Part shown: positions 1 to 64,000 of the stretch, in pieces
Numbering within the stretch: position 1 is the first letter of the stretch
How the letters are laid out: each line of letters opens with the position of its first letter
DNA from: Prevotella sp.
GTDB taxonomy: Bacteria; Bacteroidota; Bacteroidia; Bacteroidales; Bacteroidaceae
DNA length: 64,000 bases
Direction of reading: 5' to 3'
Assembly: GCA_017645645.1 (NCBI GenBank)
Contig: JAGCOB010000024.1
Span: 1-64,000, forward strand
Notes under the pieces: generated by a model
The model's input: the letters and a program-made list of their open reading frames with translations, nothing else
The model's database searches: none
What the model was told of the DNA's origin: nothing
Made by a program: the position numbers and the translations under genes

Positions 1-1
1 C

Positions 2-1387
2 CTGAAGAACAACATCTTCGTTGACTGCGGTAAGAGTGCCGGTCAGGTTGTTGTCGGCTTCAACAAGGGCGGCACGAGTGCAAATCCTGTATGGGATGTT
101 GACGGCAACGTGTTCAACTACGATGGTGCCGACACGAGTGCTGACGAGGTTACGAAGGCAGGCAAGAAGGATGATGCTGACATCGTCAAGAACAGTTATG
201 CCGGTATCGTAACCTTCACTGATGCTGCTAACGGTGACTTCAACGGTGTTCTGTCATTAGCTTCTGGAGCAACAGCTCCTACCACAGCAATTGGTGACCC
301 ACGCTGGACTTTGACTGCTGCCGCTAGTTATACTATCACCATCGGTGACTGTATTGGTGGTACAGTGAAGTGTGACAAGCCTTATGCCGCTGAGGGAACC
401 AAGGTTTATGCAACCTTTACACCTGCTGAGGGCTATAGTCCTAGTGGTATTGTTCCAACCATCAAGAACGATGCTGGTGAGGATGTTACTAAGGACATTC
501 AATTTGATGAAGATGAAACTGGTTCTTACCTCCTCATGCCAGGCTTCAATATTACGGTATCTGTAGTATTCCAGCCACTGCCTAAGTTCTATATCTTTGG
601 TGATATGAACGGATGGGATCGTACCAAGATGATTGAGATGACCTATAATAAGGAGACAGATAAGTACGAGTATGAGTTTGCTCCTACTTCTACTGTTTAC
701 TTCGCATTCTCAGACAAGCAGTTAACTGCTGAAGAGGATGCTGCTGATCCTACTTGGAATATCTTTGACGCTACCAACCGCTATAGTCTTGGTCCATCCG
801 ATGTAGTTGCTACGCTGGGTGAAATCAAATCTCTTGTCAAGGGTCAAGGAGGTACTATCGTGATGACCAGGGTAAAGCAAGGTACTACTTACAAGATTTC
901 CGTAGAAAAGGACTTCAACGCTGTAACCTTTGAGGGTGAGGCTGCTCCAATACTTCCATATGTAGTTGCTGGTAGTAGTACAGAGCTCTTCGGAACAGCA
1001 TGGGATGCTTCAAATGAGGCTAATGCGATGACGCTGAATACAGAGACAGGTAAGTACGAGATCACGTACACTAATGTTACCTTGTCTGCTGGAGATATTT
1101 TGTACAAGATTGTGAAGGACGGCAGTACTTGGCTGCCAGCAGATAACAAGATTCTTAATATCCCGGCTGCTGGAACTTACGATGTAACCTTCACTATCGA
1201 TCCTGCTACCGATGAGATTACAGCTGTTGCTACTGTTGCTACTGGCATCTACAATATCTCTGTAGACGGTGCAGCTGCTGACATCTTCAGCGACGGCAAA
1301 CCAGTTTACAACCTGAGTGGACAGCGTGTCTTCAAGGGTTACAAGGGTGTCGCTATTAAGAACGGTCGTAAAATTGTGGTTAAGTAA
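2..1387 (+). CDS. C-terminal part of a DUF5123/SusF-like secreted glycan-associated protein (5' partial)
   Basis: The reading frame is open from the window edge (frame starting at base 2), so the true start lies upstream; 461 residues are visible. Residues 1-100 resemble the DUF5123 end of pectate-lyase-like Bacteroidales proteins (NNIFVDCGK near the start, GDPRWT near 100). Residues about 105-190 look like a small beta-sandwich repeat domain. Two SusE/SusF-like starch-binding-type modules follow, near 192 (YIFGDMNGWD) and near 314. The last 35 residues are a YNLSGQRV...GVAIKNGRKIVVK-like tail, seen on many secreted Prevotella proteins. It is probably an extracellular polysaccharide-binding or pectin-active protein. 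The start and any signal peptide are outside the window, and the binding target is unknown. It lies directly upstream of the pectin locus on the same strand, but two hairpins and a new promoter separate them. Confidence 0.7.
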   Translation: MKNNIFVDCGKSAGQVVVGFNKGGTSANPVWDVDGNVFNYDGADTSADEVTKAGKKDDADIVKNSYAGIVTFTDAANGDFNGVLSLASGATAPTTAIGDPRWTLTAAASYTITIGDCIGGTVKCDKPYAAEGTKVYATFTPAEGYSPSGIVPTIKNDAGEDVTKDIQFDEDETGSYLLMPGFNITVSVVFQPLPKFYIFGDMNGWDRTKMIEMTYNKETDKYEYEFAPTSTVYFAFSDKQLTAEEDAADPTWNIFDATNRYSLGPSDVVATLGEIKSLVKGQGGTIVMTRVKQGTTYKISVEKDFNAVTFEGEAAPILPYVVAGSSTELFGTAWDASNEANAMTLNTETGKYEITYTNVTLSAGDILYKIVKDGSTWLPADNKILNIPAAGTYDVTFTIDPATDEITAVATVATGIYNISVDGAAADIFSDGKPVYNLSGQRVFKGYKGVAIKNGRKIVVK

Positions 1388-1395
1388 AGAATGAC

Positions 1396-1416
1396 TTGTG
1401 AGACGCGGTCTCACAA
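1396..1416. other. Perfect 9-bp inverted repeat just after the stop codon
   Basis: TTGTGAGAC, a GCG loop, then GTCTCACAA, 8 nt after the TAA at 1385-1387. There is no T-run behind it, so it is more likely a 3'-end stabilising hairpin than a terminator by itself. Confidence 0.6.
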
Positions 1417-1428
1417 CACATAACAAAG

Positions 1429-1464
1429 AAGTGGCGGTAGCACAAGGCTGTCGCCACTTTTTTT
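1429..1464 (+). terminator. Intrinsic terminator after the first gene
   Basis: AAGTGGCG (1429-1436) pairs with CGCCACTT (1452-1459) and runs into seven T residues (1458-1464). A closely related hairpin recurs at 2229-2257 on the other side of the HEPN/MNT pair. Confidence 0.8.
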
Positions 1465-1473
1465 ATATGAAAG

Positions 1474-1505
1474 TTTGGAAGATAGGGAATAATTGTGTAT
1501 ATTTG
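1474..1505 (+). promoter_or_regulatory. Bacteroidetes promoter for the HEPN/MNT pair
   Basis: -33 box TTTG at 1474-1477, 20-nt spacer, -7 box TATATTTG at 1498-1505, 26 nt before the ATG at 1532. Confidence 0.75.
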
Positions 1506-1531
1506 CAACGTGAACAGGTTTGTAATATTCT

Positions 1532-1942
1532 ATGGCAAAAGAAGATGTTGTTAAGAAATGGCTTGATATAGTAGGGCAGGATATAGAGGTTGCGATATTA
1601 AACCATAACAACGGTTATTGGTTATATGCAGCCTTTTTGTGCCATCAGGCTTTAGAAAAGGCCCTGAAAGCTTATTGGGTAGGTACTCATGAGGAGGATC
1701 CCCCTTTTACTCATAGCCATACACGCTTACTCAATGGATGTGGTCTGATTGATAAATTGAGTGACGAACAGTTGCGTTTTATAACTCTGATTGAGCCAAT
1801 GTATATTGAGGCTCGTTATCCAGAACAGAAATTGGATGTGGCAAAGATGCTTAACAAAGAATCAAGCCAATATATTTTGACTAAAACTAAAGAACTGATA
1901 CAATGGATAGAGAATCTCCTCTCAGTTTCAATGAGGCCCTGA
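1532..1942 (+). CDS. HEPN domain protein (HepT-like partner of MNT)
   Basis: A 136-residue all-helical HEPN protein of the kind paired with a minimal nucleotidyltransferase. The core is WLYAAFLCHQALEKALKAYWV (residues about 29-49), followed by THSHTRLL and a typical IEARYPE stretch. In HEPN/MNT toxin-antitoxin systems the HEPN partner is usually an RNase toxin that the MNT protein neutralises, in some cases by adding AMP. The catalytic RX4-6H motif of RNase-active HEPN proteins is not visible here, so this copy may be a non-nucleolytic HEPN or the TTHA/HI0074-like structural type. The next gene overlaps its 3' end by 40 nt, so the two are translated from one mRNA. It is expressed from its own consensus promoter. 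Confidence 0.85.
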   Translation: MAKEDVVKKWLDIVGQDIEVAILNHNNGYWLYAAFLCHQALEKALKAYWVGTHEEDPPFTHSHTRLLNGCGLIDKLSDEQLRFITLIEPMYIEARYPEQKLDVAKMLNKESSQYILTKTKELIQWIENLLSVSMRP

Positions 1943-2223
1943 ATATTGTAAAGGCATATAAACAGGTTATCAAGGCTCGTTATCGAAATGAGCCTAAGGT
2001 CTTTATGTATGGTTCATACGCCAAAGGTAATGCCAATCGGGATAGTGATATCGATGTGGCAGTTATAGTGGCTGAAGGTGAAATCGTCAACAAATGGGAA
2101 CAGTGGGCTGACCTGTGGGAGGATATTAGGAAAGTAAGTGTCTTGATAGAGCCTGTGCTTTTAGAAGAAAAAGAGGATTCTATGCTATATCGAGAAATCA
2201 TGCGATCAGGCATAGCTGCATAA
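1903..2223 (+). CDS. MNT-type minimal nucleotidyltransferase (MntA-like antitoxin)
   Basis: A 106-residue nucleotidyltransferase of the polymerase-beta superfamily. The signature GSYAKGNANRDSDIDVAV lies at about residues 36-53 and supplies the G-S...D-x-D metal-binding pattern. Members paired with HEPN proteins transfer AMP or another nucleotide to the partner. The ATG at 1903 lies inside the HEPN gene in another frame (40-nt overlap), which argues for translational coupling and fixed stoichiometry. The HEPN-first order is usual for the family. A GTGGCG-type hairpin follows the stop. Neighbours on both sides are carbohydrate genes, so this is a small inserted accessory module. Confidence 0.88.
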   Translation: MDRESPLSFNEALNIVKAYKQVIKARYRNEPKVFMYGSYAKGNANRDSDIDVAVIVAEGEIVNKWEQWADLWEDIRKVSVLIEPVLLEEKEDSMLYREIMRSGIAA

Positions 2224-2228
2224 TTCCA

Positions 2229-2257
2229 AGTGGCGATGGCGTAAGGCTGTCGCCACT
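2229..2257. terminator. Hairpin after MNT, related to the one at 1429-1459
   Basis: AGTGGCGA (2229-2236) pairs with TCGCCACT (2250-2257); the loop shares the AAGGC core of the upstream copy. No clear T-run follows. No TAnnTTTG promoter was found between here and the operon start at 2285. Confidence 0.6.
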
Positions 2258-2284
2258 GTCAAATAAAATAAAACTACTTAAACT

Positions 2285-5200
2285 ATGTACAAGCGAAAAC
2301 TGCTAATTTTTGTATGGGCATGGTGTCTGACGCTTTCTGTAGGGGCGAAGGATATCTATGTGTCGACATCTTTCCACGAGCCTGCCACGGAGGGGCTTCG
2401 CTTCATATACAGTTACGATGGTGTGAAGTGGGACTCCATCCAGGGGGTATTCCTGCGTCCGGAAGTGGGAACGCAGAAGGTGATGCGTGATCCCTCTGTC
2501 GTGAAAGGTCCTGACGGCACGTTCCATCTGGTATGGACCAGTTCATGGCGTGGCGACCGTGGCTTCGGATATGCCTCGTCAAAGGATTTGATTCACTGGA
2601 CCCCTCAGCGTTTTATCAATACGGGGATGGAGGAATCGACGGTGAACACATGGGCACCAGAACTGTTCTATGATGATGTGAAGAAACAGTATATGATCGT
2701 ATGGGCATCCTGTGTACCAGGCAAGTTCCCGGACTATCAGGAGGATCATAAGAACAACCACCGCCTGTATTATATGACGACGAAGGATTTCAAGTCGTTC
2801 TCAAAGGCACAACTCTTCTATGACCCTGGTTTCAGTGCTATCGATGCGACCCTCATCAAATTACCCGAGGGTACAGCGGTAGCAAACTCTACACTCTACA
2901 CTCTAAACTCTAAACTGTCCTACGTCATGGTGGTGAAGGACAACTCCCGTCCTATGCGGAATATCAAAGTAGCCTTCGGCAAGTCGCCTTACGGTCCGTG
3001 GAGTTCAGCTTCGGAGCCTTTCACGGAGTCGTTTACGGAAGGACCGTCAACGGCAAAGGTCGGTGACTGGTGGTATATCTACTACGACAGCTACCGTTAT
3101 AAGATCTATGGTGCCCACCGTACCAAGGACTTCAAGACCTTCCAAGACCAGACGGGTAGTGTCAGCTTCCCCGTAGGACATAAGCACGGAACGGTGTTCA
3201 TGGCGGACGAGCAACTGGTGGAGGGACTCATCAAATACAACCGTGACGTGGTACACTATAGCGGAAAGACCATCGCCCGTCCGGAAAGGCATGACGGAGG
3301 ACTGAAACCTGTCGTCGGTGTGCATACCATCCAGACGATGCGAGGGGCGACACCATGGACCTATAATCACCAACCGATGATGGCGTATTGGAACGGTAAG
3401 TTCTATATGCATTATCTGACTGATCCCCGTCATGAGCATGAGGCTCCCGGCAAGACGATGTTGCAGACCTCGGACGACGGCTATACATGGAGTGACCCTG
3501 TGGAACTGTTTCCGGAATATAACGTCCCAGAGGGATGGACCAAGGAAGGCAGGGACTTCCCACCTGCCCACAACTTGAAGGCGGTGATGCACCAAAGGGT
3601 GGGGTGGTATGTCTATAGAGGTAAGATGTCTGAGGTAAAAGGTGAGAGGTTGTTGGCTGTAGGTAACTATGGCATCTGTCTGACCATCAAGGATGATCCG
3701 AATGACGGCAACGGTATCGGCAGGGTGGTCCGTGAGATCAGGAAAGACGGTACCTTCGGACCTATCTACTTCATCTACTATAACCACGGCTTCAGTGAGA
3801 AGAATACGGACTATCCGTATTATAAGAAATCGAAGGACAAGGGTTTCGTGGCTGCCGTCGATGCCATGCTTGCCGACCCCATGCAGCGGATGCAGTGGGT
3901 GGAGGAGGCAGACCGTAACGATCCTATCATACCATTGAACAAGCCCTATAAGGCATTTAGTGGCTATACACTGCCTGACGGTCGTAAGGTGGCTTTGTGG
4001 AAACATGCCGTCACGAGTCTGTCTGCTGACGGTGGTCATACCTGGCGACAGGTTGATATCAATGGGAAGTTAGGGTGTGACCGTGCCCCCGGTTTCGTCA
4101 ATTCGAATGCGAAGATATGGGGACAGCGGTTGTCGGACGGTACCTATGCCACCGTCTATAACCCCTCGGAATACCGTTGGCCTCTCGCTATCTCACTCAG
4201 TAAGGACGGACTGGAGTATACAACCCTCTCACTGATTCATGGTGAGGTGACGCCCCTCCGTCATGGCGGTCAGTATAAGAGTTATGGTCCGCAATATGTC
4301 CGAGGCATTCAGGAGGGTAATGGCATCCCTAAAGACAGTGACTTATGGGTTACCTATTCCAATGATAAGGAGGATATGTGGGTGAGCCGCATCCCGGTAC
4401 CCGTGAGACTGGACGCTACCACCCACTCGAAACCCTTCCCACAGACAGGGGAGCTTGCCGCACTCACTGACTGGAACCTGTATGTGCCTCGTCAGTGTCC
4501 CGTCGTCCTGAAGAACGGATGGCTGAACCTCTACGACAGTGACCCTTATGACTATGCCAAGGCGGAGCGTCTGATTCCCCATACCAAGGAATTGGAGGTG
4601 GCGTTTGACTTGATTATCGGTCAGGATGACCAAGGTGAACTGGATATTGAGTTTGTTGACGATGGCGGTAATGTGTGCTCCCGTATCGTGGTTGACTCCA
4701 CGGGAACAATCCGTGTGAAGGGTGGTGCCAGATATGGTACCCTGTTGAGGAACTACAAGCCAGGGATGGAGTATCATATCCGTGCCTTGCTATCCACCTC
4801 CCTGCATCGTGCCGCTTACGAGATCAGTTATGTAGGTCATACAGACGTGATAGGGAGATGCGAGCGACAGTTTGACACTCCTGTGGAGAGCATCAGCCGT
4901 ATCGTGTTCCGTACGGGTCCTCTCTTCGACAGACCTGATATCAACACCCCTGCCGACCAGGACTTTGACATGCCTCGTGCCGACGAGCTCGACAATGAGG
5001 CGGGCTTCCATATCGCCAATGTCATCTCCCGTCCTGTTGACGGTAGTGTTACTGCCGTCCTCGACTATGACGACTATGCGCACTATGCCGACTATTTCAA
5101 TACGATGGAGGACGAGAATATCGTCACCACCATCCCCAATGCACAATCGTCAGCATGGATGCGTGAGAATATTCCCTTGTTTGACTGTCCGCAGGAGAAC

Positions 5201-6508
5201 TTCCGTGAGATGTATTATTATCGCTGGTGGACCTTGCGTAAGCATATCAAGAGGACTCCCGTGGGCTATGGCATGACGGAGTTCCTTGTGCAACGCTCCT
5301 ATGCCGACCGTTATAACCTCATTGCCTGTGCCATCGGTCACCATATCATGGAGAGCCGCTGGTTGCGTGACACTACCTATCTGCACCAGATACTCCGTAC
5401 CTGGTATTATGGTAATGACGGACAACCGATGACGAAGATGAATAAGTTCTCGTCATGGAACCCTGCCGCCGTACTGGAGATGTGGAAGGTTCAAGGGGAT
5501 ACGACCTTTATGCTGGGACTGAAGCCACGACTGGAAGAGGAGTATGCACGCTGGGAGCGTACCAACCGTCTTGCCAATGGACTCTACTGGCAGGGTGACG
5601 TACAGGACGGTATGGAGGAGAGTATCAGTGGTGGTCGTAAGAAACAGTATGCCCGTCCGACGATTAACAGCTATATGTTCGGCAATGCCAAGGCACTGTC
5701 GTTTATGAATAGTCTGACAGGTGAGACTTCCAAGGTGAGGGTCTATCAGCAGAAAGCGGATACCATCAAGAACCTCATCGAGACGAAGCTATGGAATGAG
5801 CAACAACAGTTCTTTGAGACCCATCGTGGTGACTCGTCAGCGAATGTCCGTGAGGCAATAGGCTATATCCCCTGGTACTTTAACCTGCCGGCTAACGGCT
5901 CGAAATATGAGGTCGCCTGGCAACAGCTCCTTGACGAGAAGGGATTCTCCGCACCATACGGTCTGACGACAGCAGAGCGTCGTCATCCGCTCTTCCGCAG
6001 CCACGGCTTCGGAAAGTGTGAGTGGGACGGTGCCATCTGGCCTTTCGCCACCTCACAGACACTGACGGCATTGGCAAACTATATTGAGCATGGACATACT
6101 TCATTTATCAATACCTTCTTCCGGCAGATGGAACTGTATGTGGAGTCACAGCATCACCGTGGACGACCATATATCGGAGAGTATCTCGATGAGACGAACG
6201 GTGCGTGGCTGATGGGTGACCGTGAGCGGAGTCGTTATTATAACCACTCCACCTTTAACGATCTGATGATTACAGGTATCTGTGGACTCCGTCCGCAACA
6301 GGATGGTAGTATCGTGGTGAACCCACTCGTGCCGCAGGACAAATGGGACTACTTCTGTCTGGACGGTATCCGTTATCGTGGTCATATCCTCACCATCCTC
6401 TGGGACAAGGACGGACAGCGTTATCACCAGGGAACAGGTCTTACCTTGATGGTAGACGGTAAGGTGGTGGCTCATCGTAAAGACATAGGTTTATTAAAAT
6501 ATGAATGA
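2285..6508 (+). CDS. Triple-domain glycoside hydrolase: GH43-like + GH143-like propeller + GH142-like (alpha/alpha)6
   Basis: 1407 residues with a signal peptide ending near SVGA. Residues about 20-325 form a GH43-type five-bladed propeller with the catalytic carboxylates visible: RDPS near 68, IDAT near 186, TEGPS near 251. Residues about 335-725 form a second, sialidase-like propeller. A jelly-roll domain (about 725-905) and a C-terminal helical barrel (about 960-1370; FGKCEWDGAIWPF, EYLDETNGAW) follow. The second and third parts match the layout of B. thetaiotaomicron BT1020, where GH143 releases Dha and GH142 releases beta-L-arabinofuranose from RG-II. The N-terminal GH43 part is extra and may remove arabinose or xylose. 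It is the first gene of the operon and overlaps the next by 8 nt. A heptamer tract lies at 2884-2918. Family numbers for the last two domains are by resemblance from memory. Confidence 0.72.
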   Translation: MYKRKLLIFVWAWCLTLSVGAKDIYVSTSFHEPATEGLRFIYSYDGVKWDSIQGVFLRPEVGTQKVMRDPSVVKGPDGTFHLVWTSSWRGDRGFGYASSKDLIHWTPQRFINTGMEESTVNTWAPELFYDDVKKQYMIVWASCVPGKFPDYQEDHKNNHRLYYMTTKDFKSFSKAQLFYDPGFSAIDATLIKLPEGTAVANSTLYTLNSKLSYVMVVKDNSRPMRNIKVAFGKSPYGPWSSASEPFTESFTEGPSTAKVGDWWYIYYDSYRYKIYGAHRTKDFKTFQDQTGSVSFPVGHKHGTVFMADEQLVEGLIKYNRDVVHYSGKTIARPERHDGGLKPVVGVHTIQTMRGATPWTYNHQPMMAYWNGKFYMHYLTDPRHEHEAPGKTMLQTSDDGYTWSDPVELFPEYNVPEGWTKEGRDFPPAHNLKAVMHQRVGWYVYRGKMSEVKGERLLAVGNYGICLTIKDDPNDGNGIGRVVREIRKDGTFGPIYFIYYNHGFSEKNTDYPYYKKSKDKGFVAAVDAMLADPMQRMQWVEEADRNDPIIPLNKPYKAFSGYTLPDGRKVALWKHAVTSLSADGGHTWRQVDINGKLGCDRAPGFVNSNAKIWGQRLSDGTYATVYNPSEYRWPLAISLSKDGLEYTTLSLIHGEVTPLRHGGQYKSYGPQYVRGIQEGNGIPKDSDLWVTYSNDKEDMWVSRIPVPVRLDATTHSKPFPQTGELAALTDWNLYVPRQCPVVLKNGWLNLYDSDPYDYAKAERLIPHTKELEVAFDLIIGQDDQGELDIEFVDDGGNVCSRIVVDSTGTIRVKGGARYGTLLRNYKPGMEYHIRALLSTSLHRAAYEISYVGHTDVIGRCERQFDTPVESISRIVFRTGPLFDRPDINTPADQDFDMPRADELDNEAGFHIANVISRPVDGSVTAVLDYDDYAHYADYFNTMEDENIVTTIPNAQSSAWMRENIPLFDCPQENFREMYYYRWWTLRKHIKRTPVGYGMTEFLVQRSYADRYNLIACAIGHHIMESRWLRDTTYLHQILRTWYYGNDGQPMTKMNKFSSWNPAAVLEMWKVQGDTTFMLGLKPRLEEEYARWERTNRLANGLYWQGDVQDGMEESISGGRKKQYARPTINSYMFGNAKALSFMNSLTGETSKVRVYQQKADTIKNLIETKLWNEQQQFFETHRGDSSANVREAIGYIPWYFNLPANGSKYEVAWQQLLDEKGFSAPYGLTTAERRHPLFRSHGFGKCEWDGAIWPFATSQTLTALANYIEHGHTSFINTFFRQMELYVESQHHRGRPYIGEYLDETNGAWLMGDRERSRYYNHSTFNDLMITGICGLRPQQDGSIVVNPLVPQDKWDYFCLDGIRYRGHILTILWDKDGQRYHQGTGLTLMVDGKVVAHRKDIGLLKYE
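2884..2918 (+). repeat. Heptamer tract T1, five units, inside the GH43 domain
   Basis: Units AAACTCT, ACACTCT, ACACTCT, AAACTCT, AAACTGT. It encodes NSTLYTLNSKLS-like residues in a stretch that is otherwise ordinary GH43 sequence. Confidence 0.85.
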
Positions 6509-7877
6509 TATGAAGAAATACATGTGGAGGGCAGTAGGAATCCTATTTCTTACTTCTTACCTCTTACCTCTTACTTCTCAAGCACAAACCTACGAGAATC
6601 AGTTCCGCCGTCCAGTGAGTGACGTGATGCGGGATGTGGCAAAACGCTTTGACGTGAGGTTCAAGTTCGATGCGAATGTCGATACAGCAGGTGTGACACT
6701 GATGTATGCCGACTTCCGTATCCGTCCGTATTCGCTGGAGCAGACACTCGATAATATCTGTAAGTATTTCGACTGGAACTGGTGGAAACAGTCTGGCAAC
6801 CTCTATAAGATCAAACGCTATGAGTATCCCCGTCGTCATGAGGACGAGGGACGACAGATGCTCGACTACCTGTCCACCTTATATAATAATAAGGTGGAGT
6901 GGGAGGCTCGGCGAGACAGTCTTCGTCGTGAGGTACGCCAGCGTCTGGAACTGGATGCCTTCCTTGACTCATGTGTGTTGGTGAAGAATAAGAAAGGACA
7001 GATGGAACGCCCTGTGATTCTCTCTAAGATCCGTAAGCATGACGGTTATACCACGCAGAACATCTGTATAGAGCTGACACCAGGGCAGCATCTGTTTGGA
7101 ACGATTTATGCTCCGAGTACTCAGAGTTCTCGGAGTACTCAGAGTTCTCTGAAGCATGCACTCATCATCTGTCCCGATGGTCATTGGCCTATGCGCTATC
7201 GAAAGGACGAACAACAGCGACTGGGTACACTCGCACGGATGGGTGCCATCTGTGTCGACTTTGATCTGTATGGCTGGGGAGAGTCTGAGAAAGAGGTAGG
7301 TGCTGAGGCTCATCATACCAGTCGTGCGCATGTCTATCAGGCAGCCTGCGGCTATATCCTCCTTGACTGGATGTTGAAAAACCGCAAGGATATCGACCCG
7401 GAAAGAGTGGGGGTGATGGGAGGCTCAGGAGGAGGTACCCATACTGTCCTGCTGTCCCTGTTGGATGAACGGGTGACGGCATCGGCTCCCGTGGTGCATC
7501 TCGCCTCACACTTTGACGGCGGCTGCCCTTGTGAGAGTGGTAAACCCGTACAGCTTGCCGCTGGTGGAACCTGTGAACCGGAACTTGCTGCCGTCATGGC
7601 TCCTAAACCGATGCTCATCGTCTCTGACGGAGGAGACTGGACATCGTCCGTTCCTACTCTTGAGTTCCCTTATCTGCAACGTATCTATGGCTTCTATGGT
7701 GCCCAAGACCAGGTGCGTAATGTCCACCTGCCCGATGAGCGTCATGACTTCGGGAAGAACAAACGTCAGGCGGTCTATGACTTCTTTATCGATGTCTTCC
7801 ACCTCGACCGTTCCATGCTTGACGAGAGTAAGGTGACGATAGAACCGGACGAGCAACTCAAATCTCTCTACAAATGA
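6501..7877 (+). CDS. CE19-like pectin methylesterase (alpha/beta hydrolase with STN-like N-terminus)
   Basis: 458 residues; the signal peptide ends near SQAQ. Residues about 30-100 resemble a secretin/TonB short N-terminal (STN) domain, an odd addition for an esterase. The rest is an alpha/beta hydrolase. The nucleophile elbow GGSGGG puts Ser309 in place, and the catalytic His is probably His415 (DERHDF). The combination matches B. thetaiotaomicron BT1017, founder of CE19, a methylesterase acting on the RG-II homogalacturonan backbone. It overlaps the upstream gene by 8 nt and the downstream ATG by 4 nt. A heptamer tract (6549-6576) encodes the signal-peptide core, and a 9-nt repeat (7115-7150) is inserted near residue 210. 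An acetylesterase role cannot be excluded. Confidence 0.75.
   Translation: MNDMKKYMWRAVGILFLTSYLLPLTSQAQTYENQFRRPVSDVMRDVAKRFDVRFKFDANVDTAGVTLMYADFRIRPYSLEQTLDNICKYFDWNWWKQSGNLYKIKRYEYPRRHEDEGRQMLDYLSTLYNNKVEWEARRDSLRREVRQRLELDAFLDSCVLVKNKKGQMERPVILSKIRKHDGYTTQNICIELTPGQHLFGTIYAPSTQSSRSTQSSLKHALIICPDGHWPMRYRKDEQQRLGTLARMGAICVDFDLYGWGESEKEVGAEAHHTSRAHVYQAACGYILLDWMLKNRKDIDPERVGVMGGSGGGTHTVLLSLLDERVTASAPVVHLASHFDGGCPCESGKPVQLAAGGTCEPELAAVMAPKPMLIVSDGGDWTSSVPTLEFPYLQRIYGFYGAQDQVRNVHLPDERHDFGKNKRQAVYDFFIDVFHLDRSMLDESKVTIEPDEQLKSLYK
6549..6576 (+). repeat. Heptamer tract T2, four units, inside a signal peptide
   Basis: CTTACTT, CTTACCT, CTTACCT, CTTACTT; encodes the hydrophobic LTSYLLPLTS core of the CE19-like signal peptide. 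Confidence 0.85.
7115..7150 (+). repeat. 9-nt tandem repeat T3, four units
   Basis: GAGTACTCA and GAGTTCTCG alternate (ABAB). Being a multiple of three, it adds STQSSRSTQSS without changing frame, on a loop ahead of the alpha/beta-hydrolase core. Confidence 0.85.
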
Positions 7878-10279
7878 AACGCATTGCCTTCACATTTCTC
7901 TTGACTATATGCTGTGTCTTTGTCGCAGCTCAATACAGACTGTGGTACGACCGTCCTGCCATGACATGGACACAGGCATTGCCCGTGGGTAATGGTGTGA
8001 TGGGCGGTATGGTCTTTGGTACACCTGCTGTGGAGCATATCCAATTGAATGAGGAGACCATCTGGGCAGGACAGCCAAACAATGTCATCAATCCTAATGC
8101 CAAGGCAGCACTACCAGAGGTACGTCAGTTGATCTTCGAAGGGAAATACAAGGAGGCACAGGATTTGGCGAATGCCAAGGTGATGCCTCATGCCGCTGGA
8201 CAGAATATGGGCATGCCGTACCAACCCTTCGGTGATCTCTATATCGCGATGCCCGGACATGCGGACTATACCGATTATGAGCGATTCCTCGACTTGGATA
8301 ACGGGAGAACGGTTGTCCACTATACGGTAGACGGGGTGTGCTATGAGCGTGAAGTGATAGCCCCATTAGGCGGTCAGCACATCATTGCTATCCGCTTGAC
8401 AGCCAGCGAGAAAGGTAAGATTACTTTTACTTCTAATTTAACTACTCCGCATGAGAATCCATTGGTCGATATGGATGGGCAGGAGGCTACACTACTCGGT
8501 GTTTCTTCCAAGCATGAGGGCTTGAAGGGCAAGGTGCGCTTCATGGGTCGTCTGGCTGTTCAGACGAAGGGCGGACGGACAAGCGGTTCGAATGGTATTA
8601 TCAGTGTGGTAGGTGCCGATGAGGCGACCGTCTATGTTGCCATCGGTACCAACGTGAAGAACTATAAGGATATAACCGGTGATGAGGCGGTACAGTCGAA
8701 AGAGCGTCTTCACAACGCAATGGCTATAGGTTATGAAGCACTGAAGGAACAGCATGAGAAAGTGTACCATCAGTATTATGACCGTGTGAAACTCGACCTG
8801 GGTCCAGACCTCTATGCCAATGTTCCAATGGATAAACGCATCGAACGTTTTAGCCAACAGCCAACCGCTGACAATCACCTCGTTGCCACCTACTTCCAGT
8901 TCGGACGTTATCTGCTTATCAGCAGTTCACAGCCCGACAACATGAATCCTGCCAACCTGCAGGGCATTTGGAATGACAAGATGTTTCCCTCTTGGGATTC
9001 GAAATACACGACCAATATCAATCTGGAGATGAACTATTGGCCGTCGGAGGTCTGTAACCTGACGGAGATGAACGAACCATTGTTCAAGCTCATCCGTGAA
9101 ATCTATGAGCAAGGCAAGGTGACAGCTCGTGAGATGTACGGTGCAGAGGGCTGGGTATTGCATCATAATACCGACCAGTGGCGTATCACTGGTCCCGTCG
9201 ACCGTGCCCAGACAGGATTATGGCCGATGGGAGCCGCCTGGCTCTGTCGTCATCTGTGGGAGCATTACCTCTATACGCAGGACAAAGATTTCCTTCGTCA
9301 GTATTTCCCCATCATGCTCGATGCCGCCCGTTTCTTCACTCAGATACTCGTCAAGCATCCTACCAAGGGCTATCTCGTCGTCTGTCCAGGGGAGTCACCA
9401 GAACATGGCGGTAAAGGTCGTCCCACACCGTTGGATACTGGTGTGACGATGGATAACCAGATCGTGACGGAACTCTATACCAATGTCTTGGCGGCAGCAA
9501 AAATCTTAGGCGACAACAACTCTACACTCTCAACTCTACACTCTCAACTTAACCAGTTGCCTCCCATGCAGATCGGTCGCTGGGGACAGTTACAGGAATG
9601 GCTCGACGACCTCGATGACCCGAAGGACGACCATCGTCATTTCTCGCATCTCTATGGGCTCTATCCTTCCTATCAGATTTCTCCGACACGGACTCCTGAA
9701 TTATGGGAGGCTGCCCGTAAGTCTCTTGATGCCCGTGGTGATGTGTCTACGGGCTGGAGCATGGGTTGGAAGGTCTGCTCATGGGCTCGTCTGTTGGATG
9801 GGGAACATGCCTACAAACTCATCAAGGACCAACTGACGCTCACAGCCGATACCTTCCTCATCTTTGGTACCGTTAAACAGACGGGTGGTACCTATCCCAA
9901 TATGCTGGATGCCCATCCGCCTTTCCAGATTGACGGTAACTTCGGTTGTACGGCAGGTATCGCTGAGATGTTGATGCAGAGCTACGATAATTTACAATTA
10001 GACAATTTACAATTTACCATTGACTTGTTGCCGGCACTACCCAGTGTATGGAAAGAAGGCAGTGTGAAAGGCTTGGTGGCACGTGGCGGTTATGAGATTG
10101 ACATCGACTGGAAGGACGGTCGACTGACGAAAGCCGTCATCCGTTCACGGTGTGGCGGTACCTGTCGTTTGCGTTCAAATACTCCCCTGAAGGGTAAGGG
10201 ACTGAGAAAGACGAAAGAAAAAGATATCTATGAGATAAAGACAATGGCTAATCAAGAATACACAATCTTTGAACTATGA
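7874..10279 (+). CDS. GH95 alpha-L-fucosidase / alpha-L-galactosidase
   Basis: 801 residues with a short signal peptide (MKRIAFTFLLTICCVFVAAQ). The N-terminal beta-sandwich opens with the GH95 hallmarks RPAMTWTQALPVGNGVMGGMVFG and LNEETIWAGQP. The helical barrel carries HHNTDQW near residue 429, PGESPEHGG near 504 and IDGNFG near 687, which hold the inverting-mechanism residues of the family. GH95 enzymes remove terminal alpha-L-fucose or alpha-L-galactose. In the B. thetaiotaomicron RG-II system the GH95 (BT1010) removes L-galactose from chain A, the likely role here by context. Sequence alone does not decide fucose versus L-galactose. ATG overlaps the upstream stop by 4 nt. Two low-complexity tracts (9517-9551, 9989-10017) are inserted. 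Confidence 0.9.
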   Translation: MKRIAFTFLLTICCVFVAAQYRLWYDRPAMTWTQALPVGNGVMGGMVFGTPAVEHIQLNEETIWAGQPNNVINPNAKAALPEVRQLIFEGKYKEAQDLANAKVMPHAAGQNMGMPYQPFGDLYIAMPGHADYTDYERFLDLDNGRTVVHYTVDGVCYEREVIAPLGGQHIIAIRLTASEKGKITFTSNLTTPHENPLVDMDGQEATLLGVSSKHEGLKGKVRFMGRLAVQTKGGRTSGSNGIISVVGADEATVYVAIGTNVKNYKDITGDEAVQSKERLHNAMAIGYEALKEQHEKVYHQYYDRVKLDLGPDLYANVPMDKRIERFSQQPTADNHLVATYFQFGRYLLISSSQPDNMNPANLQGIWNDKMFPSWDSKYTTNINLEMNYWPSEVCNLTEMNEPLFKLIREIYEQGKVTAREMYGAEGWVLHHNTDQWRITGPVDRAQTGLWPMGAAWLCRHLWEHYLYTQDKDFLRQYFPIMLDAARFFTQILVKHPTKGYLVVCPGESPEHGGKGRPTPLDTGVTMDNQIVTELYTNVLAAAKILGDNNSTLSTLHSQLNQLPPMQIGRWGQLQEWLDDLDDPKDDHRHFSHLYGLYPSYQISPTRTPELWEAARKSLDARGDVSTGWSMGWKVCSWARLLDGEHAYKLIKDQLTLTADTFLIFGTVKQTGGTYPNMLDAHPPFQIDGNFGCTAGIAEMLMQSYDNLQLDNLQFTIDLLPALPSVWKEGSVKGLVARGGYEIDIDWKDGRLTKAVIRSRCGGTCRLRSNTPLKGKGLRKTKEKDIYEIKTMANQEYTIFEL
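9517..9551 (+). repeat. Heptamer tract T4, five units, in GH95
   Basis: CAACTCT, ACACTCT, CAACTCT, ACACTCT, CAACTTA; same sequence family as T1, encoding NSTLSTLHSQLN. Confidence 0.85.
9989..10017 (+). repeat. Heptamer tract T5 (7, 8, 7, 7 nt) in GH95
   Basis: AATTTAC, AATTAGAC, AATTTAC, AATTTAC; encodes NLQLDNLQFT just after the IDGNFG motif region. Confidence 0.75.
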
Positions 10280-11733
10280 AGAGACTATTGATGATATGCA
10301 GCCTCGTCGTGCTGACATTGTCGGCACAGGCAGGAAAACCGTGGGAAAACGGGAAGTTGAAGGTGTCGGATAACCAGCGTTATCTGCAGTTTGAGAACGG
10401 ACAGCCCTTCTTCTGGCAGGGAGAGACAGGATGGCTGTTGCCGGAACGACTCGACCGTGCCGAGGCGGAGTGGTATCTGCAACGCTGTCGGGAGGCAGGC
10501 TATAACGTAGTACAGATACAGGTCATTGACGGAGTACCTGCCTATAATATCTATGGACAGATGTCGAATATCGACGGCTGGGACTTCTCGAAAATCAACC
10601 AGAAGGGTGTCTATGGCTATTGGGACCATCTGGACTATATCATCGACCTTGCCAAACAGAACGGTATATATATCGGTATGGTATGTATCTGGGGCGGACT
10701 GGTCAAGGATGGTAAGTTGAGTGTGGAGGATGCCAGGAAATACGGTACCTTCCTTGCCAACCGCTATAAGAACAAGCCGAACATCATCTGGTTTATGGGC
10801 GGTGACATCCAAGGGGATATCAAACCCGAGGTATGGAATACGCTGGCGACGACCATCAAGTCGATAGATAAGAACCACCTGATGACCTATCATCCCCGTG
10901 GACGCTATACGTCGGCAAAGTGGTGGTCACAGGCTCCTTGGATGGATTTCCATACCTTCCAGAGTGGTCATCGTAAGTACGGACAACGGATGGGGAATGC
11001 CGACTATCCTATTCCTGACAATACGGAGGAGGACAACTGGATGTACGTTGACTCCACATGGGCATACAAGCCCATCAAGCCCGTGCTGGACGCAGAACCC
11101 AGCTATGAGGATATCCCTATGGGACTGCACGATAAGAACGAGGCTCGCTGGCAGGCATGGGATGTGCGCCGTTATGCTTATTGGAGTGTGTTTGCAGGCA
11201 GTTGCGGACATACCTATGGTCATAATGCCATCATGCAGATGCTGAAACCGGGTTATCCCACCAGCTATGGGGATGCCGGGGATGTGAAGACCTGGTATCA
11301 GGGACTCAACGACCCGGGGTTCAATCAGATGAAATACCTGAAGCAATTGATGTTGTCTTTCCCTTATTTCGAGCGTGTACCTGACCAAAGCATCATCCAG
11401 GAGAATGGGACAAAGTATGACCGTCTTATCGCTACCCGTGGGAATGATTATCTGATGGTATATAACTACACGAGTCGTATCATGAAACTCGACCTGACGA
11501 AGATATCGGGTGATAAGAAAAATGTATGGTGGATGAATGCCGGTACAGGAGAGTTGCGCTATTTAGGGGAATACGATTCCAAGGTGCTGACATTCCGTAT
11601 GCATAAGAAAGGAACAGGAATCGAAGACGGTGTGCTGATTGCTGTTGATGCCTCGAAAGACTATCTGCAGAAAGACCAGACGCAGGTCTCTGACATGTCA
11701 CTCTCAGGAAAAGCAAGGGACTTAAATGAGTAA
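10276..11733 (+). CDS. GH140-like apiosidase (DUF4038 family)
   Basis: 485 residues, signal peptide MKRLLMICSLVVLTLSAQAG. It is a (beta/alpha)8 glycosidase opening with LKVSDNQRYLQFENGQPFFWQGETGWLL, typical of DUF4038/GH140. Candidate catalytic residues are the Asp in WFMGGD (near 177) and the Glu in LDAEPSYE (near 273). The C-terminal 100 residues form a small beta-sandwich (NVWWMNAGTGE). GH140 (BT1012) cuts the bond between apiose and the galacturonan backbone, detaching RG-II side chains A and B, so it is a strong marker for an RG-II locus. The start ATG overlaps the GH95 stop; the next gene starts 3 nt after its stop. A rare glycosidase with another target in the same DUF4038 group remains possible. 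Confidence 0.78.
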   Translation: MKRLLMICSLVVLTLSAQAGKPWENGKLKVSDNQRYLQFENGQPFFWQGETGWLLPERLDRAEAEWYLQRCREAGYNVVQIQVIDGVPAYNIYGQMSNIDGWDFSKINQKGVYGYWDHLDYIIDLAKQNGIYIGMVCIWGGLVKDGKLSVEDARKYGTFLANRYKNKPNIIWFMGGDIQGDIKPEVWNTLATTIKSIDKNHLMTYHPRGRYTSAKWWSQAPWMDFHTFQSGHRKYGQRMGNADYPIPDNTEEDNWMYVDSTWAYKPIKPVLDAEPSYEDIPMGLHDKNEARWQAWDVRRYAYWSVFAGSCGHTYGHNAIMQMLKPGYPTSYGDAGDVKTWYQGLNDPGFNQMKYLKQLMLSFPYFERVPDQSIIQENGTKYDRLIATRGNDYLMVYNYTSRIMKLDLTKISGDKKNVWWMNAGTGELRYLGEYDSKVLTFRMHKKGTGIEDGVLIAVDASKDYLQKDQTQVSDMSLSGKARDLNE

Positions 11734-11736
11734 ACG

Positions 11737-14700
11737 ATGAGAAGATATATTTATGGGCTATTACTGATGCTCCTGGCATTGCCGGTAGGTGCTGCCAAGA
11801 AGAAGGTAGCGATGCCTGGTGTGAGTGTGACGAACCTCACCGTGGAGAATCTGAAGCGGCCACTGGGTATAGATATTGCGGAGCCCCGTTTCTCCTGGCA
11901 GATAACGAGTGACCAACGGGATGTCCGTCAGACTGCCTATCAGATTGTCGTATGTGACGACAACGGAGAGGTGTGGAACACGGGTAAGGTGGATAGCGAC
12001 CAGCAGCTTTGGCTCCCATACGCCGGCAAGAGATTACAAAGCAATACCGCCTGTACTTGGAAGGTGAGGGTATGGACAACCGCCGGGGAATCAGCATGGA
12101 GCAGTGATGAGCGTTTCAGTGTCGGTCTGTTGCATGAAGGTAAATGGAGTGGCTACTGGATAGGGTTGGAGCGTCTGATGCCGGGTGAGGAACGTGGTTT
12201 CCACACACGGATGGCAGCACGTTATCTGCGAAAGGAGTTCTCACTGAAGGACAAACCCGTAAAACGTGCCACCGCTTATGTGGCAGGCATCGGACTGCAT
12301 GTGTTTTATGTCAACGGACAACGGATGGGTGACGGGGTGTTGCAACCAGTACCTTCCGACTATCGCAAGACTATCTATTACAATACCTATGATGTAACCA
12401 CTCACTTCTTACATCATAGCTCTAACATCTGCCTTGGCATCGTCTTGGGCAACGGTCGACTTTTCCCTATGCAGCAACACAAGCCCTATAAGATTCATTC
12501 CTTTGGCTATCCCAAGTGCCGCATCAATGTCATCGTGGAATATACAGATGGCACTACCCAGCGCCTGCAGACAGACGATAAGGGATGGAAGGTGACAGCC
12601 GATGGTCCCATCCGCGCTAACAACGAGTACGATGGTGAGGAATATGATGCCCGCATGGAGATGAGAGGCTGGAGTGAGGTAGGCTTCGATGACTCGAAAT
12701 GGATGAAGGCAGAACGCACGGATATCCCCCAGGCTTATCTGCGTAGTCAGATGACACCTGGCATGAAGGTGTTACAGCAGATCAACCCACAGTCGCTGAA
12801 CGGTCGTATCGTGGATGTTGGTCAGAATATCGCTGGTTGGTTGAAGGTACGTGTCCGTGGTCAGAAAGGTGACACCATCCGTATCGTCTATGCGGAAAAA
12901 CTGAATAATGACGGTTCACTGTACCGGGAGAATTTCCGTAATGCCCGTTCGACAGATATCTATGTATGCAATGGTGAGGAAGGAAAGGACGGACGTTGGT
13001 GGACACCAGCCTTCGTCTATCATGGTTTTAAGTATGCTGAGGTTATCGGACTGAAAGACTGTCATAAAGACGACTTCGTCGCGGAGGTGGTCGCTGACGA
13101 GATGTCATCGACAGGACAGTTTGAGTGTTCTGACCCCGTCTTGACCCAGTTGATGCGTAATGCATGGTGGGGTGTCCTGGATAATTACAAAGGGATGCCT
13201 GTTGACTGTCCACAACGTGACGAGCGCCAGCCTTGGCTGGGTGATCGTACCGTAGGGTCGCTGGGCGAGAGTTTCCTTTTCAACAACGAGCGACTCTATA
13301 CCAAGTGGATGCGTGACATCTGTGAGGCTCAGCGTACGGACGGGTGTATTCCTGATGTGGCACCTGCCTTCTGGAATTATTACTCTGACGACGTGGCATG
13401 GGCTGCCGCACTACCTTTCACCTGCGACATGCTGTGGCGCCAGTATTGTAACAAACAACCCATCATTGACAGCTATCCTTATATCAAGAAATGGGTACAG
13501 CATATCATCGAGGAATACAGTAAGGAAGGTATTATCCATTGTGGTAAGTATGCCGACTGGTGTGTGCCGCCAGAGAGCCTGGAACTTATCCACTCTGCGG
13601 ATCCAAGTCGTAAGACGGATGTGACTCTCATCTCAACGGCATATATCATCCGCACCATGCAGCTGATGGAGCAGTGGGGGTGTGAAGCCGACTATTGGCG
13701 ACCTCTCCGCGAACAGATGATAACGGCATTCAACAAGCAATTCCTGACAGTTAAGAAAGGCACGTCACCGGCTCCTGGGCATGTGCTCTATCCTGACTCT
13801 GTCTTCTACGCCAACAATACCGCCACAGCTAATCTGCTGGCACTGTCGTTTGGTATCGTACCAGAGGAATATCGTGTGGAGGTGATGAAGAATGTGGTGG
13901 AGAACATCATCATCAAGAACAACGCCCACGTACCCTGTGGTGTTATCGGAATCTCCTGGTTGTTGCGTGGACTCAGTGACAACGGGTTCAGTGACATCGC
14001 CTATATGATTGCCACACAGAAGAGTTATCCCTCATGGGGCTACATGGCAGAGAATGGTGCCACTACCATCTGGGAACTGTGGAACGGCAATACGGCATCA
14101 CCTAAGATGAACAGCGGTAACCACGTCATGCTCCTTGGAGACCTGCTTACTTGGTGTTACCAGTATGTAGGTGGTATCCAACAAAAGGATAATGCGTATA
14201 AGCATATCGTGCTTAAACCGGAATTCTCCATACAAGACTGCTCATGGGCAAATGTAAGTTATGACTCTCCCTACGGCACGATTGCCAGTCATTGGAAAAA
14301 GACTCTGCAGCATGTGGAGTGGGATGTCACCATCCCTTGTAACACCACCGCCGATGTCTGTCTGCCTGACGGTACCGTCAAAAAGGTCGGCTCTGGTAAA
14401 TATCATTTCTCCTGTAACATACCCGCTGTCTCACCTGCCATCACGAAAGATGAGTTCCTGTATGAGCAGGCATCATTCCCACAGTGTCATGCTGCCACCA
14501 TCGTGGAGACGAAGAATGGTGACCTCGTGGCTACCTATTTCGGTGGTAAGCACGAGCGTAATCCTGACGTTTGTATCTGGGTGAGTATCAAGAAGAAAGG
14601 ACAACAGGAATGGAGCAAGCCTATCCTCGCGGCTGATGGGGTCTTTACATTAGGTACAGCACATGCGGAGATCGCTGGTGTTACCGCCGAGAGTACTCCA

Positions 14701-15603
14701 GCTTCTGAGGGTCCTGTACGCCAAGGTCCCGCATCGGCTGACCAAAGAAGGAAAGCATGCTGGAACCCTGTCATCACAGAGATGCCCAACGGTGAGTTAT
14801 GGCTGTTCTTCAAGGTGGGTCTCAAGGTGTCTGACTGGACGGGATGGCTTTGTAAGTCGAAGGACGGAGGACGCACCTGGAGTGATAAGGAACCCTTACC
14901 CAAAGGATTCTTGGGTCCTATCAAGAACAAACCCGAGATCATTGACGGTCGCCTGTTATGTCCGTCAAGTACGGAGGACAATGGGTGGAAGTTCCATATG
15001 GAGATCTATGACATCGCCCGAAAAGAGTGGAAGTATGTGGGACCTGTCAAAGCGGAGCTTGCCATGCGCACAGAAGATATGAAGGCTCCTGCCACAAAGA
15101 GCGAGAAAGAGGATATCGAAGCCCCGGATGCTGGTGGTAACGCAACGGAGGACGGTCGTCATCCCATCGACTGTATCCAACCCTCTATCTTAAAGTTGAA
15201 GGACGGTCGTCTGCAGGTTCTGATGCGTACCCGTAATGGTAAGATAGGAACCTCGTTCTCCAGTGACAATGGTGATACGTGGAGCAACGTAACACTGCTC
15301 GACGTACCTAACAACCAGAGTGGTACGGATGCCGTCACACTACAGGACGGTCGCCATGTCCTTATCTATAATAACTTCGCATCATTGCCGGGTACAAAGA
15401 AGGGTGTCCGCACACCTCTTTCTATCGCCATCAGTAGTGATGGTACTCATTGGCAACATGCCCTGACCCTCGAGGACTCGCCCATCAGTCAGTACTCCTA
15501 TCCTTCCATTATCCAGGGCAAGGATGGTAAACTGCATGCCATCTATACATGGCGGCGTCTGCGTATAGCATATAAAGAAATTGACTTGAATAAACTTAAA
15601 TAA
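11737..15603 (+). CDS. GH78 alpha-L-rhamnosidase fused to a sialidase-fold (BNR) domain
   Basis: 1288 residues with a signal peptide ending near GAAKK. Residues about 25-890 are a complete GH78 enzyme: the N-terminal sandwich (LKRPLGIDIAEPRFSWQI), the NGQRMGDGVLQPVPSDY lectin-like module, and a helical barrel with DCPQRDERQPWLGD near residue 489. Residues about 900-1288 are a sialidase-fold propeller with Asp-box-like strands (SKDGGRTWSD near 1040, SSDNGDTWSN near 1174). GH78 removes alpha-L-rhamnose. GH33-like sialidase folds cleave ketosidic bonds of 2-keto-3-deoxy sugar acids. RG-II chain C is rhamnose on Kdo, so the two halves could act in sequence on it; that is inference. Neighbours follow within 2-3 nt on both sides. 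Confidence 0.8.
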   Translation: MRRYIYGLLLMLLALPVGAAKKKVAMPGVSVTNLTVENLKRPLGIDIAEPRFSWQITSDQRDVRQTAYQIVVCDDNGEVWNTGKVDSDQQLWLPYAGKRLQSNTACTWKVRVWTTAGESAWSSDERFSVGLLHEGKWSGYWIGLERLMPGEERGFHTRMAARYLRKEFSLKDKPVKRATAYVAGIGLHVFYVNGQRMGDGVLQPVPSDYRKTIYYNTYDVTTHFLHHSSNICLGIVLGNGRLFPMQQHKPYKIHSFGYPKCRINVIVEYTDGTTQRLQTDDKGWKVTADGPIRANNEYDGEEYDARMEMRGWSEVGFDDSKWMKAERTDIPQAYLRSQMTPGMKVLQQINPQSLNGRIVDVGQNIAGWLKVRVRGQKGDTIRIVYAEKLNNDGSLYRENFRNARSTDIYVCNGEEGKDGRWWTPAFVYHGFKYAEVIGLKDCHKDDFVAEVVADEMSSTGQFECSDPVLTQLMRNAWWGVLDNYKGMPVDCPQRDERQPWLGDRTVGSLGESFLFNNERLYTKWMRDICEAQRTDGCIPDVAPAFWNYYSDDVAWAAALPFTCDMLWRQYCNKQPIIDSYPYIKKWVQHIIEEYSKEGIIHCGKYADWCVPPESLELIHSADPSRKTDVTLISTAYIIRTMQLMEQWGCEADYWRPLREQMITAFNKQFLTVKKGTSPAPGHVLYPDSVFYANNTATANLLALSFGIVPEEYRVEVMKNVVENIIIKNNAHVPCGVIGISWLLRGLSDNGFSDIAYMIATQKSYPSWGYMAENGATTIWELWNGNTASPKMNSGNHVMLLGDLLTWCYQYVGGIQQKDNAYKHIVLKPEFSIQDCSWANVSYDSPYGTIASHWKKTLQHVEWDVTIPCNTTADVCLPDGTVKKVGSGKYHFSCNIPAVSPAITKDEFLYEQASFPQCHAATIVETKNGDLVATYFGGKHERNPDVCIWVSIKKKGQQEWSKPILAADGVFTLGTAHAEIAGVTAESTPASEGPVRQGPASADQRRKACWNPVITEMPNGELWLFFKVGLKVSDWTGWLCKSKDGGRTWSDKEPLPKGFLGPIKNKPEIIDGRLLCPSSTEDNGWKFHMEIYDIARKEWKYVGPVKAELAMRTEDMKAPATKSEKEDIEAPDAGGNATEDGRHPIDCIQPSILKLKDGRLQVLMRTRNGKIGTSFSSDNGDTWSNVTLLDVPNNQSGTDAVTLQDGRHVLIYNNFASLPGTKKGVRTPLSIAISSDGTHWQHALTLEDSPISQYSYPSIIQGKDGKLHAIYTWRRLRIAYKEIDLNKLK

Positions 15604-15605
15604 TC

Positions 15606-18188
15606 ATGTATAGCACATTCTACAAGAAAGCAGTGGTGGTGTTGGCATTATTCATATGTCCTCTCTCACTCTTTGCTTCCGCCACATCTGTCGCAGGACT
15701 GTTTCCAATAGCGAACAGTGGTCGCATCGTTTATAATTTCAATGAGGGCTGGCATTTCCTGTTGGGGGATGCCGCAGGTGCTGAGGCTGTCAATTATGAT
15801 GACTCGCAATGGGAGATGGTCTGTGCTCCTCATACGGTACGTTTGGAACCCTCTGAGATCAGTGGTTGTCGTAACTATCAGGGTGTCTGCTGGTATCGTA
15901 AGAAATTCGTGGTACCTGCTGATTTGCAAGACAAGGAGATAACCGTTCATTTTGAGGCTGTCATGGGTAAACAACAGGTCTATGTGAATGGTCGACTCGT
16001 CAAGGAGCATCTTGGTGGTTATCTGCCGATTACCATTGACTTGTCGAAGGAGGGGGTGAAGGCTGGTGACAAATGTCTGATAGCTGTCAGGGCAGATAAT
16101 AGTGATGATAAGAACTATCCTCCTGGCAAGAAACAGACGCAGCTGGACTTTGCCTATCATGGTGGGATGTACCGTGATGTGTGGCTGATCGGTAAGTCAC
16201 CGGTTCATATCACCGATCCCATCGAGCGGGGACAGGTGGCTGGTGGCGGTGTCTTCCTCCATTATGATCGTATCTCGGAGAAGTCTGCCGATATTTTTGT
16301 CGATGTGGAAGTAGAGGGAAAGGGTAGTGTCACCGTCATTGCCAACATCAAGGATGCGAAGGGACGGCTCGTCAGAACACTCAAAGCGTCTAAAAAGATA
16401 GTATCGTCTTCCGTCTTCCATCTGACATCCTCCATCACCACTCCTCATCTATGGTCTCCCGAGGATCCTTATCTCTACCAGGTAGAGATTCTGGTGATGC
16501 AAGGTAAGACTTGTGTGGACGGTGGTATGCTACGTGCCGGTATCCGTAAGGCGGAGTTCCGTGGGAAGGATGGGTTCTGGTTGAACGGCAAACCTTACCA
16601 TCAGTTGATTGGTGGCAACCGTCACCAGGACTTTGCCTATGTGGGTAACGCGTTACCGAACTCCCAGCAGTGGCGTGACGCAAAACGGTTGAGGGATGCC
16701 GGAATGACGATCATCCGTGCGGCTCACTATCCTCAGGACCCGTCGTTCATGGACGCCTGTGATGAACTGGGACTCTTTATTATCGTTCCCACTCCTGGTT
16801 GGCAGTATTGGAATAAGGATCCGCAGTGGGGGGAGATGGTGCATCAGAACACTCGTGATATCATCCGTCGTGACCGTAACCATCCCTCTGTGTTGATGTG
16901 GGAGCCTATCTTGAATGAGACCCGTTATCCTGAGGATTTTGCCATGAAGGCGTTACAGATTACCCGTGAGGAGTTTCCTTATGAGGGGCGTCCCGTGGCT
17001 GCGGCGGATCTGAACTCGGCTGGGGTAAAAGAGCATTATGATGTGCTCTACGACTGGGCTGATAATATCGGAAAGGGTACGTTGGACACTGACAAGTGTG
17101 TCTTCACCCGTGAGTGGGGTGAGTATGTCGATGACTGGTATGCGCATAATGCCATCAACCGTGCTGCCCGTAGCTGGGGAGAACAGGCTCAGGTGACTAC
17201 TGCTCTCTCTCTTGCTGATACTTACGGGATGATGTATCGTGGTCAACGTCAGTTTATCGGCGGATGTCAGTGGCATCCCTTCGACCATCAGCGTGGCTAT
17301 CATCCTGATGCTTATCTGGGTGGTATCTATGATGCTTTCCGTCAGAAGAAATATGCTTTTGAGATGTTCCGTTCTCAGAGTCAACAGGAACCGATGGTCT
17401 TTATCGCCCATGAGATGACTCAGTTCTCGGATAGTGACGTGGTGGTATTCAGCAATTGTGACAGTGTGCGACTGACGGCATTGGATGGTTGGAAGTCTGA
17501 GACACTCCCTGTCGTCCATCAACCAGAGGGTACTCCCAATACCCCTATTGTCTTCAAGGGACTCTGGAACTTCTGGAAAGCTCGTGAACAGAGTTATACC
17601 AATCGTAAGTGGCAGAATGTGAAACTGGTGGCTGAGGGTATTAAAGGTGGGAAGGTGGTATGTCAGGAGACGAAGATGCCTTCTCGTCGTAGTACCAAGA
17701 TACGGTTGTATGCGGATGAGATGGGAAAACAGTTGGTGGCTGACGGCTCCGACTTCATCGTCGTCGTCGCGGAGATAACGGATGATAATGGTAATGTGCG
17801 TCGTCTGGCTCGTGAGCAGGTCATGTTCTCTGTTGAGGGCGAGGGCAGCATCATCGGTGATGCGTCTATTGCCGCCAATCCCCGTCTGGTGGAGTGGGGA
17901 AGTGCTCCCTGTCTGGTTCGCAGTACTCATCGTGCTGGTAAGATCCGTATCATAGCGCGTCCTGCCTTCGAGGGTGTCCATGCTCCCAGTGCTGACACGC
18001 TGGAGATCGTGAGCGTACCTTATGAGATGCCTGTCTGTAATGGGGTCTATCAACCTTCTAAGCAGCTGTCAAGACCGTCATTGTCTGGTCGTACAGACTC
18101 TCCACAAAGTGGTATGTCCGACGAGCAACGCCGCAGGGAACTGGAGGAAGTGGAGAAACAACAGCAAGATTTTGGCATAGAACATTAA
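15606..18188 (+). CDS. GH2 family glycoside hydrolase
   Basis: 860 residues with signal peptide MYSTFYKKAVVVLALFICPLSLFASA. The order is jelly-roll sugar-binding domain (about 45-210), immunoglobulin-like domain (about 215-320), then a (beta/alpha)8 barrel. GGNRHQDFAYVG and IIRAAHYPQDP precede the candidate acid/base Glu in EPILNE (near 435); the nucleophile Glu is in TREWGE (near 502). A C-terminal beta-domain and a charged tail (RRRELEEVEKQQQ) end the protein. GH2 members in pectin loci are beta-galactosidases, beta-glucuronidases, beta-galacturonidases or alpha-L-arabinopyranosidases, and no specificity can be assigned from sequence. Last gene of the operon that starts at 2285; the following lipoprotein has its own promoter. 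Confidence 0.85.
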   Translation: MYSTFYKKAVVVLALFICPLSLFASATSVAGLFPIANSGRIVYNFNEGWHFLLGDAAGAEAVNYDDSQWEMVCAPHTVRLEPSEISGCRNYQGVCWYRKKFVVPADLQDKEITVHFEAVMGKQQVYVNGRLVKEHLGGYLPITIDLSKEGVKAGDKCLIAVRADNSDDKNYPPGKKQTQLDFAYHGGMYRDVWLIGKSPVHITDPIERGQVAGGGVFLHYDRISEKSADIFVDVEVEGKGSVTVIANIKDAKGRLVRTLKASKKIVSSSVFHLTSSITTPHLWSPEDPYLYQVEILVMQGKTCVDGGMLRAGIRKAEFRGKDGFWLNGKPYHQLIGGNRHQDFAYVGNALPNSQQWRDAKRLRDAGMTIIRAAHYPQDPSFMDACDELGLFIIVPTPGWQYWNKDPQWGEMVHQNTRDIIRRDRNHPSVLMWEPILNETRYPEDFAMKALQITREEFPYEGRPVAAADLNSAGVKEHYDVLYDWADNIGKGTLDTDKCVFTREWGEYVDDWYAHNAINRAARSWGEQAQVTTALSLADTYGMMYRGQRQFIGGCQWHPFDHQRGYHPDAYLGGIYDAFRQKKYAFEMFRSQSQQEPMVFIAHEMTQFSDSDVVVFSNCDSVRLTALDGWKSETLPVVHQPEGTPNTPIVFKGLWNFWKAREQSYTNRKWQNVKLVAEGIKGGKVVCQETKMPSRRSTKIRLYADEMGKQLVADGSDFIVVVAEITDDNGNVRRLAREQVMFSVEGEGSIIGDASIAANPRLVEWGSAPCLVRSTHRAGKIRIIARPAFEGVHAPSADTLEIVSVPYEMPVCNGVYQPSKQLSRPSLSGRTDSPQSGMSDEQRRRELEEVEKQQQDFGIEH

Positions 18189-18234
18189 TTGCTTTTTATT
18201 TCCGTAGATGGCTCTCAAAAAAAATCTCTTAATG

Positions 18235-18266
18235 TTTTGTGATGTTAAATAAAAATTGTAATTTTG
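18235..18266 (+). promoter_or_regulatory. Bacteroidetes promoter for the small lipoprotein
   Basis: -33 TTTTG at 18235-18239, 19-nt spacer, -7 TAATTTTG at 18259-18266, about 43 nt before the ATG at 18309. Confidence 0.8.
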
Positions 18267-18308
18267 CCCTGTCTAGAATTAACTAAAATAATTAAAAAGA
18301 AAAGATTT

Positions 18309-18710
18309 ATGAAAACTTTAAAACATTTGTCTATGATGCTGATGCTGGCGATAGCAGCTTTTGGCATGGTTTCTTGTGGTGATGACGATTCAAAGGACTC
18401 AGGTAGTTTGCTTGGATATTGGTATATGGAAGAGGAAAGTAATTACTATCTGGTTTATAATTTTTCAAACACAACACTAACCGGTGCTGAGTTATGGAAG
18501 GACAATGGTAAATGGTACAAAGAATATCTTGGCACAGTAAATTATACTGTTAAAGGGAATCAGATTACTATTAATGGTTTAACTGGTACATATTCTATTA
18601 AGGGTAATACGCTTACACTTTCTTCTGAAGGTGAAACTCGTTCTTTTCATCGTATGAATTCTGAAATGCAGAACAATTTCGATCAAGCGACACCGATCCT
18701 TAAAGAATAA
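18309..18710 (+). CDS. Small lipoprotein, lipocalin-like
   Basis: Start chosen at ATG 18309 (MKTLKHLSMMLMLAIAAFGMVSCGDDD) rather than the TTG at 18264, which would place the -7 box inside the gene. The 133-residue product has a lipoprotein signal with cleavage before the Cys of MVSC, followed by an acidic GDDD, typical of Bacteroidales lipoproteins. The mature part is short and beta-rich (LLGYWYMEEESNYYLVYNF, TYSIKGNTLTLSSEGE), like the lipocalin-like domains of small Bacteroidales lipoproteins. Base composition is more AT-rich than the operon before it. Function unknown; it is likely a membrane-anchored accessory protein. Confidence 0.8.
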   Translation: MKTLKHLSMMLMLAIAAFGMVSCGDDDSKDSGSLLGYWYMEEESNYYLVYNFSNTTLTGAELWKDNGKWYKEYLGTVNYTVKGNQITINGLTGTYSIKGNTLTLSSEGETRSFHRMNSEMQNNFDQATPILKE

Positions 18711-18750
18711 TACAACAATACCAGACGGAGACAGTGATTTCTGTTTCTTG

Positions 18751-18959
18751 AAAAACTACTCCCCTTCTCCCTTTTTCTTCTGAAATGCCGATGTACAGGG
18801 CGTTTCGGGACGGGAGTAGTTGAATCAACTACTCCCGTACTAGTCCCTTTTTCGTGAGACGGGACTAGTATGGGAGATGTTTCGCCAACATCTCCCGTGC
18901 CTTGCACCCTTTGTTTATCGGGGTTTGAGCCACATAACGGGAGAAGGGGAGTAGTTTTT
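18751..18959. repeat. 209-bp multi-branched palindromic element with 21-bp terminal inverted repeats
   Basis: Outer arms 18751-18771 and 18939-18959 are perfect 21-bp reverse complements. Inside are three consecutive hairpins. The first is 18810-18823 with 18825-18838 (14-bp arms, one-base centre). The second is 18838-18847 with 18861-18870 (10 bp). The third is 18872-18881 with 18887-18896 (10 bp). As RNA it would fold into a closed multi-way junction. No transposase is nearby. Confidence 0.85.
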
Positions 18960-19143
18960 GCGAATTCTAACAGTTATATGAAATCAGTTACCGACTGAAG
19001 CTTGTTTTCTAGTTAATTAAAGCCTCCATTCATGTCAAATAAAGCCTCCATTTGCTTGTGATGCCTTGCGTAAGGGTAAAAGGTTACTGGAAATGGGGTG
19101 TTAGTGCCTACCTTCGAGGGAGTTAGGTACGCCCTTTCAACCG

Positions 19144-19203
19144 TTCGGCTATAGCCAAACGACTGAACGGCTCCAGCCAAACAACCGTACGCCTATAGCC
19201 GAA
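19144..19203. repeat. Inverted repeat TTCGGCTATAG ... CTATAGCCGAA
   Basis: 11-bp arms at 19144-19154 and 19193-19203, with a further CCGTTC/GAACGG pair inside (19141-19146, 19165-19170). Confidence 0.7.
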
Positions 19204-19524
19204 AGCAAACCGCAAAAAAACAGTCACTGTCCGGGTGTAGGATGGTGGCAGGATTGTAGCACCATTGTAGCAGGATAAATCCCAATCGTGCTACAGGCTC
19301 CGCCCTTTATTTATCGGCATTTCACCCACATTGTAGCAGGGATAGCAGGATGTTTTGTTTTTACACATAGAGACAGTAAAACGACTGGCAGAAACGTAGC
19401 TCTGCCAGTCGTGAGATTATTTATCATTTGTGGATCATTCAGTCATCGACGAAGTCGCTTGCCAGAGCAAGTCCCCCAATTTCATATATAATATTGTGCT
19501 AACCTGACCATAATAGTGATTTCT

Positions 19525-22500
19525 CTATTCAAATTTAAGTTTTGGTAATGCGTTTACGATATCTACTGTCTGCACAGAGACGTTAATCACAGAGAGCAGA
19601 AGGTCAAGAATATAGCGAGGCTTGTGGTGCTCCTTGCCCCAATCGTTAGCATCATTCTTGATAAGCGACTTTTTGTCTTGTGTTACTGCATAGCGTTCCA
19701 CAATCCATTCGATAGCAGATTTACCATTCACGATATATTCGTAGGCTTTAGCTGGAATGTTCTCTATTGTGATATTACCATTATAGATGATAGTGCTCTT
19801 GTCGTCTTTCGACTTAAAGCGCATCTTGTCCCATACACGGAAATATTCGTAATCTTCTGGATTGGTAGTTTCTTCTATGAAACCACCTGTGGCTGGATCA
19901 CGTCGTGTCTCCATCTTCACCTTTCTGTCACCTTTCACTACCACATCAGGATATGGTGCGACATCCTCATAGTTCAAATGCAGGTCAGCAAGTTTCTTTC
20001 CATACATATAGAAATCCATAAACATATTGACATCCTCGACGATAGGTATGCGAGGAAGTGACTTCTTCAAGTCAGCAGCGAAACGCTCCCGATACTCCTT
20101 TGAATGAAGCAAGCCATAGACATAATAGAATATCATTTCCTTGGTAATACTCTTCACCTTATATCTATTGCGCACCTCTTTCAGAATCCAGTCCGTGATG
20201 CCGTCTCTGCGGATATAGTCATCGTCAGAGCCATCATCAAATAGCGATTTCTGCTTGTTCTTGTTTTCTTCGTACCAGTAGAGGGGGAAGAATTGACAAT
20301 TAAACTGTGTCTGATAATCTGGATACTGGTCAGTTATGATAGCTGAAGGTTCCTTATTTGAACCTTTTCCATTAACACAGATTATTAATCTTTCTTTATC
20401 AGAAGGAAATATATCCTTGCATTGGCCTGGGCTTTCAACTAGATCTGGTGAATAATACAAATTCGATTTTGTATAAGGTCGATAATGAATACAGCGCAGA
20501 TAATCTGCATTGAAACTCAATTTCTTTCCTTTGCTCGCATAATTTCGCAAAGCTCGTGTCCAACTAATTTTCGTGGTATCCGAATTAACGAAATCTTCGA
20601 CTTTCAATTGTTGATTATCTTTAACTGCTTCTTGGTAATTATCCGTTTCTTCATTAAATGATTTAATCATTCCTTCAACATTCCTTGAAAGACTAATAAA
20701 AGAATAATTGTTCACCCAAGGATCTCTACCAGTAGCTATAGCTGGTCCATTTACCATGAACACAGCCTTTTCTCCCTTTATTTCTCCAATAAGTGGTATT
20801 AACGAATCATATTGGTCATCTCTCAAATTTATCCAATCATGTTTGTCGTTAGGCAAGATTTCTTTCCAATCCACTTTATCAATAGAACGAAAATCCTTCA
20901 CCAGCTTTAGTTTCTGTTCGCGGGTTAGATAATCACCAATATCATGATAATTAATTTTGGTTTTTCCTTGTTTGATTGGATTCTTAACAAGGAATGTGAT
21001 AGTTATGGGAGTGCGAGATCCAGAGCCAAATATTTTACCACCTTCTTTTCGAGATAATTCACCAGATGTTCTTTGATTGCCACGTAGATTTAGAACGTAT
21101 ATAGAAGTAAATTCTTCTTGCAAACATTTTCGCATACCATCATTCGACGTTCCATCAAGCCAAGTCCCATTACTTATAAAGGCTATTACTCCTCCATCTT
21201 TTATTTGCTCAACTCTATCAGAAGCCCATCTAAACGCTTTAACAAACGAATCATACGTAGACTTGCTTAAGCCTGCAGAACTATATTTGGTATAGGTTTC
21301 GGCAATTCTTTTCTCAAGATTTGGATACTTTAAATTTTGCGCATTGTCATTTGCATCTTTCTGTCCAATTGAATACGGCGGATTACCAATAATCACCCTA
21401 ACTGGTGCTTTTTTCTGCTTTTGCAATCGCTCGGAGTTTTCGGGGAAGAGCTGCGAGAAGATATCATTATCCCCATGTTCATTCAGTTGGAAGGTATCAG
21501 TTAGGCAAATCCCATCATACATCTCGTATTTCTCAGGATGCATAATATCATGGAATACAGCCTCGATATTTACATCGGCAATATAGTAAGCCAGCAGAAC
21601 GATCTCATTACAATGGATTTCCTCTTTATACTTGCGCAGCATATCCTCCTTCTTAATCAGTCCGCTTTGCAACAAACGAGTAATAAAGGTACCTGTTCCT
21701 GTAAACGGATCAAGAATATGAACATTCTCATTCGTCAGCGAGGTATGGAACTCCTCTTGCAATATGTCTTCCACAGAATGGATGATGAAGTCCACACACT
21801 CTACTGGTGTATAGACAATACCCAACTTTTCAACTGTCAACGGGAAGGCACCTTTGAAAAACTTCTCATAGAGATTCTTGATGATGGTCTGTTTGCCTTC
21901 GAGGTTGTCAATATTGCTCACATTATTCCTTACTGACTGATAGAACTTATCCAGTACAGCAGTATCCATCTCCATACCTTCAGACTCCAATACCTCAATC
22001 ATGTCCTGCATGGAGCGACTGACGGCATTATTGTTGACGAACTGGTATTCCTTAAACAAGGCATCGAACACAGGTCTGGTTATCATGTGCTGGGCAAGCA
22101 TCTCTATAGCCTGTCCCTCATCGATACTGTCATTGATATTCTTATGCAAGCCACTAATGAAATCATTGAAATAGATGCGGGCATTCTCGTTTTCATGAAT
22201 AAGCAATGTGATACGCTCTATGAATTTCTGCGCAATTTGTCCAACAGACTTCGCCCAGTTCTCCCAATACATCTTATCACCCACTTTCTCTACCAGTCGG
22301 GCATAGATACCATCTTGGAGGCTTCCGAACTGCAATTCCAATTGTCGGGCGACCTCGGCATTCTCTATTTGCATAGGACCATCATCGGCAGCACCGTTAC
22401 CAATCGCATAACTGTCACGAGGAACACGAGCAACGGTAATCTTTGGTGGACGTGTCTTGTTAAGGTTGATCTGGTTGACATGCGCATTGAAGTTCTCATC

Positions 22501-24531
22501 GTGAGATCGAAGGGCATTCAGGATCGTCCATACCACCTTGAATCGCTCATTGTCGTTCAAGGCATCCTCTGGCTTAACATCACTTGGAACGATGACAGGG
22601 ATAATGATATAGCCATAATTCTTACCTTTGAAGGAACGCATGACACGACCAACAGACTGTACCACCTCTACCTCACTGTTTCGTGGGGAAAGGAAGAGGA
22701 CGGCATCAAGGGCAGGCACATCAACACCTTCTGACAAACAACGTACATTACAAAGCACACGACACTCATTGGGATCCTCGGCATCTTGTTTCAACCATGC
22801 GATGAGTTCATTCCGGGTATTGGCATCCATAGAGCCGTCGATGTGTTTTGCCTTCACATTGACAATCTCCTGCTGTTCGTCTTTAAGCATCGTATCTTTA
22901 TAGTCCTCACATACCGTACTGAAGTAGTTGGCAATTTGCTTGGAGGAGAAATTAGGATTGCTCTTGGTGGGATTGATGGTCTGACAGAAAGCAACAGCAC
23001 GTTTCATCATGATGGGGTCTTGCTGCTTGGTGACACCATTGTCACCCTTGATGCGCTTTGACAGTCCATTGATACAGCCAATCAACTTGGTAGCATCATC
23101 AAATTGGAGTTGCTTTAGTTTATCCTTCTCCAAAGCAAAGTTATATTGGTCCTTAATACGTTGGCGGATCTCTTGTGGGATATCCTCCTCGCTGACTGTC
23201 AAAACTAAGACCTTATAATCAGTCAATAGTCCTTGACTGACAGCATCATTGAAAGTGAGACGATGGAACTCCTCTCCATAAAGTTCCACAGCATCCATAG
23301 AACATAACACATCGACATTCTCGTTTTCCTTTGCTTTTACTTTCACATTATTACTATAAAGGCGAGGGGTAGCAGTCATATACAGGCGTTTCTTTGCCTT
23401 GATGAAGTCGTTGTTATGAATCTTGGTGAAATTGCTTTCCGCCTTGTCTTTCAGGATAACACCTGTTGTACGATGGGCCTCATCACAGATAATCAAATCC
23501 ACCTCACGACCATAGGTGTCTATCGCTTCCTTAACGACATCAATACTCTGGTATGTGGAGAAGATCACAATACGCTTGTCTTCCTCATCATATTTCTTGA
23601 GTTGCTTTACGATGGACTTTGTATTAGTCGTAGCAGGCACAGCAAGGTCGACGACACTGGCATCCTCATCGTCTGCGTCTATCATCTTACGTGAGGCTTT
23701 CGCATCAGAACAGACACAGACGGCACGTAAATCGTCGGTCTTGTCTGCCATCCACGCATTGAGTGTCTGACCTAACAGGGCAATGCTGGGAACTAAGAAA
23801 ACGACAAAAGCGTCCTTATCTGTCATCTGCTCCATAATCCGCAATGCTGTATAGGTCTTACCAGTACCACATGCCATAATCAGCTTTCCACGCTCATGAC
23901 CTTGTTCTACGAAATATTCGTAGGCTTTTGACATCGCTTGTAGTTGATGCTTACGAGGTTGCTTGCCAGGAAGTTTTGCGTCATCACCATATAACCCTGC
24001 CTTTAATTTCTCCCAATCGACAGCAGACATTTCAAGGTCATAAAGGGATATACGATTGAAATCCTTGTTTAATCCTTGTATGGCTTGCTCTGCATTGGCA
24101 CCCCATCGTTTTCTGGTAGTCTGTACCCAAAGCAGGTTGGTAAACTCTTTGGTCTGGAAAGTCTCTGGGTCTAAGAATGTCCTGCTGGCATTAGCAATAA
24201 AACTATCTACTGCACCTTTGGATATTGTTGCGTCTTCCGCATAGCATTTGCACTGGATAGCCCAATAATCGCCATACTCCGTACGAGCTACAAGGTCGAT
24301 GCCGAGATCTTTACCTCCAAAGTCCTTACGACATGGGAATTCTTCCCACAGCCACACTTTTTCAAGGTTGGAATAACGTGGATCTGTTAAGAACCATAAC
24401 TTCATGAGACGCTCAAAGTCTGTACCTTTCTCTTTCTCAGTGATTGACTTTAAACGAATTTCATTTAAAATGTCATTGATGCCATATTCTGGCATAGAGG
24501 CATGACTGCCCTCGGATAGATTCTTCTGCAT
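19525..24531 (-). CDS. Type ISP restriction-modification enzyme (nuclease-helicase-methyltransferase in one chain)
   Basis: 1668 residues, the usual size of single-polypeptide type ISP enzymes (LlaBIII-like). The N-terminus has an Mrr-type nuclease: IDLVARTEYGDYWAIQCKCY near residues 76-96 gives the D...QxK core. A superfamily 2 helicase follows, with Walker A CGTGKT near 221 and DEAH near 350. The central to C-terminal part is a gamma-type N6-adenine methyltransferase with motif I DPFTGTGTF near 943 and NPPY near 1050, then a target-recognition region. The protein methylates one strand of an asymmetric site and cuts unmethylated DNA after head-on translocation. No separate specificity or methylase subunit is nearby or needed. 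A consensus promoter 300 nt upstream implies a long leader that contains a large hairpin. Confidence 0.9.
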   Translation of the reverse strand: MQKNLSEGSHASMPEYGINDILNEIRLKSITEKEKGTDFERLMKLWFLTDPRYSNLEKVWLWEEFPCRKDFGGKDLGIDLVARTEYGDYWAIQCKCYAEDATISKGAVDSFIANASRTFLDPETFQTKEFTNLLWVQTTRKRWGANAEQAIQGLNKDFNRISLYDLEMSAVDWEKLKAGLYGDDAKLPGKQPRKHQLQAMSKAYEYFVEQGHERGKLIMACGTGKTYTALRIMEQMTDKDAFVVFLVPSIALLGQTLNAWMADKTDDLRAVCVCSDAKASRKMIDADDEDASVVDLAVPATTNTKSIVKQLKKYDEEDKRIVIFSTYQSIDVVKEAIDTYGREVDLIICDEAHRTTGVILKDKAESNFTKIHNNDFIKAKKRLYMTATPRLYSNNVKVKAKENENVDVLCSMDAVELYGEEFHRLTFNDAVSQGLLTDYKVLVLTVSEEDIPQEIRQRIKDQYNFALEKDKLKQLQFDDATKLIGCINGLSKRIKGDNGVTKQQDPIMMKRAVAFCQTINPTKSNPNFSSKQIANYFSTVCEDYKDTMLKDEQQEIVNVKAKHIDGSMDANTRNELIAWLKQDAEDPNECRVLCNVRCLSEGVDVPALDAVLFLSPRNSEVEVVQSVGRVMRSFKGKNYGYIIIPVIVPSDVKPEDALNDNERFKVVWTILNALRSHDENFNAHVNQINLNKTRPPKITVARVPRDSYAIGNGAADDGPMQIENAEVARQLELQFGSLQDGIYARLVEKVGDKMYWENWAKSVGQIAQKFIERITLLIHENENARIYFNDFISGLHKNINDSIDEGQAIEMLAQHMITRPVFDALFKEYQFVNNNAVSRSMQDMIEVLESEGMEMDTAVLDKFYQSVRNNVSNIDNLEGKQTIIKNLYEKFFKGAFPLTVEKLGIVYTPVECVDFIIHSVEDILQEEFHTSLTNENVHILDPFTGTGTFITRLLQSGLIKKEDMLRKYKEEIHCNEIVLLAYYIADVNIEAVFHDIMHPEKYEMYDGICLTDTFQLNEHGDNDIFSQLFPENSERLQKQKKAPVRVIIGNPPYSIGQKDANDNAQNLKYPNLEKRIAETYTKYSSAGLSKSTYDSFVKAFRWASDRVEQIKDGGVIAFISNGTWLDGTSNDGMRKCLQEEFTSIYVLNLRGNQRTSGELSRKEGGKIFGSGSRTPITITFLVKNPIKQGKTKINYHDIGDYLTREQKLKLVKDFRSIDKVDWKEILPNDKHDWINLRDDQYDSLIPLIGEIKGEKAVFMVNGPAIATGRDPWVNNYSFISLSRNVEGMIKSFNEETDNYQEAVKDNQQLKVEDFVNSDTTKISWTRALRNYASKGKKLSFNADYLRCIHYRPYTKSNLYYSPDLVESPGQCKDIFPSDKERLIICVNGKGSNKEPSAIITDQYPDYQTQFNCQFFPLYWYEENKNKQKSLFDDGSDDDYIRRDGITDWILKEVRNRYKVKSITKEMIFYYVYGLLHSKEYRERFAADLKKSLPRIPIVEDVNMFMDFYMYGKKLADLHLNYEDVAPYPDVVVKGDRKVKMETRRDPATGGFIEETTNPEDYEYFRVWDKMRFKSKDDKSTIIYNGNITIENIPAKAYEYIVNGKSAIEWIVERYAVTQDKKSLIKNDANDWGKEHHKPRYILDLLLSVINVSVQTVDIVNALPKLKFE

Positions 24532-24627
24532 AGTGGTCGGACGCTTTAAAAATCTAAACTATTATCATGTTTTTAAGTTAGTAGACGTATGGGTATAAGA
24601 AAAGCGCACCACCTTCTTGTATCATCC

Positions 24628-24759
24628 CTGTACTTAGGAGTTGCGTCCGACCAAAGATTTAACCCTTACACTGAAATGAACGGAAGGGGTACGCCTATTT
24701 CTGGCGTACTCACCTTCTTCTGATTCAGTGTAATGTTGGTCGGACATTTTTAAGTACAG
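24628..24759. repeat. Nested palindrome in the type ISP leader
   Basis: Five successive paired segments: CTGTACTTA (24628) with TAAGTACAG (24751); GTCCGACCAA (24645) with TTGGTCGGAC (24736); TTACACTGAA (24666) with TTCAGTGTAA (24724); GAAGG (24683) with CCTTC (24713); GTACGCC (24689) with GGCGTAC (24703). A further GTGGTCGGAC lies at 24533, next to the start codon. Confidence 0.85.
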
Positions 24760-24836
24760 AACCATCAGAATTGAATACGAATATTCAATATACCCACAAT
24801 GTCTTGCAAAGTATCCCTATGGACACAATGCATTGG

Positions 24837-24867
24837 CAAAGATACAAATAATTTGTAAAACGCCAAA
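24837..24867 (-). promoter_or_regulatory. Probable promoter of the type ISP gene
   Basis: On the minus strand: -33 TTTG (24864-24867), 19-nt spacer, -7 TATCTTTG (24837-24844). The -33 box lies inside the direct repeat copy 24844-24930. The transcript leader would be about 300 nt. Confidence 0.65.
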
Positions 24868-24930
24868 GGATTTGGAGGAAAAAAGTAGAAGCCCCCCTCC
24901 TGACCTCCCCCTGTTGAGGGAGAGGGAAAA
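24844..24930. repeat. Direct repeat flanking the RhuM-like gene, copy 1
   Basis: Begins ACAAATAATTTG, contains CCAAAGGATTTGGAGGAAAAA-like sequence and ends in a C-rich then G-rich stretch. Copy 2 is at 25729-25815, 885 bp away, in the same orientation. Confidence 0.85.
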
Positions 24931-24941
24931 AGAATCTTTAT

Positions 24942-25568
24942 TTAGTTTTTCTCTATCCTATTTAGTAGTTCCGATGCCATAATGTCGTGCAGCAGCGTAA
25001 AGGCAAACCATTTCTTTCCCAAATCCTTGAGAGACGCACCTATATGGTACACTTCATCATCAATTAGTACGACAGACCTTTTTGCTTTCCAGACTAAATC
25101 CGAAGCAAAGCGGTAGGCATCGAATATTTGCCCATCGTAAAAGATTCCCTCAACTGGTGGCAAGGAAGTGCGGACGAAGAAATTTATCTTCTCTTCTGCT
25201 TCATACATCCGATGTTCTAATTGTTCAAATCGATTGTTGACGGCATAGCCATGCAATAAATACTCTTTAAGTATACCTGTTGCCCATCTACGAAAATCAG
25301 TACCACGTTTACTCTTTACCCGATATCCAACAGATATGATTACGTCCAAAGTGTAAAATGCTACAGGCTGCTTTACTCCATCAACACGCAAAAAATGCGT
25401 ATTGATTTCTTTTAAGACTTCTCCTTCTGAAAAAACATTATTTATATGTTTTCGTACTGTTTTTTCATCGCGGTCGAATAATATTGCCATTTGATTAGCA
25501 CTAAGCCAAACAGTCTCTCCATCCGTTCTCACTTCCAGCCGAATAGTCTCATCCGGTTGGTACATCAC
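24942..25568 (-). CDS. RhuM-family (virulence RhuM-like) protein with an internal deletion
   Basis: 208 residues from a GTG at 25568 (ATG at 25565 is the alternative). Residues about 1-170 match the RhuM family well: YQPDETIRLEV, WLSANQMAILFDRDEKTVRKHI, LDVIISVGYRVKSKRGTDFRRWA, SLPPVEGIFYDGQIFDAYRFASDL. Full-length relatives continue with VLIDNYVD..., about 60 residues with an HDRF segment, then IDDxVYHIGASLKDLGKKWFAF. Here VVLID joins directly to DEVYHIGASLKDLGKKWFAF, so the central part of the phospholipase-D-like C-terminal domain is missing and the frame is kept. Probably non-functional in whatever nuclease-like role that domain has. A consensus promoter precedes it, and a direct repeat lies on both sides. 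Confidence 0.8.
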   Translation of the reverse strand: MMYQPDETIRLEVRTDGETVWLSANQMAILFDRDEKTVRKHINNVFSEGEVLKEINTHFLRVDGVKQPVAFYTLDVIISVGYRVKSKRGTDFRRWATGILKEYLLHGYAVNNRFEQLEHRMYEAEEKINFFVRTSLPPVEGIFYDGQIFDAYRFASDLVWKAKRSVVLIDDEVYHIGASLKDLGKKWFAFTLLHDIMASELLNRIEKN

Positions 25569-25637
25569 AATCTCACCAGTTAGGTCTTTTTCCTGCTTTA
25601 TAACGATAATTAGTTAGTTAATTACTATTCTAATATG

Positions 25638-25669
25638 CAAAGATACGAATAAATGAGTAAAGTTCCAAA
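25638..25669 (-). promoter_or_regulatory. Promoter of the RhuM-like gene
   Basis: Minus strand: -33 TTTG (25666-25669), 20-nt spacer, -7 TATCTTTG (25638-25645). Confidence 0.75.
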
Positions 25670-25728
25670 TTTAATTTGAGAAATTTCGAACAAGAGTATT
25701 TTCAAGACTTCAGAGAAGACTAAAAAAC

Positions 25729-25815
25729 ACAAATAATTTGTAAAACTCCAAAGGATTTGGAGGAAAAATGTGGGAGACCCTCTCCTGACCTCTCCCTGTT
25801 AAGGGGGAGGGAAAA
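25729..25815. repeat. Direct repeat flanking the RhuM-like gene, copy 2
   Basis: Same order of motifs as 24844-24930, with scattered mismatches in the middle and in the G/C-rich end. Confidence 0.85.
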
Positions 25816-25963
25816 GAAGAGAGGGAAGAGGAGAATCATCTTATCCCTGCCAACAAGTTTGTCGCATTCGTTTCCTGCATCTTGATATATGCAAACAGTC
25901 GTTTTCCTTCCTTTCGAACTTGTGCGATTTTTGCACAGGTTGCTTCTTTCTCCAGTTCTTCCG

Positions 25964-25991
25964 TGCTCACAGGGATGTCCCCCCGTGAGCA
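25964..25991. repeat. Hairpin downstream of the exonuclease gene
   Basis: TGCTCAC pairs with GTGAGCA, GGG with CCC, with one bulged A. Related in sequence to the hairpin at 26544-26568 on the other side of the gene. Confidence 0.7.
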
Positions 25992-26039
25992 TTAGTATCC
26001 TATTCTTTTAATAATGATATGGTGTGGAAAAGTTAATAA

Positions 26040-26531
26040 CTAAAGAATCTCCCTTGCTATCCAAGCACACGCTTCAGCATCAGCAAGGGCATGATGATGA
26101 TTAGCCAGATGATAACCACAGTATTCTGATACTGTATGCAACTGATGGTTGGGTAATTGTGGAAACGCTTTGCGAGAAGCCACACATGTACAGTAAAACT
26201 GATAATCCGGATAATCCATCTGATAGCAACGGAATACGGCTTTCAGGCAACCCTCGTCAAAAGACTTATTATGGGCTACAAGGGGCAACCCCTCAATAAG
26301 TGGCTCTATCTGTTTCCATACTTCTGGGAAAACGGGGGCTTCTTCTGTGTCCTCACGAGTAAGACCATGTACCTGGCTACACCAATAATTATAGTAGTTG
26401 GGCTCTGGCTGGATCAGTGAGTAGAAGGTATCCACGATTTCGCCATCCCTTACAATCACTACACCAACGGAGCATACACTCGTTCGCTCATTGTTGGCTG
26501 TCTCAAAGTCTATTGCTGCAAAATCTCTCAT
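26040..26531 (-). CDS. DEDDh 3'-5' exonuclease (DNA polymerase III epsilon / RNase T-like)
   Basis: 163 residues, a stand-alone exonuclease domain. Motif I is AIDFETAN near residue 6, motif II VAHNKSFDEG near 95, and motif III HHALADAEA near 146 with the His of the DEDDh type. Such small proteins trim 3' ends of DNA or RNA, and this group is annotated as epsilon-like 3'-5' exonuclease. No fused polymerase, helicase or UvrC domain is present. It follows the SSS symporter on the same strand, with a strong hairpin between them, so it is probably transcribed separately. Nearly identical GC-rich hairpins sit on both sides of it. Confidence 0.88.
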   Translation of the reverse strand: MRDFAAIDFETANNERTSVCSVGVVIVRDGEIVDTFYSLIQPEPNYYNYWCSQVHGLTREDTEEAPVFPEVWKQIEPLIEGLPLVAHNKSFDEGCLKAVFRCYQMDYPDYQFYCTCVASRKAFPQLPNHQLHTVSEYCGYHLANHHHALADAEACAWIAREIL

Positions 26532-26543
26532 TTGTCATCCTTG

Positions 26544-26568
26544 CTCACAGGGGGATACCCCCTGTGAG
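26544..26568 (-). terminator. Perfect 11-bp hairpin between symporter and exonuclease
   Basis: CTCACAGGGGG, ATA loop, CCCCCTGTGAG. Strong stem but without a T-run on the minus-strand 3' side; it may terminate by another route or protect the symporter mRNA 3' end. Confidence 0.55.
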
Positions 26569-26598
26569 AATAAAAAATTTTGTTCTTTGGCATTCAGA

Positions 26599-28161
26599 TC
26601 AGTTGAAGAAGACATACAGCCCGGTCATCACGACAGCCAAGGTTATCCACAGTCCGATGGCAAGTTTCGACCAGCTCTCATGAATAGGAGCCGGAATCTT
26701 ATATTCTGTCTTGGTACGGTCTGTCAATGAGAGAATCACCATCGCCACAACAAGGATGACAAAGAGCTCGAAAGAGAGCAGCATGAAGTGTGGCCATGAG
26801 AGTTGGAGCCATTCGGGTGGCCATAGGTAAAGAATACCTACAATAAGACAGAAAGCAGTGCCTACTGTCAATGCAAAATTGGCAGCGCGTGTGGTGGTAC
26901 GCTTCCAGAAGATTCCCAACAAGAATACGGATGCCATTGGTGGAGCGATGAAACCTAATACGGACTGGAAGACATTGAAAAGGTTAAGTCCTTTGATGGC
27001 ATCGATAGCAACGGTCATAATGATAGCAAGTATAGCCCCCAGAACAACCACGATACGTCCCACAAGATTAATCTCCCACTGTGGCGCACCAGGCTTGAAG
27101 TTCTTGACATAGACATCCATCGTGAAGACGGTGCTTAACGCATTCAATGCCGAGCCGATGGTACTTACCAGACATGCCGTCAACACAGCAAAGACCAGTC
27201 CTACCATCCCGACGGGGAAGAGGTTCTCCACCATTGTCAGATATGCCTCGTCAGGATTCTTCAGCGTGTCACCAAACAAAGCGAAGCAGATGATACCAGG
27301 GAGGATATACAGGGCTACATCAAGGATCTTCAACCAGCCAGTGAAGTTGGTGCCTAGTTGTCCTTCACGCAGGTTCTTGGCAGCTAACACAGGCTGCACC
27401 ATACTTTGGTCTGTGCACCAGAACCATACTCCCATGACAGGATAGCCCAGTAAGATAGGTAGCCAAGGGAATGCCTCATCCGTATTCGGTTTGAACATCA
27501 CCCAGTAGTCGGAGGGAACCTTGGCGACTAGCGCAGAGACACCACCGACACGGTCGAGACCGACGATGACGAGGATAAGTGATACGACAATAAGTAACAC
27601 CATCTGGTAGACATTGGTATAGGCAACAGCTTTAAGTCCACCCATCATAGTGAAGAAGGCGGAGATGACAACTAATACGAGGGCTGACATCCACATGGGT
27701 ATGTCGAAGACCTGACGGATGAGTACTCCTCCGGCGAACAGCGTCAGTGCCAGCCAGGAGATGATAACGGTAATAATGGTATACCATGCGAGGATATTAC
27801 GCGTCGACTGCCCGAAACGAAGTCCCATGAACTCTGGGAGTGTGCTAATATTGGCACCCAAGTAACGGGGAGCAAAGACAAAGGCAAGCAGGGCGATGAA
27901 GACAAAGGCATACCACGCATAATTACCAGAGACGATACCCGTCGTGAAACCTGCTGAGGCAGAGGCGATGAGCATGGATGGACCAACATTGGTTCCCCAC
28001 ATCGAGAAACCGATATGATGCCAACGCAACGAGTGTTCCGCAAGGAAGAGAGAACCTTCTTTCTTACGTTTAATACTTGCCCATACTCCAATTGCGAGGA
28101 GAACAGCGAAATAGAGTCCCAGAATGACCCAGTCGAGACCTTGCATGTAATGACTTTCCAT
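26599..28161 (-). CDS. Sodium:solute symporter (SSS family)
   Basis: 520 residues with about 13-14 hydrophobic segments and SSS signatures (MWGTNVGPSMLIASASAGF, LTACLVSTIGSALNALSTVFTMD). The SGLT-like form with GWLKILDVALYILPGI and WFWCTDQSMVQPVLAAKN points to sugar uptake. It imports a mono- or small oligosaccharide with Na+ across the inner membrane. It is the last gene of the minus-strand operon that begins at 43642, 4 nt after GH31, suggesting it brings in the sugar that GH31 or the periplasmic enzymes release. ATG 28161 is used, though an in-frame ATG (MQGLDW) at residue 6 could also serve. Confidence 0.9.
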   Translation of the reverse strand: MESHYMQGLDWVILGLYFAVLLAIGVWASIKRKKEGSLFLAEHSLRWHHIGFSMWGTNVGPSMLIASASAGFTTGIVSGNYAWYAFVFIALLAFVFAPRYLGANISTLPEFMGLRFGQSTRNILAWYTIITVIISWLALTLFAGGVLIRQVFDIPMWMSALVLVVISAFFTMMGGLKAVAYTNVYQMVLLIVVSLILVIVGLDRVGGVSALVAKVPSDYWVMFKPNTDEAFPWLPILLGYPVMGVWFWCTDQSMVQPVLAAKNLREGQLGTNFTGWLKILDVALYILPGIICFALFGDTLKNPDEAYLTMVENLFPVGMVGLVFAVLTACLVSTIGSALNALSTVFTMDVYVKNFKPGAPQWEINLVGRIVVVLGAILAIIMTVAIDAIKGLNLFNVFQSVLGFIAPPMASVFLLGIFWKRTTTRAANFALTVGTAFCLIVGILYLWPPEWLQLSWPHFMLLSFELFVILVVAMVILSLTDRTKTEYKIPAPIHESWSKLAIGLWITLAVVMTGLYVFFN

Positions 28162-28165
28162 AGTA

Positions 28166-30421
28166 TTATATTCCTTTGTATTCTTTTGTGATTTCTATTG
28201 TGATCGCTTTCTCGAGGTCCATATCATCTGTAGAGTCGACATCATGAGGATACATCTTGATTCGTGCGTCAGGACGGACGAAGACAGGCATCTCGTCAAG
28301 AGGTACTTCGACATGGTCATACCAACGTCCACCTTCCAGACGCTCACCTGTGAGGAAATGGACCCATTGTCCTTCTGGCAGATAGATGTCCCTGCGGTTT
28401 TCCGCATTCATGACAGGACATACCAGGAATTCATTTCCGAAGTAATATTCGTCATCGATATGCCATACCTGTCGGTCGTTAGGGTGATGAATCAGTAATG
28501 CCTGAACAATGGGAAGTCCACTCCTGCATGCCAGTTCAGACTGTTCTATGATATAGGGTATCAGACGGTAGCGGAGTTTCCACCAGCGTTTGACGATAGG
28601 AGCGATATTTGGATAATGCCAAGGCTCCCGTTTACAGGTTCCGTGATAACGCATATGAGAGGTAAACACACCGAATTGAGTCCAGCGGACGTATACCTGT
28701 TCGTCGAGTGGGGAGTTCATGAAGTCGGGGGTGGAATGAAAACCTGGCACGTCATGACTCCAGAATGCGAATCCGGAGAGCCCTAAGTGTAGTCCGCCCT
28801 TCAGGGAACCAGCCATGCCAGCCCAGGAACTCTCGCTGTCGCCACCCCAATGTAAGGGATAACGTTGGCATCCCGCCCAACCGGCGCGTGCCCAGATGAT
28901 ACCGTCGCCGGCGACTTCACGGGTTACCTCGTAGGCGGCTTTCTGGTAGAGCAGCGCATAGATATTATTCAGACGCTCTGGTGATGAGGAGTGATACTGA
29001 TGGTCCATGTGGATGTTCTCACCGAAGTCGGTCTTGATACATTTCACACCCATATCGAGCAGTGGTTTCAGCAAGGAGTACTTATACCAGTCGGTGGCTT
29101 TAGGATAGGTGAAGTCAATGGTTCCTGCATAGTCAAGGGCGGAGAAATTGGAGGCGCCGCCTGTTGATGTCTCCTCTTCCTTCGTAGGCTGACTGATATA
29201 ATGGTTCTTCTTTGCCTCTTCCAATTGCTCGGCACCTTGTGCGATATAAGGTAATTGCCAAAGTGATACCTTGAAACCATTCTCTTTTAGCCGGCTGATG
29301 AAACCTTTGGGGTCGGGGAAACGCTCAGGGTTGAATCTCCATTCACAGAGCCAGTCTGTACGGAACCATCCCGTATCCAGATGAATGACATCACAGGGAT
29401 AATGCTCTTGTCGCAGGCGGTTGCAGATATCCTCTACCTCGTCAGCGGAGAAATAGGTCATACGACTCATCCAAATACCGAAAGACCAAAGGGGTGGCAT
29501 TGCTGGGAATCCTGTCAGCATACGGTACCCTTTTAGAATCTCCTCTGGTATCTGACCACCGATGAGGAAAACATCCAGAGTGGCGTGGTCACAAAGAAAC
29601 TGCACACTTCGGCTGCTATGGTCGGCAAGGGATAATTTACAATAATCAGAGGTATGGAAGAATACACCATACATCCGACTGGAGAGGTAGAAGGGGATAT
29701 TCTTATAACAACGACGGTTGTTGACACCTTGCCCGTCTTGATTCTTCAATTGGAAAGTCTGTCCGCTGAGATCCATCTTACGGAAACGCTCACCTGTTCC
29801 CACGAAATGCTCGTCGGCATCACACTTAAATGAAATGGTGGCTCGTTCGTTCTTTGTTGCAGTATCATTGCAACATACAGAACAGAAACCTAAGGGTAGT
29901 GCGTCATAGCGTGGTGGGGAGAAATGGTCGTCGCTGAGAGCGACAGGTTTTGAAGTGTCACCATCGGGATAGAAGGTGATCAAGGGGGCAGGTTGTGGGG
30001 CCGGGAGGAGGTCGCTCCAGGGATCGAGACGCGGCTCGCTGAGGTTGATGTTTGCGACTTTCGTTCCGTCTGTTGCGATGACATCACCATCAACATAACG
30101 CAAGGGTTTCCGCTTAACCTCTGGTGCCATAAGCAGCATCTCGTCACTCTCCGTCATCTGATCATCCGTCATTGTCGTAAACAGACGGATGATATTTGGT
30201 TCATAGGCACGGATGATGAGGTCGTAGGACTGTTGTGCTGTCTCCGTATCAGGATCCATATCCTCCTGATGTTTCTGCTGTTGATAAGGGATGGTAACGA
30301 CAATATCCCCGTCTCGCTCTACAACTTTCGTAGGAGCATAAGCTTTCCATAAGGCTTCTTCCCGCTGCATGGTCGGGTCGAAGTCCATAAAATCAAAAAG
30401 ATGGTAGTTGGTTTGTTTCAT
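28166..30421 (-). CDS. GH31 alpha-xylosidase/alpha-glucosidase
   Basis: 751 residues. N-terminal beta-sandwich (FKCDADEHFVGTGERFRKMDLSGQ), then a (beta/alpha)8 barrel: HLDTGWF, CIKTDFGE with the Asp nucleophile near residue 467, WGGDSESSW with the acid/base Asp near 524, and a proximal C-terminal domain. The KTDFGE form and HWGGDS are like YicI-type alpha-xylosidases. RG-II chain A carries 2-O-methyl-xylose and other pectins carry xylogalacturonan, so alpha-xylose is a reasonable target. Unlike the other hydrolases in this window it has no signal peptide (MKQTNYHLFDFMDFD), so it probably acts in the cytoplasm on imported material. It overlaps the upstream beta-helix gene by 4 nt. Confidence 0.88.
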   Translation of the reverse strand: MKQTNYHLFDFMDFDPTMQREEALWKAYAPTKVVERDGDIVVTIPYQQQKHQEDMDPDTETAQQSYDLIIRAYEPNIIRLFTTMTDDQMTESDEMLLMAPEVKRKPLRYVDGDVIATDGTKVANINLSEPRLDPWSDLLPAPQPAPLITFYPDGDTSKPVALSDDHFSPPRYDALPLGFCSVCCNDTATKNERATISFKCDADEHFVGTGERFRKMDLSGQTFQLKNQDGQGVNNRRCYKNIPFYLSSRMYGVFFHTSDYCKLSLADHSSRSVQFLCDHATLDVFLIGGQIPEEILKGYRMLTGFPAMPPLWSFGIWMSRMTYFSADEVEDICNRLRQEHYPCDVIHLDTGWFRTDWLCEWRFNPERFPDPKGFISRLKENGFKVSLWQLPYIAQGAEQLEEAKKNHYISQPTKEEETSTGGASNFSALDYAGTIDFTYPKATDWYKYSLLKPLLDMGVKCIKTDFGENIHMDHQYHSSSPERLNNIYALLYQKAAYEVTREVAGDGIIWARAGWAGCQRYPLHWGGDSESSWAGMAGSLKGGLHLGLSGFAFWSHDVPGFHSTPDFMNSPLDEQVYVRWTQFGVFTSHMRYHGTCKREPWHYPNIAPIVKRWWKLRYRLIPYIIEQSELACRSGLPIVQALLIHHPNDRQVWHIDDEYYFGNEFLVCPVMNAENRRDIYLPEGQWVHFLTGERLEGGRWYDHVEVPLDEMPVFVRPDARIKMYPHDVDSTDDMDLEKAITIEITKEYKGI

Positions 30422-31947
30422 TGTTTGAATATAATGTTAGGACCAGGATGATTATCGCCAATCTCATCACGACGTATCAAACGGTCTGGACGGTCGGCAC
30501 TCACCGCCGTCTTGTTGTTATCGATGGTAAATCCGTCTGTCCGTGCGTCAAGATAAATACAGAACCCACGGAAATTAGTGGCATACGGAGCTTTTGCAGG
30601 CTGACTGATTTCATTGTCACAGATCAACGAGTTTGGTTGGTTTGACAAGGTATAGATACCACCTGCGTCATAAAGTTGACAGGCATAGTCAGAGACTTTA
30701 TTGCCGATGATCCGGTTGTTCTTCATGCCTGTGTCGAGTGGTGTCCATCCCCAACCAATACAGATACCGCTGTAGTTGGTGTGAGCGACCCAGTTTTCAC
30801 TGATAGTACAGTCTTTTACATATCCAAAACCTATTGCGACAGCACCCCAGTCCTCTTCACCGCACCATAAGAAGTTGTTGCGATGTACCTTTATGTTCTT
30901 GCAACGCTCCGCGAGATGAGTATAGGGGTGGTGTACCTCCATCGGACTCTCGGCAAAAGAGCCTGCCATGATGGCTGTACCACCGATATGCTCGAATCCA
31001 CACCCTGTAATGGTACAGTCACTGACATTATATACATAGTCAAGAGCGGTGGCTGCGAGATGATGAAAAAGTATGCCCTCGAAATCAACATGATGGGCAT
31101 TCCTGACAGTGACAGCACTGACAGGTCGCTCTACCCATGCCTGGTTCTCTAATCCATCGTCCCAGGGTAGTCCTGGGTTCTCTTTCAGTTTATAGGCATC
31201 GATGAGAGGAAAACCACCTTGCAGGGTGACGTGACCTTTATGCAAAGGACGGTTCCAACAGGTGTTCTCAATGGTGAGGTCTTTGAATTGGACGTAGTTC
31301 GCACCATCTACTATTATTAATTTCTCAATACCGTCATGCTGCTCTGTCGTCCGTAAAAGAAAACTGCTGTTACCTCGCTCTCCTCCAATGACGGGCTGTG
31401 GCCATGGATGCTCAAATTCCAAGCGACTCTCTGGTTCCATGAAGGAGACAACAGTCTTATCACCTTGAACCGTCATATCCTTGACACGCAGAATGGCGAT
31501 GGCCCAGCGTTGGTGGACGACCATCTCAAGTGTTGAGCGTTGAGTGTTGCGCGTTGAGCGAATATGTTCAGGAGGGGTAGGGATGGTGATGGTACGTGTC
31601 TCTGTGTCAAAGGCAATCATACGTTCCATGCCTTGCTTGGGCCATAGCTGTGTATGTCGTTGACGTTGGTCGCCACAGATGACGGCACCTTCCTCGCCCT
31701 TGATGATGGTAGGCGAGTCTTTTGTCCCGCTGTCTTCGGGACGTAGGAACAAAGGTTCCTGCATGTAATGTCGCCCCTCCATGCGAATCGTAATGCCTCC
31801 CTCGCACCGTGGGTCATTGGTACGTCGCCACTCCCGTGCCTGGCGCAGTGCCTCATGCAGACTTTCACCAGGATTAACGACAATCTCACCTGCATAGGAA
31901 AGATGTGCGGCTAATAGAAGATATAAAGAGATTAGTAAATGTTTCAT
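30418..31947 (-). CDS. Right-handed beta-helix protein, GH141-like
   Basis: 509 residues, signal peptide MKHLLISLYLLLAAHLSYAG. The N-terminal PGESLHEALRQAREW and TIRMEGRHYMQEPLFLRPEDSGTKDSPTIIKGE are the usual start of GH141-type helices. The rest is a parallel beta-helix with coil-like repeats (KNNRIIGNKVSDYACQLYDAGGIYTLSNQPNSLICDNEIS). GH141 includes the RG-II alpha-L-fucosidase BT1002 and a xylanase. In this setting an alpha-L-fucosidase of chain A is plausible, but a plain pectin-binding or lyase helix remains possible, and this protein is shorter than the GH141 members I recall. A heptamer tract (31532-31559) sits in its N-terminal third. Start overlaps are tight on both sides of the gene. 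Confidence 0.65.
   Translation of the reverse strand: MKHLLISLYLLLAAHLSYAGEIVVNPGESLHEALRQAREWRRTNDPRCEGGITIRMEGRHYMQEPLFLRPEDSGTKDSPTIIKGEEGAVICGDQRQRHTQLWPKQGMERMIAFDTETRTITIPTPPEHIRSTRNTQRSTLEMVVHQRWAIAILRVKDMTVQGDKTVVSFMEPESRLEFEHPWPQPVIGGERGNSSFLLRTTEQHDGIEKLIIVDGANYVQFKDLTIENTCWNRPLHKGHVTLQGGFPLIDAYKLKENPGLPWDDGLENQAWVERPVSAVTVRNAHHVDFEGILFHHLAATALDYVYNVSDCTITGCGFEHIGGTAIMAGSFAESPMEVHHPYTHLAERCKNIKVHRNNFLWCGEEDWGAVAIGFGYVKDCTISENWVAHTNYSGICIGWGWTPLDTGMKNNRIIGNKVSDYACQLYDAGGIYTLSNQPNSLICDNEISQPAKAPYATNFRGFCIYLDARTDGFTIDNNKTAVSADRPDRLIRRDEIGDNHPGPNIIFKQ
31532..31559 (-). repeat. Heptamer tract T6, four units, in the beta-helix gene
   Basis: Plus-strand units GTTGAGC, GTTGAGT, GTTGCGC, GTTGAGC; encodes RSTRNTQRSTLE on the minus strand. 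Confidence 0.85.
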
Positions 31948-31950
31948 ATG

Positions 31951-34900
31951 TTATTTGATTTGTTCTTTGAGTATATGTCTTCCCTCACCGACGGCTTTCG
32001 TCTCTCCGCTATAAGGGAGTCGGATACTTGCTGTCTGATGAGCGGGAATGTCTGCGTTCAGTACAAAGGTGTCCCCTTCAAGATGCCAGTCGACCTTAAT
32101 ATAATCCATCTGTCCTCGGCACCATGTAAGGTCACCGACGGGATGAGGTGCTATCGTGATATGTTGCCCTTCGCACCAGATACCTAAGAAATAGGGAATG
32201 AGGAGGTTGTTCAGATGCCCCATCATGAAATGGTTCATGGAAGCACCGAACTCAGGGTTCCATTGTTCTGTCAATGTGGTATATCCCAGTTTGATCTGAT
32301 AACCGTAACCAGGAACGTCGTAGTGATTGAGCATCTTGTAGAGCAGTTCTTCTTGACCGTTATGGATGAGGGCATTAAACAGATAACGGTTGCCGATGTC
32401 CCCTGTCGTCAGACGGTCCCCATGGGTATGAATGTCGTTAATTAATTGTTGTAACACAGCCTCTCGGTCTCCTTCTGGTACAAGATCCATCTCAAGGGCT
32501 ATGGCTTGTGCACACTGACTACCTGTTGCATATTGGTGAGTAGAAGGGTGGTAGAACTCCTTGATGAATGCAGTCTTGATGCTGTCAGCACGTGCCTCAC
32601 CCATCAAACGGTTCCACCAATAATAATGAGCTGTTGATACCAGTGCCATAGGTGTGTTTTGCGCAAACCCTGCACGTCCCGGTCCGTAGTCATACCAGTC
32701 GCCCAGTCCTTGACGGAGGATATAACAGGAGTCCTGGGTGGCAAGATAATCCACGTAACGTTTCATCTGTGGGCGATAGCGGGTGATGAGTTTATCGTCA
32801 CCGTAGAATGCTTGATAGAGGAAGGGCAGGGCGATGAATGCTCCTCCCCATTCCGGTGACTCCAGGAACGGCGGTGCCCATGAGCCTTCGAAAATCACAT
32901 AGTTAGGTGCTATCTCTGGCAAGGCACCATTGGGGTATTGGGCATCAGCGATATTCTGCATGGTCTGTTCTATCATCGCCCGACAGTCGTAATTAGCTAA
33001 GAGTCCTTCTCCGTTCAACCAGTCTTGTTCCAGCCAACCCAGTTTCTCACGATGGGGACAGTCTGTCCATACCGACTGCCAGTTGGAGCGGATGGCACGG
33101 TCTATCAAGCGGTAAGCATCATTAAAGAGCGCATTAGAGCATTCAAAATCACCCGTCTTCTCTGCTGAATTATAGACGAAGCACGACTCTATGTTTTTCA
33201 ATACCTCAACATCACCCTCTATTTGCAAGTAGCGATAACCATAATAAGAGAAGCGAGGATGCCATATTTCTAATTGTTGGTTTCCTCCTTTTAATATATA
33301 TATATAATAATGTGGGCGACCTGTTTGTTTCTGATTGACCAGTCCTTCTTTGGTCAGTGTCTCTCCTGGAGTCAGTCTCAGTTGCTGTCCTTGTTTTCCT
33401 TGGACGGTTATTTCAGGGAATCCCGCAAGGTTCTGTCCCATGTCAAGCACTAGTACGGAATCATTTCTGATGGTATCCTTCACGGAATAGCGTTCCATGA
33501 TTTTCACGGGTTTTGCTATCTGCTGACGGAGCACCCCCTTAGGTGCTTCCTGAATAACAACAGGGAACCAGTCTTTAGGATCCTCTAAACGGGCATCATA
33601 GTCCTCACCACCATAGATGCTATTGAAGGTAATGGGTGATAGTGCCCATTGCCATTGGTCGTCGCTGACAATATCCTCGGTCTTCCCATTGAGATATTCG
33701 ATATGCATATGGAACAATAAGGTAGGAGGACCAAATGATATCTTCATCTTGGCATAGCGAAGACCCTGCTCGTTGTAGAAACCGTTACCCAGCAACACTT
33801 GAATGGTCTGTGATTGGAGGTCTGAGGTCTGAGGTTTGAGTAGGGAGGTGACATCGTAGGTGTTGTAATAGATACTTTTATCGTAATCGCTCCATAATGG
33901 TGCAAAGGAAGCATCTCCCACTTTCTTACCATTGATGGTCAACTCATAGAAACCCAGTCCAACGATAGAAACGGAAGCTTTCAGGACATTCTCCTTGAGG
34001 TGGAAATCTTTCCGCAGCAGGATACTTCGTTGACTCAGTGTGTCCACTTTCTTCCATGCCTCTTTCACCATGGGCTCTTTCAACTTGGCACCTGTGTAGT
34101 TGCGTCCTTCTGGTAAATGGGCATCTTGACTGGTAATGGCACCAATCCACTGAGCCTTTATCTCGTCATCCATCTCATCGGAGTAATCAACGCCATCTAT
34201 GGAAAAGGTAATTTTACCATCTTTGGTTTCCCCATCAACACAACGTTGCCCGGAGATATAGAGACGGAAGCGACAGTTCCATTCACGGGGCCATGCAGGA
34301 AAGAGGATAGGGTTGTGATCGAGGTCTTCTTGTAGTAACATCTCTTGCAGTCCAATCATACCGGCACCCCCTCTGTTGTGATCAGGAGCCCAGTCGAAAC
34401 CAGGATCCCAGAAGGCAGGAAAACGATAGGGACCGTTACTCAATTTCTCTGTATTCAGACGTATTGCCTCATCAGTCAGTCCTAAGCATGCCGCCCAGAT
34501 ATTGTCTTGTTTCCATCCCTTGGTACTACGCATCTCGATAGCGTGTGGATCCTTGAGATAGGTATTACGGGCAATATCAAGGTGGGGTCTTCCCATACCA
34601 TAGATGCGCCAAGGGAATACGGGATAGAGTTGCGGTGTCTCGGTGTTCTGTATGCGTTCCCAACTCTCGGCGGGGGCAATACAGGTGTCACCGTCAATGA
34701 CATGCAGGGGGATATCGGGGATGAGGTTCGTGTCCACGCCGATGTTGTCGAGACTGTGCTTCAGTGCCTGTAGCGCGGCAACGGTACTGGCGGGGTTGCG
34801 TGCCAGCTTATAGGTCTCGCAGCCTGAACCAGGATAGATGACGAGGTTGGGGTAGTGCTCACTGAAAAAACGAAGGGGCTCCTCTACCAACTCACGGTAT

Positions 34901-36309
34901 TTGTCCAGCGTGGAGTCCGGATACCATGGCAGCATATCAAGGTACATCTTCCCAAACTCCAAGGCCGTGTCCCATTCATATTCCAACCATTTATTCTTCT
35001 CAACTCCCCAATCGTCGCCGTCCTTATGCTTGCCATATTCGGCAGGATTGGGCAGCCCGAAGTTCTCTATCTGCTCACTGAAACAGGCACCCTCATGTCC
35101 CCAATGGTGTCGTGACCAAGCAATGGCATTGGGTAACATCCGTAGATAGGTGTTGAGTTGAGGCTTTAATACCTCATAGTCACCGCTTTTGAGCATGGGC
35201 CAATAAACGAGACGTTGGTTTTGTGCCGTCATTGTACCACCTCCCCATTTGCGATAATCAGGGGTGAAGGTCATGGTAGAGTCCACATAGACAGGATCAA
35301 AGGTGAAGAGTCCGCCATTGAATTTTGTGGACCACTCTCCATAGGCATTACAACCGAGCATATAGCGCATCAACTCATAGTTGCGAACCATCTGTGTAAC
35401 CTCTGGTAATTGACAGTCTGTCTCTATAAAACTTCGTTGCCAGTAGGCATGCCACCATGTCTGGCTTCTTTCCTTTGAAACGGTTGCATTGACAGACGTA
35501 GTGGGTTCTTTACCAGTGTATAACTGTATGGATACCAAGCTCTTTCTCATCTTTCTTTGTTGGAAGTTCCAACTGCGATAATCTGTTGAAGCATATTTCC
35601 CTTCCGTGATTCCTGTGTATGAGAAACCATCTGCTTGCATGAGTCCACCCATCTTCAAATTACCGATGGGGTTATATAGGTTGTCCTTGATAGCGTCCAG
35701 ACGTTCACGACTGACGGTGAAGTCGAACACTGTCTCTTGTCTGTTCTGGTGATAGAAAGAGAGATGGTTTTTGGAGGCATGGATACTGTCAGCAAACGTC
35801 ATACAATCTTGAGGTATTATCCACTTATAAGAACACTGCTGGCACTCAGCCTTCGTCACGGGGCGGTCCTTGTAGCGCCAACTTTCGTAACTAAGGGTAG
35901 CCCGTCTGGTGTGCTGCGATACGATCGCAGCAAAGACGACGGGGGAATAGACATCCGCCCATATCCTTACCTCGACACCGCCGCCTTTGACATAGACGGC
36001 ACCCTCATCAAGACACAGCCGTTGTTCGAAGTCCTTGCCGTCGAAGGGATTTCCGTCGAAGTGTAGTCTCCAGCGTCCTGCCTTCAACAGTGTGTTGTTC
36101 TCGTCAAACCATCCACTCTGGGCGATATAGAAGAGCAGGTCACCATGCTCCACCCATACGTTCATGCCGATGTCATGACCTCCACACGGCATTGACTCAC
36201 TGGAATTCTTGCTTGGTGTCGTCCAAACATAGTCCTTGGGGATATAGTCGGCACCCAGGATGAGTGTCGATAGCGACAGGAATATTGTAAGGATAAGACT
36301 TCTTGTCAT
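31951..36309 (-). CDS. DUF5703 glycosidase-like domain fused to GH78 alpha-L-rhamnosidase
   Basis: 1452 residues, signal peptide MTRSLILTIFLSLSTLILGA. Residues about 20-700 are a DUF5703-type protein related in fold to GH95: SSESMPCGGHDIGMNVWVEHGDLLFYIAQSGWFDENN, then a helical barrel with NAYGEWSTKFNGGLFTFD and HHWGHEGACFSEQ. Residues about 735-1450 are a GH78 rhamnosidase: AQWIGAI start, INGKKVGDASFAPLWSDYDK, and DCPHREKLGWLEQDWL near 1086 with the catalytic Glu. The N-terminal half has no established activity, though its operon company suggests an exo-acting pectin enzyme that hands a rhamnose-ended chain to the GH78 half, or the reverse. A heptamer tract (33819-33839) lies in the GH78 part. 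Gap to the esterase upstream is 5 nt. Confidence 0.8.
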   Translation of the reverse strand: MTRSLILTIFLSLSTLILGADYIPKDYVWTTPSKNSSESMPCGGHDIGMNVWVEHGDLLFYIAQSGWFDENNTLLKAGRWRLHFDGNPFDGKDFEQRLCLDEGAVYVKGGGVEVRIWADVYSPVVFAAIVSQHTRRATLSYESWRYKDRPVTKAECQQCSYKWIIPQDCMTFADSIHASKNHLSFYHQNRQETVFDFTVSRERLDAIKDNLYNPIGNLKMGGLMQADGFSYTGITEGKYASTDYRSWNFQQRKMRKSLVSIQLYTGKEPTTSVNATVSKERSQTWWHAYWQRSFIETDCQLPEVTQMVRNYELMRYMLGCNAYGEWSTKFNGGLFTFDPVYVDSTMTFTPDYRKWGGGTMTAQNQRLVYWPMLKSGDYEVLKPQLNTYLRMLPNAIAWSRHHWGHEGACFSEQIENFGLPNPAEYGKHKDGDDWGVEKNKWLEYEWDTALEFGKMYLDMLPWYPDSTLDKYRELVEEPLRFFSEHYPNLVIYPGSGCETYKLARNPASTVAALQALKHSLDNIGVDTNLIPDIPLHVIDGDTCIAPAESWERIQNTETPQLYPVFPWRIYGMGRPHLDIARNTYLKDPHAIEMRSTKGWKQDNIWAACLGLTDEAIRLNTEKLSNGPYRFPAFWDPGFDWAPDHNRGGAGMIGLQEMLLQEDLDHNPILFPAWPREWNCRFRLYISGQRCVDGETKDGKITFSIDGVDYSDEMDDEIKAQWIGAITSQDAHLPEGRNYTGAKLKEPMVKEAWKKVDTLSQRSILLRKDFHLKENVLKASVSIVGLGFYELTINGKKVGDASFAPLWSDYDKSIYYNTYDVTSLLKPQTSDLQSQTIQVLLGNGFYNEQGLRYAKMKISFGPPTLLFHMHIEYLNGKTEDIVSDDQWQWALSPITFNSIYGGEDYDARLEDPKDWFPVVIQEAPKGVLRQQIAKPVKIMERYSVKDTIRNDSVLVLDMGQNLAGFPEITVQGKQGQQLRLTPGETLTKEGLVNQKQTGRPHYYIYILKGGNQQLEIWHPRFSYYGYRYLQIEGDVEVLKNIESCFVYNSAEKTGDFECSNALFNDAYRLIDRAIRSNWQSVWTDCPHREKLGWLEQDWLNGEGLLANYDCRAMIEQTMQNIADAQYPNGALPEIAPNYVIFEGSWAPPFLESPEWGGAFIALPFLYQAFYGDDKLITRYRPQMKRYVDYLATQDSCYILRQGLGDWYDYGPGRAGFAQNTPMALVSTAHYYWWNRLMGEARADSIKTAFIKEFYHPSTHQYATGSQCAQAIALEMDLVPEGDREAVLQQLINDIHTHGDRLTTGDIGNRYLFNALIHNGQEELLYKMLNHYDVPGYGYQIKLGYTTLTEQWNPEFGASMNHFMMGHLNNLLIPYFLGIWCEGQHITIAPHPVGDLTWCRGQMDYIKVDWHLEGDTFVLNADIPAHQTASIRLPYSGETKAVGEGRHILKEQIK
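33819..33839 (-). repeat. Heptamer tract T7, three units, in DUF5703-GH78
   Basis: Plus-strand GGTCTGA, GGTCTGA, GGTTTGA; encodes KPQTSDLQSQ in a surface loop region of the GH78 lectin-like module. Confidence 0.8.
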
Positions 36310-36314
36310 AGTGA

Positions 36315-37715
36315 TTACCAGTTATCTGTTCTGAAAGAGGAAACAGGAAGACCGTCATGCATCAGGTCACCGTCCACCCAGTCCTTGAAGGCATAGCGGA
36401 CGGCAATGGGTTGCTTGACCTCATCACAGACCACATACACCCGATTGCGTGACACCCATACCTTGGTGGCAGGGTGGAACACCTTGTCGGAGCCAGCCAC
36501 CTCAAAGTTCTTGGAGGTCGTACCGTGCTCGAAGTAGACCCATTCCTTGGAACGGTCGAAGACAACGACAGCGGTATCGTTCTGGAAAGTCACCTCCTTA
36601 TATACTGCGAAATCGGGCATACCCTTCACATCGTAGGTATTGGCGAGGGCAAGGATGGCGAGTCGCTCACCAGCCTGACGTTTCTTTCTTGGGTGGATAC
36701 CATATTCCAGACCGGCATCCATCAATACTGCCATCCGGGCATTGGGAATCATCGTCTCCGCCTTTGCCTGTTGCTCACGCAAGTACTGGCTGTCTTTCCA
36801 CTCGATGAGGGAGTAGTCGTAGGGGGCTATCTGACAATAGTAGAAAGGGAAGTCGCCCTGTTTCCAGTCATTGCGCCATCCCTCCACCATCGCTTTCAGG
36901 AGGGAAGCATAGTAGTCGTAACGGGGTACGTTATCCTCTCCCTGATACCAGATGGCACCACGCATGGTATAGCCGATGAGGGGTTTCAGTTGTCCATAGT
37001 ATAAGGCAGTAGGACAGCGTTGCTGGAGTTTCTTCATGTCCTCCTCCGTCACATGCTGGTTGACCTTAGGGAATGCCTTCAACCACTCTGGAGCCATCCA
37101 TGCCTCACAGGCAGAGCCACCCCAGGAGGTGACGATAAGACCCACTGGCACATCGAGGGTAGCACGCAACGCCTTTCCGAAATAATAGGCGGTGGCAGAG
37201 AAGTCACGGACACTGGCACTGTTTGCCTCGCTCCATTGTCCTGTCACATCCCATTCCGGGGTCAACGATACATGACGCTTGACAGTAAACAACCGCAGGT
37301 TGGCATCCTTGCAACGCAGGAGTTCTTCGGTCGTTCCCTCCACAGGTTGTTGCTTAAAACCCTTCATCTGCATCTCCATATTCGACTGTCCGGCACATAT
37401 CCACACCTCTCCAATCATGACATTTGAGAGGAGAGTTGATTCTTGGTCTTTCAATGTGATTTCATAAGGACCACCAGCCTTCGGGGTCTTTACCTTTACC
37501 TCAAAGTCGCCCTTGCTGTCAGCCTTTACCTTATAAGTCTTGTTGTCCCAGGAAGTCATGATGCTCACAATCTTGTTCGCATCCGCCTTGCCCCAGATGT
37601 TACACTCCGACTGTTGTTGCAACACCATGTTGTCACTGAAGAACCTAGGCAGTGTGACCTTGGCTTGAACGGTTATTCCTATCAGCGCGACGAGGGCGCA
37701 AATCATCTTTCTCAT
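36315..37715 (-). CDS. SGNH-type carbohydrate esterase (sialate O-acetylesterase-like, DUF303)
   Basis: 466 residues, signal peptide MRKMICALVALIGITVQA. LPRFFSDNMVLQQQSECNIWGKA is the standard opening of sialate O-acetylesterase-like enzymes. An Ig-like domain (about 25-100) precedes the SGNH fold with the nucleophile Ser in CAGQSNMEM (near residue 110), WGGSACEAW (about 190), and YQGEDN as the block with Gln/Glu. In plant-glycan loci such proteins remove acetyl groups from sugars; RG-II carries acetyl on fucose and aceric acid, RG-I on galacturonate. It lies between GH106 (1-nt gap) and DUF5703-GH78 (5-nt gap), so removing acetyl blocks to let rhamnosidases act is a reasonable role. Confidence 0.85.
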   Translation of the reverse strand: MRKMICALVALIGITVQAKVTLPRFFSDNMVLQQQSECNIWGKADANKIVSIMTSWDNKTYKVKADSKGDFEVKVKTPKAGGPYEITLKDQESTLLSNVMIGEVWICAGQSNMEMQMKGFKQQPVEGTTEELLRCKDANLRLFTVKRHVSLTPEWDVTGQWSEANSASVRDFSATAYYFGKALRATLDVPVGLIVTSWGGSACEAWMAPEWLKAFPKVNQHVTEEDMKKLQQRCPTALYYGQLKPLIGYTMRGAIWYQGEDNVPRYDYYASLLKAMVEGWRNDWKQGDFPFYYCQIAPYDYSLIEWKDSQYLREQQAKAETMIPNARMAVLMDAGLEYGIHPRKKRQAGERLAILALANTYDVKGMPDFAVYKEVTFQNDTAVVVFDRSKEWVYFEHGTTSKNFEVAGSDKVFHPATKVWVSRNRVYVVCDEVKQPIAVRYAFKDWVDGDLMHDGLPVSSFRTDNW

Positions 37716-37716
37716 A

Positions 37717-40700
37717 TCATTGTTCTATTTTAAGTTCTGGTTGTTCGAGGAGTCCTGCGGGCAACAGTCCGTCACCCTTGGTGCGATATTTGGCATTGGT
37801 CCATATTCCCTCATAGGGAGCCTTGCCTTGGTCTAATCCTCGTAGGGCATTATGCCATGTATTGACCACCTCTATCTCTATCGTGTTCTTGCCTTTTTGC
37901 AAAACACCCGTGATCTCCACCTCATAGGGTGCCGTCCACGCAATACCGCAATCCTTGCCGTTGATCCATACATGGGCGATATCCTTCACGTTGGGGAACG
38001 ACAGCCAGGCACGTCCCTGCGGCACCTGATCCTTTTTCAGTTTCCACGTTGTGGTATAACGGGCATGACCGCTGAAATAGCGGATACGGTCGTCGGCATG
38101 TTGGCTCCAGTCGAAGAGTTGCTGGTTGTCGAGGGTAATCCCTGACTCTTTGAAAGTGATATGATAGGGGGAACTGTTTGTTCCATGCCATGGAACTGAT
38201 TGTTCCACCCTATGGAACTGTTTGTTCCACCCTATGGAACTGTTTGTTCCACCCCATGAAACAAACAGTGAACCGTAAGGGGACAATGTCAAGGTGACGT
38301 TCGTCCTGCCGTTTTCCTCGGTATAATCTGCCTTGAACCATTCGTCGGTGACAGGATTATAGATATAGGGCGTACGTCCAATACAACGGAAAGAGACGGT
38401 GACACTGCGCTTCTGGTCCTGTTGGTTGGCGAGGAAATAGATGTCACAGTCCGTGTCTGTGCGGTGAGTATAGGCGATACCCTCGGGGAGGACGACATCC
38501 GGATTCATGTTCTTCAACTGGGCATCCTCATAGGGCTTGTCGATGATCAGTACCCCTTGTTGGCGCAGTTCCTCGATGCGAGTTTTTGTTTCTGGGGAAA
38601 CACGGGTCCATGTTGGGATGACCAGTGCTTTATAATTAAATGGCTGATGGAGTAGGGCATCCTTGTTCATCGAGTCATACTGATAGCCATGTAGTGGATT
38701 GATCCAGTCTTTCAGATCGAGGATACCAGCGGAATGGCGTACACCGACAGGCGATTCCTCCATCGGCTGACCAACATTCGCCAGACGTTTGCGTTCGGAT
38801 GCCACACGTTCCGCACCAAACAAACCGGGCAGCATGGGTACGAGACGGTCTGGCGTCAAGGCACGACAAGGCATCTCTTCACCGATATATACGGCAATAT
38901 CCACTACAGGCTTCCCCTTTTGCAGGAGTGTCTGACAACGGGTGATATAGTCGACGAAGGGTTTTGCCTCGGCAAACCATGTCTGGTCACGTTGGAAGAA
39001 TAGTCCGATACCGTCGAGCGTCATACCCGGTTTCTTGTTGAGCCATGGGTTATGGGTGTTGACATGGAAGAAGAGACGGTTCATTCCCAGGGCGAAGTTA
39101 CGGTCCAATAATGCTTTGATGCTGGCAGGTGTCTCGTCCCATACACCACGTACTTCTGTAAATCCCTCAGCCTGAATGATCTTCTTTCCGTAGACATGTC
39201 CACCATGAATAGCATCCAGCATGTCGTTAGGTTTGTCGTGGGTGGGGGAGTTCAACCAGTATTCGCCCATAGGAACATCCACATACTTATAATGCTCCAT
39301 ACCATCAGAGACCATGGTGGGGGCGACACTCTCACTGCTGAGTTGTACTCCATAGTCCTTTGCCTTCTGTGCCACCGTCGTGAAGAACACCTCGTTCACC
39401 AGTTCATTGATGGTCATACGGATATCCCGTAGTATCTTTTCTCCGTCTTTCATGGGTACTCCTGCATAGACAGGCAGAAGGGGGATGAGGTCATAGCCAC
39501 GACGACGCTCAAACTCCTGGGCAAAATTCTTGCTCCAGTTCTGGGAACCACACTCCCAAGAGTCGACGTGCAGGTATTGGATGGCTTTATGGTTAGGACG
39601 GTTCATAAAAAGACCGAACCAGTTCTCCACCTGTTTCTCTACGGCTTCTTTCGAGAACTTGTCACACTCCAGTCCCTTGGCACCACCTGCAGTCGCGTTG
39701 GTATGACCAGTAGAGGTATGTCCCATTCGCAGGATGCGCCACATACCTTTGGGCAAGTCTATTTCAACGAGGTCGCCAACCAACTCTCCACGAATCAGAT
39801 CAGAAGGACGTAGGTAGTCATTGACAGACAAATCTTCCTGAGGTGTATCAGGGGCGATGCGCCACACATAACCAGCCTTGCCTTCCCAATTGTCGATGAG
39901 CGACCAACTGCCTAACTTGATATTCTTCAGTCTGAGAACAGGTTTCCACTTGGCAGCATCCAAATCCTCAGCACCAGGCTCCGTACCCTCCGGTGTCCAT
40001 TCAAAACGGAAATACTTGGCATGGGTAGGAGGAATACTGAATGTCGTATTGAAACCCGTATTCTGCCAACCCTGACGAGGAGGGGTGAGTTGTTTGACAT
40101 CATAGAAGACAATGCCGTCATCAGAGGCTCTTACCTTCAACCGCTGACACTGGAAATTCGTACCAGAAGGCTCTATCTCGATATTCCGCACCAATGTAGG
40201 CGTGTCAAACTCATATTGTATCCAGCAGGGGGCATCCGCACAATAGACACCCTTTGCATTCACTGTTACCTCAGGGGAATAGGTGAGTCTTTGGCTATTG
40301 GCTATTGGCTGTTGACTAATAGGAATAGCATATACAGCAATATCTTCGTAATAGTTCTCGTAGTGTTGAGGCTTGGACATACGGAAATGACGGAAGCCTT
40401 CACTCATGATGGTATCGCAGAAGACAATCTTCTGCATGGATTCCTCAGGTTTGATCCAAGGACCGCCAGCCAAGGCAAAACCGTCACAGACGTGAATACC
40501 CATTCCCAACCCAAGCGAGTCGGCTTGTGCAAGAGCACAGTCTACCATGCGCCAGAAGTTCTCACTCAGCGCATCTGCCGTTCCTTGGTATTCCGGACGT
40601 TCTGCTGCCCCACGGATAGGCATCAGATAACAACCGCCCAGTCCTACGTCCTTCATTGCCTGTAAGTCTGCCTTGATACCTTGTTCGGATACGGCACCAT

Positions 40701-40806
40701 ACATCCAGTACCAGAACGTCCAGGGTTTTACCGTGTCAGCATGGCTGACACTAAATGAAAAATGAAAAATGAAAATTGAAAAAAGTAATCGCTTCATATC
40801 ATTCAA
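37717..40806 (-). CDS. GH106 alpha-L-rhamnosidase
   Basis: 1029 residues starting MNDMKRLLFSIFIFHFSFSVSHAD. The barrel opens with KPWTFWYWMYGAVSEQGIKADLQAMKDVGLGGCYLMPI, a strong GH106 pattern, and continues with GMGIHVCDGFALAGGPWI and LHVDSWECGSQNW. A C-terminal beta-sandwich (WLSFPNVKDIAHVWINGKDCGIAWTAPYEVEIT) resembles the GH2-type sugar-binding domain found at the end of GH106 proteins. GH106 removes alpha-L-rhamnose with inversion; BT0986 does so on RG-II chain B. The gene overlaps the upstream GH2 by 8 nt. It carries three internal repeats: a signal-peptide heptamer tract (40754-40781), another at 40291-40318, and four 22-nt units at 38170-38250. Confidence 0.88.
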   Translation of the reverse strand: MNDMKRLLFSIFIFHFSFSVSHADTVKPWTFWYWMYGAVSEQGIKADLQAMKDVGLGGCYLMPIRGAAERPEYQGTADALSENFWRMVDCALAQADSLGLGMGIHVCDGFALAGGPWIKPEESMQKIVFCDTIMSEGFRHFRMSKPQHYENYYEDIAVYAIPISQQPIANSQRLTYSPEVTVNAKGVYCADAPCWIQYEFDTPTLVRNIEIEPSGTNFQCQRLKVRASDDGIVFYDVKQLTPPRQGWQNTGFNTTFSIPPTHAKYFRFEWTPEGTEPGAEDLDAAKWKPVLRLKNIKLGSWSLIDNWEGKAGYVWRIAPDTPQEDLSVNDYLRPSDLIRGELVGDLVEIDLPKGMWRILRMGHTSTGHTNATAGGAKGLECDKFSKEAVEKQVENWFGLFMNRPNHKAIQYLHVDSWECGSQNWSKNFAQEFERRRGYDLIPLLPVYAGVPMKDGEKILRDIRMTINELVNEVFFTTVAQKAKDYGVQLSSESVAPTMVSDGMEHYKYVDVPMGEYWLNSPTHDKPNDMLDAIHGGHVYGKKIIQAEGFTEVRGVWDETPASIKALLDRNFALGMNRLFFHVNTHNPWLNKKPGMTLDGIGLFFQRDQTWFAEAKPFVDYITRCQTLLQKGKPVVDIAVYIGEEMPCRALTPDRLVPMLPGLFGAERVASERKRLANVGQPMEESPVGVRHSAGILDLKDWINPLHGYQYDSMNKDALLHQPFNYKALVIPTWTRVSPETKTRIEELRQQGVLIIDKPYEDAQLKNMNPDVVLPEGIAYTHRTDTDCDIYFLANQQDQKRSVTVSFRCIGRTPYIYNPVTDEWFKADYTEENGRTNVTLTLSPYGSLFVSWGGTNSSIGWNKQFHRVEQSVPWHGTNSSPYHITFKESGITLDNQQLFDWSQHADDRIRYFSGHARYTTTWKLKKDQVPQGRAWLSFPNVKDIAHVWINGKDCGIAWTAPYEVEITGVLQKGKNTIEIEVVNTWHNALRGLDQGKAPYEGIWTNAKYRTKGDGLLPAGLLEQPELKIEQ
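38170..38250 (-). repeat. Four 22-nt repeat units, each a GGAAC/GTTCC hairpin, inside GH106
   Basis: GGAACTGTTTGTTCC (or GATTG in one copy) starts at 38170, 38192, 38214 and 38236, spaced exactly 22 nt apart. Encodes NSSIGWNKQFHRVEQSVPW. Because 22 is not a multiple of three, successive units are read in different frames. Confidence 0.9.
40291..40318 (-). repeat. Heptamer tract T9, four units, in GH106
   Basis: TTGGCTA, TTGGCTA, TTGGCTG, TTGACTA on the plus strand; encodes SQQPIANSQR. Confidence 0.85.
40754..40781 (-). repeat. Heptamer tract T10, four units, in the GH106 signal peptide
   Basis: AATGAAA three times, then ATTGAAA (plus strand); encodes FSIFIFHFSF, the hydrophobic core of the signal peptide. 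Confidence 0.85.
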
Positions 40807-43642
40807 ATTTCAGGATGGCACTGATGGATCCTTTTCCCTTCGACCAGTAAGGCTGTGCCGAAGGACCATTGAGGTCGGTCGTGTTCACTTTGTTACGGAC
40901 GGCAGGGATGACCTTGAGCAAGGCAATACCTGTCTCGGGGAGGGTGTATAGCAGATGGTCACGACCGTCACGTGGGGTGTATACTCCTACGTAGCAGTCG
41001 CTTGGGTCGATGACCCCAAACTTACCCTCCGTGGTCTCTATTTGTATCCAATCGATATTAGCAAAGTAGCCCTTGAACTCAGGATACTCGAATGACTCAC
41101 CAGGAATGGGATCGTTGTATTTCGTCTGCCAGAAACCATATTGTGGTCCCTGCAAGCGATTCTGCCAGACACGGTATGGTCCTTTTCCTACCCATTGCTT
41201 ACTCTTAACTTTCGTCTCTGGATAGTCAAAGCAGACACCTAACAAATCGACGACACCGTTGAAGTAGTAGTCTACCGACATGCCAACACTGCCATCATGG
41301 TGGAATATCCAGTTCACTTGTTCCAGTGATCCGTGTTTGTAGTGGGCATGTAGTACGTTATTGGCAAAAGTAAAACCGGCGAAGGTGCCTTGATCGGCAT
41401 ATTCCGTGTAGTCGGTCTTTTTCTGGAAAGCCTCCTTGTCGTCGTGGTTGTAGAAACCGTCTTGCGAACGGTCACTACGTTTGGCGGCAATGAAACGCGG
41501 TCCGTTACCAAAGGAAAGGGTATGCCCATCCGTCACAACATGTTGTAGGTATCCGTCTTTTTTCGAGAAGACATATTGTTTGTTCGCAATGCTGATAGTC
41601 ATCTCATCGGCAGTCTCCTCCATTTTTGCATTTTGTCTGTCTTGTGGCTCGCCTTTCATAGGAGAGCCCAGTTGGAAGAAATTCCACGTAAAGATCTCTT
41701 TTCCGTATGGATCGGTAGCAGTAATTTGCAATACTTCTCCAATATCATCTATCGTTTGACCAATGGGTTTGGGCTTATTCACCTGAACCGTCTTTCCTGG
41801 TTCTGCATCTGGCACTTCTAAGGTTCCTTGTGAAGCAACTTTTGTCTGGCTGTTACCATAGGTCGGCATCAACAGATATTTGTAGGTGAAACGACACTCG
41901 CTAAGTCGGGTGAAGTTATAGTGATTTGTTATTGCTAGTTTGGTGGATGGTAGTATTTCTATCTGTATAGGACTCCATATCTCACGGATGGTATAGAACG
42001 AGCCTTCCTTCTCCATGTGGGGACCCACAATACCGTCAGAGCCGAAGTTACCCATGCAGTCTACGATATTGTTCATATCCGTGCGGACGACTCCCTGGTC
42101 CATCAGGTCCCAGAGGAAGCCACCGGCACAACGGGGATTTGACATCATCAGTTTCCAGTAGTCCTTCAGTCCCGCACCATGTCCTCCATCGTAGAGACCA
42201 TGCAGGAACTCGGTAGGCATGAAGATCTCCTTCTGTCGCATATACTCTGCCGTCTCACCCCAGGAACGATAGTGCTTTGTCTCAAAACCGTTGCGGTTTG
42301 CCCAGGGGTAGAGGACGACACGCCGCTGGGGGTCGAACTTCGTGAAGACAGGTTCCAGTTCATAGTTGAAGCCTCCTTCATTACCGTTGCTCCAGAAGAT
42401 GATACTGGGGTGGTTGACATCACGGGTCACCATCTCCTCGACAATCTGTGAACCGGTAATGGTCTCGTGTGCCCAATGCCATCCAGGTTGTTCACACTCC
42501 ACATAGAGACCTAATGAGTCACAGGCATCCAGGAACTCCGGGTCGGCAGGGTAGTGGGAGAGACGTACGGCATTCATGTTCATCGACTTGATGAGCAGCA
42601 CATCCTCGATATTCTTTTGTTTGGATAACGTACGTCCCGTTTCTGGACGGAAAGAATGGCGGTTGGCACCTTTCACGATGACTTTCTTGCCATTGATAAA
42701 TAAGCCATCCTCTTTGTCACCATTATATTGGTGGCGGTATTCTATAGTGCGGAAACCAAATTTCTGACGTTCCACATGGAGGGGTTTACCTTGTGGGTCT
42801 TTTAATGTGAAGACAGCTGTATAAAGATTCGGCTGTTCTGCGTTCCACAATAAAGGATTCTTGACAGCGAAATCAACCTGTGTCTTGTCGCTGGCGACAG
42901 GGAAGGATGGACTGGTTGTCACCTTCATTCCTTTCGCGTCTAAAATATCGACACTTACAGAACTACCTGCAAGGGCGCGGTTCAGGAACACGTCAGCTTT
43001 GAAACGACCGTCCATTCCTGCATTGATGGCTACACGGTTAATGTTCTGTGCAGGTTTGGAAATGATAAACACCGGACGCCAGATACCACCGAAGTTCCAG
43101 TAGTCGGCACGACGCTCAGCAAGATTGACCTGTGGATGGGTGCTCTCTTTTAGGACTTCCACTTCCAGCCGGTTTTTCTTCGCACCAAAAAACACACGGT
43201 CTGAGACATCTATGGTATGACGGGTAAAGCCTCCCTGATAGGTGCCGTTACCAGCCTTGCGACCGTTGATCTGTACACGGATTTCAGTGAAGGCAGCCTC
43301 GAATACCAGTTGAATCTGTCGTCCTGCCCATTCTTGTGGCAGGGAGAACTCCGTCTTGTAGTATCCTTTCTCGTCGGCAATACCCTCGGGTGTTGCCTTG
43401 CCATAAAAGCGCATCCCGTATTGGTAGGTGCCGAAACCTTGTAATTCCCAACAGGAGGGGACGGCAATCTTCGTCCATTCACCAGCCTTCCGTCCGTCAG
43501 AGCATTTGAAGTCCCACTGTACGGTATCGTCACATCCCGTTCCACTTAAATACTGCAGTCGTGTGTTCACATCAGCCGACTGTGCCATGATACCCATCTG
43601 ACAGGCAGTCAGCATGAGCATTGATATGATATGTCTTTTCAT
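40799..43642 (-). CDS. GH2 glycoside hydrolase
   Basis: Start set at ATG 43642 (MKRHIISMLMLTACQMGIMAQ, a clean signal peptide) rather than 43651, three codons earlier inside a palindrome. 947 residues: jelly-roll domain with CWELQGFGTYQYGMRFYG, Ig-like domains, barrel with KGANRHSFRPETGR, candidate acid/base in WSNGNEGG (near 420) and nucleophile in MPTEFLHGLYDGGHG (near 476), then a long C-terminal galactose-mutarotase-like beta domain. The size and order resemble GH2 beta-galactosidases and the alpha-L-arabinopyranosidase group (BT0983) of RG-II systems; specificity is undecided. First gene of the seven-gene minus-strand operon. No TAnnTTTG promoter was found in the divergent region upstream. 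Confidence 0.85.
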   Translation of the reverse strand: MKRHIISMLMLTACQMGIMAQSADVNTRLQYLSGTGCDDTVQWDFKCSDGRKAGEWTKIAVPSCWELQGFGTYQYGMRFYGKATPEGIADEKGYYKTEFSLPQEWAGRQIQLVFEAAFTEIRVQINGRKAGNGTYQGGFTRHTIDVSDRVFFGAKKNRLEVEVLKESTHPQVNLAERRADYWNFGGIWRPVFIISKPAQNINRVAINAGMDGRFKADVFLNRALAGSSVSVDILDAKGMKVTTSPSFPVASDKTQVDFAVKNPLLWNAEQPNLYTAVFTLKDPQGKPLHVERQKFGFRTIEYRHQYNGDKEDGLFINGKKVIVKGANRHSFRPETGRTLSKQKNIEDVLLIKSMNMNAVRLSHYPADPEFLDACDSLGLYVECEQPGWHWAHETITGSQIVEEMVTRDVNHPSIIFWSNGNEGGFNYELEPVFTKFDPQRRVVLYPWANRNGFETKHYRSWGETAEYMRQKEIFMPTEFLHGLYDGGHGAGLKDYWKLMMSNPRCAGGFLWDLMDQGVVRTDMNNIVDCMGNFGSDGIVGPHMEKEGSFYTIREIWSPIQIEILPSTKLAITNHYNFTRLSECRFTYKYLLMPTYGNSQTKVASQGTLEVPDAEPGKTVQVNKPKPIGQTIDDIGEVLQITATDPYGKEIFTWNFFQLGSPMKGEPQDRQNAKMEETADEMTISIANKQYVFSKKDGYLQHVVTDGHTLSFGNGPRFIAAKRSDRSQDGFYNHDDKEAFQKKTDYTEYADQGTFAGFTFANNVLHAHYKHGSLEQVNWIFHHDGSVGMSVDYYFNGVVDLLGVCFDYPETKVKSKQWVGKGPYRVWQNRLQGPQYGFWQTKYNDPIPGESFEYPEFKGYFANIDWIQIETTEGKFGVIDPSDCYVGVYTPRDGRDHLLYTLPETGIALLKVIPAVRNKVNTTDLNGPSAQPYWSKGKGSISAILKFE

Positions 43643-43648
43643 AAGAAT

Positions 43649-43708
43649 CATTATTTATAAATAATGACTCTCCAAGACGGCTTTTGTACCCGATAATCAT
43701 TACAAAAG
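43649..43708. promoter_or_regulatory. Dyad-rich divergent control region
   Basis: A perfect 18-bp palindrome CATTATTTATAAATAATG at 43649-43666, and CTTTTGTA (43681-43688) with TACAAAAG (43701-43708). It lies between the divergent GH2 operon and the aldolase gene. No consensus -7 box was seen for either direction. Confidence 0.55.
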
Positions 43709-43749
43709 ACCATATTCTTCGTCTTAATAGAAAGCTAACACCAAAGAAT

Positions 43750-44682
43750 ATGATAAAAAGTAAACCCTTATGCGGTATTATTCCGCCCTTAGTAACTCCA
43801 CTGAAGGACAATGAGACACTGGATGTGGAAAGTCTTGAGAAACTGATAGAGCACCTGATAGCAGGTGGTGTCCATGGACTGTTCATCCTCGGTACGACAG
43901 GTGAGGAACAGAGTCTTAGTTATGGTGTCCGTCAACAGATGATCCGTGAGTCGGCACGTATCAACAACGGTCGTTTGCCCTTGTTGGTATGTGTGACAGA
44001 CACCAGTATCGTGGAGAGTATCCGTCTTGCCGGTGTGGCTGCCGACTGTGGAGCGGATGGCGTAGTTTCCGCTCCCCCGTATTATTTTGCCACGGGACAG
44101 CCCGAACTCGCCCAGTTCTATGAGGAGTTGGTTCCCCAGTTGCCCTTACCCGTTTTCCTGTATAACATGCCGAGTCATGTGAAGGTCAGTTTCGCCCCCG
44201 ATACCGTTCGTCGTATTGCCCAGAATCCACAGGTCATCGGTTTCAAGGATTCTTCTGCCAATGCGGTCTATTTCCAGTCTGTGATGTATAAGATGAAGGA
44301 GCGTCCTGACTTTGCTATGTTAGTAGGTCCCGAGGAGATCACGGGAGAGTGTGTGCTGCTGGGTGGTCATGGCGGTATCAACGGTGGTGCCAATATGTTC
44401 CCGGAGCTCTATGTGGCGATGTATGATGCCGCCGTCCGTCGTGACATCGAGAGGGTCTTGGAGTTGCAGCAGTATATCATGCAGATATCCACCTCTATCT
44501 ATACCGTTGGCAAACACGGCTCCAGTTACCTGAAGGGACTGAAATGTGCACTCTCCCTGTTGGGCATTATCAAGGATGACTTTGTCGCCTCACCGTTCTA
44601 TAAGTTTGAGGAGCCTGAGCGTGATAAGATCTGTCAGGCACTTGCCGCCTTACCAATCAAAGACGGAAAACTATGCATCTGA
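43750..44682 (+). CDS. DapA/NanA-family class I aldolase (pyruvate-type)
   Basis: Start chosen at ATG 43750 (MIKSKPLCGIIPPLVTPL); an earlier frame start at 43684 falls in the dyad region and adds 22 residues not seen in the family. 310 residues, the normal size. GTTGEEQSLS is the family's pyruvate-carboxylate loop; Tyr138 (LYNMP) and Schiff-base Lys166 (GFKDSS) are spaced by 28 as in known members. The family covers dihydrodipicolinate synthase, N-acetylneuraminate lyase and 2-keto-3-deoxy-sugar-acid aldolases. The location among carbohydrate genes and a 10-nt overlap with an SSS symporter argue for sugar-acid breakdown rather than lysine synthesis. Kdo or Dha from RG-II, or 2-keto-3-deoxygluconate/galactonate, are candidate substrates. 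Confidence 0.85.
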   Translation: MIKSKPLCGIIPPLVTPLKDNETLDVESLEKLIEHLIAGGVHGLFILGTTGEEQSLSYGVRQQMIRESARINNGRLPLLVCVTDTSIVESIRLAGVAADCGADGVVSAPPYYFATGQPELAQFYEELVPQLPLPVFLYNMPSHVKVSFAPDTVRRIAQNPQVIGFKDSSANAVYFQSVMYKMKERPDFAMLVGPEEITGECVLLGGHGGINGGANMFPELYVAMYDAAVRRDIERVLELQQYIMQISTSIYTVGKHGSSYLKGLKCALSLLGIIKDDFVASPFYKFEEPERDKICQALAALPIKDGKLCI

Positions 44683-46193
44683 TAGATTTTGTCATCTTTA
44701 TCGTCTTCACACTGGGTGTGGTGGTCTTCGGCTGTTCTTTCTTCAAGAAAGGAAGTTCCGCCGATGAGTTCACCTCCGCGGGACATTCCATCCCGGGTTG
44801 GGTCGTGGGTATGTCTATCTTTGCCACCTATGTGTCGAGTATCAGTTATATCGGTTATCCGGGTAAGGCGTTCGCCGCTGATTGGAATGCCTTTGTCTTT
44901 TCCCTGTCAATCCCTATAGCGAGCTATTTCGCCGCTAAGTACTTTGTACCCTTTTATCGGCACAGCGGCTCTGTCTCTGCCTATACCTTTTTGGAGGAGA
45001 AGTTCGGAGCATGGGCGCGTCTCTATGCCTCGGCATGTTATCTGTTAACCCAGATTGCCCGTATGGGTAGTATCCTTTATCTGCTTGCCGTCCCCATGTA
45101 TATACTGATGGGATGGAACCTGCATGTGGTGATCATTACTACCTCTATCGGTATCATCATCTATTCGATGTTAGGAGGACTGAAGGCTGTCATCTGGGCG
45201 GATGCGATCCAGGGTATCATCTTGATCGGTGGTGCGATTCTGTGTCTTGGCATCTTGATGTTCTCTATGCCGGAAGGTCCCATGCAGACTTTTGAACTTG
45301 CCATCAACTCACCGGAGGGAAACAAGTTCTCGCTGGGTGCTTTCTCTTCGGACTTGACGACCTCTACATTCTGGGTCTGTATGATCTATGGTATCTTTAT
45401 AAACCTGCAGAACTATGGTATTGACCAGAACTACGTACAACGTTATCATGCGGCAAAGACAGACAAGGATGCGAAATTCTCCGCACTCTTTGGAGGTTAT
45501 CTGTTTATTCCGGTATCGGCACTGTTCTTCCTGATAGGTTCTGCTTTGTATTCCTATTATACGGCAGGTGTCGCCACCTTGCCGGAGGAGATCGCGAAGA
45601 AACCAGACTACGTGTTCCCGTATTTCATTGTCAATGGGTTACCTGTCGGACTGCGTGGCTTGTTGATAGCCTCTATCTTTGCTGCCGGGATGAGTACGGT
45701 GTCTACCAGCGTGACCTCAGCTGCCACGATTATCCTGACGGATTACGTCCGTCCTTTCTTCCTAAAGGCTCGTCGTGTGGCTGATCATCTTCGCCACCAT
45801 GATCCGAATGATCATCATAAGCATCAGAAGCTGGAGCTTGCCATCGTGAGACTGAGCAGCTTTGGTGTGGGACTGTTAGGTGCCTGTGTGGCTATCGCCA
45901 TGCTAAGTGTGGAAAGTATCATTGATGCATGGTGGACGTTGTCAAGTATCTTCTCAGGTGGTATGTTAGGACTATTCCTGTTGGGATGCATCCCTCAGCA
46001 GATCAACCGCATAGGAGCTTTCTTAGGGTGTGTGGCTGGTATCATGGTCATCGCATGGATATCTCTTGCCTCGATGTGGTCGTTGCCGGGTCCGCATCTG
46101 CATCCTTATCTCGCTATCGTACTGGGTACGACGGTGATCTTCGTTGTGGGTTTCCTTGCCACTTGGCTTTATCAGACTGGCAGGAAGGAATAA
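44673..46193 (+). CDS. Sodium:solute symporter (SSS family), second copy
   Basis: 506 residues, about 13 transmembrane segments, with SSS signatures (SAGHSIPGWVVGMSIFATYVSSISYIGYPGKAFAADWN; SIFAAGMSTVSTSVTSAATIILTDYV). A His-rich cytoplasmic loop (ADHLRHHDPNDHHKHQ) lies near residue 375. It overlaps the aldolase gene by 10 nt, so transporter and aldolase are translated together and most likely share a substrate. SSS members include sialic-acid carriers paired with N-acetylneuraminate lyase, the closest known parallel for this pair. The gene ends 3 nt from the convergent GH2, leaving no room for a separate terminator. Confidence 0.9.
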   Translation: MHLIDFVIFIVFTLGVVVFGCSFFKKGSSADEFTSAGHSIPGWVVGMSIFATYVSSISYIGYPGKAFAADWNAFVFSLSIPIASYFAAKYFVPFYRHSGSVSAYTFLEEKFGAWARLYASACYLLTQIARMGSILYLLAVPMYILMGWNLHVVIITTSIGIIIYSMLGGLKAVIWADAIQGIILIGGAILCLGILMFSMPEGPMQTFELAINSPEGNKFSLGAFSSDLTTSTFWVCMIYGIFINLQNYGIDQNYVQRYHAAKTDKDAKFSALFGGYLFIPVSALFFLIGSALYSYYTAGVATLPEEIAKKPDYVFPYFIVNGLPVGLRGLLIASIFAAGMSTVSTSVTSAATIILTDYVRPFFLKARRVADHLRHHDPNDHHKHQKLELAIVRLSSFGVGLLGACVAIAMLSVESIIDAWWTLSSIFSGGMLGLFLLGCIPQQINRIGAFLGCVAGIMVIAWISLASMWSLPGPHLHPYLAIVLGTTVIFVVGFLATWLYQTGRKE

Positions 46194-46196
46194 GGA

Positions 46197-48935
46197 TTAT
46201 TCAACAGGTAATATACGAATCCGTAAAGTTTGAGGCGTTGTGGGCACGGTGTACTTCTTGAGGACTCCAGGTCCACAACTACTGTTTCCTAAGCCCATCA
46301 CCGCACAGTCAATAGAAAGGTAGACTTTCCCTTGGTCTTGCAGCTCGTAATCATGTGTCTTGCTGGCAAGATAGGGAGCGGAATAGGGGAGTGCGGAGAA
46401 TGAGAAAGGCATATCCGTAGCTTCAATCCGTATTCCTTTTCCTTTCTTTGTCCTCAACTCCACAAGGGTACATTCCTCATGGTTTCCTGAGTCCTGTGGA
46501 CGTGGGTAATGGACATACTGTTCACTGACTGTCGACTTCCACAGTCCAATAGGACAAGATTGTTTCCGGTCAGGATAGTTATCCCAGGGACCTCGTCCGT
46601 ACCACGTCAGTTGCTCGTAATCACGGGGCAACTCGATGACAATACCCAGTCGGGGGAGTGGTGGCAGACTGTCTGGAATCGTGAAGGTGAAGGTCCATTC
46701 GTCACCTTGTTGCTCCATACTCATCGGAATACGGAGTGTGTCGAGTCCACAACGTTTCCAGTCTTTCGCCAGCCAATTGCCGAAACTCTTGTCATTATCT
46801 GTGGGGGCACGGAATATTTGTGGCTTGATCGTTGAGATGAAATGACTGATGGCTGGTGTCAGAGATTTTGCTTTCAACGACTTGGGCTTCTGGGTGTTTG
46901 CCTTTACCTCTGGACCATTGCCATACACAGCTTGTACCTCATAATATTTGGGAGTCAGGGTACGGTCGCTCATCACGACACCGTTCATACAGAAGGCATG
47001 TAGGTTAGGCTTGTCACCAAAGTCTCCACCATAGAGTACTTTTCCGTCTTTGATAATACCTTGGTCTACCCAGTCCCAGATAAAACCGCCAAGCATCCGT
47101 TTGTTGGAGTTGATCTCGTCCCAGTATTCCTTGAAATTACCTAAGGCGTTACCCATACAATGGGCATACTCACTGGTCAGTACAGGACGTGGTCCACCGT
47201 CAGAGCCTATCCATGTACAATGGTCTCCCTCCCGTTGGGCTATCTCCAACAGACGCTCCCAACGTGCATTCTCCGCACGTTCCTTGTCGCTGCCCTCAGG
47301 GATACCGGGGTTCAGGTATTCCTGCATCACACGGGGATAGAAACGGGAGATGACATCAACTGTTGAGGGGTCGGGGTCTCCTTGTGCACCTTCGTAGTGG
47401 ACGGGACGGGTGGGGTCGAACTCATGGAGCCATGCTGACATAGCGGCTTGGTTAGGACCGTAACCGCTCTCGTTACCAAGACTCCAGAAGATGATACATG
47501 GATGATTCTTGTCACGTTCAGCCATACGGATGGCTCTGTCGAGGAAGGCGTCTCCCCAGTCAGGTGTCGATGCCAGCGTACCACGCAGACCATGTGTCTC
47601 ACAGTCTGCTTCGTCCATCACATACATCCCCATAGAGTCGCAGAGCTCATACCAGCGGGGACAGTTGGGATAGTGTGACAGTCGTACGGCATTGACATGG
47701 GCTGCCTTCATCAGCCTCAGGTCCTTGAGCATCAACTCCTCTGTCATCACACGGGCTTTGTATGGGTCGTGCTCATGACGGTTGACACCCCGTATCTTGA
47801 TGGGGTGTCCGTTGATGAGTAACTGTCCGTCTTCGATACGGATGACGCGGAAACCAACCTTCTGGCTGACTTGTTCGACGACGGTGCCGTCTCCTTTTTG
47901 TAATTGCAGACAGAGGGTATAGAGATAGGGACTTTCTGTACTCCACAAGTGAGGGTTGTCGACCTTCATCTCCATACGGTTGAACTTACGATAGCCACGT
48001 TGTGGATACCATTCATTCATACGGGCTGCTTTGTGGGCGAGGTCCAGGACTTCATTTGCCGCGACCGTGTCAACAGCTATGGGACGGTTGCCGTCTGACA
48101 ACGTGGCGACGAGACGATAGTCATCACCCGTCTCACCACCGTAGACGGAGAATTGTGGATTGATGGCAAGCGTCCATTCCCCCTTCTCTTTGGAGGGGGT
48201 CAGGGGGAGGGTCCTTATGGCGACATCTCTCAGACGGATGTCAGGGGTGTGATAGAGCAGCACGTCCCGGTGAATACCACCAAAACGCCAGAAATCCTGG
48301 TCTTCCAGATAGGAGCCGTCACTGTATTTGTATACCTCTATGGCAATCTGGTTTGTTCCTTTCTTGATATAACGGGTGACATTGAACTCCGAGGGCTCCA
48401 TGGAACCTTGGCTATAACCGACTTTCTCACCGTTGATCCATACATAAAAGGCACTCATCACTCCCTCAAAGCGTAGGAACGTCTGTCCCTCTTGCCAGCC
48501 GTCAGGTAAGGTGAATGTCCGCCTGTATTGTCCGGTAGGGTTACGCTCCTCATAAGTTGTCCAATCCTTCTTCGGCTCCTTCATGACGTATGGCGGGTCT
48601 ATCTTGAAAGGATAACCGGCGGAGATATAGATGGGTGTACCATAACCGTTGACCTCCCAGTTGGCTGGAACACTTAGCGTCTTCCACTTGGACACATCAT
48701 AGTCTGTACGATAGAAGTCTACGATGCGCTCATCGGGTGTCTTCGTCCAGCGGAACGCCCATGTACCGTTGAGCGATAACTGACGGTCACCCTTCTGTTT
48801 GTCATATGGAATGAAATAGGCACGTGCTGGCTCGCGGTTGATCTGCAACACGTGATTGTCTTCCCAGTCGTGGTGCTCTTGTGCAGCAACGGTGAGGGAG
48901 GATAACAGGGAAAGTAGGAATATCTGTCGTTTCAT
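46197..48935 (-). CDS. GH2 beta-galactosidase (LacZ-like)
   Basis: 912 residues, signal peptide MKRQIFLLSLLSSLTVAAQ. Classic LacZ order: sugar-binding domain (QINREPARAYFIPYD, VPANWEVNGYGTPIY), two Ig-like domains flanking the barrel, GVNRHEHDPYKARVMTEELMLKDL, acid/base Glu in WSLGNESGYG near residue 485, nucleophile Glu in LTSEYAHCMGNALGN near 586, and a C-terminal Bgal_small domain shorter than in E. coli LacZ. It probably removes terminal beta-galactose from pectin side chains. It follows the 48937 gene after 1 nt, so both are on one transcript. A G-rich segment (48190-48211) inserted near residue 245 resembles the ends of the repeats around the RhuM-like gene. Confidence 0.9.
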   Translation of the reverse strand: MKRQIFLLSLLSSLTVAAQEHHDWEDNHVLQINREPARAYFIPYDKQKGDRQLSLNGTWAFRWTKTPDERIVDFYRTDYDVSKWKTLSVPANWEVNGYGTPIYISAGYPFKIDPPYVMKEPKKDWTTYEERNPTGQYRRTFTLPDGWQEGQTFLRFEGVMSAFYVWINGEKVGYSQGSMEPSEFNVTRYIKKGTNQIAIEVYKYSDGSYLEDQDFWRFGGIHRDVLLYHTPDIRLRDVAIRTLPLTPSKEKGEWTLAINPQFSVYGGETGDDYRLVATLSDGNRPIAVDTVAANEVLDLAHKAARMNEWYPQRGYRKFNRMEMKVDNPHLWSTESPYLYTLCLQLQKGDGTVVEQVSQKVGFRVIRIEDGQLLINGHPIKIRGVNRHEHDPYKARVMTEELMLKDLRLMKAAHVNAVRLSHYPNCPRWYELCDSMGMYVMDEADCETHGLRGTLASTPDWGDAFLDRAIRMAERDKNHPCIIFWSLGNESGYGPNQAAMSAWLHEFDPTRPVHYEGAQGDPDPSTVDVISRFYPRVMQEYLNPGIPEGSDKERAENARWERLLEIAQREGDHCTWIGSDGGPRPVLTSEYAHCMGNALGNFKEYWDEINSNKRMLGGFIWDWVDQGIIKDGKVLYGGDFGDKPNLHAFCMNGVVMSDRTLTPKYYEVQAVYGNGPEVKANTQKPKSLKAKSLTPAISHFISTIKPQIFRAPTDNDKSFGNWLAKDWKRCGLDTLRIPMSMEQQGDEWTFTFTIPDSLPPLPRLGIVIELPRDYEQLTWYGRGPWDNYPDRKQSCPIGLWKSTVSEQYVHYPRPQDSGNHEECTLVELRTKKGKGIRIEATDMPFSFSALPYSAPYLASKTHDYELQDQGKVYLSIDCAVMGLGNSSCGPGVLKKYTVPTTPQTLRIRILPVE

Positions 48936-48936
48936 C

Positions 48937-51900
48937 TTATTCTATCGTGAGGTTATCAAATAGCATATCGTTAATACCGTCTCCTGTGAGGACGACATGG
49001 TAGTGGCCGGCATTGATCTGGGTACCTGTCGTGATACTGGTCATCTTACGCTTGGTCTTTTTTTGCTGGGTCTGCAGGAACGAGACATCGGCATCCTTAT
49101 ACACCACGCCCTTTGTGTCGGTAATGCGGACTTTCAACTGACGGGCTTTTTCCGGGTTGTAGTATTTCCATCGGAGTGCATAGACCTTGGCGACACCAAC
49201 ATTAAAGTCCCATTCCATTCTGTTCTTCACTTTCTTGCCTTCCACCTCCATGGCGGTCTTGGCACGCGGCGGCAACAGGGAATCTGGTGTCTTGACCAAG
49301 ATGTCGTTGTTGAAGTCTGCCCATAACGATGGAGAGGTGGACAGGATATCCTGTCGTCGGGTCTTTGTCATAGCCTGATTGTCATCAGTAGCAATGGCGA
49401 TGGCGGCAATCATGGCCTGTCCTGCCTTGACCTTGGGGAAGTCAATCTTAATCTCTTCTCCTTGGTTATCAATTTCTATCACCCGTTGATAGGGCTTTCC
49501 ATAATGTACCTGTGCCCAGATATCCAGGTCATGGATATAGGTCTTTCCATTAACGGCGACATCAAAGATACGCAGTCCTTCTGCATCTTGCTGGCGGTAC
49601 CACGGCTCTATGAAGTACAGTTCAATGCGGTATTTGCCTGGACTGGCAGGAAAATGGAAACTCAGTTTATGACGACCGAAACGGGATGTCTGGAAAAGGG
49701 GAGAGGAGACGGCATCGTTATAAGTCTGTGATGCCTGATAGGGACTGACCCGTAAGGAATCTGACTGGTAACAGTCTCCCCAGGATTGCGACCATTGCCG
49801 GTTGTCTTGCATCCATCGGTTGCCGTTCTTGTCGGTATAGTCATCACCGCCGCAGTTCAGGCGATACAGGTAGGTATAGCCTTTGGCAGGCATCAGGCAT
49901 ATCTCGTCGATGTCAGCCGTCTTGGGGGCAATCGGCTGATTGTTGTAATGCTGCTGATACATATAGAACGCATCGGTCGGTTGGTCCCAGATGGTGAAGA
50001 GTCCTTTATAATTGAATGGTCCCACTTTGTCAACACGGCGCAGTGCCTCGTCTGGCTGTCGTCTGCCAGGATTGTCATGACTGGTGAGCAACCAGAGGAA
50101 CTGTCCGCAGATACTGTCTCTCGCCTGTTCGGCAAGGAGAACTTTCTTCTGGAGTATCTCACAGAACTTCTCTTCTGTGTAGTTCTCACCGGTATGGTTA
50201 CCAAGGGTACGCCAAGCCCCGTATTCCCCGTTCAGCAGTTGCTCAGGTCTCTTCATCTCATTTCCGTAGTTGTCGATGTCTCCGCCATAGGTACCGCTCC
50301 AGTTCTGTACCACGTTCCAATCGGTACCTTCTCCACCATTACAGGTGGTGATGAGACGTGAACTGCCACAACGGGGATCCATCTCGCGGATGATGGCACA
50401 ACACTCTTCGGCAAAGTCTTTGGGCAGCGTACTCTCGTTCTGGAGTCCCCAGAGAATGATGGAGGGGGAGTTGCGGCGCTCCTTTACCCATTGGCGCAGA
50501 TGACGCTTGAAACTTTCACGGAACTCGGGGGTGTCGTACCAGATATGGGCAGAGAACTGCGGCCACCAGAGAATACCTTCTTTGTCAAGCAGTTCCTGAT
50601 AATGTAGGTTATGGGGCTGGTGGGCGTCACGGAAGGCATTGAAACCGGCATCCTTCACCATCTTGACACGGGCCTCTATCTGTTCGTTGATGAAAGCATG
50701 ACTCTGTCCGAACTCATGTTCATACTCACAGACACCATTGATAAAGACGGGTTTGCCATTCAGCATAAATCGCTGGTCACCATCTTTTCTGCTGAGCGGC
50801 CAGGAGGCGACGGAGAAGCCATAAGGCGTATCGGTACTTTCCGTAGCTTTCCCGTTGCGCTTGACAATGGTATTGACATGATAGAGATAGGGATGATCTG
50901 TACTCCATCGTATGGGATGGGTGACGCTTGCCGACTGGCGGATGGTCTTGGTCTCTCCAGCCTTCAGTGCTACGGTTTCGGTAAGTCGGACGACTTGTTT
51001 TCCGTTCTTCTCACATAACTTGTTGACCAGTTCTATCGTTGTCGCTGTTGTGCTGTAGTTTTTGATCTCTGTCTCGATAAAGAGACTGTCACAGGCTTCG
51101 TTGTTCCATACATGCACTCCGAAGGGCTCAATCCTGACAGGGTCGGTCACTTCCAGTACCACGGGGCGGTAGATGCCGAAAGGCTGACTGCCTTCACTGA
51201 ATCCCCATTCACTGCTGCATCCCCCACATACCCATGGCATATCCGTAATGCCTGAGGGATGGGATACCAGGACGGTGAGCGTGTTCTCTTTTCCTGGTTG
51301 TACATAGGGGGTAATATCAATGGTCTCGGTGGTACGTCCGATGTCATGCCGTCCCAGGTTGTGACCGTTCAAGATAATTTCTGCATAGGTTCCGACTCCC
51401 TCAAAGCGCAGGAAATACCGCTTATTTTTCAGATCAGGAACAAGGAATGTCTTCTGAAAGGTGGCATCACCATGCAGGTTACCGTGTTCTTTCTGTACGG
51501 CACCATCATAGTCGTCGAGGTTGAGGGGAATGTCATTGGTGAATGTCCGTCCGTTGAAGGTGACTTCCCAGTTGTCGTTCAACGACTGTGTATAGCGGTG
51601 TCCCGTAGGTTCCGGGGTGGGGAAGTTGACTTCGCTCTTGCCCAGATGTTTGCTGGTGGCTACGGCAATACCGCGCTGCTGGTCGTTGTTGACGGCACAA
51701 TAGAAATGGTATACCACACCGTTATGCTTCACCACATAACTCTTATGGGCAAACATCTCGTCATAGGGCTTGGAGGGGATAATCAGGTCGTCGCCTGTCC
51801 AGTCCGTCCAGTTGACGAGGTCGCGACTGACGGCGAAGGTGTTGAAGGCATTGTATTCACGGGTGGGGTTAAAGGCAGAGAAATAGAACATCACCCACAG

Positions 51901-52743
51901 GTCGTTCATCCTGACGATCTGGGCATCACCTGTAATCGTCCCGTCACTATCGTGGGCAAACACGGGATTGCCGTTGTAGCGCTTCCATTTCTTCAAGTCC
52001 TTGGAGAGGGCGATACCGATACGCTCCCCTTTGGGATGGGTGTCGTCCTTGCCTCCGGCATTGTAGAACATCACGAAGGGATATTGCTCCTCACCCTTGA
52101 TACGCTGTTGCTTGTCCTTCATCCAGTAAATGGTACTCTTATACTGCGTCAGCCGTTCCCACCATTGGGCATCTTTGTCGTCGTAACTCATCAAGGGGGT
52201 AGACTGCGTGTCCCACTGATGGACTGTGGTGATGTCCTTGTCTGTGGAGGCGATACCGATACTCAATGGGGCATTGACGGCTTCATAGCCTGTTCCGGGT
52301 CCGCCGATATAGGTGATATAATGGCGGTTCTTGTAAGGTTGCATCTCATAGGATCCGTCCCATTGGTAGTCGATGAGGGCAGGAAAACCGCCCCGTTGGT
52401 TCTGGTCCCATAACTGCTGTCCGTCGGCAGGGTAGGCGAGGATGCGTCCCAAGGTCGTCCAATGTAACAGGTCGTCAGAGGTGGCAAGCCATGTCTCATA
52501 GCCGCGTCCGTCAGTACCATCCTTGCCATTATAGCAGACATAGGTCATCAGCCACTTGTCGCCTTCGCGAAACACGGTAGGACAGTCTATTTTGTGATAG
52601 TTGTCGGTTGGTGCCACCACCATACCATATTTATAGGGCGTACGCACCTCCTGGTAAATGCGGCTCATCTCTTCTTGTGTGACGGGCTGGGCACCTACCG
52701 CTAATGGTAATATAGATAGCAGGTAAAGGATAATCTTCTTCAT
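48937..52743 (-). CDS. GH137-like propeller + GH2 + malectin-like domain fusion
   Basis: 1268 residues, signal peptide MKKIILYLLSILPLAVGAQ. Residues about 30-385 form a five-bladed propeller (VAPTDNYHKIDCPTVFREGDKWLMTYV, ETWLATSDDLLHW, DGTITGDAQIV) like GH137 or its GH43/GH130-like relatives. Residues about 400-980 are a GH2 enzyme with GLQNES near 768 (acid/base) and NGEYGAW near 839 (nucleophile). Residues about 1000-1120 are malectin-like (FHFPASPGKYRIELYFIEPWY), a sugar-binding module. A propeller-GH2 fusion is the layout of BT0996, which pairs a GH137 beta-L-arabinofuranosidase with a GH2 beta-glucuronidase on RG-II. I infer the same pair here, with the malectin part as an anchor to the substrate. 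The family of the propeller should be confirmed by profile search. Confidence 0.72.
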   Translation of the reverse strand: MKKIILYLLSILPLAVGAQPVTQEEMSRIYQEVRTPYKYGMVVAPTDNYHKIDCPTVFREGDKWLMTYVCYNGKDGTDGRGYETWLATSDDLLHWTTLGRILAYPADGQQLWDQNQRGGFPALIDYQWDGSYEMQPYKNRHYITYIGGPGTGYEAVNAPLSIGIASTDKDITTVHQWDTQSTPLMSYDDKDAQWWERLTQYKSTIYWMKDKQQRIKGEEQYPFVMFYNAGGKDDTHPKGERIGIALSKDLKKWKRYNGNPVFAHDSDGTITGDAQIVRMNDLWVMFYFSAFNPTREYNAFNTFAVSRDLVNWTDWTGDDLIIPSKPYDEMFAHKSYVVKHNGVVYHFYCAVNNDQQRGIAVATSKHLGKSEVNFPTPEPTGHRYTQSLNDNWEVTFNGRTFTNDIPLNLDDYDGAVQKEHGNLHGDATFQKTFLVPDLKNKRYFLRFEGVGTYAEIILNGHNLGRHDIGRTTETIDITPYVQPGKENTLTVLVSHPSGITDMPWVCGGCSSEWGFSEGSQPFGIYRPVVLEVTDPVRIEPFGVHVWNNEACDSLFIETEIKNYSTTATTIELVNKLCEKNGKQVVRLTETVALKAGETKTIRQSASVTHPIRWSTDHPYLYHVNTIVKRNGKATESTDTPYGFSVASWPLSRKDGDQRFMLNGKPVFINGVCEYEHEFGQSHAFINEQIEARVKMVKDAGFNAFRDAHQPHNLHYQELLDKEGILWWPQFSAHIWYDTPEFRESFKRHLRQWVKERRNSPSIILWGLQNESTLPKDFAEECCAIIREMDPRCGSSRLITTCNGGEGTDWNVVQNWSGTYGGDIDNYGNEMKRPEQLLNGEYGAWRTLGNHTGENYTEEKFCEILQKKVLLAEQARDSICGQFLWLLTSHDNPGRRQPDEALRRVDKVGPFNYKGLFTIWDQPTDAFYMYQQHYNNQPIAPKTADIDEICLMPAKGYTYLYRLNCGGDDYTDKNGNRWMQDNRQWSQSWGDCYQSDSLRVSPYQASQTYNDAVSSPLFQTSRFGRHKLSFHFPASPGKYRIELYFIEPWYRQQDAEGLRIFDVAVNGKTYIHDLDIWAQVHYGKPYQRVIEIDNQGEEIKIDFPKVKAGQAMIAAIAIATDDNQAMTKTRRQDILSTSPSLWADFNNDILVKTPDSLLPPRAKTAMEVEGKKVKNRMEWDFNVGVAKVYALRWKYYNPEKARQLKVRITDTKGVVYKDADVSFLQTQQKKTKRKMTSITTGTQINAGHYHVVLTGDGINDMLFDNLTIE

Positions 52744-52793
52744 CTGTTAGTCGTTTTAGTAGTTTTCTTCTTTCGTTTGTCTATTATGTTTTA

Positions 52794-54374
52794 TTACCAA
52801 GACATAACGACCTTTTTGCCACGATGGATATATAGGCCTTTCTCAGTGGGTCTGCCAGCAAGTTTCCGACCACTCAGGTCGTACCATGCATCATCCATCA
52901 GATCTCTTTCATCAGTTATCGTCTTGATACCTGTGGGCGTTGAGCCGTCAACCCATTCGAAATAACTGAAAAACTCACTTGACAACTTTACCAAGAACTT
53001 GCTGCCTGAGTTAAGATGGTCGCTATCACTATAGGTGTCGTCTATGCGGTATATGTCGTTCTCACCACTGGGATGGGCACCGCGGAAGGCAAGATAATTG
53101 CCGTAGGGCACCACCATATCACCCTTCGAGTGTGCAAACTGTATGCGGTGCTGAGGCTGCCAGCCAGTGCAGACATTGTTAGCCTCCAAGGCGTAACGCA
53201 AGTCCTCATAAGGATCACCTGTCAAGGCTGGTGTGCTGTTGAAGTTGTTGGAATTCTTCAGATAGTTGTATAATCCAGGGGAGAAGATTTTATCGAGATG
53301 GGCCCACGCTACAGTCTCTGTGCCCCAAATCATACCTGGTACCTCTTGCTTGAAAAACATCTCGCTCATGTTAGCCGGTGCAGTGTAGGTCTTCTCTCCA
53401 ATGGTGACTGCTCCTTCGTCCATCTGCGTGAGCCACGCCTTGTTGATGTCACTGGTGCTCATGTTTTTGTTATTCAACCAGTCCAAGATGCCAGTGTCGA
53501 GGAACGATTGTGCCAAGTAGTCGTTAATAGTGTGACTGGACATGTTGGGGTCACAGACAATCATGCCATTCATGATCATTGGAAGGACGACAGGCATGGT
53601 AGCCTGTTCTTGGCGGTGGCTAGTGGTAGTGCCATAGCTGGTACCGTCGTCATCCATGTAGTAACGCATGGTAGCAATGAGATCGTAGGGACCGTCACCG
53701 CATATGGTGCCGCGGAAGTGCAACTGGTCGCTGAGGTCGTTCATTTCGATATAGCGTTGCACGGCAAGGGCAGCTGCACCGCCTTGCGAATAGCCAATGC
53801 TGAAGCAGCGCCAATCGTCTTTCAGCGGCAGCGTGTTGTCTGCTCCGTTAAGTTTACCATAAAGCTCCAGTCCGTAGGTTACTGCTTCAATGACCTGCTT
53901 TGCCGTTATCTCCTCAGCAAGGTAGGGATGTGTCCTGTCACTCGACACACCGTAACCCTCGTAATCTGGCATAATGACGATGCTGCGCTTGACGATGGAT
54001 TTGTAGGGATTTTTCTCATCGTAGGCGTAGCCTTCAAATAAAGGGACAAGAACAACAAAGTCGGCAGACGAGGTCGTATAACTGGTGGGACACTGCGAAT
54101 TGGAGGTGACAGTATAGTGGCTGTATATGTGTACGGATTCGATGGCTGCACCCTCCTCTGGCTCTTTTGGTGCCCAGCATGCCAATAGTGACGAGAGCAC
54201 AATGGGCTCCCCCGTCACGCTGGTCGTTGGGTAGTTGAACTTATAGACCATTCTGTTTCCCAGCGTCGTTATGTATGGTTCCAACTCGGTGGAAGGCACA
54301 GGTGCTTCTGCCCATGCTCCCTGTACGACTGCGCACAGCAGTAAAACTACGTAATATAAAGAATTCTTTTTCAT
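52794..54374 (-). CDS. Secreted alpha/beta hydrolase (lipase-like) with C-terminal sorting-type tail
   Basis: 526 residues, signal peptide MKKNSLYYVVLLLCAVVQGAWAEAP. An alpha/beta hydrolase of the secretory-lipase type with the nucleophile elbow GYSQGGAAAL near residue 193, PDYEGYG near 145, and HSKGDMVVPYGN near 410 for the acid and neighbouring loop. The last 35 residues (WYDLSGRKLAGRPTEKGLYIHRGKKVV) match the tail on the first protein of the window. Substrate unknown: feruloyl or acetyl esters of plant cell wall are possible given the neighbours, lipids equally so. The gap to the downstream fusion gene is 50 nt. A weak promoter (TAATTTTG at 54402-54409, spacer 22) precedes it. Confidence 0.78.
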   Translation of the reverse strand: MKKNSLYYVVLLLCAVVQGAWAEAPVPSTELEPYITTLGNRMVYKFNYPTTSVTGEPIVLSSLLACWAPKEPEEGAAIESVHIYSHYTVTSNSQCPTSYTTSSADFVVLVPLFEGYAYDEKNPYKSIVKRSIVIMPDYEGYGVSSDRTHPYLAEEITAKQVIEAVTYGLELYGKLNGADNTLPLKDDWRCFSIGYSQGGAAALAVQRYIEMNDLSDQLHFRGTICGDGPYDLIATMRYYMDDDGTSYGTTTSHRQEQATMPVVLPMIMNGMIVCDPNMSSHTINDYLAQSFLDTGILDWLNNKNMSTSDINKAWLTQMDEGAVTIGEKTYTAPANMSEMFFKQEVPGMIWGTETVAWAHLDKIFSPGLYNYLKNSNNFNSTPALTGDPYEDLRYALEANNVCTGWQPQHRIQFAHSKGDMVVPYGNYLAFRGAHPSGENDIYRIDDTYSDSDHLNSGSKFLVKLSSEFFSYFEWVDGSTPTGIKTITDERDLMDDAWYDLSGRKLAGRPTEKGLYIHRGKKVVMSW

Positions 54375-54765
54375 TGTCTTATTCTATATCTAATCTTCTT
54401 GCAAAATTACAAATTAGTGAGAAGAAAACCAAATATAAAAAGACAAAAGTGCTCATGAAGGTCATGACCAGTAGCAGGAAGGTAGCAGGATAGCAGGATT
54501 ATTTCTTTTTTATCAATATGGAAGGAACGGCTTCCAAGGGTTGTTCCGATGGCTTCCAAGGGTTGTGCCGATGGTTGCCATGGGGGTGAGGAAAAACATC
54601 CATGGGTGAAAGAAATGGCTCCCAAGGGTCGTGCCGATATCTCCTATGGGGGTATAGGGATGCTTCCCATGAGTGATGGGAGATATCGGAACACCCCATA
54701 GGAGGTATCGGAGTAAGTGACAGATGGCATCCCTTTCTTATATTGACCCGATGGAAATACTCTCT
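54375..54765. other. 391-bp intergenic region with a degenerate 22-bp repeat block
   Basis: No gene. It contains GTAGCAGGATAGCAGG (54482-54497), which echoes the 19250-19350 region, and the 22-bp repeat block at 54529-54711. Confidence 0.75.
54529..54711. repeat. Degenerate 22-bp minisatellite with an inverted end
   Basis: Units built on GGCTTCCAAGGGTTGT then KCCGAT start at 54529, 54551, 54573 (diverged) and 54617. Further CTCCTATGGGGG-type units follow, and an inverted copy at 54685-54711 lets CCGATATCTCC (54634) pair with GGAGATATCGG (54679). Confidence 0.7.
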
Positions 54766-55026
54766 TCATTTCGCATCATCCTCTATAGCCTTAAACATAT
54801 CCTCTGCACAACAGTAGAGTTCTTCTTCAGGATATTCAGTTCTAGACATGGCTTCCTTGATGGCAGCCTTAGTTGTCTCATTAGGCTCATGGTACACAAT
54901 ATCAAGCAGCACGCTCTCCACATAGTTGTTCAATGTGCGATTTTCTCGTGCAGCATTGCGCTTCAGTCCTTCAAGGAGATCAGCCCTTAGACGGAAAGAT
55001 GCAGGTTTCCTTACTATTGTTGCCAT
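54766..55026 (-). CDS. Ribbon-helix-helix antitoxin-like protein, apparently orphan
   Basis: 86 residues. The N-terminal ATIVRKPASFRLRADLLEGLKRNAARENRTLNNYVESVLLD is a ribbon-helix-helix DNA-binding domain; the acidic C-terminal half (KEAMSRTEYPEEELYCCAEDMFKAIEDD) would bind a toxin. Such proteins repress their own operon with a RelE/ParE-type toxin encoded directly downstream. Downstream (below 54766) there is only the repeat block, and no toxin-like frame is visible on either side, so the toxin seems to be lost or unlinked. A consensus promoter lies at 55059-55090. It borders the left end of the island. Confidence 0.8.
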   Translation of the reverse strand: MATIVRKPASFRLRADLLEGLKRNAARENRTLNNYVESVLLDIVYHEPNETTKAAIKEAMSRTEYPEEELYCCAEDMFKAIEDDAK

Positions 55027-55058
55027 ACTATTGAGTTTAATTGTATTACATTTAATTG

Positions 55059-55090
55059 CAAAGATAGGAATAAATTCTTAAAGTCACAAA
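55059..55090 (-). promoter_or_regulatory. Promoter of the RHH gene
   Basis: Minus strand: -33 TTTG (55087-55090), 20-nt spacer, -7 TATCTTTG (55059-55066). Confidence 0.75.
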
Positions 55091-55140
55091 TAATTGAGGA
55101 AAAAGTTGGAAAAACATAATGACGACAAAAGAATTAGGGA

Positions 55141-55167
55141 AACAAAAAGGAGTGCTTGGGGCACTCC
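55141..55167 (-). terminator. Intrinsic terminator, displaced from the 62790 gene
   Basis: GGAGTGC (55149-55155), loop TTGGG, GCACTCC (55161-55167), followed on the minus strand by TTTTTGTT. It sits right after the stop codon of the duplicated gene end; the copy beside the intact gene lacks the second arm. Confidence 0.8.
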
Positions 55168-55273
55168 TAAGATGTTACTTTTGGAACAGCCACTCGACTT
55201 CTCCGGAGGGACTGTTGAGGCCGCAGTCGCGGGGTTTGATGTCGCTAGTAGTGAAGCCTGCCACCATGAGGAT
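55160..55273 (-). repeat. 114-bp direct repeat, left copy (island boundary)
   Basis: About 93% identical (8 mismatches) to 62775-62888. On the minus strand it encodes the gene end MVAGFTTSDIKPRDCGLN...WLFQK plus the stop and first terminator arm. It is a 3'-end fragment with no start of its own. Confidence 0.92.
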
Positions 55274-55275
55274 TG
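55175..55275 (-). pseudogene. 3'-end fragment of the 62790 gene
   Basis: Thirty-odd C-terminal residues, with NSPSGEVEW in place of NGPSGEVDW, joined upstream to island sequence instead of the rest of the gene. The stop codon and the terminator behind it are intact. Likely the chromosomal end cut off by insertion of the island. Confidence 0.8.
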
Positions 55276-57389
55276 CGGCAAGCTTGATGGAAGTATTCCC
55301 AGATGAATACCATCGACATGGTATCAAGTTCGCAATAACGTAGCAGAGCCTGACGCAGGGCATCATTCATTCCCTCACCTTCACAGAACATCAGTTTATT
55401 ATAGGCAGTCAGGGCAGCACCACCATTGGCGACTTCAAAGTTGTCCTCGTCGGCAGTCAACTGTTCCATCTGTTCCATATCCTCTTCACTCATGCCAATC
55501 AGTTGACCTACAGACGGCAGTTGATGATAAGGACTGTCAACATGGCCGTCAGCATCTATTTGAATCCATGCCAACGGATCATCCTGACTGATGTTCAGAC
55601 TCTTCATCTCAGAGGTACCATAAATAGGTTTGCTATACTTGTCCTTTAGATACTGGCTACTGTTCAGAACGGCTGGTAGCACCTGTTTGATACTATTACT
55701 GCCATGCATCTCGTCGAGTTGGTAGAAATAGCGCTTTACCACTTGCAACAGGTCTACCATATCACGTGGACCCTCGTAGAGATCGCCTTTCTTCTCATCG
55801 TGGTTATGTGTGATGCTACGAATGAAGGCTATCAGTTCATCCTTATCGCTTTCATTACTCTCAGCCAATTGTTGGGCAATAGTCCGCAGGATGCTGTTCT
55901 CATGGGTGGCATAGCGGAAGATAGTGCCTTCGTCCTGAGATAACTGACGACGTAATTCGCGAACAAACTCGAAGTTGGGGAACTTCGTCACGTCCTCGTT
56001 CAGATACTGTCCGGCATGCTCTATATGTCCATCTTCATGGATGATATGGTGCGAGAACTGGAACGCAACCTGTTCGTAGGGTTTCATATCGATATAATAA
56101 GGTAGAGCAACAGCTGTGGTCTCGAAGTCAATCATGTGTAGCGGATAGTGCCATGTTTTCATTTCTTCGCGCAGGCCATCCACGTCCAGATAAGTGTTGC
56201 CATCGATATGGTTAGCAAATCGGCTGAGGATGTCTTTGTCATTCGTCTCCATTCCTATCTGCAACCATTTGCGCTGATAGTCGTCCAAGCCTGGTGCATC
56301 TGGTGTCTTCTCATTAAAGAATTTCAGTTCCTTTTCAGTCAGTTGGTCCATGAAATATTTTCCTTCGCTGACCCATTTGCCACGATTGGTACTAAGACTA
56401 CTGCCGTTTAATGTGGCGATAAGCGGACGATGCTCGTAGTCATCTTCACTCACTTGAGTGAGCCAGCATTCACGTTGGCCGTCTTTCTTTTCACTATCAG
56501 TAGTACAATGGAACTCACACTTCAGACACTTGCCTGCCAGTTCTATTGGTGCAGGGCAACGATTGCCATTACAATAGAATTCAGCTGCCCAGTTGATGAA
56601 TGGTACAAAGCGCATCCCCATGCAGGTAGGATTCTTTTCCGTCTTCTGCTCAGTGGTCTCGCCTGCAATGATGGTATCACAGAGTTCATCCACATCGAAA
56701 GGCGTTACTACCTGTACCTTACTTTGGGCTATCCGTTGGCGAGCATCATTCGCCATCACAGCCTCGGCACGACCTTGCTGGTTCTTCTCAATCTTAAACA
56801 ATTGGTTCAGACCATCGATGTCAGCACACTTGCTCTTATCTGCCATCATGAGAAAGGCTTTGACGCTATAGGTCTCGTTGGGATACAGTTCTTTGAGGGC
56901 ATTACATACCACATATTTCTGGAATGCCACATCGTAGACGTAGGGACGGATGCCGCTAGCAACAGCACCTTTGGGCCTGGAACTGATAAACTTATCCGTT
57001 TCTGGATTCCACGACTTCGCCTTCACCTCTATCAGTTCGATGTTATTGCCATCCTTCTTCAGAATATCCACACGCACAAACAGATTGCCATAAAGGAAGG
57101 CAGCCTCTGCGATGTTCACCTGGTCGCGCTGCATCAACTCCTGCGTACGATGCAGCGATTCCTCATGTCCCATGATGTCCTTCAGGTCGCAGTCATCAGG
57201 TACATCACAATACACCTTTGCCAGTTCACCTACTTGGAAACCGCCTTCTGCCAACGACTCTAAGAACTCGTCGTTGGCATTGGCGTTCTCATACTCGTCC
57301 GAATGGCCGTAATAATATAGTTTATGCGGACAACTTAGCGCAATCTTAAACGCTGATTTGGTCAATAATCGAGAGTTGGTAACAGCCAT
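55245..57389 (-). CDS. DUF2779 protein: Cas4-like PD-(D/E)XK nuclease with DEDD exonuclease-type C-terminus
   Basis: 714 residues. The N-terminal half is RecB/Cas4-like: RVDILKKDGNNIELIEVKAKS puts D...ExK near residues 108-122, and Cys residues near 273-293 (CNGNRCPAP, GKCLKCEFHC) could hold an iron-sulfur cluster. The C-terminal half is the DUF2779 domain, an RNase H-fold exonuclease: MIDFET near 419, THENS near 499, HGSNSIKQVLP near 563, LRYCELDTMSMV near the end. Acidic and His residues agree with a DEDD-type site. Its last ten codons and stop (55245-55247) lie inside the 114-bp repeat, so its end was formed at the island junction. The ATG overlaps the HTH gene by 28 nt. Likely DNA processing or defence; function unproven. 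Confidence 0.8.
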   Translation of the reverse strand: MAVTNSRLLTKSAFKIALSCPHKLYYYGHSDEYENANANDEFLESLAEGGFQVGELAKVYCDVPDDCDLKDIMGHEESLHRTQELMQRDQVNIAEAAFLYGNLFVRVDILKKDGNNIELIEVKAKSWNPETDKFISSRPKGAVASGIRPYVYDVAFQKYVVCNALKELYPNETYSVKAFLMMADKSKCADIDGLNQLFKIEKNQQGRAEAVMANDARQRIAQSKVQVVTPFDVDELCDTIIAGETTEQKTEKNPTCMGMRFVPFINWAAEFYCNGNRCPAPIELAGKCLKCEFHCTTDSEKKDGQRECWLTQVSEDDYEHRPLIATLNGSSLSTNRGKWVSEGKYFMDQLTEKELKFFNEKTPDAPGLDDYQRKWLQIGMETNDKDILSRFANHIDGNTYLDVDGLREEMKTWHYPLHMIDFETTAVALPYYIDMKPYEQVAFQFSHHIIHEDGHIEHAGQYLNEDVTKFPNFEFVRELRRQLSQDEGTIFRYATHENSILRTIAQQLAESNESDKDELIAFIRSITHNHDEKKGDLYEGPRDMVDLLQVVKRYFYQLDEMHGSNSIKQVLPAVLNSSQYLKDKYSKPIYGTSEMKSLNISQDDPLAWIQIDADGHVDSPYHQLPSVGQLIGMSEEDMEQMEQLTADEDNFEVANGGAALTAYNKLMFCEGEGMNDALRQALLRYCELDTMSMVFIWEYFHQACRNPHGGRLHY

Positions 57390-58102
57390 AATAAGGGTCT
57401 TTTCGTTTTATGAATACGTTCAGTCAGATTACCTATGTGGAACTTGATATCATTATCGCCAAGGCAGTACCAGTCGTCATCATCGCTTGGCTCCTCGTAA
57501 TTGATATGATTGCGATATTTTCCATCTTTATCATCTGCTATCAGTTCAGTCAGCGCATCTTCGGTCGCATACCAGATGGCTCCCGCTAATCGCGGATGGT
57601 TCTTCGCTAACCAAGGGAAGAAGTTCTCGTCGAGTGCCTCGTAGTTCATATCGCTTAATGGACCTTCTTCAATAGCATTGCTATAGACATATACGAGTAA
57701 CGGGAACAATTCTTGTGGCAGCATATCGAGGGTCACATCGTATTTCACACCATTGATGATCAGAGTGACATCAAGCACATCGATTTCCTGATAGCCATCC
57801 TTGATATCCTCATCGACGAAAAACTCTTTCTCGTCGTCTTGCAGTGTGAACGCCAGCATATCCGTTGTGGGTTCTGCTGGTTCGTGACACCCTTCTTTCT
57901 CCATCTCTTTGGCGTAAAGGGCAAAGAAGTTGGTTTTCAGTGCACGACTGATGAGCATCAACAACTTCGTATCTATGCTGTCGCGCTTTATGATATTATA
58001 CACATTGGTGCGTGTGGTGAAGATGGGATTGGCCAGCTTTGGAGCTTTTACGCCTTGGCGCTTCATCTCTTCTTCAATGAGTTTTCCAATATTAATTTCC
58101 AT
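57362..58102 (-). CDS. HTH-domain protein of unknown function
   Basis: 246 residues. The first 65 (INIGKLIEEEMKRQGVKAPKLANPIFTTRTNVYNIIKRDSIDTKLLMLISRALKTNFFALYAKEM) form a Cro/C1-like helix-turn-helix. The rest is acidic and unrecognised (FFVDEDIKDGYQEIDVLDVTLIINGVKYDVTLDMLPQELFPLL). The layout, DNA-binding head plus sensing or partner-binding body, fits a regulator of the island, and its overlap with the DUF2779 gene ties the two together. Its own promoter (58138-58169) lacks the TGTC-N9-GACA dyad found at three other island promoters, as expected if it is the regulator of those and not its own target; that is inference. Confidence 0.75.
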   Translation of the reverse strand: MEINIGKLIEEEMKRQGVKAPKLANPIFTTRTNVYNIIKRDSIDTKLLMLISRALKTNFFALYAKEMEKEGCHEPAEPTTDMLAFTLQDDEKEFFVDEDIKDGYQEIDVLDVTLIINGVKYDVTLDMLPQELFPLLVYVYSNAIEEGPLSDMNYEALDENFFPWLAKNHPRLAGAIWYATEDALTELIADDKDGKYRNHINYEEPSDDDDWYCLGDNDIKFHIGNLTERIHKTKRPLLWLLPTLDY

Positions 58103-58137
58103 AAGCGTTGTTGTTTTAAATTATTATAATATTGTTG

Positions 58138-58169
58138 CAAAAATAATCAATAATTTCCAATCAAGCAAA
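58138..58169 (-). promoter_or_regulatory. Promoter of the HTH/DUF2779 operon
   Basis: Minus strand: -33 TTTG (58166-58169), 20-nt spacer, -7 TATTTTTG (58138-58145). Confidence 0.75.
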
Positions 58170-58174
58170 TTATT

Positions 58175-58537
58175 TCAAGAAAAAGGGATAGGCTTGACAA
58201 TCGCTTCAATGGTGTTGATGACTTGGGTAAGTTTGTCAACATCGCCAGGATTGTATTTGCGGTCTTGTTCCAGAATGGCTTTCAAGCCTGCCAATGCATC
58301 GGCTGGTTCCTCAAACGCCATCTTGTCCAGATGTTCAGGTACTCTTTGGGGGTAATCAGGTAAAGAAGCCTCAAGCAGTTGAAACAGGAACTTGTAATAG
58401 AGCATCATTCCCCAGTTTCCGCTTTCAACAGCAGCACGATGCTGGTCACGTACTTGAATTAAGGGAAGGTTACGAAACAGGTGGTCACTGATTTGTCTCT
58501 GTCTGTTGTCTTTTGTAGTAGGAAAGTTGTACGCCAT
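58175..58537 (-). CDS. Unrecognised 120-residue protein
   Basis: 120 residues, predicted mostly helical, soluble, without signal peptide or known motif: SDHLFRNLPLIQVRDQHRAAVESGNWGMMLYYKFLFQLLEASLPDYPQRVPEHLDKMAFEEPADALAGLKAILEQD. No family recognised. Promoter and dyad arrangement are nearly the same as for the AAA+ ATPase gene (CAA -33 box and TGTC-N9-GACA 8 nt upstream), so the two are probably co-regulated. It is divergent from the 449-residue gene and separated by 188 bp. Confidence 0.7.
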   Translation of the reverse strand: MAYNFPTTKDNRQRQISDHLFRNLPLIQVRDQHRAAVESGNWGMMLYYKFLFQLLEASLPDYPQRVPEHLDKMAFEEPADALAGLKAILEQDRKYNPGDVDKLTQVINTIEAIVKPIPFS

Positions 58538-58579
58538 AATTATTAAATTTTAAATTGTTAAACATCTAATTTCCGCAGG

Positions 58580-58610
58580 CAAAAGTACTACATTATTTAA
58601 TACCTTCCAA
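58580..58610 (-). promoter_or_regulatory. Promoter of the 120-residue gene
   Basis: Minus strand: -33 TTG (58608-58610), 20-nt spacer, -7 TACTTTTG (58580-58587). Confidence 0.75.
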
Positions 58611-58618
58611 GCAAAAAG

Positions 58619-58635
58619 TGTCAATTAAATGGACA
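58619..58635. promoter_or_regulatory. Dyad operator candidate 1, TGTC-N9-GACA
   Basis: TGTCAATTAAATGGACA, between the divergent promoters of the 120-residue and 449-residue genes, 8 nt upstream of the minus-strand -33 box. Confidence 0.65.
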
Positions 58636-58653
58636 AAGATATGTGTGGAATAA

Positions 58654-58685
58654 TTTTGCTGTTATAAATATTGTTTGTATATTTG
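58654..58685 (+). promoter_or_regulatory. Promoter of the 449-residue gene (leader copy A)
   Basis: -33 TTTTG (58654-58658), 19-nt spacer, -7 TATATTTG (58678-58685). Sequence from here to ATGGCAA is homologous to 60360-60437. Confidence 0.8.
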
Positions 58686-58725
58686 CAGGAGATAATAATA
58701 ACGTTAAACTTAAAACAAGAGAATT

Positions 58726-60075
58726 ATGGCAACGCAAAAAAAAGAAACAATCGCAGAAAAGCTGCAAAGAGCTCAAAAGATTATATTGGACTCTTTTGTG
58801 GACTCATTAAAGGATAAAGATGGAAATAAATTGAGTTCACGTGAATATTATAGAAATGTTATTAATGCATTGAAGATGGAGGAAGCTTTCTCGTCTAATA
58901 GGGAAAGAAACTTCATGGAACTATTAATAAGAAAGTTGCCAGCAAAGTCTTTAGCTAATGAAATCGATAATCTTTTAAATTCTATGGATGACGCCTTGAA
59001 ACGTTTTAAATGCAATACTGACCCTAAATACAAAAAAAGCTATAAGACATATGTGAACAAATTTATTCTTTTTTTAAAAAATAAGGAAAATCAAAATGAT
59101 TTGAGAGCAAATCTGACTCAGGCTAATTTAAATTTTAAGAATGATGCTGAGACCAATGCACTATACTTAGATAAACCCGGTATGATATATATGCCAAATA
59201 TGTTACGAACAAAACTCCAATCTAGACTTAGGTGTCAAGACAGAGTATCTGGAGATAAGATATGGTTGCCATTAAGATTTATAGCTAAAATTTATAGTAC
59301 AGCCATAAAAATGAACATAATTACCGAAAATTTATTTTTAGATTGGCTTGATAATTTAGTTGATAGTGTTAATATACATTATAATGATAACGGTAAAGTT
59401 CAGCATTTTACAATCAATCAAGGAGTGTCACTATGGTTGACCCCAAATGATAATGAATATGATGTTATCATAATTGATCCTAACGGTAAAGAGCATAAAG
59501 CATTAACACCAACAGGAAAAGGAAATGAGAAAATACCTATGAAAGTTAAAAGTATTTCTGAAATAGCCATTGACCATGTTAAGTCTATTGATCGAACACT
59601 TAGAGATTTGTCAGACGAAGATCATTACTATAATGATAACAAACTGCCAGAATTGATGAAGGTCTCAGATAAATATAAAGCAATACAAGCGGAAGATGAC
59701 CCTAACGAGGACGAGGCTATAAAAGAATTATTAACTTCATGGAATAATCCAATTGATCTTCTAAAATTGAAAGACGAGTTATATTCAATCAAAAAAGATG
59801 GGTTGCTTAGGCTTATGGCTTCAAAATATAACTCACAAAAAAGTAATGGAGATACATTTAAAGAAATTCGCAAAATAGACAATGATAAGTATATTGGTGT
59901 TATAGAAACAGGTATTAAGAGAGCAAACTCAAAAGACAATAAAGAGATGACACTATACCAAGAATTGAATAATAATTATCCGGCAGAATCTCTTCTTATA
60001 GATGTCAGTGGTAGTCTAAAAGGAACAAATATTTATGAGATAGAAGAATTAGAGGATATTATCGACAGAATCTAA
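58726..60075 (+). CDS. Unrecognised AT-rich 449-residue protein (cassette A)
   Basis: 449 residues, soluble, Lys/Asn-rich, with clearly lower GC than the neighbouring pectin genes; no signal peptide, no recognised domain. The N-terminal 120 residues are helical (AEKLQRAQKIILDSFVDSLKD, NFMELLIRKLPAKSLANEIDNLLNSMDDALKRF). A middle beta-rich part (HFTINQGVSLWLTPNDNEYDVIIIDPNG) and an acidic C-terminus (GTNIYEIEELEDIIDRI) follow. The first codons and the 70 nt before them match those of the 127-residue gene at 60431, although the proteins are unrelated. The stop is one base before the ATG of the small membrane gene. A defence effector, phage-related or toxin-like role is possible, but nothing in the sequence settles it. 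Confidence 0.8.
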   Translation: MATQKKETIAEKLQRAQKIILDSFVDSLKDKDGNKLSSREYYRNVINALKMEEAFSSNRERNFMELLIRKLPAKSLANEIDNLLNSMDDALKRFKCNTDPKYKKSYKTYVNKFILFLKNKENQNDLRANLTQANLNFKNDAETNALYLDKPGMIYMPNMLRTKLQSRLRCQDRVSGDKIWLPLRFIAKIYSTAIKMNIITENLFLDWLDNLVDSVNIHYNDNGKVQHFTINQGVSLWLTPNDNEYDVIIIDPNGKEHKALTPTGKGNEKIPMKVKSISEIAIDHVKSIDRTLRDLSDEDHYYNDNKLPELMKVSDKYKAIQAEDDPNEDEAIKELLTSWNNPIDLLKLKDELYSIKKDGLLRLMASKYNSQKSNGDTFKEIRKIDNDKYIGVIETGIKRANSKDNKEMTLYQELNNNYPAESLLIDVSGSLKGTNIYEIEELEDIIDRI

Positions 60076-60076
60076 A

Positions 60077-60277
60077 ATGAAACACCTCCTTGCAGCCCTC
60101 TCCCTCCTGCTATCAATAGCACTGATATGTAGTCCGCTATATTTGGTATATATTGGTTTCGCAGGATCAAATGTCAACTTTTGGGTGAGAGTGACGCTCG
60201 TGGTGATAGGGTTGGTACTTTGCCGAGTGGTAAAGCCCATCTCTATCATCACGGGCAAGGACTGGAAGGTGGTTTAG
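60077..60277 (+). CDS. Small two-helix membrane protein
   Basis: 66 residues with two transmembrane segments (HLLAALSLLLSIALICSPLYLVYIGF and VRVTLVVIGLVLCRVV) and a short basic tail (KPISIITGKDWKVV). The ATG is one base after the stop of the 449-residue gene, so translation is coupled. Its 3' part lies in the 128-bp repeat; a second, headless copy of that part is at 60822-60901. Its stop lies tail to tail with a fragment of the ATPase gene end. Function unknown; small membrane partners are common beside effector genes. Confidence 0.7.
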   Translation: MKHLLAALSLLLSIALICSPLYLVYIGFAGSNVNFWVRVTLVVIGLVLCRVVKPISIITGKDWKVV

Positions 60278-60326
60278 AAACCGATTTTTGGTTGCTATCT
60301 TCTCTAACTTTTCCTGATCACACTGG
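60198..60326. repeat. 128-bp direct repeat (cassette tail), copy 1
   Basis: About 90% identical to 60822-60949 with a one-base indel. Contains the intact end of the small membrane gene and, on the other strand, a fragment of the ATPase C-terminus (CDQEKLEK then diverged). Confidence 0.9.
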
Positions 60327-60333
60327 GGATTGT

Positions 60334-60350
60334 TGTCTAAAATATTGACA
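60334..60350. promoter_or_regulatory. Dyad operator candidate 2, TGTC-N9-GACA
   Basis: TGTCTAAAATATTGACA, extended to TTGTTGTC (60330-60337) with GACAACAA (60347-60354). 8 nt upstream of the -33 box of the 127-residue gene. Confidence 0.65.
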
Positions 60351-60358
60351 ACAAAACC

Positions 60359-60389
60359 TTTGGTTGTATAATAATAGTTTGTACATTTG
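60359..60389 (+). promoter_or_regulatory. Promoter of the 127-residue gene (leader copy B)
   Basis: -33 TTTG (60359-60362), 19-nt spacer, -7 TACATTTG (60382-60389), followed by a leader homologous to that of the 449-residue gene, including AACTTAAAA and ATTATGGCAA. Confidence 0.8.
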
Positions 60390-60430
60390 CTGCCGATAAT
60401 AGAAACGTTTAACTTAAAAACAAAACAATT

Positions 60431-60814
60431 ATGGCAAGTATTCTTATTGGAATTGTAATTAATCAGAGTTGTTGTGACCTGGATTTTGGAATAAAGTTGG
60501 CAGATGATGTCATTGAAAAGATTGAGCAAAAGTACAAAAAGGCTCTTCAAGAATCTGGAATGGATGAAGATGATTTTGGTCCTACTTATTATGAGCAATT
60601 GAAAAAAGAAGATAAGGAGTTAGCAGATAAAATTGAAGATGCAGTATGGGATACTTTTTATGACTTGATTAAGTATGGATACGACTGTGAGGATGATCGT
60701 GTTGAAGCCATGTATAGAGTGGATGAACAAGACGAAGAAGGAAACTGGTATCAGACATATGCTATCGGCAATAAATTTGAAATCGACTTAACTGATTTTC
60801 CAAGAATTTTATAA
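60431..60814 (+). CDS. Unrecognised acidic 127-residue protein (cassette B)
   Basis: 127 residues, acidic (DDVIEKIEQKYKKALQESGMDEDDFGP, EDDRVEAMYRVDEQDEEGNWY), helical first half and beta second half, AT-rich, with no known motif. The start codon, the next two codons and the leader match those of the 449-residue gene, while the rest differs. The stop is followed after 7 nt by the 128-bp tail repeat. This looks like the content of the same slot replaced by a different gene. A strongly acidic small protein could be an antitoxin, an immunity protein or a DNA mimic; that is speculation. Confidence 0.75.
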   Translation: MASILIGIVINQSCCDLDFGIKLADDVIEKIEQKYKKALQESGMDEDDFGPTYYEQLKKEDKELADKIEDAVWDTFYDLIKYGYDCEDDRVEAMYRVDEQDEEGNWYQTYAIGNKFEIDLTDFPRIL

Positions 60815-60821
60815 GAAGATT

Positions 60822-60949
60822 TCGTGGTGATAGAGTTGGTATTTTGCCGAGTGGTAAAGCCCATCTCTATCATCACGGGCAAGGATTGGAAGGTGTTTTA
60901 GAAACCGATTCTTGGTCGCTGCTTCTCTAATTTTTCCTGATCACAATGG
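60822..60949. repeat. 128-bp direct repeat (cassette tail), copy 2
   Basis: Contains a headless end of the small membrane gene (RVVKPISIITGKDWKVF, 60822-60901) and the true 3' end of the ATPase gene. The two stop codons overlap at 60898-60901. Confidence 0.9.
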
Positions 60950-62655
60950 CTGATGAGTACTGAGAGGTCATCAGCATCGTCACCATGCAAGATGCTGTCG
61001 ATAGCATGATGGCGGGCGATATTCTCTATCTGACCACCACTGAAGTCATAGCTGGCAGCCAATTGACTGACGGCATCGGCTGAAAGCGAGGGAATCATAG
61101 TCTGCCAGATATGCTGGCGAGCCTCAACAGTAGGCTTGTTGAACTTAATCTTATAAAGGAAACGACGCTCGAAAGCCTTGTCCATATTCTGTTCCAAGTT
61201 GGTGGTAGCGATGAGGATACCATCGAGCGTTTCCATCTCTTGCAGGATGATATTCTGGATGGAGTTCTCCATCTTGTCCACACTATGCTCCGCCATCTCT
61301 TGACGGCGGTTGATGATAGCATCTGCCTCATTGAATAGCAAGATGGGCGTCACCTTGCAGTCCTTTACCTTCTGGCGATAATCATCGAACAGTGCCTTGA
61401 TGTTCTTCTCCGAGTCACCCACCCACTTGCTCTTAATCTCCGAGACATTCACCTGCATGATGTCACGACCAGTCTGACGAGCCAACTGCAAAACAGTCTC
61501 CGTCTTACCCGTTCCAGGCGTACCATAGAACAGGCAGGTAAAGCCACAACGGAAGCCTTTGTCCTGCAAACGCTGGTGAATCTGCTGGTAGTTCTCTTCG
61601 TTAAGTAGACTTGTCAGTTCGTCGACCTGCTTGCTGGTAGCCTCGTCGAAGAACAGTTGGTGGGCAGTGATGTCCTTATGGCTCTTCAATCCAGGGGCAG
61701 GTCCGTCGTCTTGTGTCAACTTGATGTCCAGTTCTTTAAACAGCACACGCTTGGCTTTCATGGACAGACAGAAAACTTTTCGGTTGCCAAATCCTTCATC
61801 GTTGGCAAACTCTATCAATTTACGCTGTTGTAATCCCGTTTCTTCTTTCAGCAACGATGAGCGGTATTTACGCCAATCATCGTTCTCAATGAAATCACTA
61901 AACTCATGCAATTGGATATGGTTATCGAAATAATTGACAGAACGACTGACCATAAACAACAAGACAATGAAATCGTAGCAACCCAAATCGTAAACCGACA
62001 GCATTTCCGAGAAATGCAATTCCATATTACTGTCAATCAGCAAGTGAAGGCGTTTCTCCATTCCCTCGATAGTCAACTCATCATTATTGCGCTGTTCGAA
62101 GATTCTGCTCAACTCAAACACCAGGTCTTTGCACGACAGATTCGTCAGCTTTCTTTTCTGAGGCACTTCGTTATTGTTCAGTGCTTCTACATTATGATAA
62201 GGAATACGATAGGTGGGCCATCTACCACTTTGGTTGCAAATCACAAAGTCGCGTTCCACCAGCCCTTCTATCTCTTTCATATAAGGCAGAATATCAATGG
62301 GGGCACAATCCAAATGCTGGCAGAACTGCATTATGTGAATCTGCTGGTCGTGAAAGAAATTCACTATCAGGGAAAACATTAATGCCTGCTCATGGTTGAT
62401 GTCGAGTCGCTTGCTAATATAATTCAGAGCCTCTTCCGCCCCGATAAAGAATTCGCCACTCAGTCTTGAATCCTCCGATAGTTTAATGACTGCTTTGATG
62501 GCTGCCAACAATGTTGGCTCCTCGTCACCGAAGGTGAAACGTTCTACCTCCAACGTGTCTCCGTCGTCGGCAGTTATCTTCGTCGTTTTGGTTTTACACT
62601 TCTTACCGTTGAGAGCGGCGATAATGCTGGGGTGGATGTCTTTCTTTTTAGCCAT
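60898..62655 (-). CDS. AAA+ ATPase of the island
   Basis: Start set at ATG 62655 (MAKKKDIHPSIIAALNG) with AAAGGA upstream; the frame continues 23 codons further through the promoter and is not used. 585 residues. About 330 residues of unrecognised helical N-terminal region precede a single AAA+ module: Walker A YGTPGTGKT near 380, Walker B ILLFNEADAI near 438 (Asn in the first acidic position), sensor ATTNLEQNMDKAFERRF with the arginine finger, and a small lid domain. It is similar in plan to CDC48/FtsH-like or Bacteroidales defence-island ATPases, with the N-terminal part probably choosing the target. Convergent with the cassettes: its stop overlaps that of the small membrane gene fragment. 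Confidence 0.88.
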   Translation of the reverse strand: MAKKKDIHPSIIAALNGKKCKTKTTKITADDGDTLEVERFTFGDEEPTLLAAIKAVIKLSEDSRLSGEFFIGAEEALNYISKRLDINHEQALMFSLIVNFFHDQQIHIMQFCQHLDCAPIDILPYMKEIEGLVERDFVICNQSGRWPTYRIPYHNVEALNNNEVPQKRKLTNLSCKDLVFELSRIFEQRNNDELTIEGMEKRLHLLIDSNMELHFSEMLSVYDLGCYDFIVLLFMVSRSVNYFDNHIQLHEFSDFIENDDWRKYRSSLLKEETGLQQRKLIEFANDEGFGNRKVFCLSMKAKRVLFKELDIKLTQDDGPAPGLKSHKDITAHQLFFDEATSKQVDELTSLLNEENYQQIHQRLQDKGFRCGFTCLFYGTPGTGKTETVLQLARQTGRDIMQVNVSEIKSKWVGDSEKNIKALFDDYRQKVKDCKVTPILLFNEADAIINRRQEMAEHSVDKMENSIQNIILQEMETLDGILIATTNLEQNMDKAFERRFLYKIKFNKPTVEARQHIWQTMIPSLSADAVSQLAASYDFSGGQIENIARHHAIDSILHGDDADDLSVLISHCDQEKLEKQRPRIGF

Positions 62656-62689
62656 AATATATCCTTTCTTTAAATTATTAATTTCGCTG

Positions 62690-62721
62690 CAAAGGTAAAT
62701 AAAAGAAAAACAACCTATCAA
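62690..62721 (-). promoter_or_regulatory. Promoter of the AAA+ ATPase gene
   Basis: Minus strand: -33 TTG (62719-62721), 21-nt spacer, -7 TACCTTTG (62690-62697). Confidence 0.75.
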
Positions 62722-62728
62722 CAAAAAC

Positions 62729-62745
62729 TGTCAATATAATGGACA
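62729..62745. promoter_or_regulatory. Dyad operator candidate 3, TGTC-N9-GACA
   Basis: TGTCAATATAATGGACA, 7 nt upstream of the ATPase -33 box; 15 of 17 bases match candidate 1. Confidence 0.65.
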
Positions 62746-62774
62746 GCGTTTGTTGGTACGTATCGTCATCTAGA

Positions 62775-62888
62775 GGCACTCCTAAGATGTTACTTCTGGA
62801 ACAGCCAGTCGACTTCACCGGAGGGACCGTTGAGGCCGCAGTCACGGGGTTTGATGTCGCTGGTTGTGAAGCCAGCCACCATGAGGAT
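62775..62888 (-). repeat. 114-bp direct repeat, right copy (island boundary)
   Basis: The 3' end of the 62790 gene plus stop and one terminator arm; see 55160-55273. After this point the sequence is island-specific and no terminator hairpin can form. Confidence 0.92.
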
Positions 62889-64000
62889 GCCCTTTGGGAG
62901 GTGCAGGGTCTGGTGACCAGCGGGTAGGGTATACTGGTGGATATTCACCTTCGGCATCTGGACGATGCTGATGGCATTGGTGAGCAGTGGCTCCGCCTGT
63001 CCGTACTCATTACCTGTGGCATCAATCTCCAGTTTCGGCGCCTTTGCCCACTTCGGGTCGTCATCCTTGAAGAGACCCACGAGCAACTTCACGGGTTGGT
63101 CACTCTCAAACTCGATGGTGGTTCCTACGATGCGTGTCGTGTCACGATTCAGTACGAGTGCCTGTAGCCCAACCAGTTCCGGGGCAACAGAGTCAACAGG
63201 CGTGTCAGGACGGTTCTCGAAGACGATGGCTCCCTTTTTTAAAGTTGAGAGTGTAGAGTGTAGCGTGTAGAGTTTTACCTTAGCAGGTTGGACAGGCTGG
63301 ATATAGGTATCTTTCTGTGCAACAGGGTTCTTCAGTTTCTCGATATTAATTTTTAAGGCATCCAGTTCATCCTGATAAACGACAGCCAGTTCACTCCATG
63401 TCTTCATCTTGCCGCCATCGCCACCTACGGGGACACGACGCTGGGAGGTCTGCATGGAATTGGCATAGAGATAGGCGTCTTGCGTGGACATACTCAGTGT
63501 GTTCCACCAGTTCTGACTTTGTTCCAGATACTCTACGGCTTTTTCCAGATATTTGATATCCTGTGACCATTTGTAATTCAGTACCTGTTGTGCTGCCATC
63601 ACTTTCCAACGGAAAGACGCAGCGAACATCCGGTAGAAGATCATGTCTTTCCTCACACGCTCGAACTCGTCGGCATGACGGCTCGGCTTGGCTGTAATCA
63701 TGTTGACAGCGTCTTCAGCCTGTATACCGTGCTCTACACACTGGTCGACAATATCCAGAGGCAGTTCTCCGATATGTTGTTCCCCCTTCCATTCCTTCTC
63801 GACATACTCGATGAGTTTCTCACCCTGAGGTCCGCAGCTCTCATAGAACCCAGGATAGATGGTGTACTTATAAGGATTCACCAGTTCACCCATCGTCATA
63901 CTAAGCAACAAGGTCTGACGATTGCCCTCTGTGATACCGAAGCGGCGCAGCAGTTTGGGTGCTATCTCACCAGCCTCGTCGTAAGCCTTCAACAGTTGTC
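62790..64000 (-). CDS. C-terminal part of a large unrecognised protein (5' partial)
   Basis: The frame is open to the window edge (QLLKAYDEAG at the border), so the start lies outside; about 403 residues are visible. Features: helical N-terminal part (SFRWKVMAAQQVLNYKWSQDIKYLEKAVEYLEQSQNWWNTLS), GGDGGKMKTWSELA, then a beta-rich C-terminal domain with TIEFESDQPVKLLVGLFKDDDPKWAKAPKLEI ending in GPSGEVDWLFQK. I do not recognise the family. The heptamer tract at 63243-63270, otherwise seen in the pectin enzymes here, suggests it belongs to the same set of secreted plant-glycan proteins. Its 3' end served as the island's insertion point and it has lost its terminator. Confidence 0.75.
   Translation of the reverse strand, partial: QLLKAYDEAGEIAPKLLRRFGITEGNRQTLLLSMTMGELVNPYKYTIYPGFYESCGPQGEKLIEYVEKEWKGEQHIGELPLDIVDQCVEHGIQAEDAVNMITAKPSRHADEFERVRKDMIFYRMFAASFRWKVMAAQQVLNYKWSQDIKYLEKAVEYLEQSQNWWNTLSMSTQDAYLYANSMQTSQRRVPVGGDGGKMKTWSELAVVYQDELDALKINIEKLKNPVAQKDTYIQPVQPAKVKLYTLHSTLSTLKKGAIVFENRPDTPVDSVAPELVGLQALVLNRDTTRIVGTTIEFESDQPVKLLVGLFKDDDPKWAKAPKLEIDATGNEYGQAEPLLTNAISIVQMPKVNIHQYTLPAGHQTLHLPKGILMVAGFTTSDIKPRDCGLNGPSGEVDWLFQK
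63243..63270 (-). repeat. Heptamer tract T11, four units
   Basis: Plus strand AGTTGAG, AGTGTAG, AGTGTAG, CGTGTAG. Read on the coding strand it is the same CTACACT family as T1 and T4, encoding YTLHSTLSTL. Confidence 0.85.

Follow-up and report, generated by a model that had tools for sequence, protein, structure and literature searches.

Two ORFs of a rumen-type Prevotella genome, encoding proteins of 449 and 127 aa, lie within a small gene island. The reading that we favour, with modest confidence, is that of an acquired, defence-like island, regulated as one unit and provided with one exchangeable effector slot. The gene set consists of an AAA+ ATPase, c6 (small and hydrophobic), the variable gene V (V449 in the window), c8 (small), an XRE-like regulator and a DUF2779 protein (Table 1). 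The window is the whole 64-kb stretch of DNA that was analysed, and it belongs to a genome bin of 2.09 Mb (64% complete, 29 contigs). Eleven Prevotella loci carry the island, 9 complete and 2 cut by contig ends; it is apparently undescribed, in the sense that searches of an open-access library returned no published description of it.

Table 1. Features of the island and its borders (positions in the window)
Feature	Position	Strand	Remarks
Left direct repeat framing the island	55160..55273	.	copy of 3' end of gene at 62790
DUF2779 protein, 714 aa	55245..57389	-	PF11074, E 1.1e-24
XRE-like regulator, 246 aa	57362..58102	-	HTH inferred; C-terminal domain related to 127-aa protein
c8, small island gene, 120 aa	58175..58537	-	no Pfam family above cut-off
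Palindrome TGTC-N9-GACA between c8 and V449	58619..58635	.	putative operator for both
V-type leader (promoter region, 5' UTR, ATGGCAA)	58655..58732	+	
V gene, 449 aa, in variable slot	58726..60075	+	HNH-like reading unconfirmed
c6, 66-aa hydrophobic protein gene, complete copy	60077..60277	+	membrane, by eye; family in 14/398 genomes
First tail repeat	60198..60326	+	c6 codons 41-66 and ATPase 3'-end remnant
Palindrome TGTC-N9-GACA upstream of 127-aa gene	60334..60350	.	
Second V-type leader, before 127-aa gene	60359..60437	+	
127-aa gene in duplicated slot	60431..60814	+	homologue of regulators' C-terminal domain; dN/dS 0.30 vs G295
Second tail repeat	60822..60949	+	c6 remnant and true ATPase 3' end
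AAA+ ATPase, 586 aa from ATG	60898..62658	-	PF00004, E 6e-25; closest defence profile is IetA, matched by the AAA part only
Palindrome TGTC-N9-GACA upstream of ATPase	62729..62745	.	
Right direct repeat	62775..62888	.	3' end of neighbouring 868-aa gene (62790-65396)

Composition and borders of the island

An earlier note on this DNA had proposed a constant ATPase accompanied by variable cassettes. The ATPase is indeed constant, but the constant part is larger, as the ATPase, c6, c8, the regulator and the DUF2779 protein recur together in the island loci compared. The elements of the island are in part found without the ATPase: c6 occurs without it in the stretch read of G167 (tf2-5), G042, G049 and L105. 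The relevant passage of PMC3985635 presents DUF2779 as a predicted 3'-5' exonuclease family, with members containing a PD-(D/E)XK-like DUF83 part, and the DUF2779 protein of G110 matches Cas4 in PADLOC (1.6e-6). The best Pfam match of the regulator is DUF6471 (E 0.016), at 15.5 bits against a cut-off of 26.8. Homologues of c8 are present in 9/11 loci, being absent only from the two cut by contig ends, and the c8 of G073 is intact (120 aa, 87% to that of G291); a sub-threshold Pfam match of c8 to HrpJ (0.06) was taken as chance. Single-sequence scans of the viral contig collection returned no relative of c6 or of the 127-aa gene.

The direct repeats that frame the island are 93% identical over 114 bp, and the left one matches the corresponding gene 3' end in G035. 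The flanking gene directly adjoins DNA homologous to the window at 50-52.7 kb in four of the five relatives read, which marks the island as an insertion; in the fifth, G035, that place is occupied by other genes.

Exchange of the variable gene

The content of the slot varies. A fixed pair of genes in all relatives, which would have refuted the cassette idea, is not what the loci show: the 11 of them hold four V families, namely the 449-aa family (4 loci), HNH-like proteins (5), a PD-(D/E)XK nuclease (1) and an orphan (1). Two close pairs confirm that this content is exchanged within conserved flanks. G040 and RGIG4329 (HNH-like vs 449-family V) are 86 and 89% identical in DNA on the two sides of V, and their identity breaks at the start of c6 and the end of DUF2779; for G110 and G213 (PD-(D/E)XK vs 449-family V) the values are 91 and 95%. 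Both exchanges end at the DUF2779 stop and the c6 start. As flank identity is 86-95% and breaks off at the ends of V, V is, as judged from these alignments, swapped as a whole unit between relatives. The shared leader, regarded earlier as the left boundary of each cassette, has this role in one arrangement only, and in 5/11 loci V follows DUF2779 without a V-type leader. G386 contains a DUF2779-V449 ORF of 945 aa. On the ATPase tree the V labels need 4 changes, equally few being needed by shuffled labels in 40/200 cases, and there is some clustering of the HNH group (16/500), so that V is not freely mixed.

The V of G110 is a PD-(D/E)XK nuclease (PDDEXK_4, 66.2 bits against a gathering score of 22.3) and matches the PADLOC candidate defence family PDC-S26 (E 1.3e-16). 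In the V proteins of G073, G040, G295, G291 and G323 an HNH-like motif was recognised by eye; Pfam gave no family above cut-off for them, and a PDB sequence search gave no match with E below 0.01. The HNH-like reading of V449 likewise comes from a motif seen by eye, and its family has invariant positions in R...Q.R, the H of IDH and L.LM....N. No nuclease match to V449 was obtained by Pfam, PDB sequence search or AlphaFold model (mean pLDDT 64), the predicted structure having a usable core that matches no solved nuclease. Treating the 449-aa and HNH-like proteins as one family was rejected (profile comparison probability 0.6%), and the sub-threshold Pfam matches of the 449-aa protein (DUF2600, E 0.008; DUF87, 0.13) were taken as chance, as were all PHROGs matches of the 449-aa, 127-aa and c8 proteins (E at least 0.013). 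Genes of the 449 family also occur outside the island, in G368, G163, G289, G302 and G177. Single-sequence scans with the 449-aa gene gave no relative in the genome contig or viral contig collections, and the plasmid and phage collections gave no hit to the 449 family either.

The exchange of V bears on a reading that we consider quite unlikely, in which the island is like a toxin-antitoxin module, with V as toxin and c8 and/or c6 as antitoxin or immunity protein, and owes its persistence to addiction instead of defence. Between G110 and G213 both small genes change fast (dN/dS 0.86 for c8 and 0.72 for c6), compared with only 0.08 for the ATPase and 0.06 for DUF2779 (dS 0.22-0.37), a point in favour of such a role. 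However, in G040 and RGIG4329, where V is also exchanged, the values are ordinary (c8 0.20, c6 0.14). The matching of c8 to V type was rejected, because c8 similarity does not track it: the c8 of the window shares 60% identity with its counterpart in G291, where V is HNH-like, and 23% with the one in G218, where V belongs to the window's own family. Moreover, a simple addiction pair would need neither the ATPase nor DUF2779.

Proposed slot duplication and the common palindrome

The two tail repeats are real, being 92% identical in an alignment of 129 columns that contains a single indel. They contain, as the earlier note had described, the end of the small membrane gene (the last 26 codons of c6) and that of the ATPase (about 50 nt of its convergent 3' end); in the second copy the c6 and ATPase stop codons overlap. 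The 64% complete bin holds no third copy. Four repeat pairs of at least 60 bp are present in the window, three of them at the island, while a stricter filter (direct, at least 85%, less than 12 kb apart) finds 8 pairs across 29 other loci (543 kb), so that such repeats are uncommon, though not unique.

The 449-aa and 127-aa genes also have a leader in common (79.7% over 79 nt, through ATGGCAA). Its homology begins at about 58655 and 60359, a correction to the earlier note; upstream of these points the palindrome is common to both, but there is no alignable sequence. The local alignment score of the pair is 46. The control set comprised 650 further leaders, taken from the window and from 47 loci; some of these loci overlap, and the leaders are thus not all independent. 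In this set, a score of at least 46 is reached against the V449 leader by one (47, the slot gene of G291) and against the 127-aa leader by three, all slot-type leaders of other genomes; the best leaders outside slots score 29 and 31.5, respectively. These controls rule out an ordinary Bacteroidetes promoter as the source of the likeness.

The leader-gene-tail structure is thus present twice in tandem in the window, and its junction recurs in an independent genome, G295 (Prevotella P5-50), with the same order (c6, ATPase-tail remnant, leader, 127-type gene, ATPase) and a V that is HNH-like and unrelated to V449. The second slot has the V-type leader, with V and most of c6 apparently replaced by the 127-aa gene. 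That this gene is an interchangeable V cassette, as had been suggested, is not supported: it was never seen in the V position in the 11 loci, and it resembles part of the island regulators; its sub-threshold Pfam match to JMY (E 7.7e-4, 19.5 bits vs 27) was taken as chance. The tandem is best read as a slot duplication in which the content of the second copy was replaced. The unit of leader, V, c6 and ATPase end would have been duplicated in tandem, after which, in the second copy, the 127-aa gene would have taken the place of V and of c6 codons 1-40. The first slot may later have been exchanged independently (449-aa family in the window, HNH-like in P5-50), the second being kept.

A rival without slot duplication, in which illegitimate recombination simply inserted the 127-aa gene between c6 and the ATPase and duplicated 128 bp of target, appears unlikely. 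In its favour, the island as a whole is itself framed by a 114-bp duplication of its neighbour's 3' end, and in G291 and G323, which are without the 127-aa gene, c6 and the ATPase overlap directly. Similarity of the 127-aa leader to the c8 leader of G218 (72% over 107 nt) would also allow a leader of this regulon to have arrived with the gene. The 127-aa leader is, however, closest to V leaders: against the V448 leader of G218 it has 84% identity across 109 nt (beginning near 60329), and its G295 counterpart has 88% across 94 nt. The V-leader similarity begins exactly at the tail junction, and G218 has a leader copy of 87% identity in this second position too, followed there by other genes; these points speak against simple insertion.

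The palindrome TGTC-N9-GACA was defined on the leaders of the window and P5-50 and then tested on other relatives. In eight loci, 17 of the 19 exact sites sit 79-110 bp before an island gene, where mononucleotide shuffles give about 2 such sites in all, and nearly all leaders examined in these islands carry the palindrome at that distance from the start codon. By this recurrence the palindrome is also a putative common control element. A stricter form occurs three times in the 2.09-Mb bin, twice at the island and once within a coding gene, and for that location the third site was rejected as a regulon member. The G269 island has no TGTC-N9-GACA palindrome, and G040 and RGIG4329 have only a form with a 10-nt spacer, the counts of which are post hoc, as this form was defined on the G040 leader after it had been seen.

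Proposed function and comparison with known systems

An anti-phage role is inferred. V would act as a nuclease-type effector on the DNA of phages or plasmids, the ATPase may remodel or switch V, and the DUF2779 protein would process nucleic acid. The regulator presumably acts through the palindromes, putative sites that are known by position. The 127-aa protein, which is related to the regulator's C-terminal domain but stands alone, could tune the regulator or its sensing. A further-reaching reading, which we put forward as tentative and rather doubtful, is that of a new class of bacterial defence island, whose effector slot changes one ORF at a time and may be copied in tandem, with all parts under one operator whose spacing shifts from N9 to N10 with the regulator version, and with a free-standing copy of the regulator's sensing domain retained in the second slot as decoy or antagonist that gates the effector.

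The earlier note had instead likened the locus to immunity or effector cassette arrays. The tandem of leader, gene and tail with variable content is compatible with an interbacterial array of this kind, but no pointer to one was seen: one V is a PD-(D/E)XK nuclease, others are read as HNH-like, and the Pfam scans of the window's island proteins and of V proteins gave no family above cut-off for toxin delivery, immunity proteins or recombinases. This reading is very improbable.

If the island is a defence system, it is one without a name in the catalogues searched. Islands that differ in V between flanks of 86-95% identity would serve as natural experiments on which part senses infection and which acts, the common palindrome offers a directly testable handle on how the island is switched on, and the proposed duplication of the slot illustrates how islands of this kind could acquire extra genes.

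PADLOC-DB 2.0 has no family for the window's 449-aa, 127-aa, c8, regulator and DUF2779 proteins, and only AAA-type matches for the ATPase. IetAS combines an AAA ATPase with a protease partner (IetS). The AAA domain of the island ATPase matches IetA (113.7 bits in PADLOC, 105.7 bits in NCBIfam), but the latter value is far under the NCBIfam cut-off of 510 bits, the N-terminal ~330 aa lie outside the match, and the six other window proteins scanned include no peptidase family in Pfam. The polymorphic toxin cassettes Rhs, CDI and Maf resemble the island in that a variable part is displaced through recombination in its conserved ends. In the toxins the part that changes is the C-terminal tip of a secreted protein, whereas here whole ORFs change, in islands that have a palindrome in common. 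Modular anti-phage systems (CRISPR-Cas, CBASS, Avs, Lamassu and Hachiman) are discussed in PMC12799240 as a core with a pool of interchangeable enzymes, often nucleases; the genes described there are typically fused to core genes, and nuclease-protease pairs are described as well. The island shares with the systems described there a core with interchangeable enzymes, but it replaces a whole ORF between conserved neighbours, in a slot that was apparently duplicated.

Repeats and a probable slot duplication

Both repeats of the window, the tail pair and the shared leader, are real, as the earlier note had claimed. The tail comprises codons 41-66 of c6, a 66-aa hydrophobic protein, and about 50 nt of the convergent 3' end of the AAA+ ATPase gene; its two copies have no further counterpart in the genome bin (2.09 Mb, 64% complete, 29 contigs). 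The leaders of V449, the 449-aa gene in the variable slot (V), and of the 127-aa gene agree at 79.7% across 79 nt ending at ATGGCAA (score 46). Among 650 control leaders, partly overlapping and taken from other ORFs of at least 120 aa in the window and 47 loci, this score is attained against the V449 leader by one, the slot gene of G291, and against the 127-aa leader by three, all slot-type leaders of other genomes; beyond slot-type leaders the best scores are 29 and 31.5, respectively. Three of the four repeat pairs of at least 60 bp in the window lie at the island, and eight pairs pass a stricter filter in 29 other loci (543 kb).

Coordinates of the features discussed
Feature	Sequence	Positions	Remarks
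Direct repeats framing the island	window	55160-55273 / 62775-62888	114 bp, 93%
86-aa gene	window	54766-55026	just outside the left repeat
V449	window	58726-60075	+ strand
127-aa gene	window	60431-60814	+ strand
Tail pair	window	60198-60326 / 60822-60949	92%, 129 columns
Other repeat pair	window	24838-24930 / 25723-25815	88%; sole other pair of at least 60 bp
Genes at the G035 site	L137	1453-4741
Direct repeat upstream of G110 ATPase	L041	626-805 / 6992-7172	181 bp, 93%
c8 and c6 of G110	L041	9157-9746
c8 and c6 of G213	L080	12522-13118
Second slot of G218	L077	8900-12587
tf2-5 island	L056	6740-14994
945-aa ORF of G386	L120	4050-6887

The convergent c6 and ATPase genes run into each other at their 3' ends in G291 and G323, sharing only a few bases. 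In the window, other DNA separates the complete c6 from the true end of the ATPase gene: first a decaying second copy of the ATPase 3' terminus, then a V-type leader with the 127-aa gene behind it, and lastly a remnant of c6 that starts at codon 41. The 127-aa leader matches the V leader of G218 (P6B1) at 84% over 109 nt, in an alignment that begins directly past the tail junction. It also matches the c8 leader of that genome at 72% over 107 nt; at the cut-off used, none of it aligns with the ATPase leader. In G295 (P5-50), the leader of the 127-aa-type gene matches the ATPase leader in a 17-nt palindrome. The gene order and the ATPase-remnant/leader junction of the window recur there, with an HNH-like V and a hairpin-like repeat (by eye) replacing the c6 remnant; between the P5-50 ATPase gene and that of G291, an island with no 127-aa gene, DNA identity is 94% and ends at the ATPase stop. 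G218 carries a copy of the V-type leader at the second position (87%, 60 nt) that lacks the palindrome; the genes behind it are one of the FGE-sulfatase/PEGA kind and one of 595 aa. One tandem duplication of leader, V, c6 and ATPase end, with later exchange and refilling, fits these arrangements. The c6 part of the tail agrees at 76 of 80 positions within the window and at 69-77 of 80 even between genomes, and its high identity therefore gives no date for the duplication; in the ATPase part, 40 of 49 positions are the same in both copies of the window and 37 of 49 in those of P5-50.

Exchange of the variable gene

The closest ATPase loci have in common the ATPase, c6 (65-66 aa, hydrophobic), c8 (120-133 aa), an XRE-like regulator, DUF2779 and V. 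Eleven such islands were collected, nine complete and two (G295, G323) ending at contig borders. Members of the 449-aa family serve as V in the window, G218 (46% identity) and RGIG4329 (47%), and a distant one (24%; E 2e-9 against the G218 protein) does so in G213. An HNH-like family takes this place in G073, G040, G295, G291 and, distantly, G323 (E ~1e-5). The V of G110 is a PD-(D/E)XK protein (Pfam E 4.6e-18; PADLOC candidate PDC-S26, E 1.3e-16), and that of G269 a 318-aa orphan in an island with an HNH-like gene elsewhere.

The earlier note's proposal that the slot content was swapped is borne out in two pairs, in which the exchange is precise. Between G040 and RGIG4329, identity is 86% over the stretch that runs from the ATPase leader up to the start codon of c6 and 89% over that through DUF2779, and the V genes enclosed are unrelated. 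For G110 and G213 the identities to either side of V are 91% and 95%, and they break off where c6 starts and where DUF2779 stops. In the latter pair dN/dS is 0.86 and 0.72 for c8 and c6, and 0.06-0.08 for ATPase and DUF2779; this looks like quick change accompanying the V exchange, and is not repeated in G040/RGIG4329.

The same note took the leader as the shared end of the slot, which holds for the window, G218 and G291, where V is preceded by its own leader and diverges from c8, and fails for five loci (G040, RGIG4329, G110, G213, G269), where V follows DUF2779 without one. In G295 and G323 the contig border falls at V, and in G073 a phosphoribosyltransferase-like gene comes first. The general neighbour of V is thus c6, which directly follows or overlaps V in 10 of the 11 islands; in G073 it lies beyond DUF2779.

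On an ATPase tree of the 11 islands and two outgroups, with long rows and unsure placement for the window and G218, the V groups change four times (minimum possible two), a value equally low in 40 of 200 shuffles. The 449 family alone changes four times; the HNH-like group, somewhat clustered, changes twice (equally low in 16 of 500). These shuffles and the c8-leader match speak against a clean cassette picture and slightly reduce confidence in it. In G386 DUF2779-like and 449-family parts form a single 945-aa ORF. Against a link of the 449 family to the island, its profile matches 9 of 398 genomes, and members in G368, G163, G289 (beside a ~155-aa gene), G302 and G177 lie away from the island. 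Among solved structures, no nuclease matched the AlphaFold model of V449 (five sequences, mean pLDDT 64).

A common palindrome and the 127-aa protein

The strict palindrome TGTCNATNNNATNGACA occurs at three places in the bin: upstream of V449, upstream of the ATPase gene and within a coding gene; the 127-aa leader carries it with one mismatch. Eight loci, the window among them, contain 19 exact TGTC-N9-GACA sites; 17 of these have their centre 79-110 bp upstream of the start codon of an island gene, against about two sites expected in all from mononucleotide shuffles. The palindrome is present in 21 of 23 listed leaders, or 22 of 23 when c8 of G073 is counted in place of its regulator, which lies downstream of c8; the V leader of G323 has none. 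G040 and RGIG4329 lack the N9 form and carry TGTC-N10-GACA, a form defined post hoc, at island leaders (4 of 6 and 3 of 5 sites), and G269 has neither. The XRE-like regulator would be the binder of the palindrome, which may mediate activation rather than repression.

The 127-aa gene looks selected as a protein, to judge from dN/dS of 0.30 at 76% identity to its P5-50 homologue. A search with it matches the G110 regulator (E 4.5e-6), its family aligns with the C-terminal domain of the regulators, and free-standing relatives occur in tf2-5 (G167), P. pectinovora (L105), G386 (L120) and G009; this likeness and these relatives suggest that the protein acts on or like the regulator. The window's own 127-aa protein and regulator, compared as a pair, reach only E 0.016. 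Another Prevotella island, that of tf2-5, combines c6 and two domains of the 127-aa type with an FtsK-type ATPase; its contig has no AAA+ ATPase.

Distribution, insertion site and relation to known systems

Of 200 genus genomes, 48 carry relatives of the ATPase, one carries V449 (single-sequence search) and four carry the 127-aa family, one of the four being a regulator. The genome set holds one genome per species, many of them bins, and ORFs of relatives come from a simple longest-ORF script that missed at least one gene. The c6 profile matches 14 of 398 genus genomes, ten with the ATPase island; the ATPase is absent from the stretch read in G167 and G042 and from the single contig read in G049 (c6 at E 6e-17 and 7e-4), and G290 matches at E 9e-4. 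Scanning 84,980 species yielded 13 c6 loci, 12 Prevotella-type and one in Ruminococcus (E 7e-4). New among them were RGIG4329 (L100), which brings the islands to eleven, and the P. pectinovora locus, which is rearranged. Among 149 relatives (60 genera) c6 occurs in five genomes of a single genus. Named records among the relatives belong to Prevotella or Prevotellaceae.

The direct repeats framing the island correspond to the 3' end of a neighbouring 868-aa gene, which we take to be GH115; its only Pfam match is sub-threshold, to GH20b. The gene occurs in 25 of 119 genomes, its own counted. In four of five relatives read it adjoins DNA homologous to window 50-52.7 kb with the island absent, and the fifth, G035, has other genes there (an apparent HEPN/MNT pair and a 791-aa gene), so that some 10 kb have been inserted here, at a used site. 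The 86-aa protein next to the left repeat, which resembles a ribbon-helix-helix antitoxin, has no Pfam match at E 0.01. A similar insertion style is seen in G110, where a direct repeat flanks a gene block just upstream of the ATPase. A cobalamin adenosyltransferase gene lies near the islands of G291, G218 and G269 (Pfam run: G218 only). L076, L077, L078, L056 and L081 have this gene and/or a DUF2795-type gene nearby, assigned from similar start sequences (Pfam: L077 only), and perhaps share an insertion hotspot.

V449, c8 and the 127-aa gene match no Pfam or NCBIfam model above cut-off and no PADLOC family; what function the island has, we infer from sequence. DUF2779 is placed with 3'-5' exonucleases and contains a PD-(D/E)XK-like DUF83 part (PMC3985635). 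No description of the island, its ORF-precise slot or its duplicated slot turned up in the literature searched. The kind of system is already known: interchangeable gene pools are established in defence (PMC12799240).
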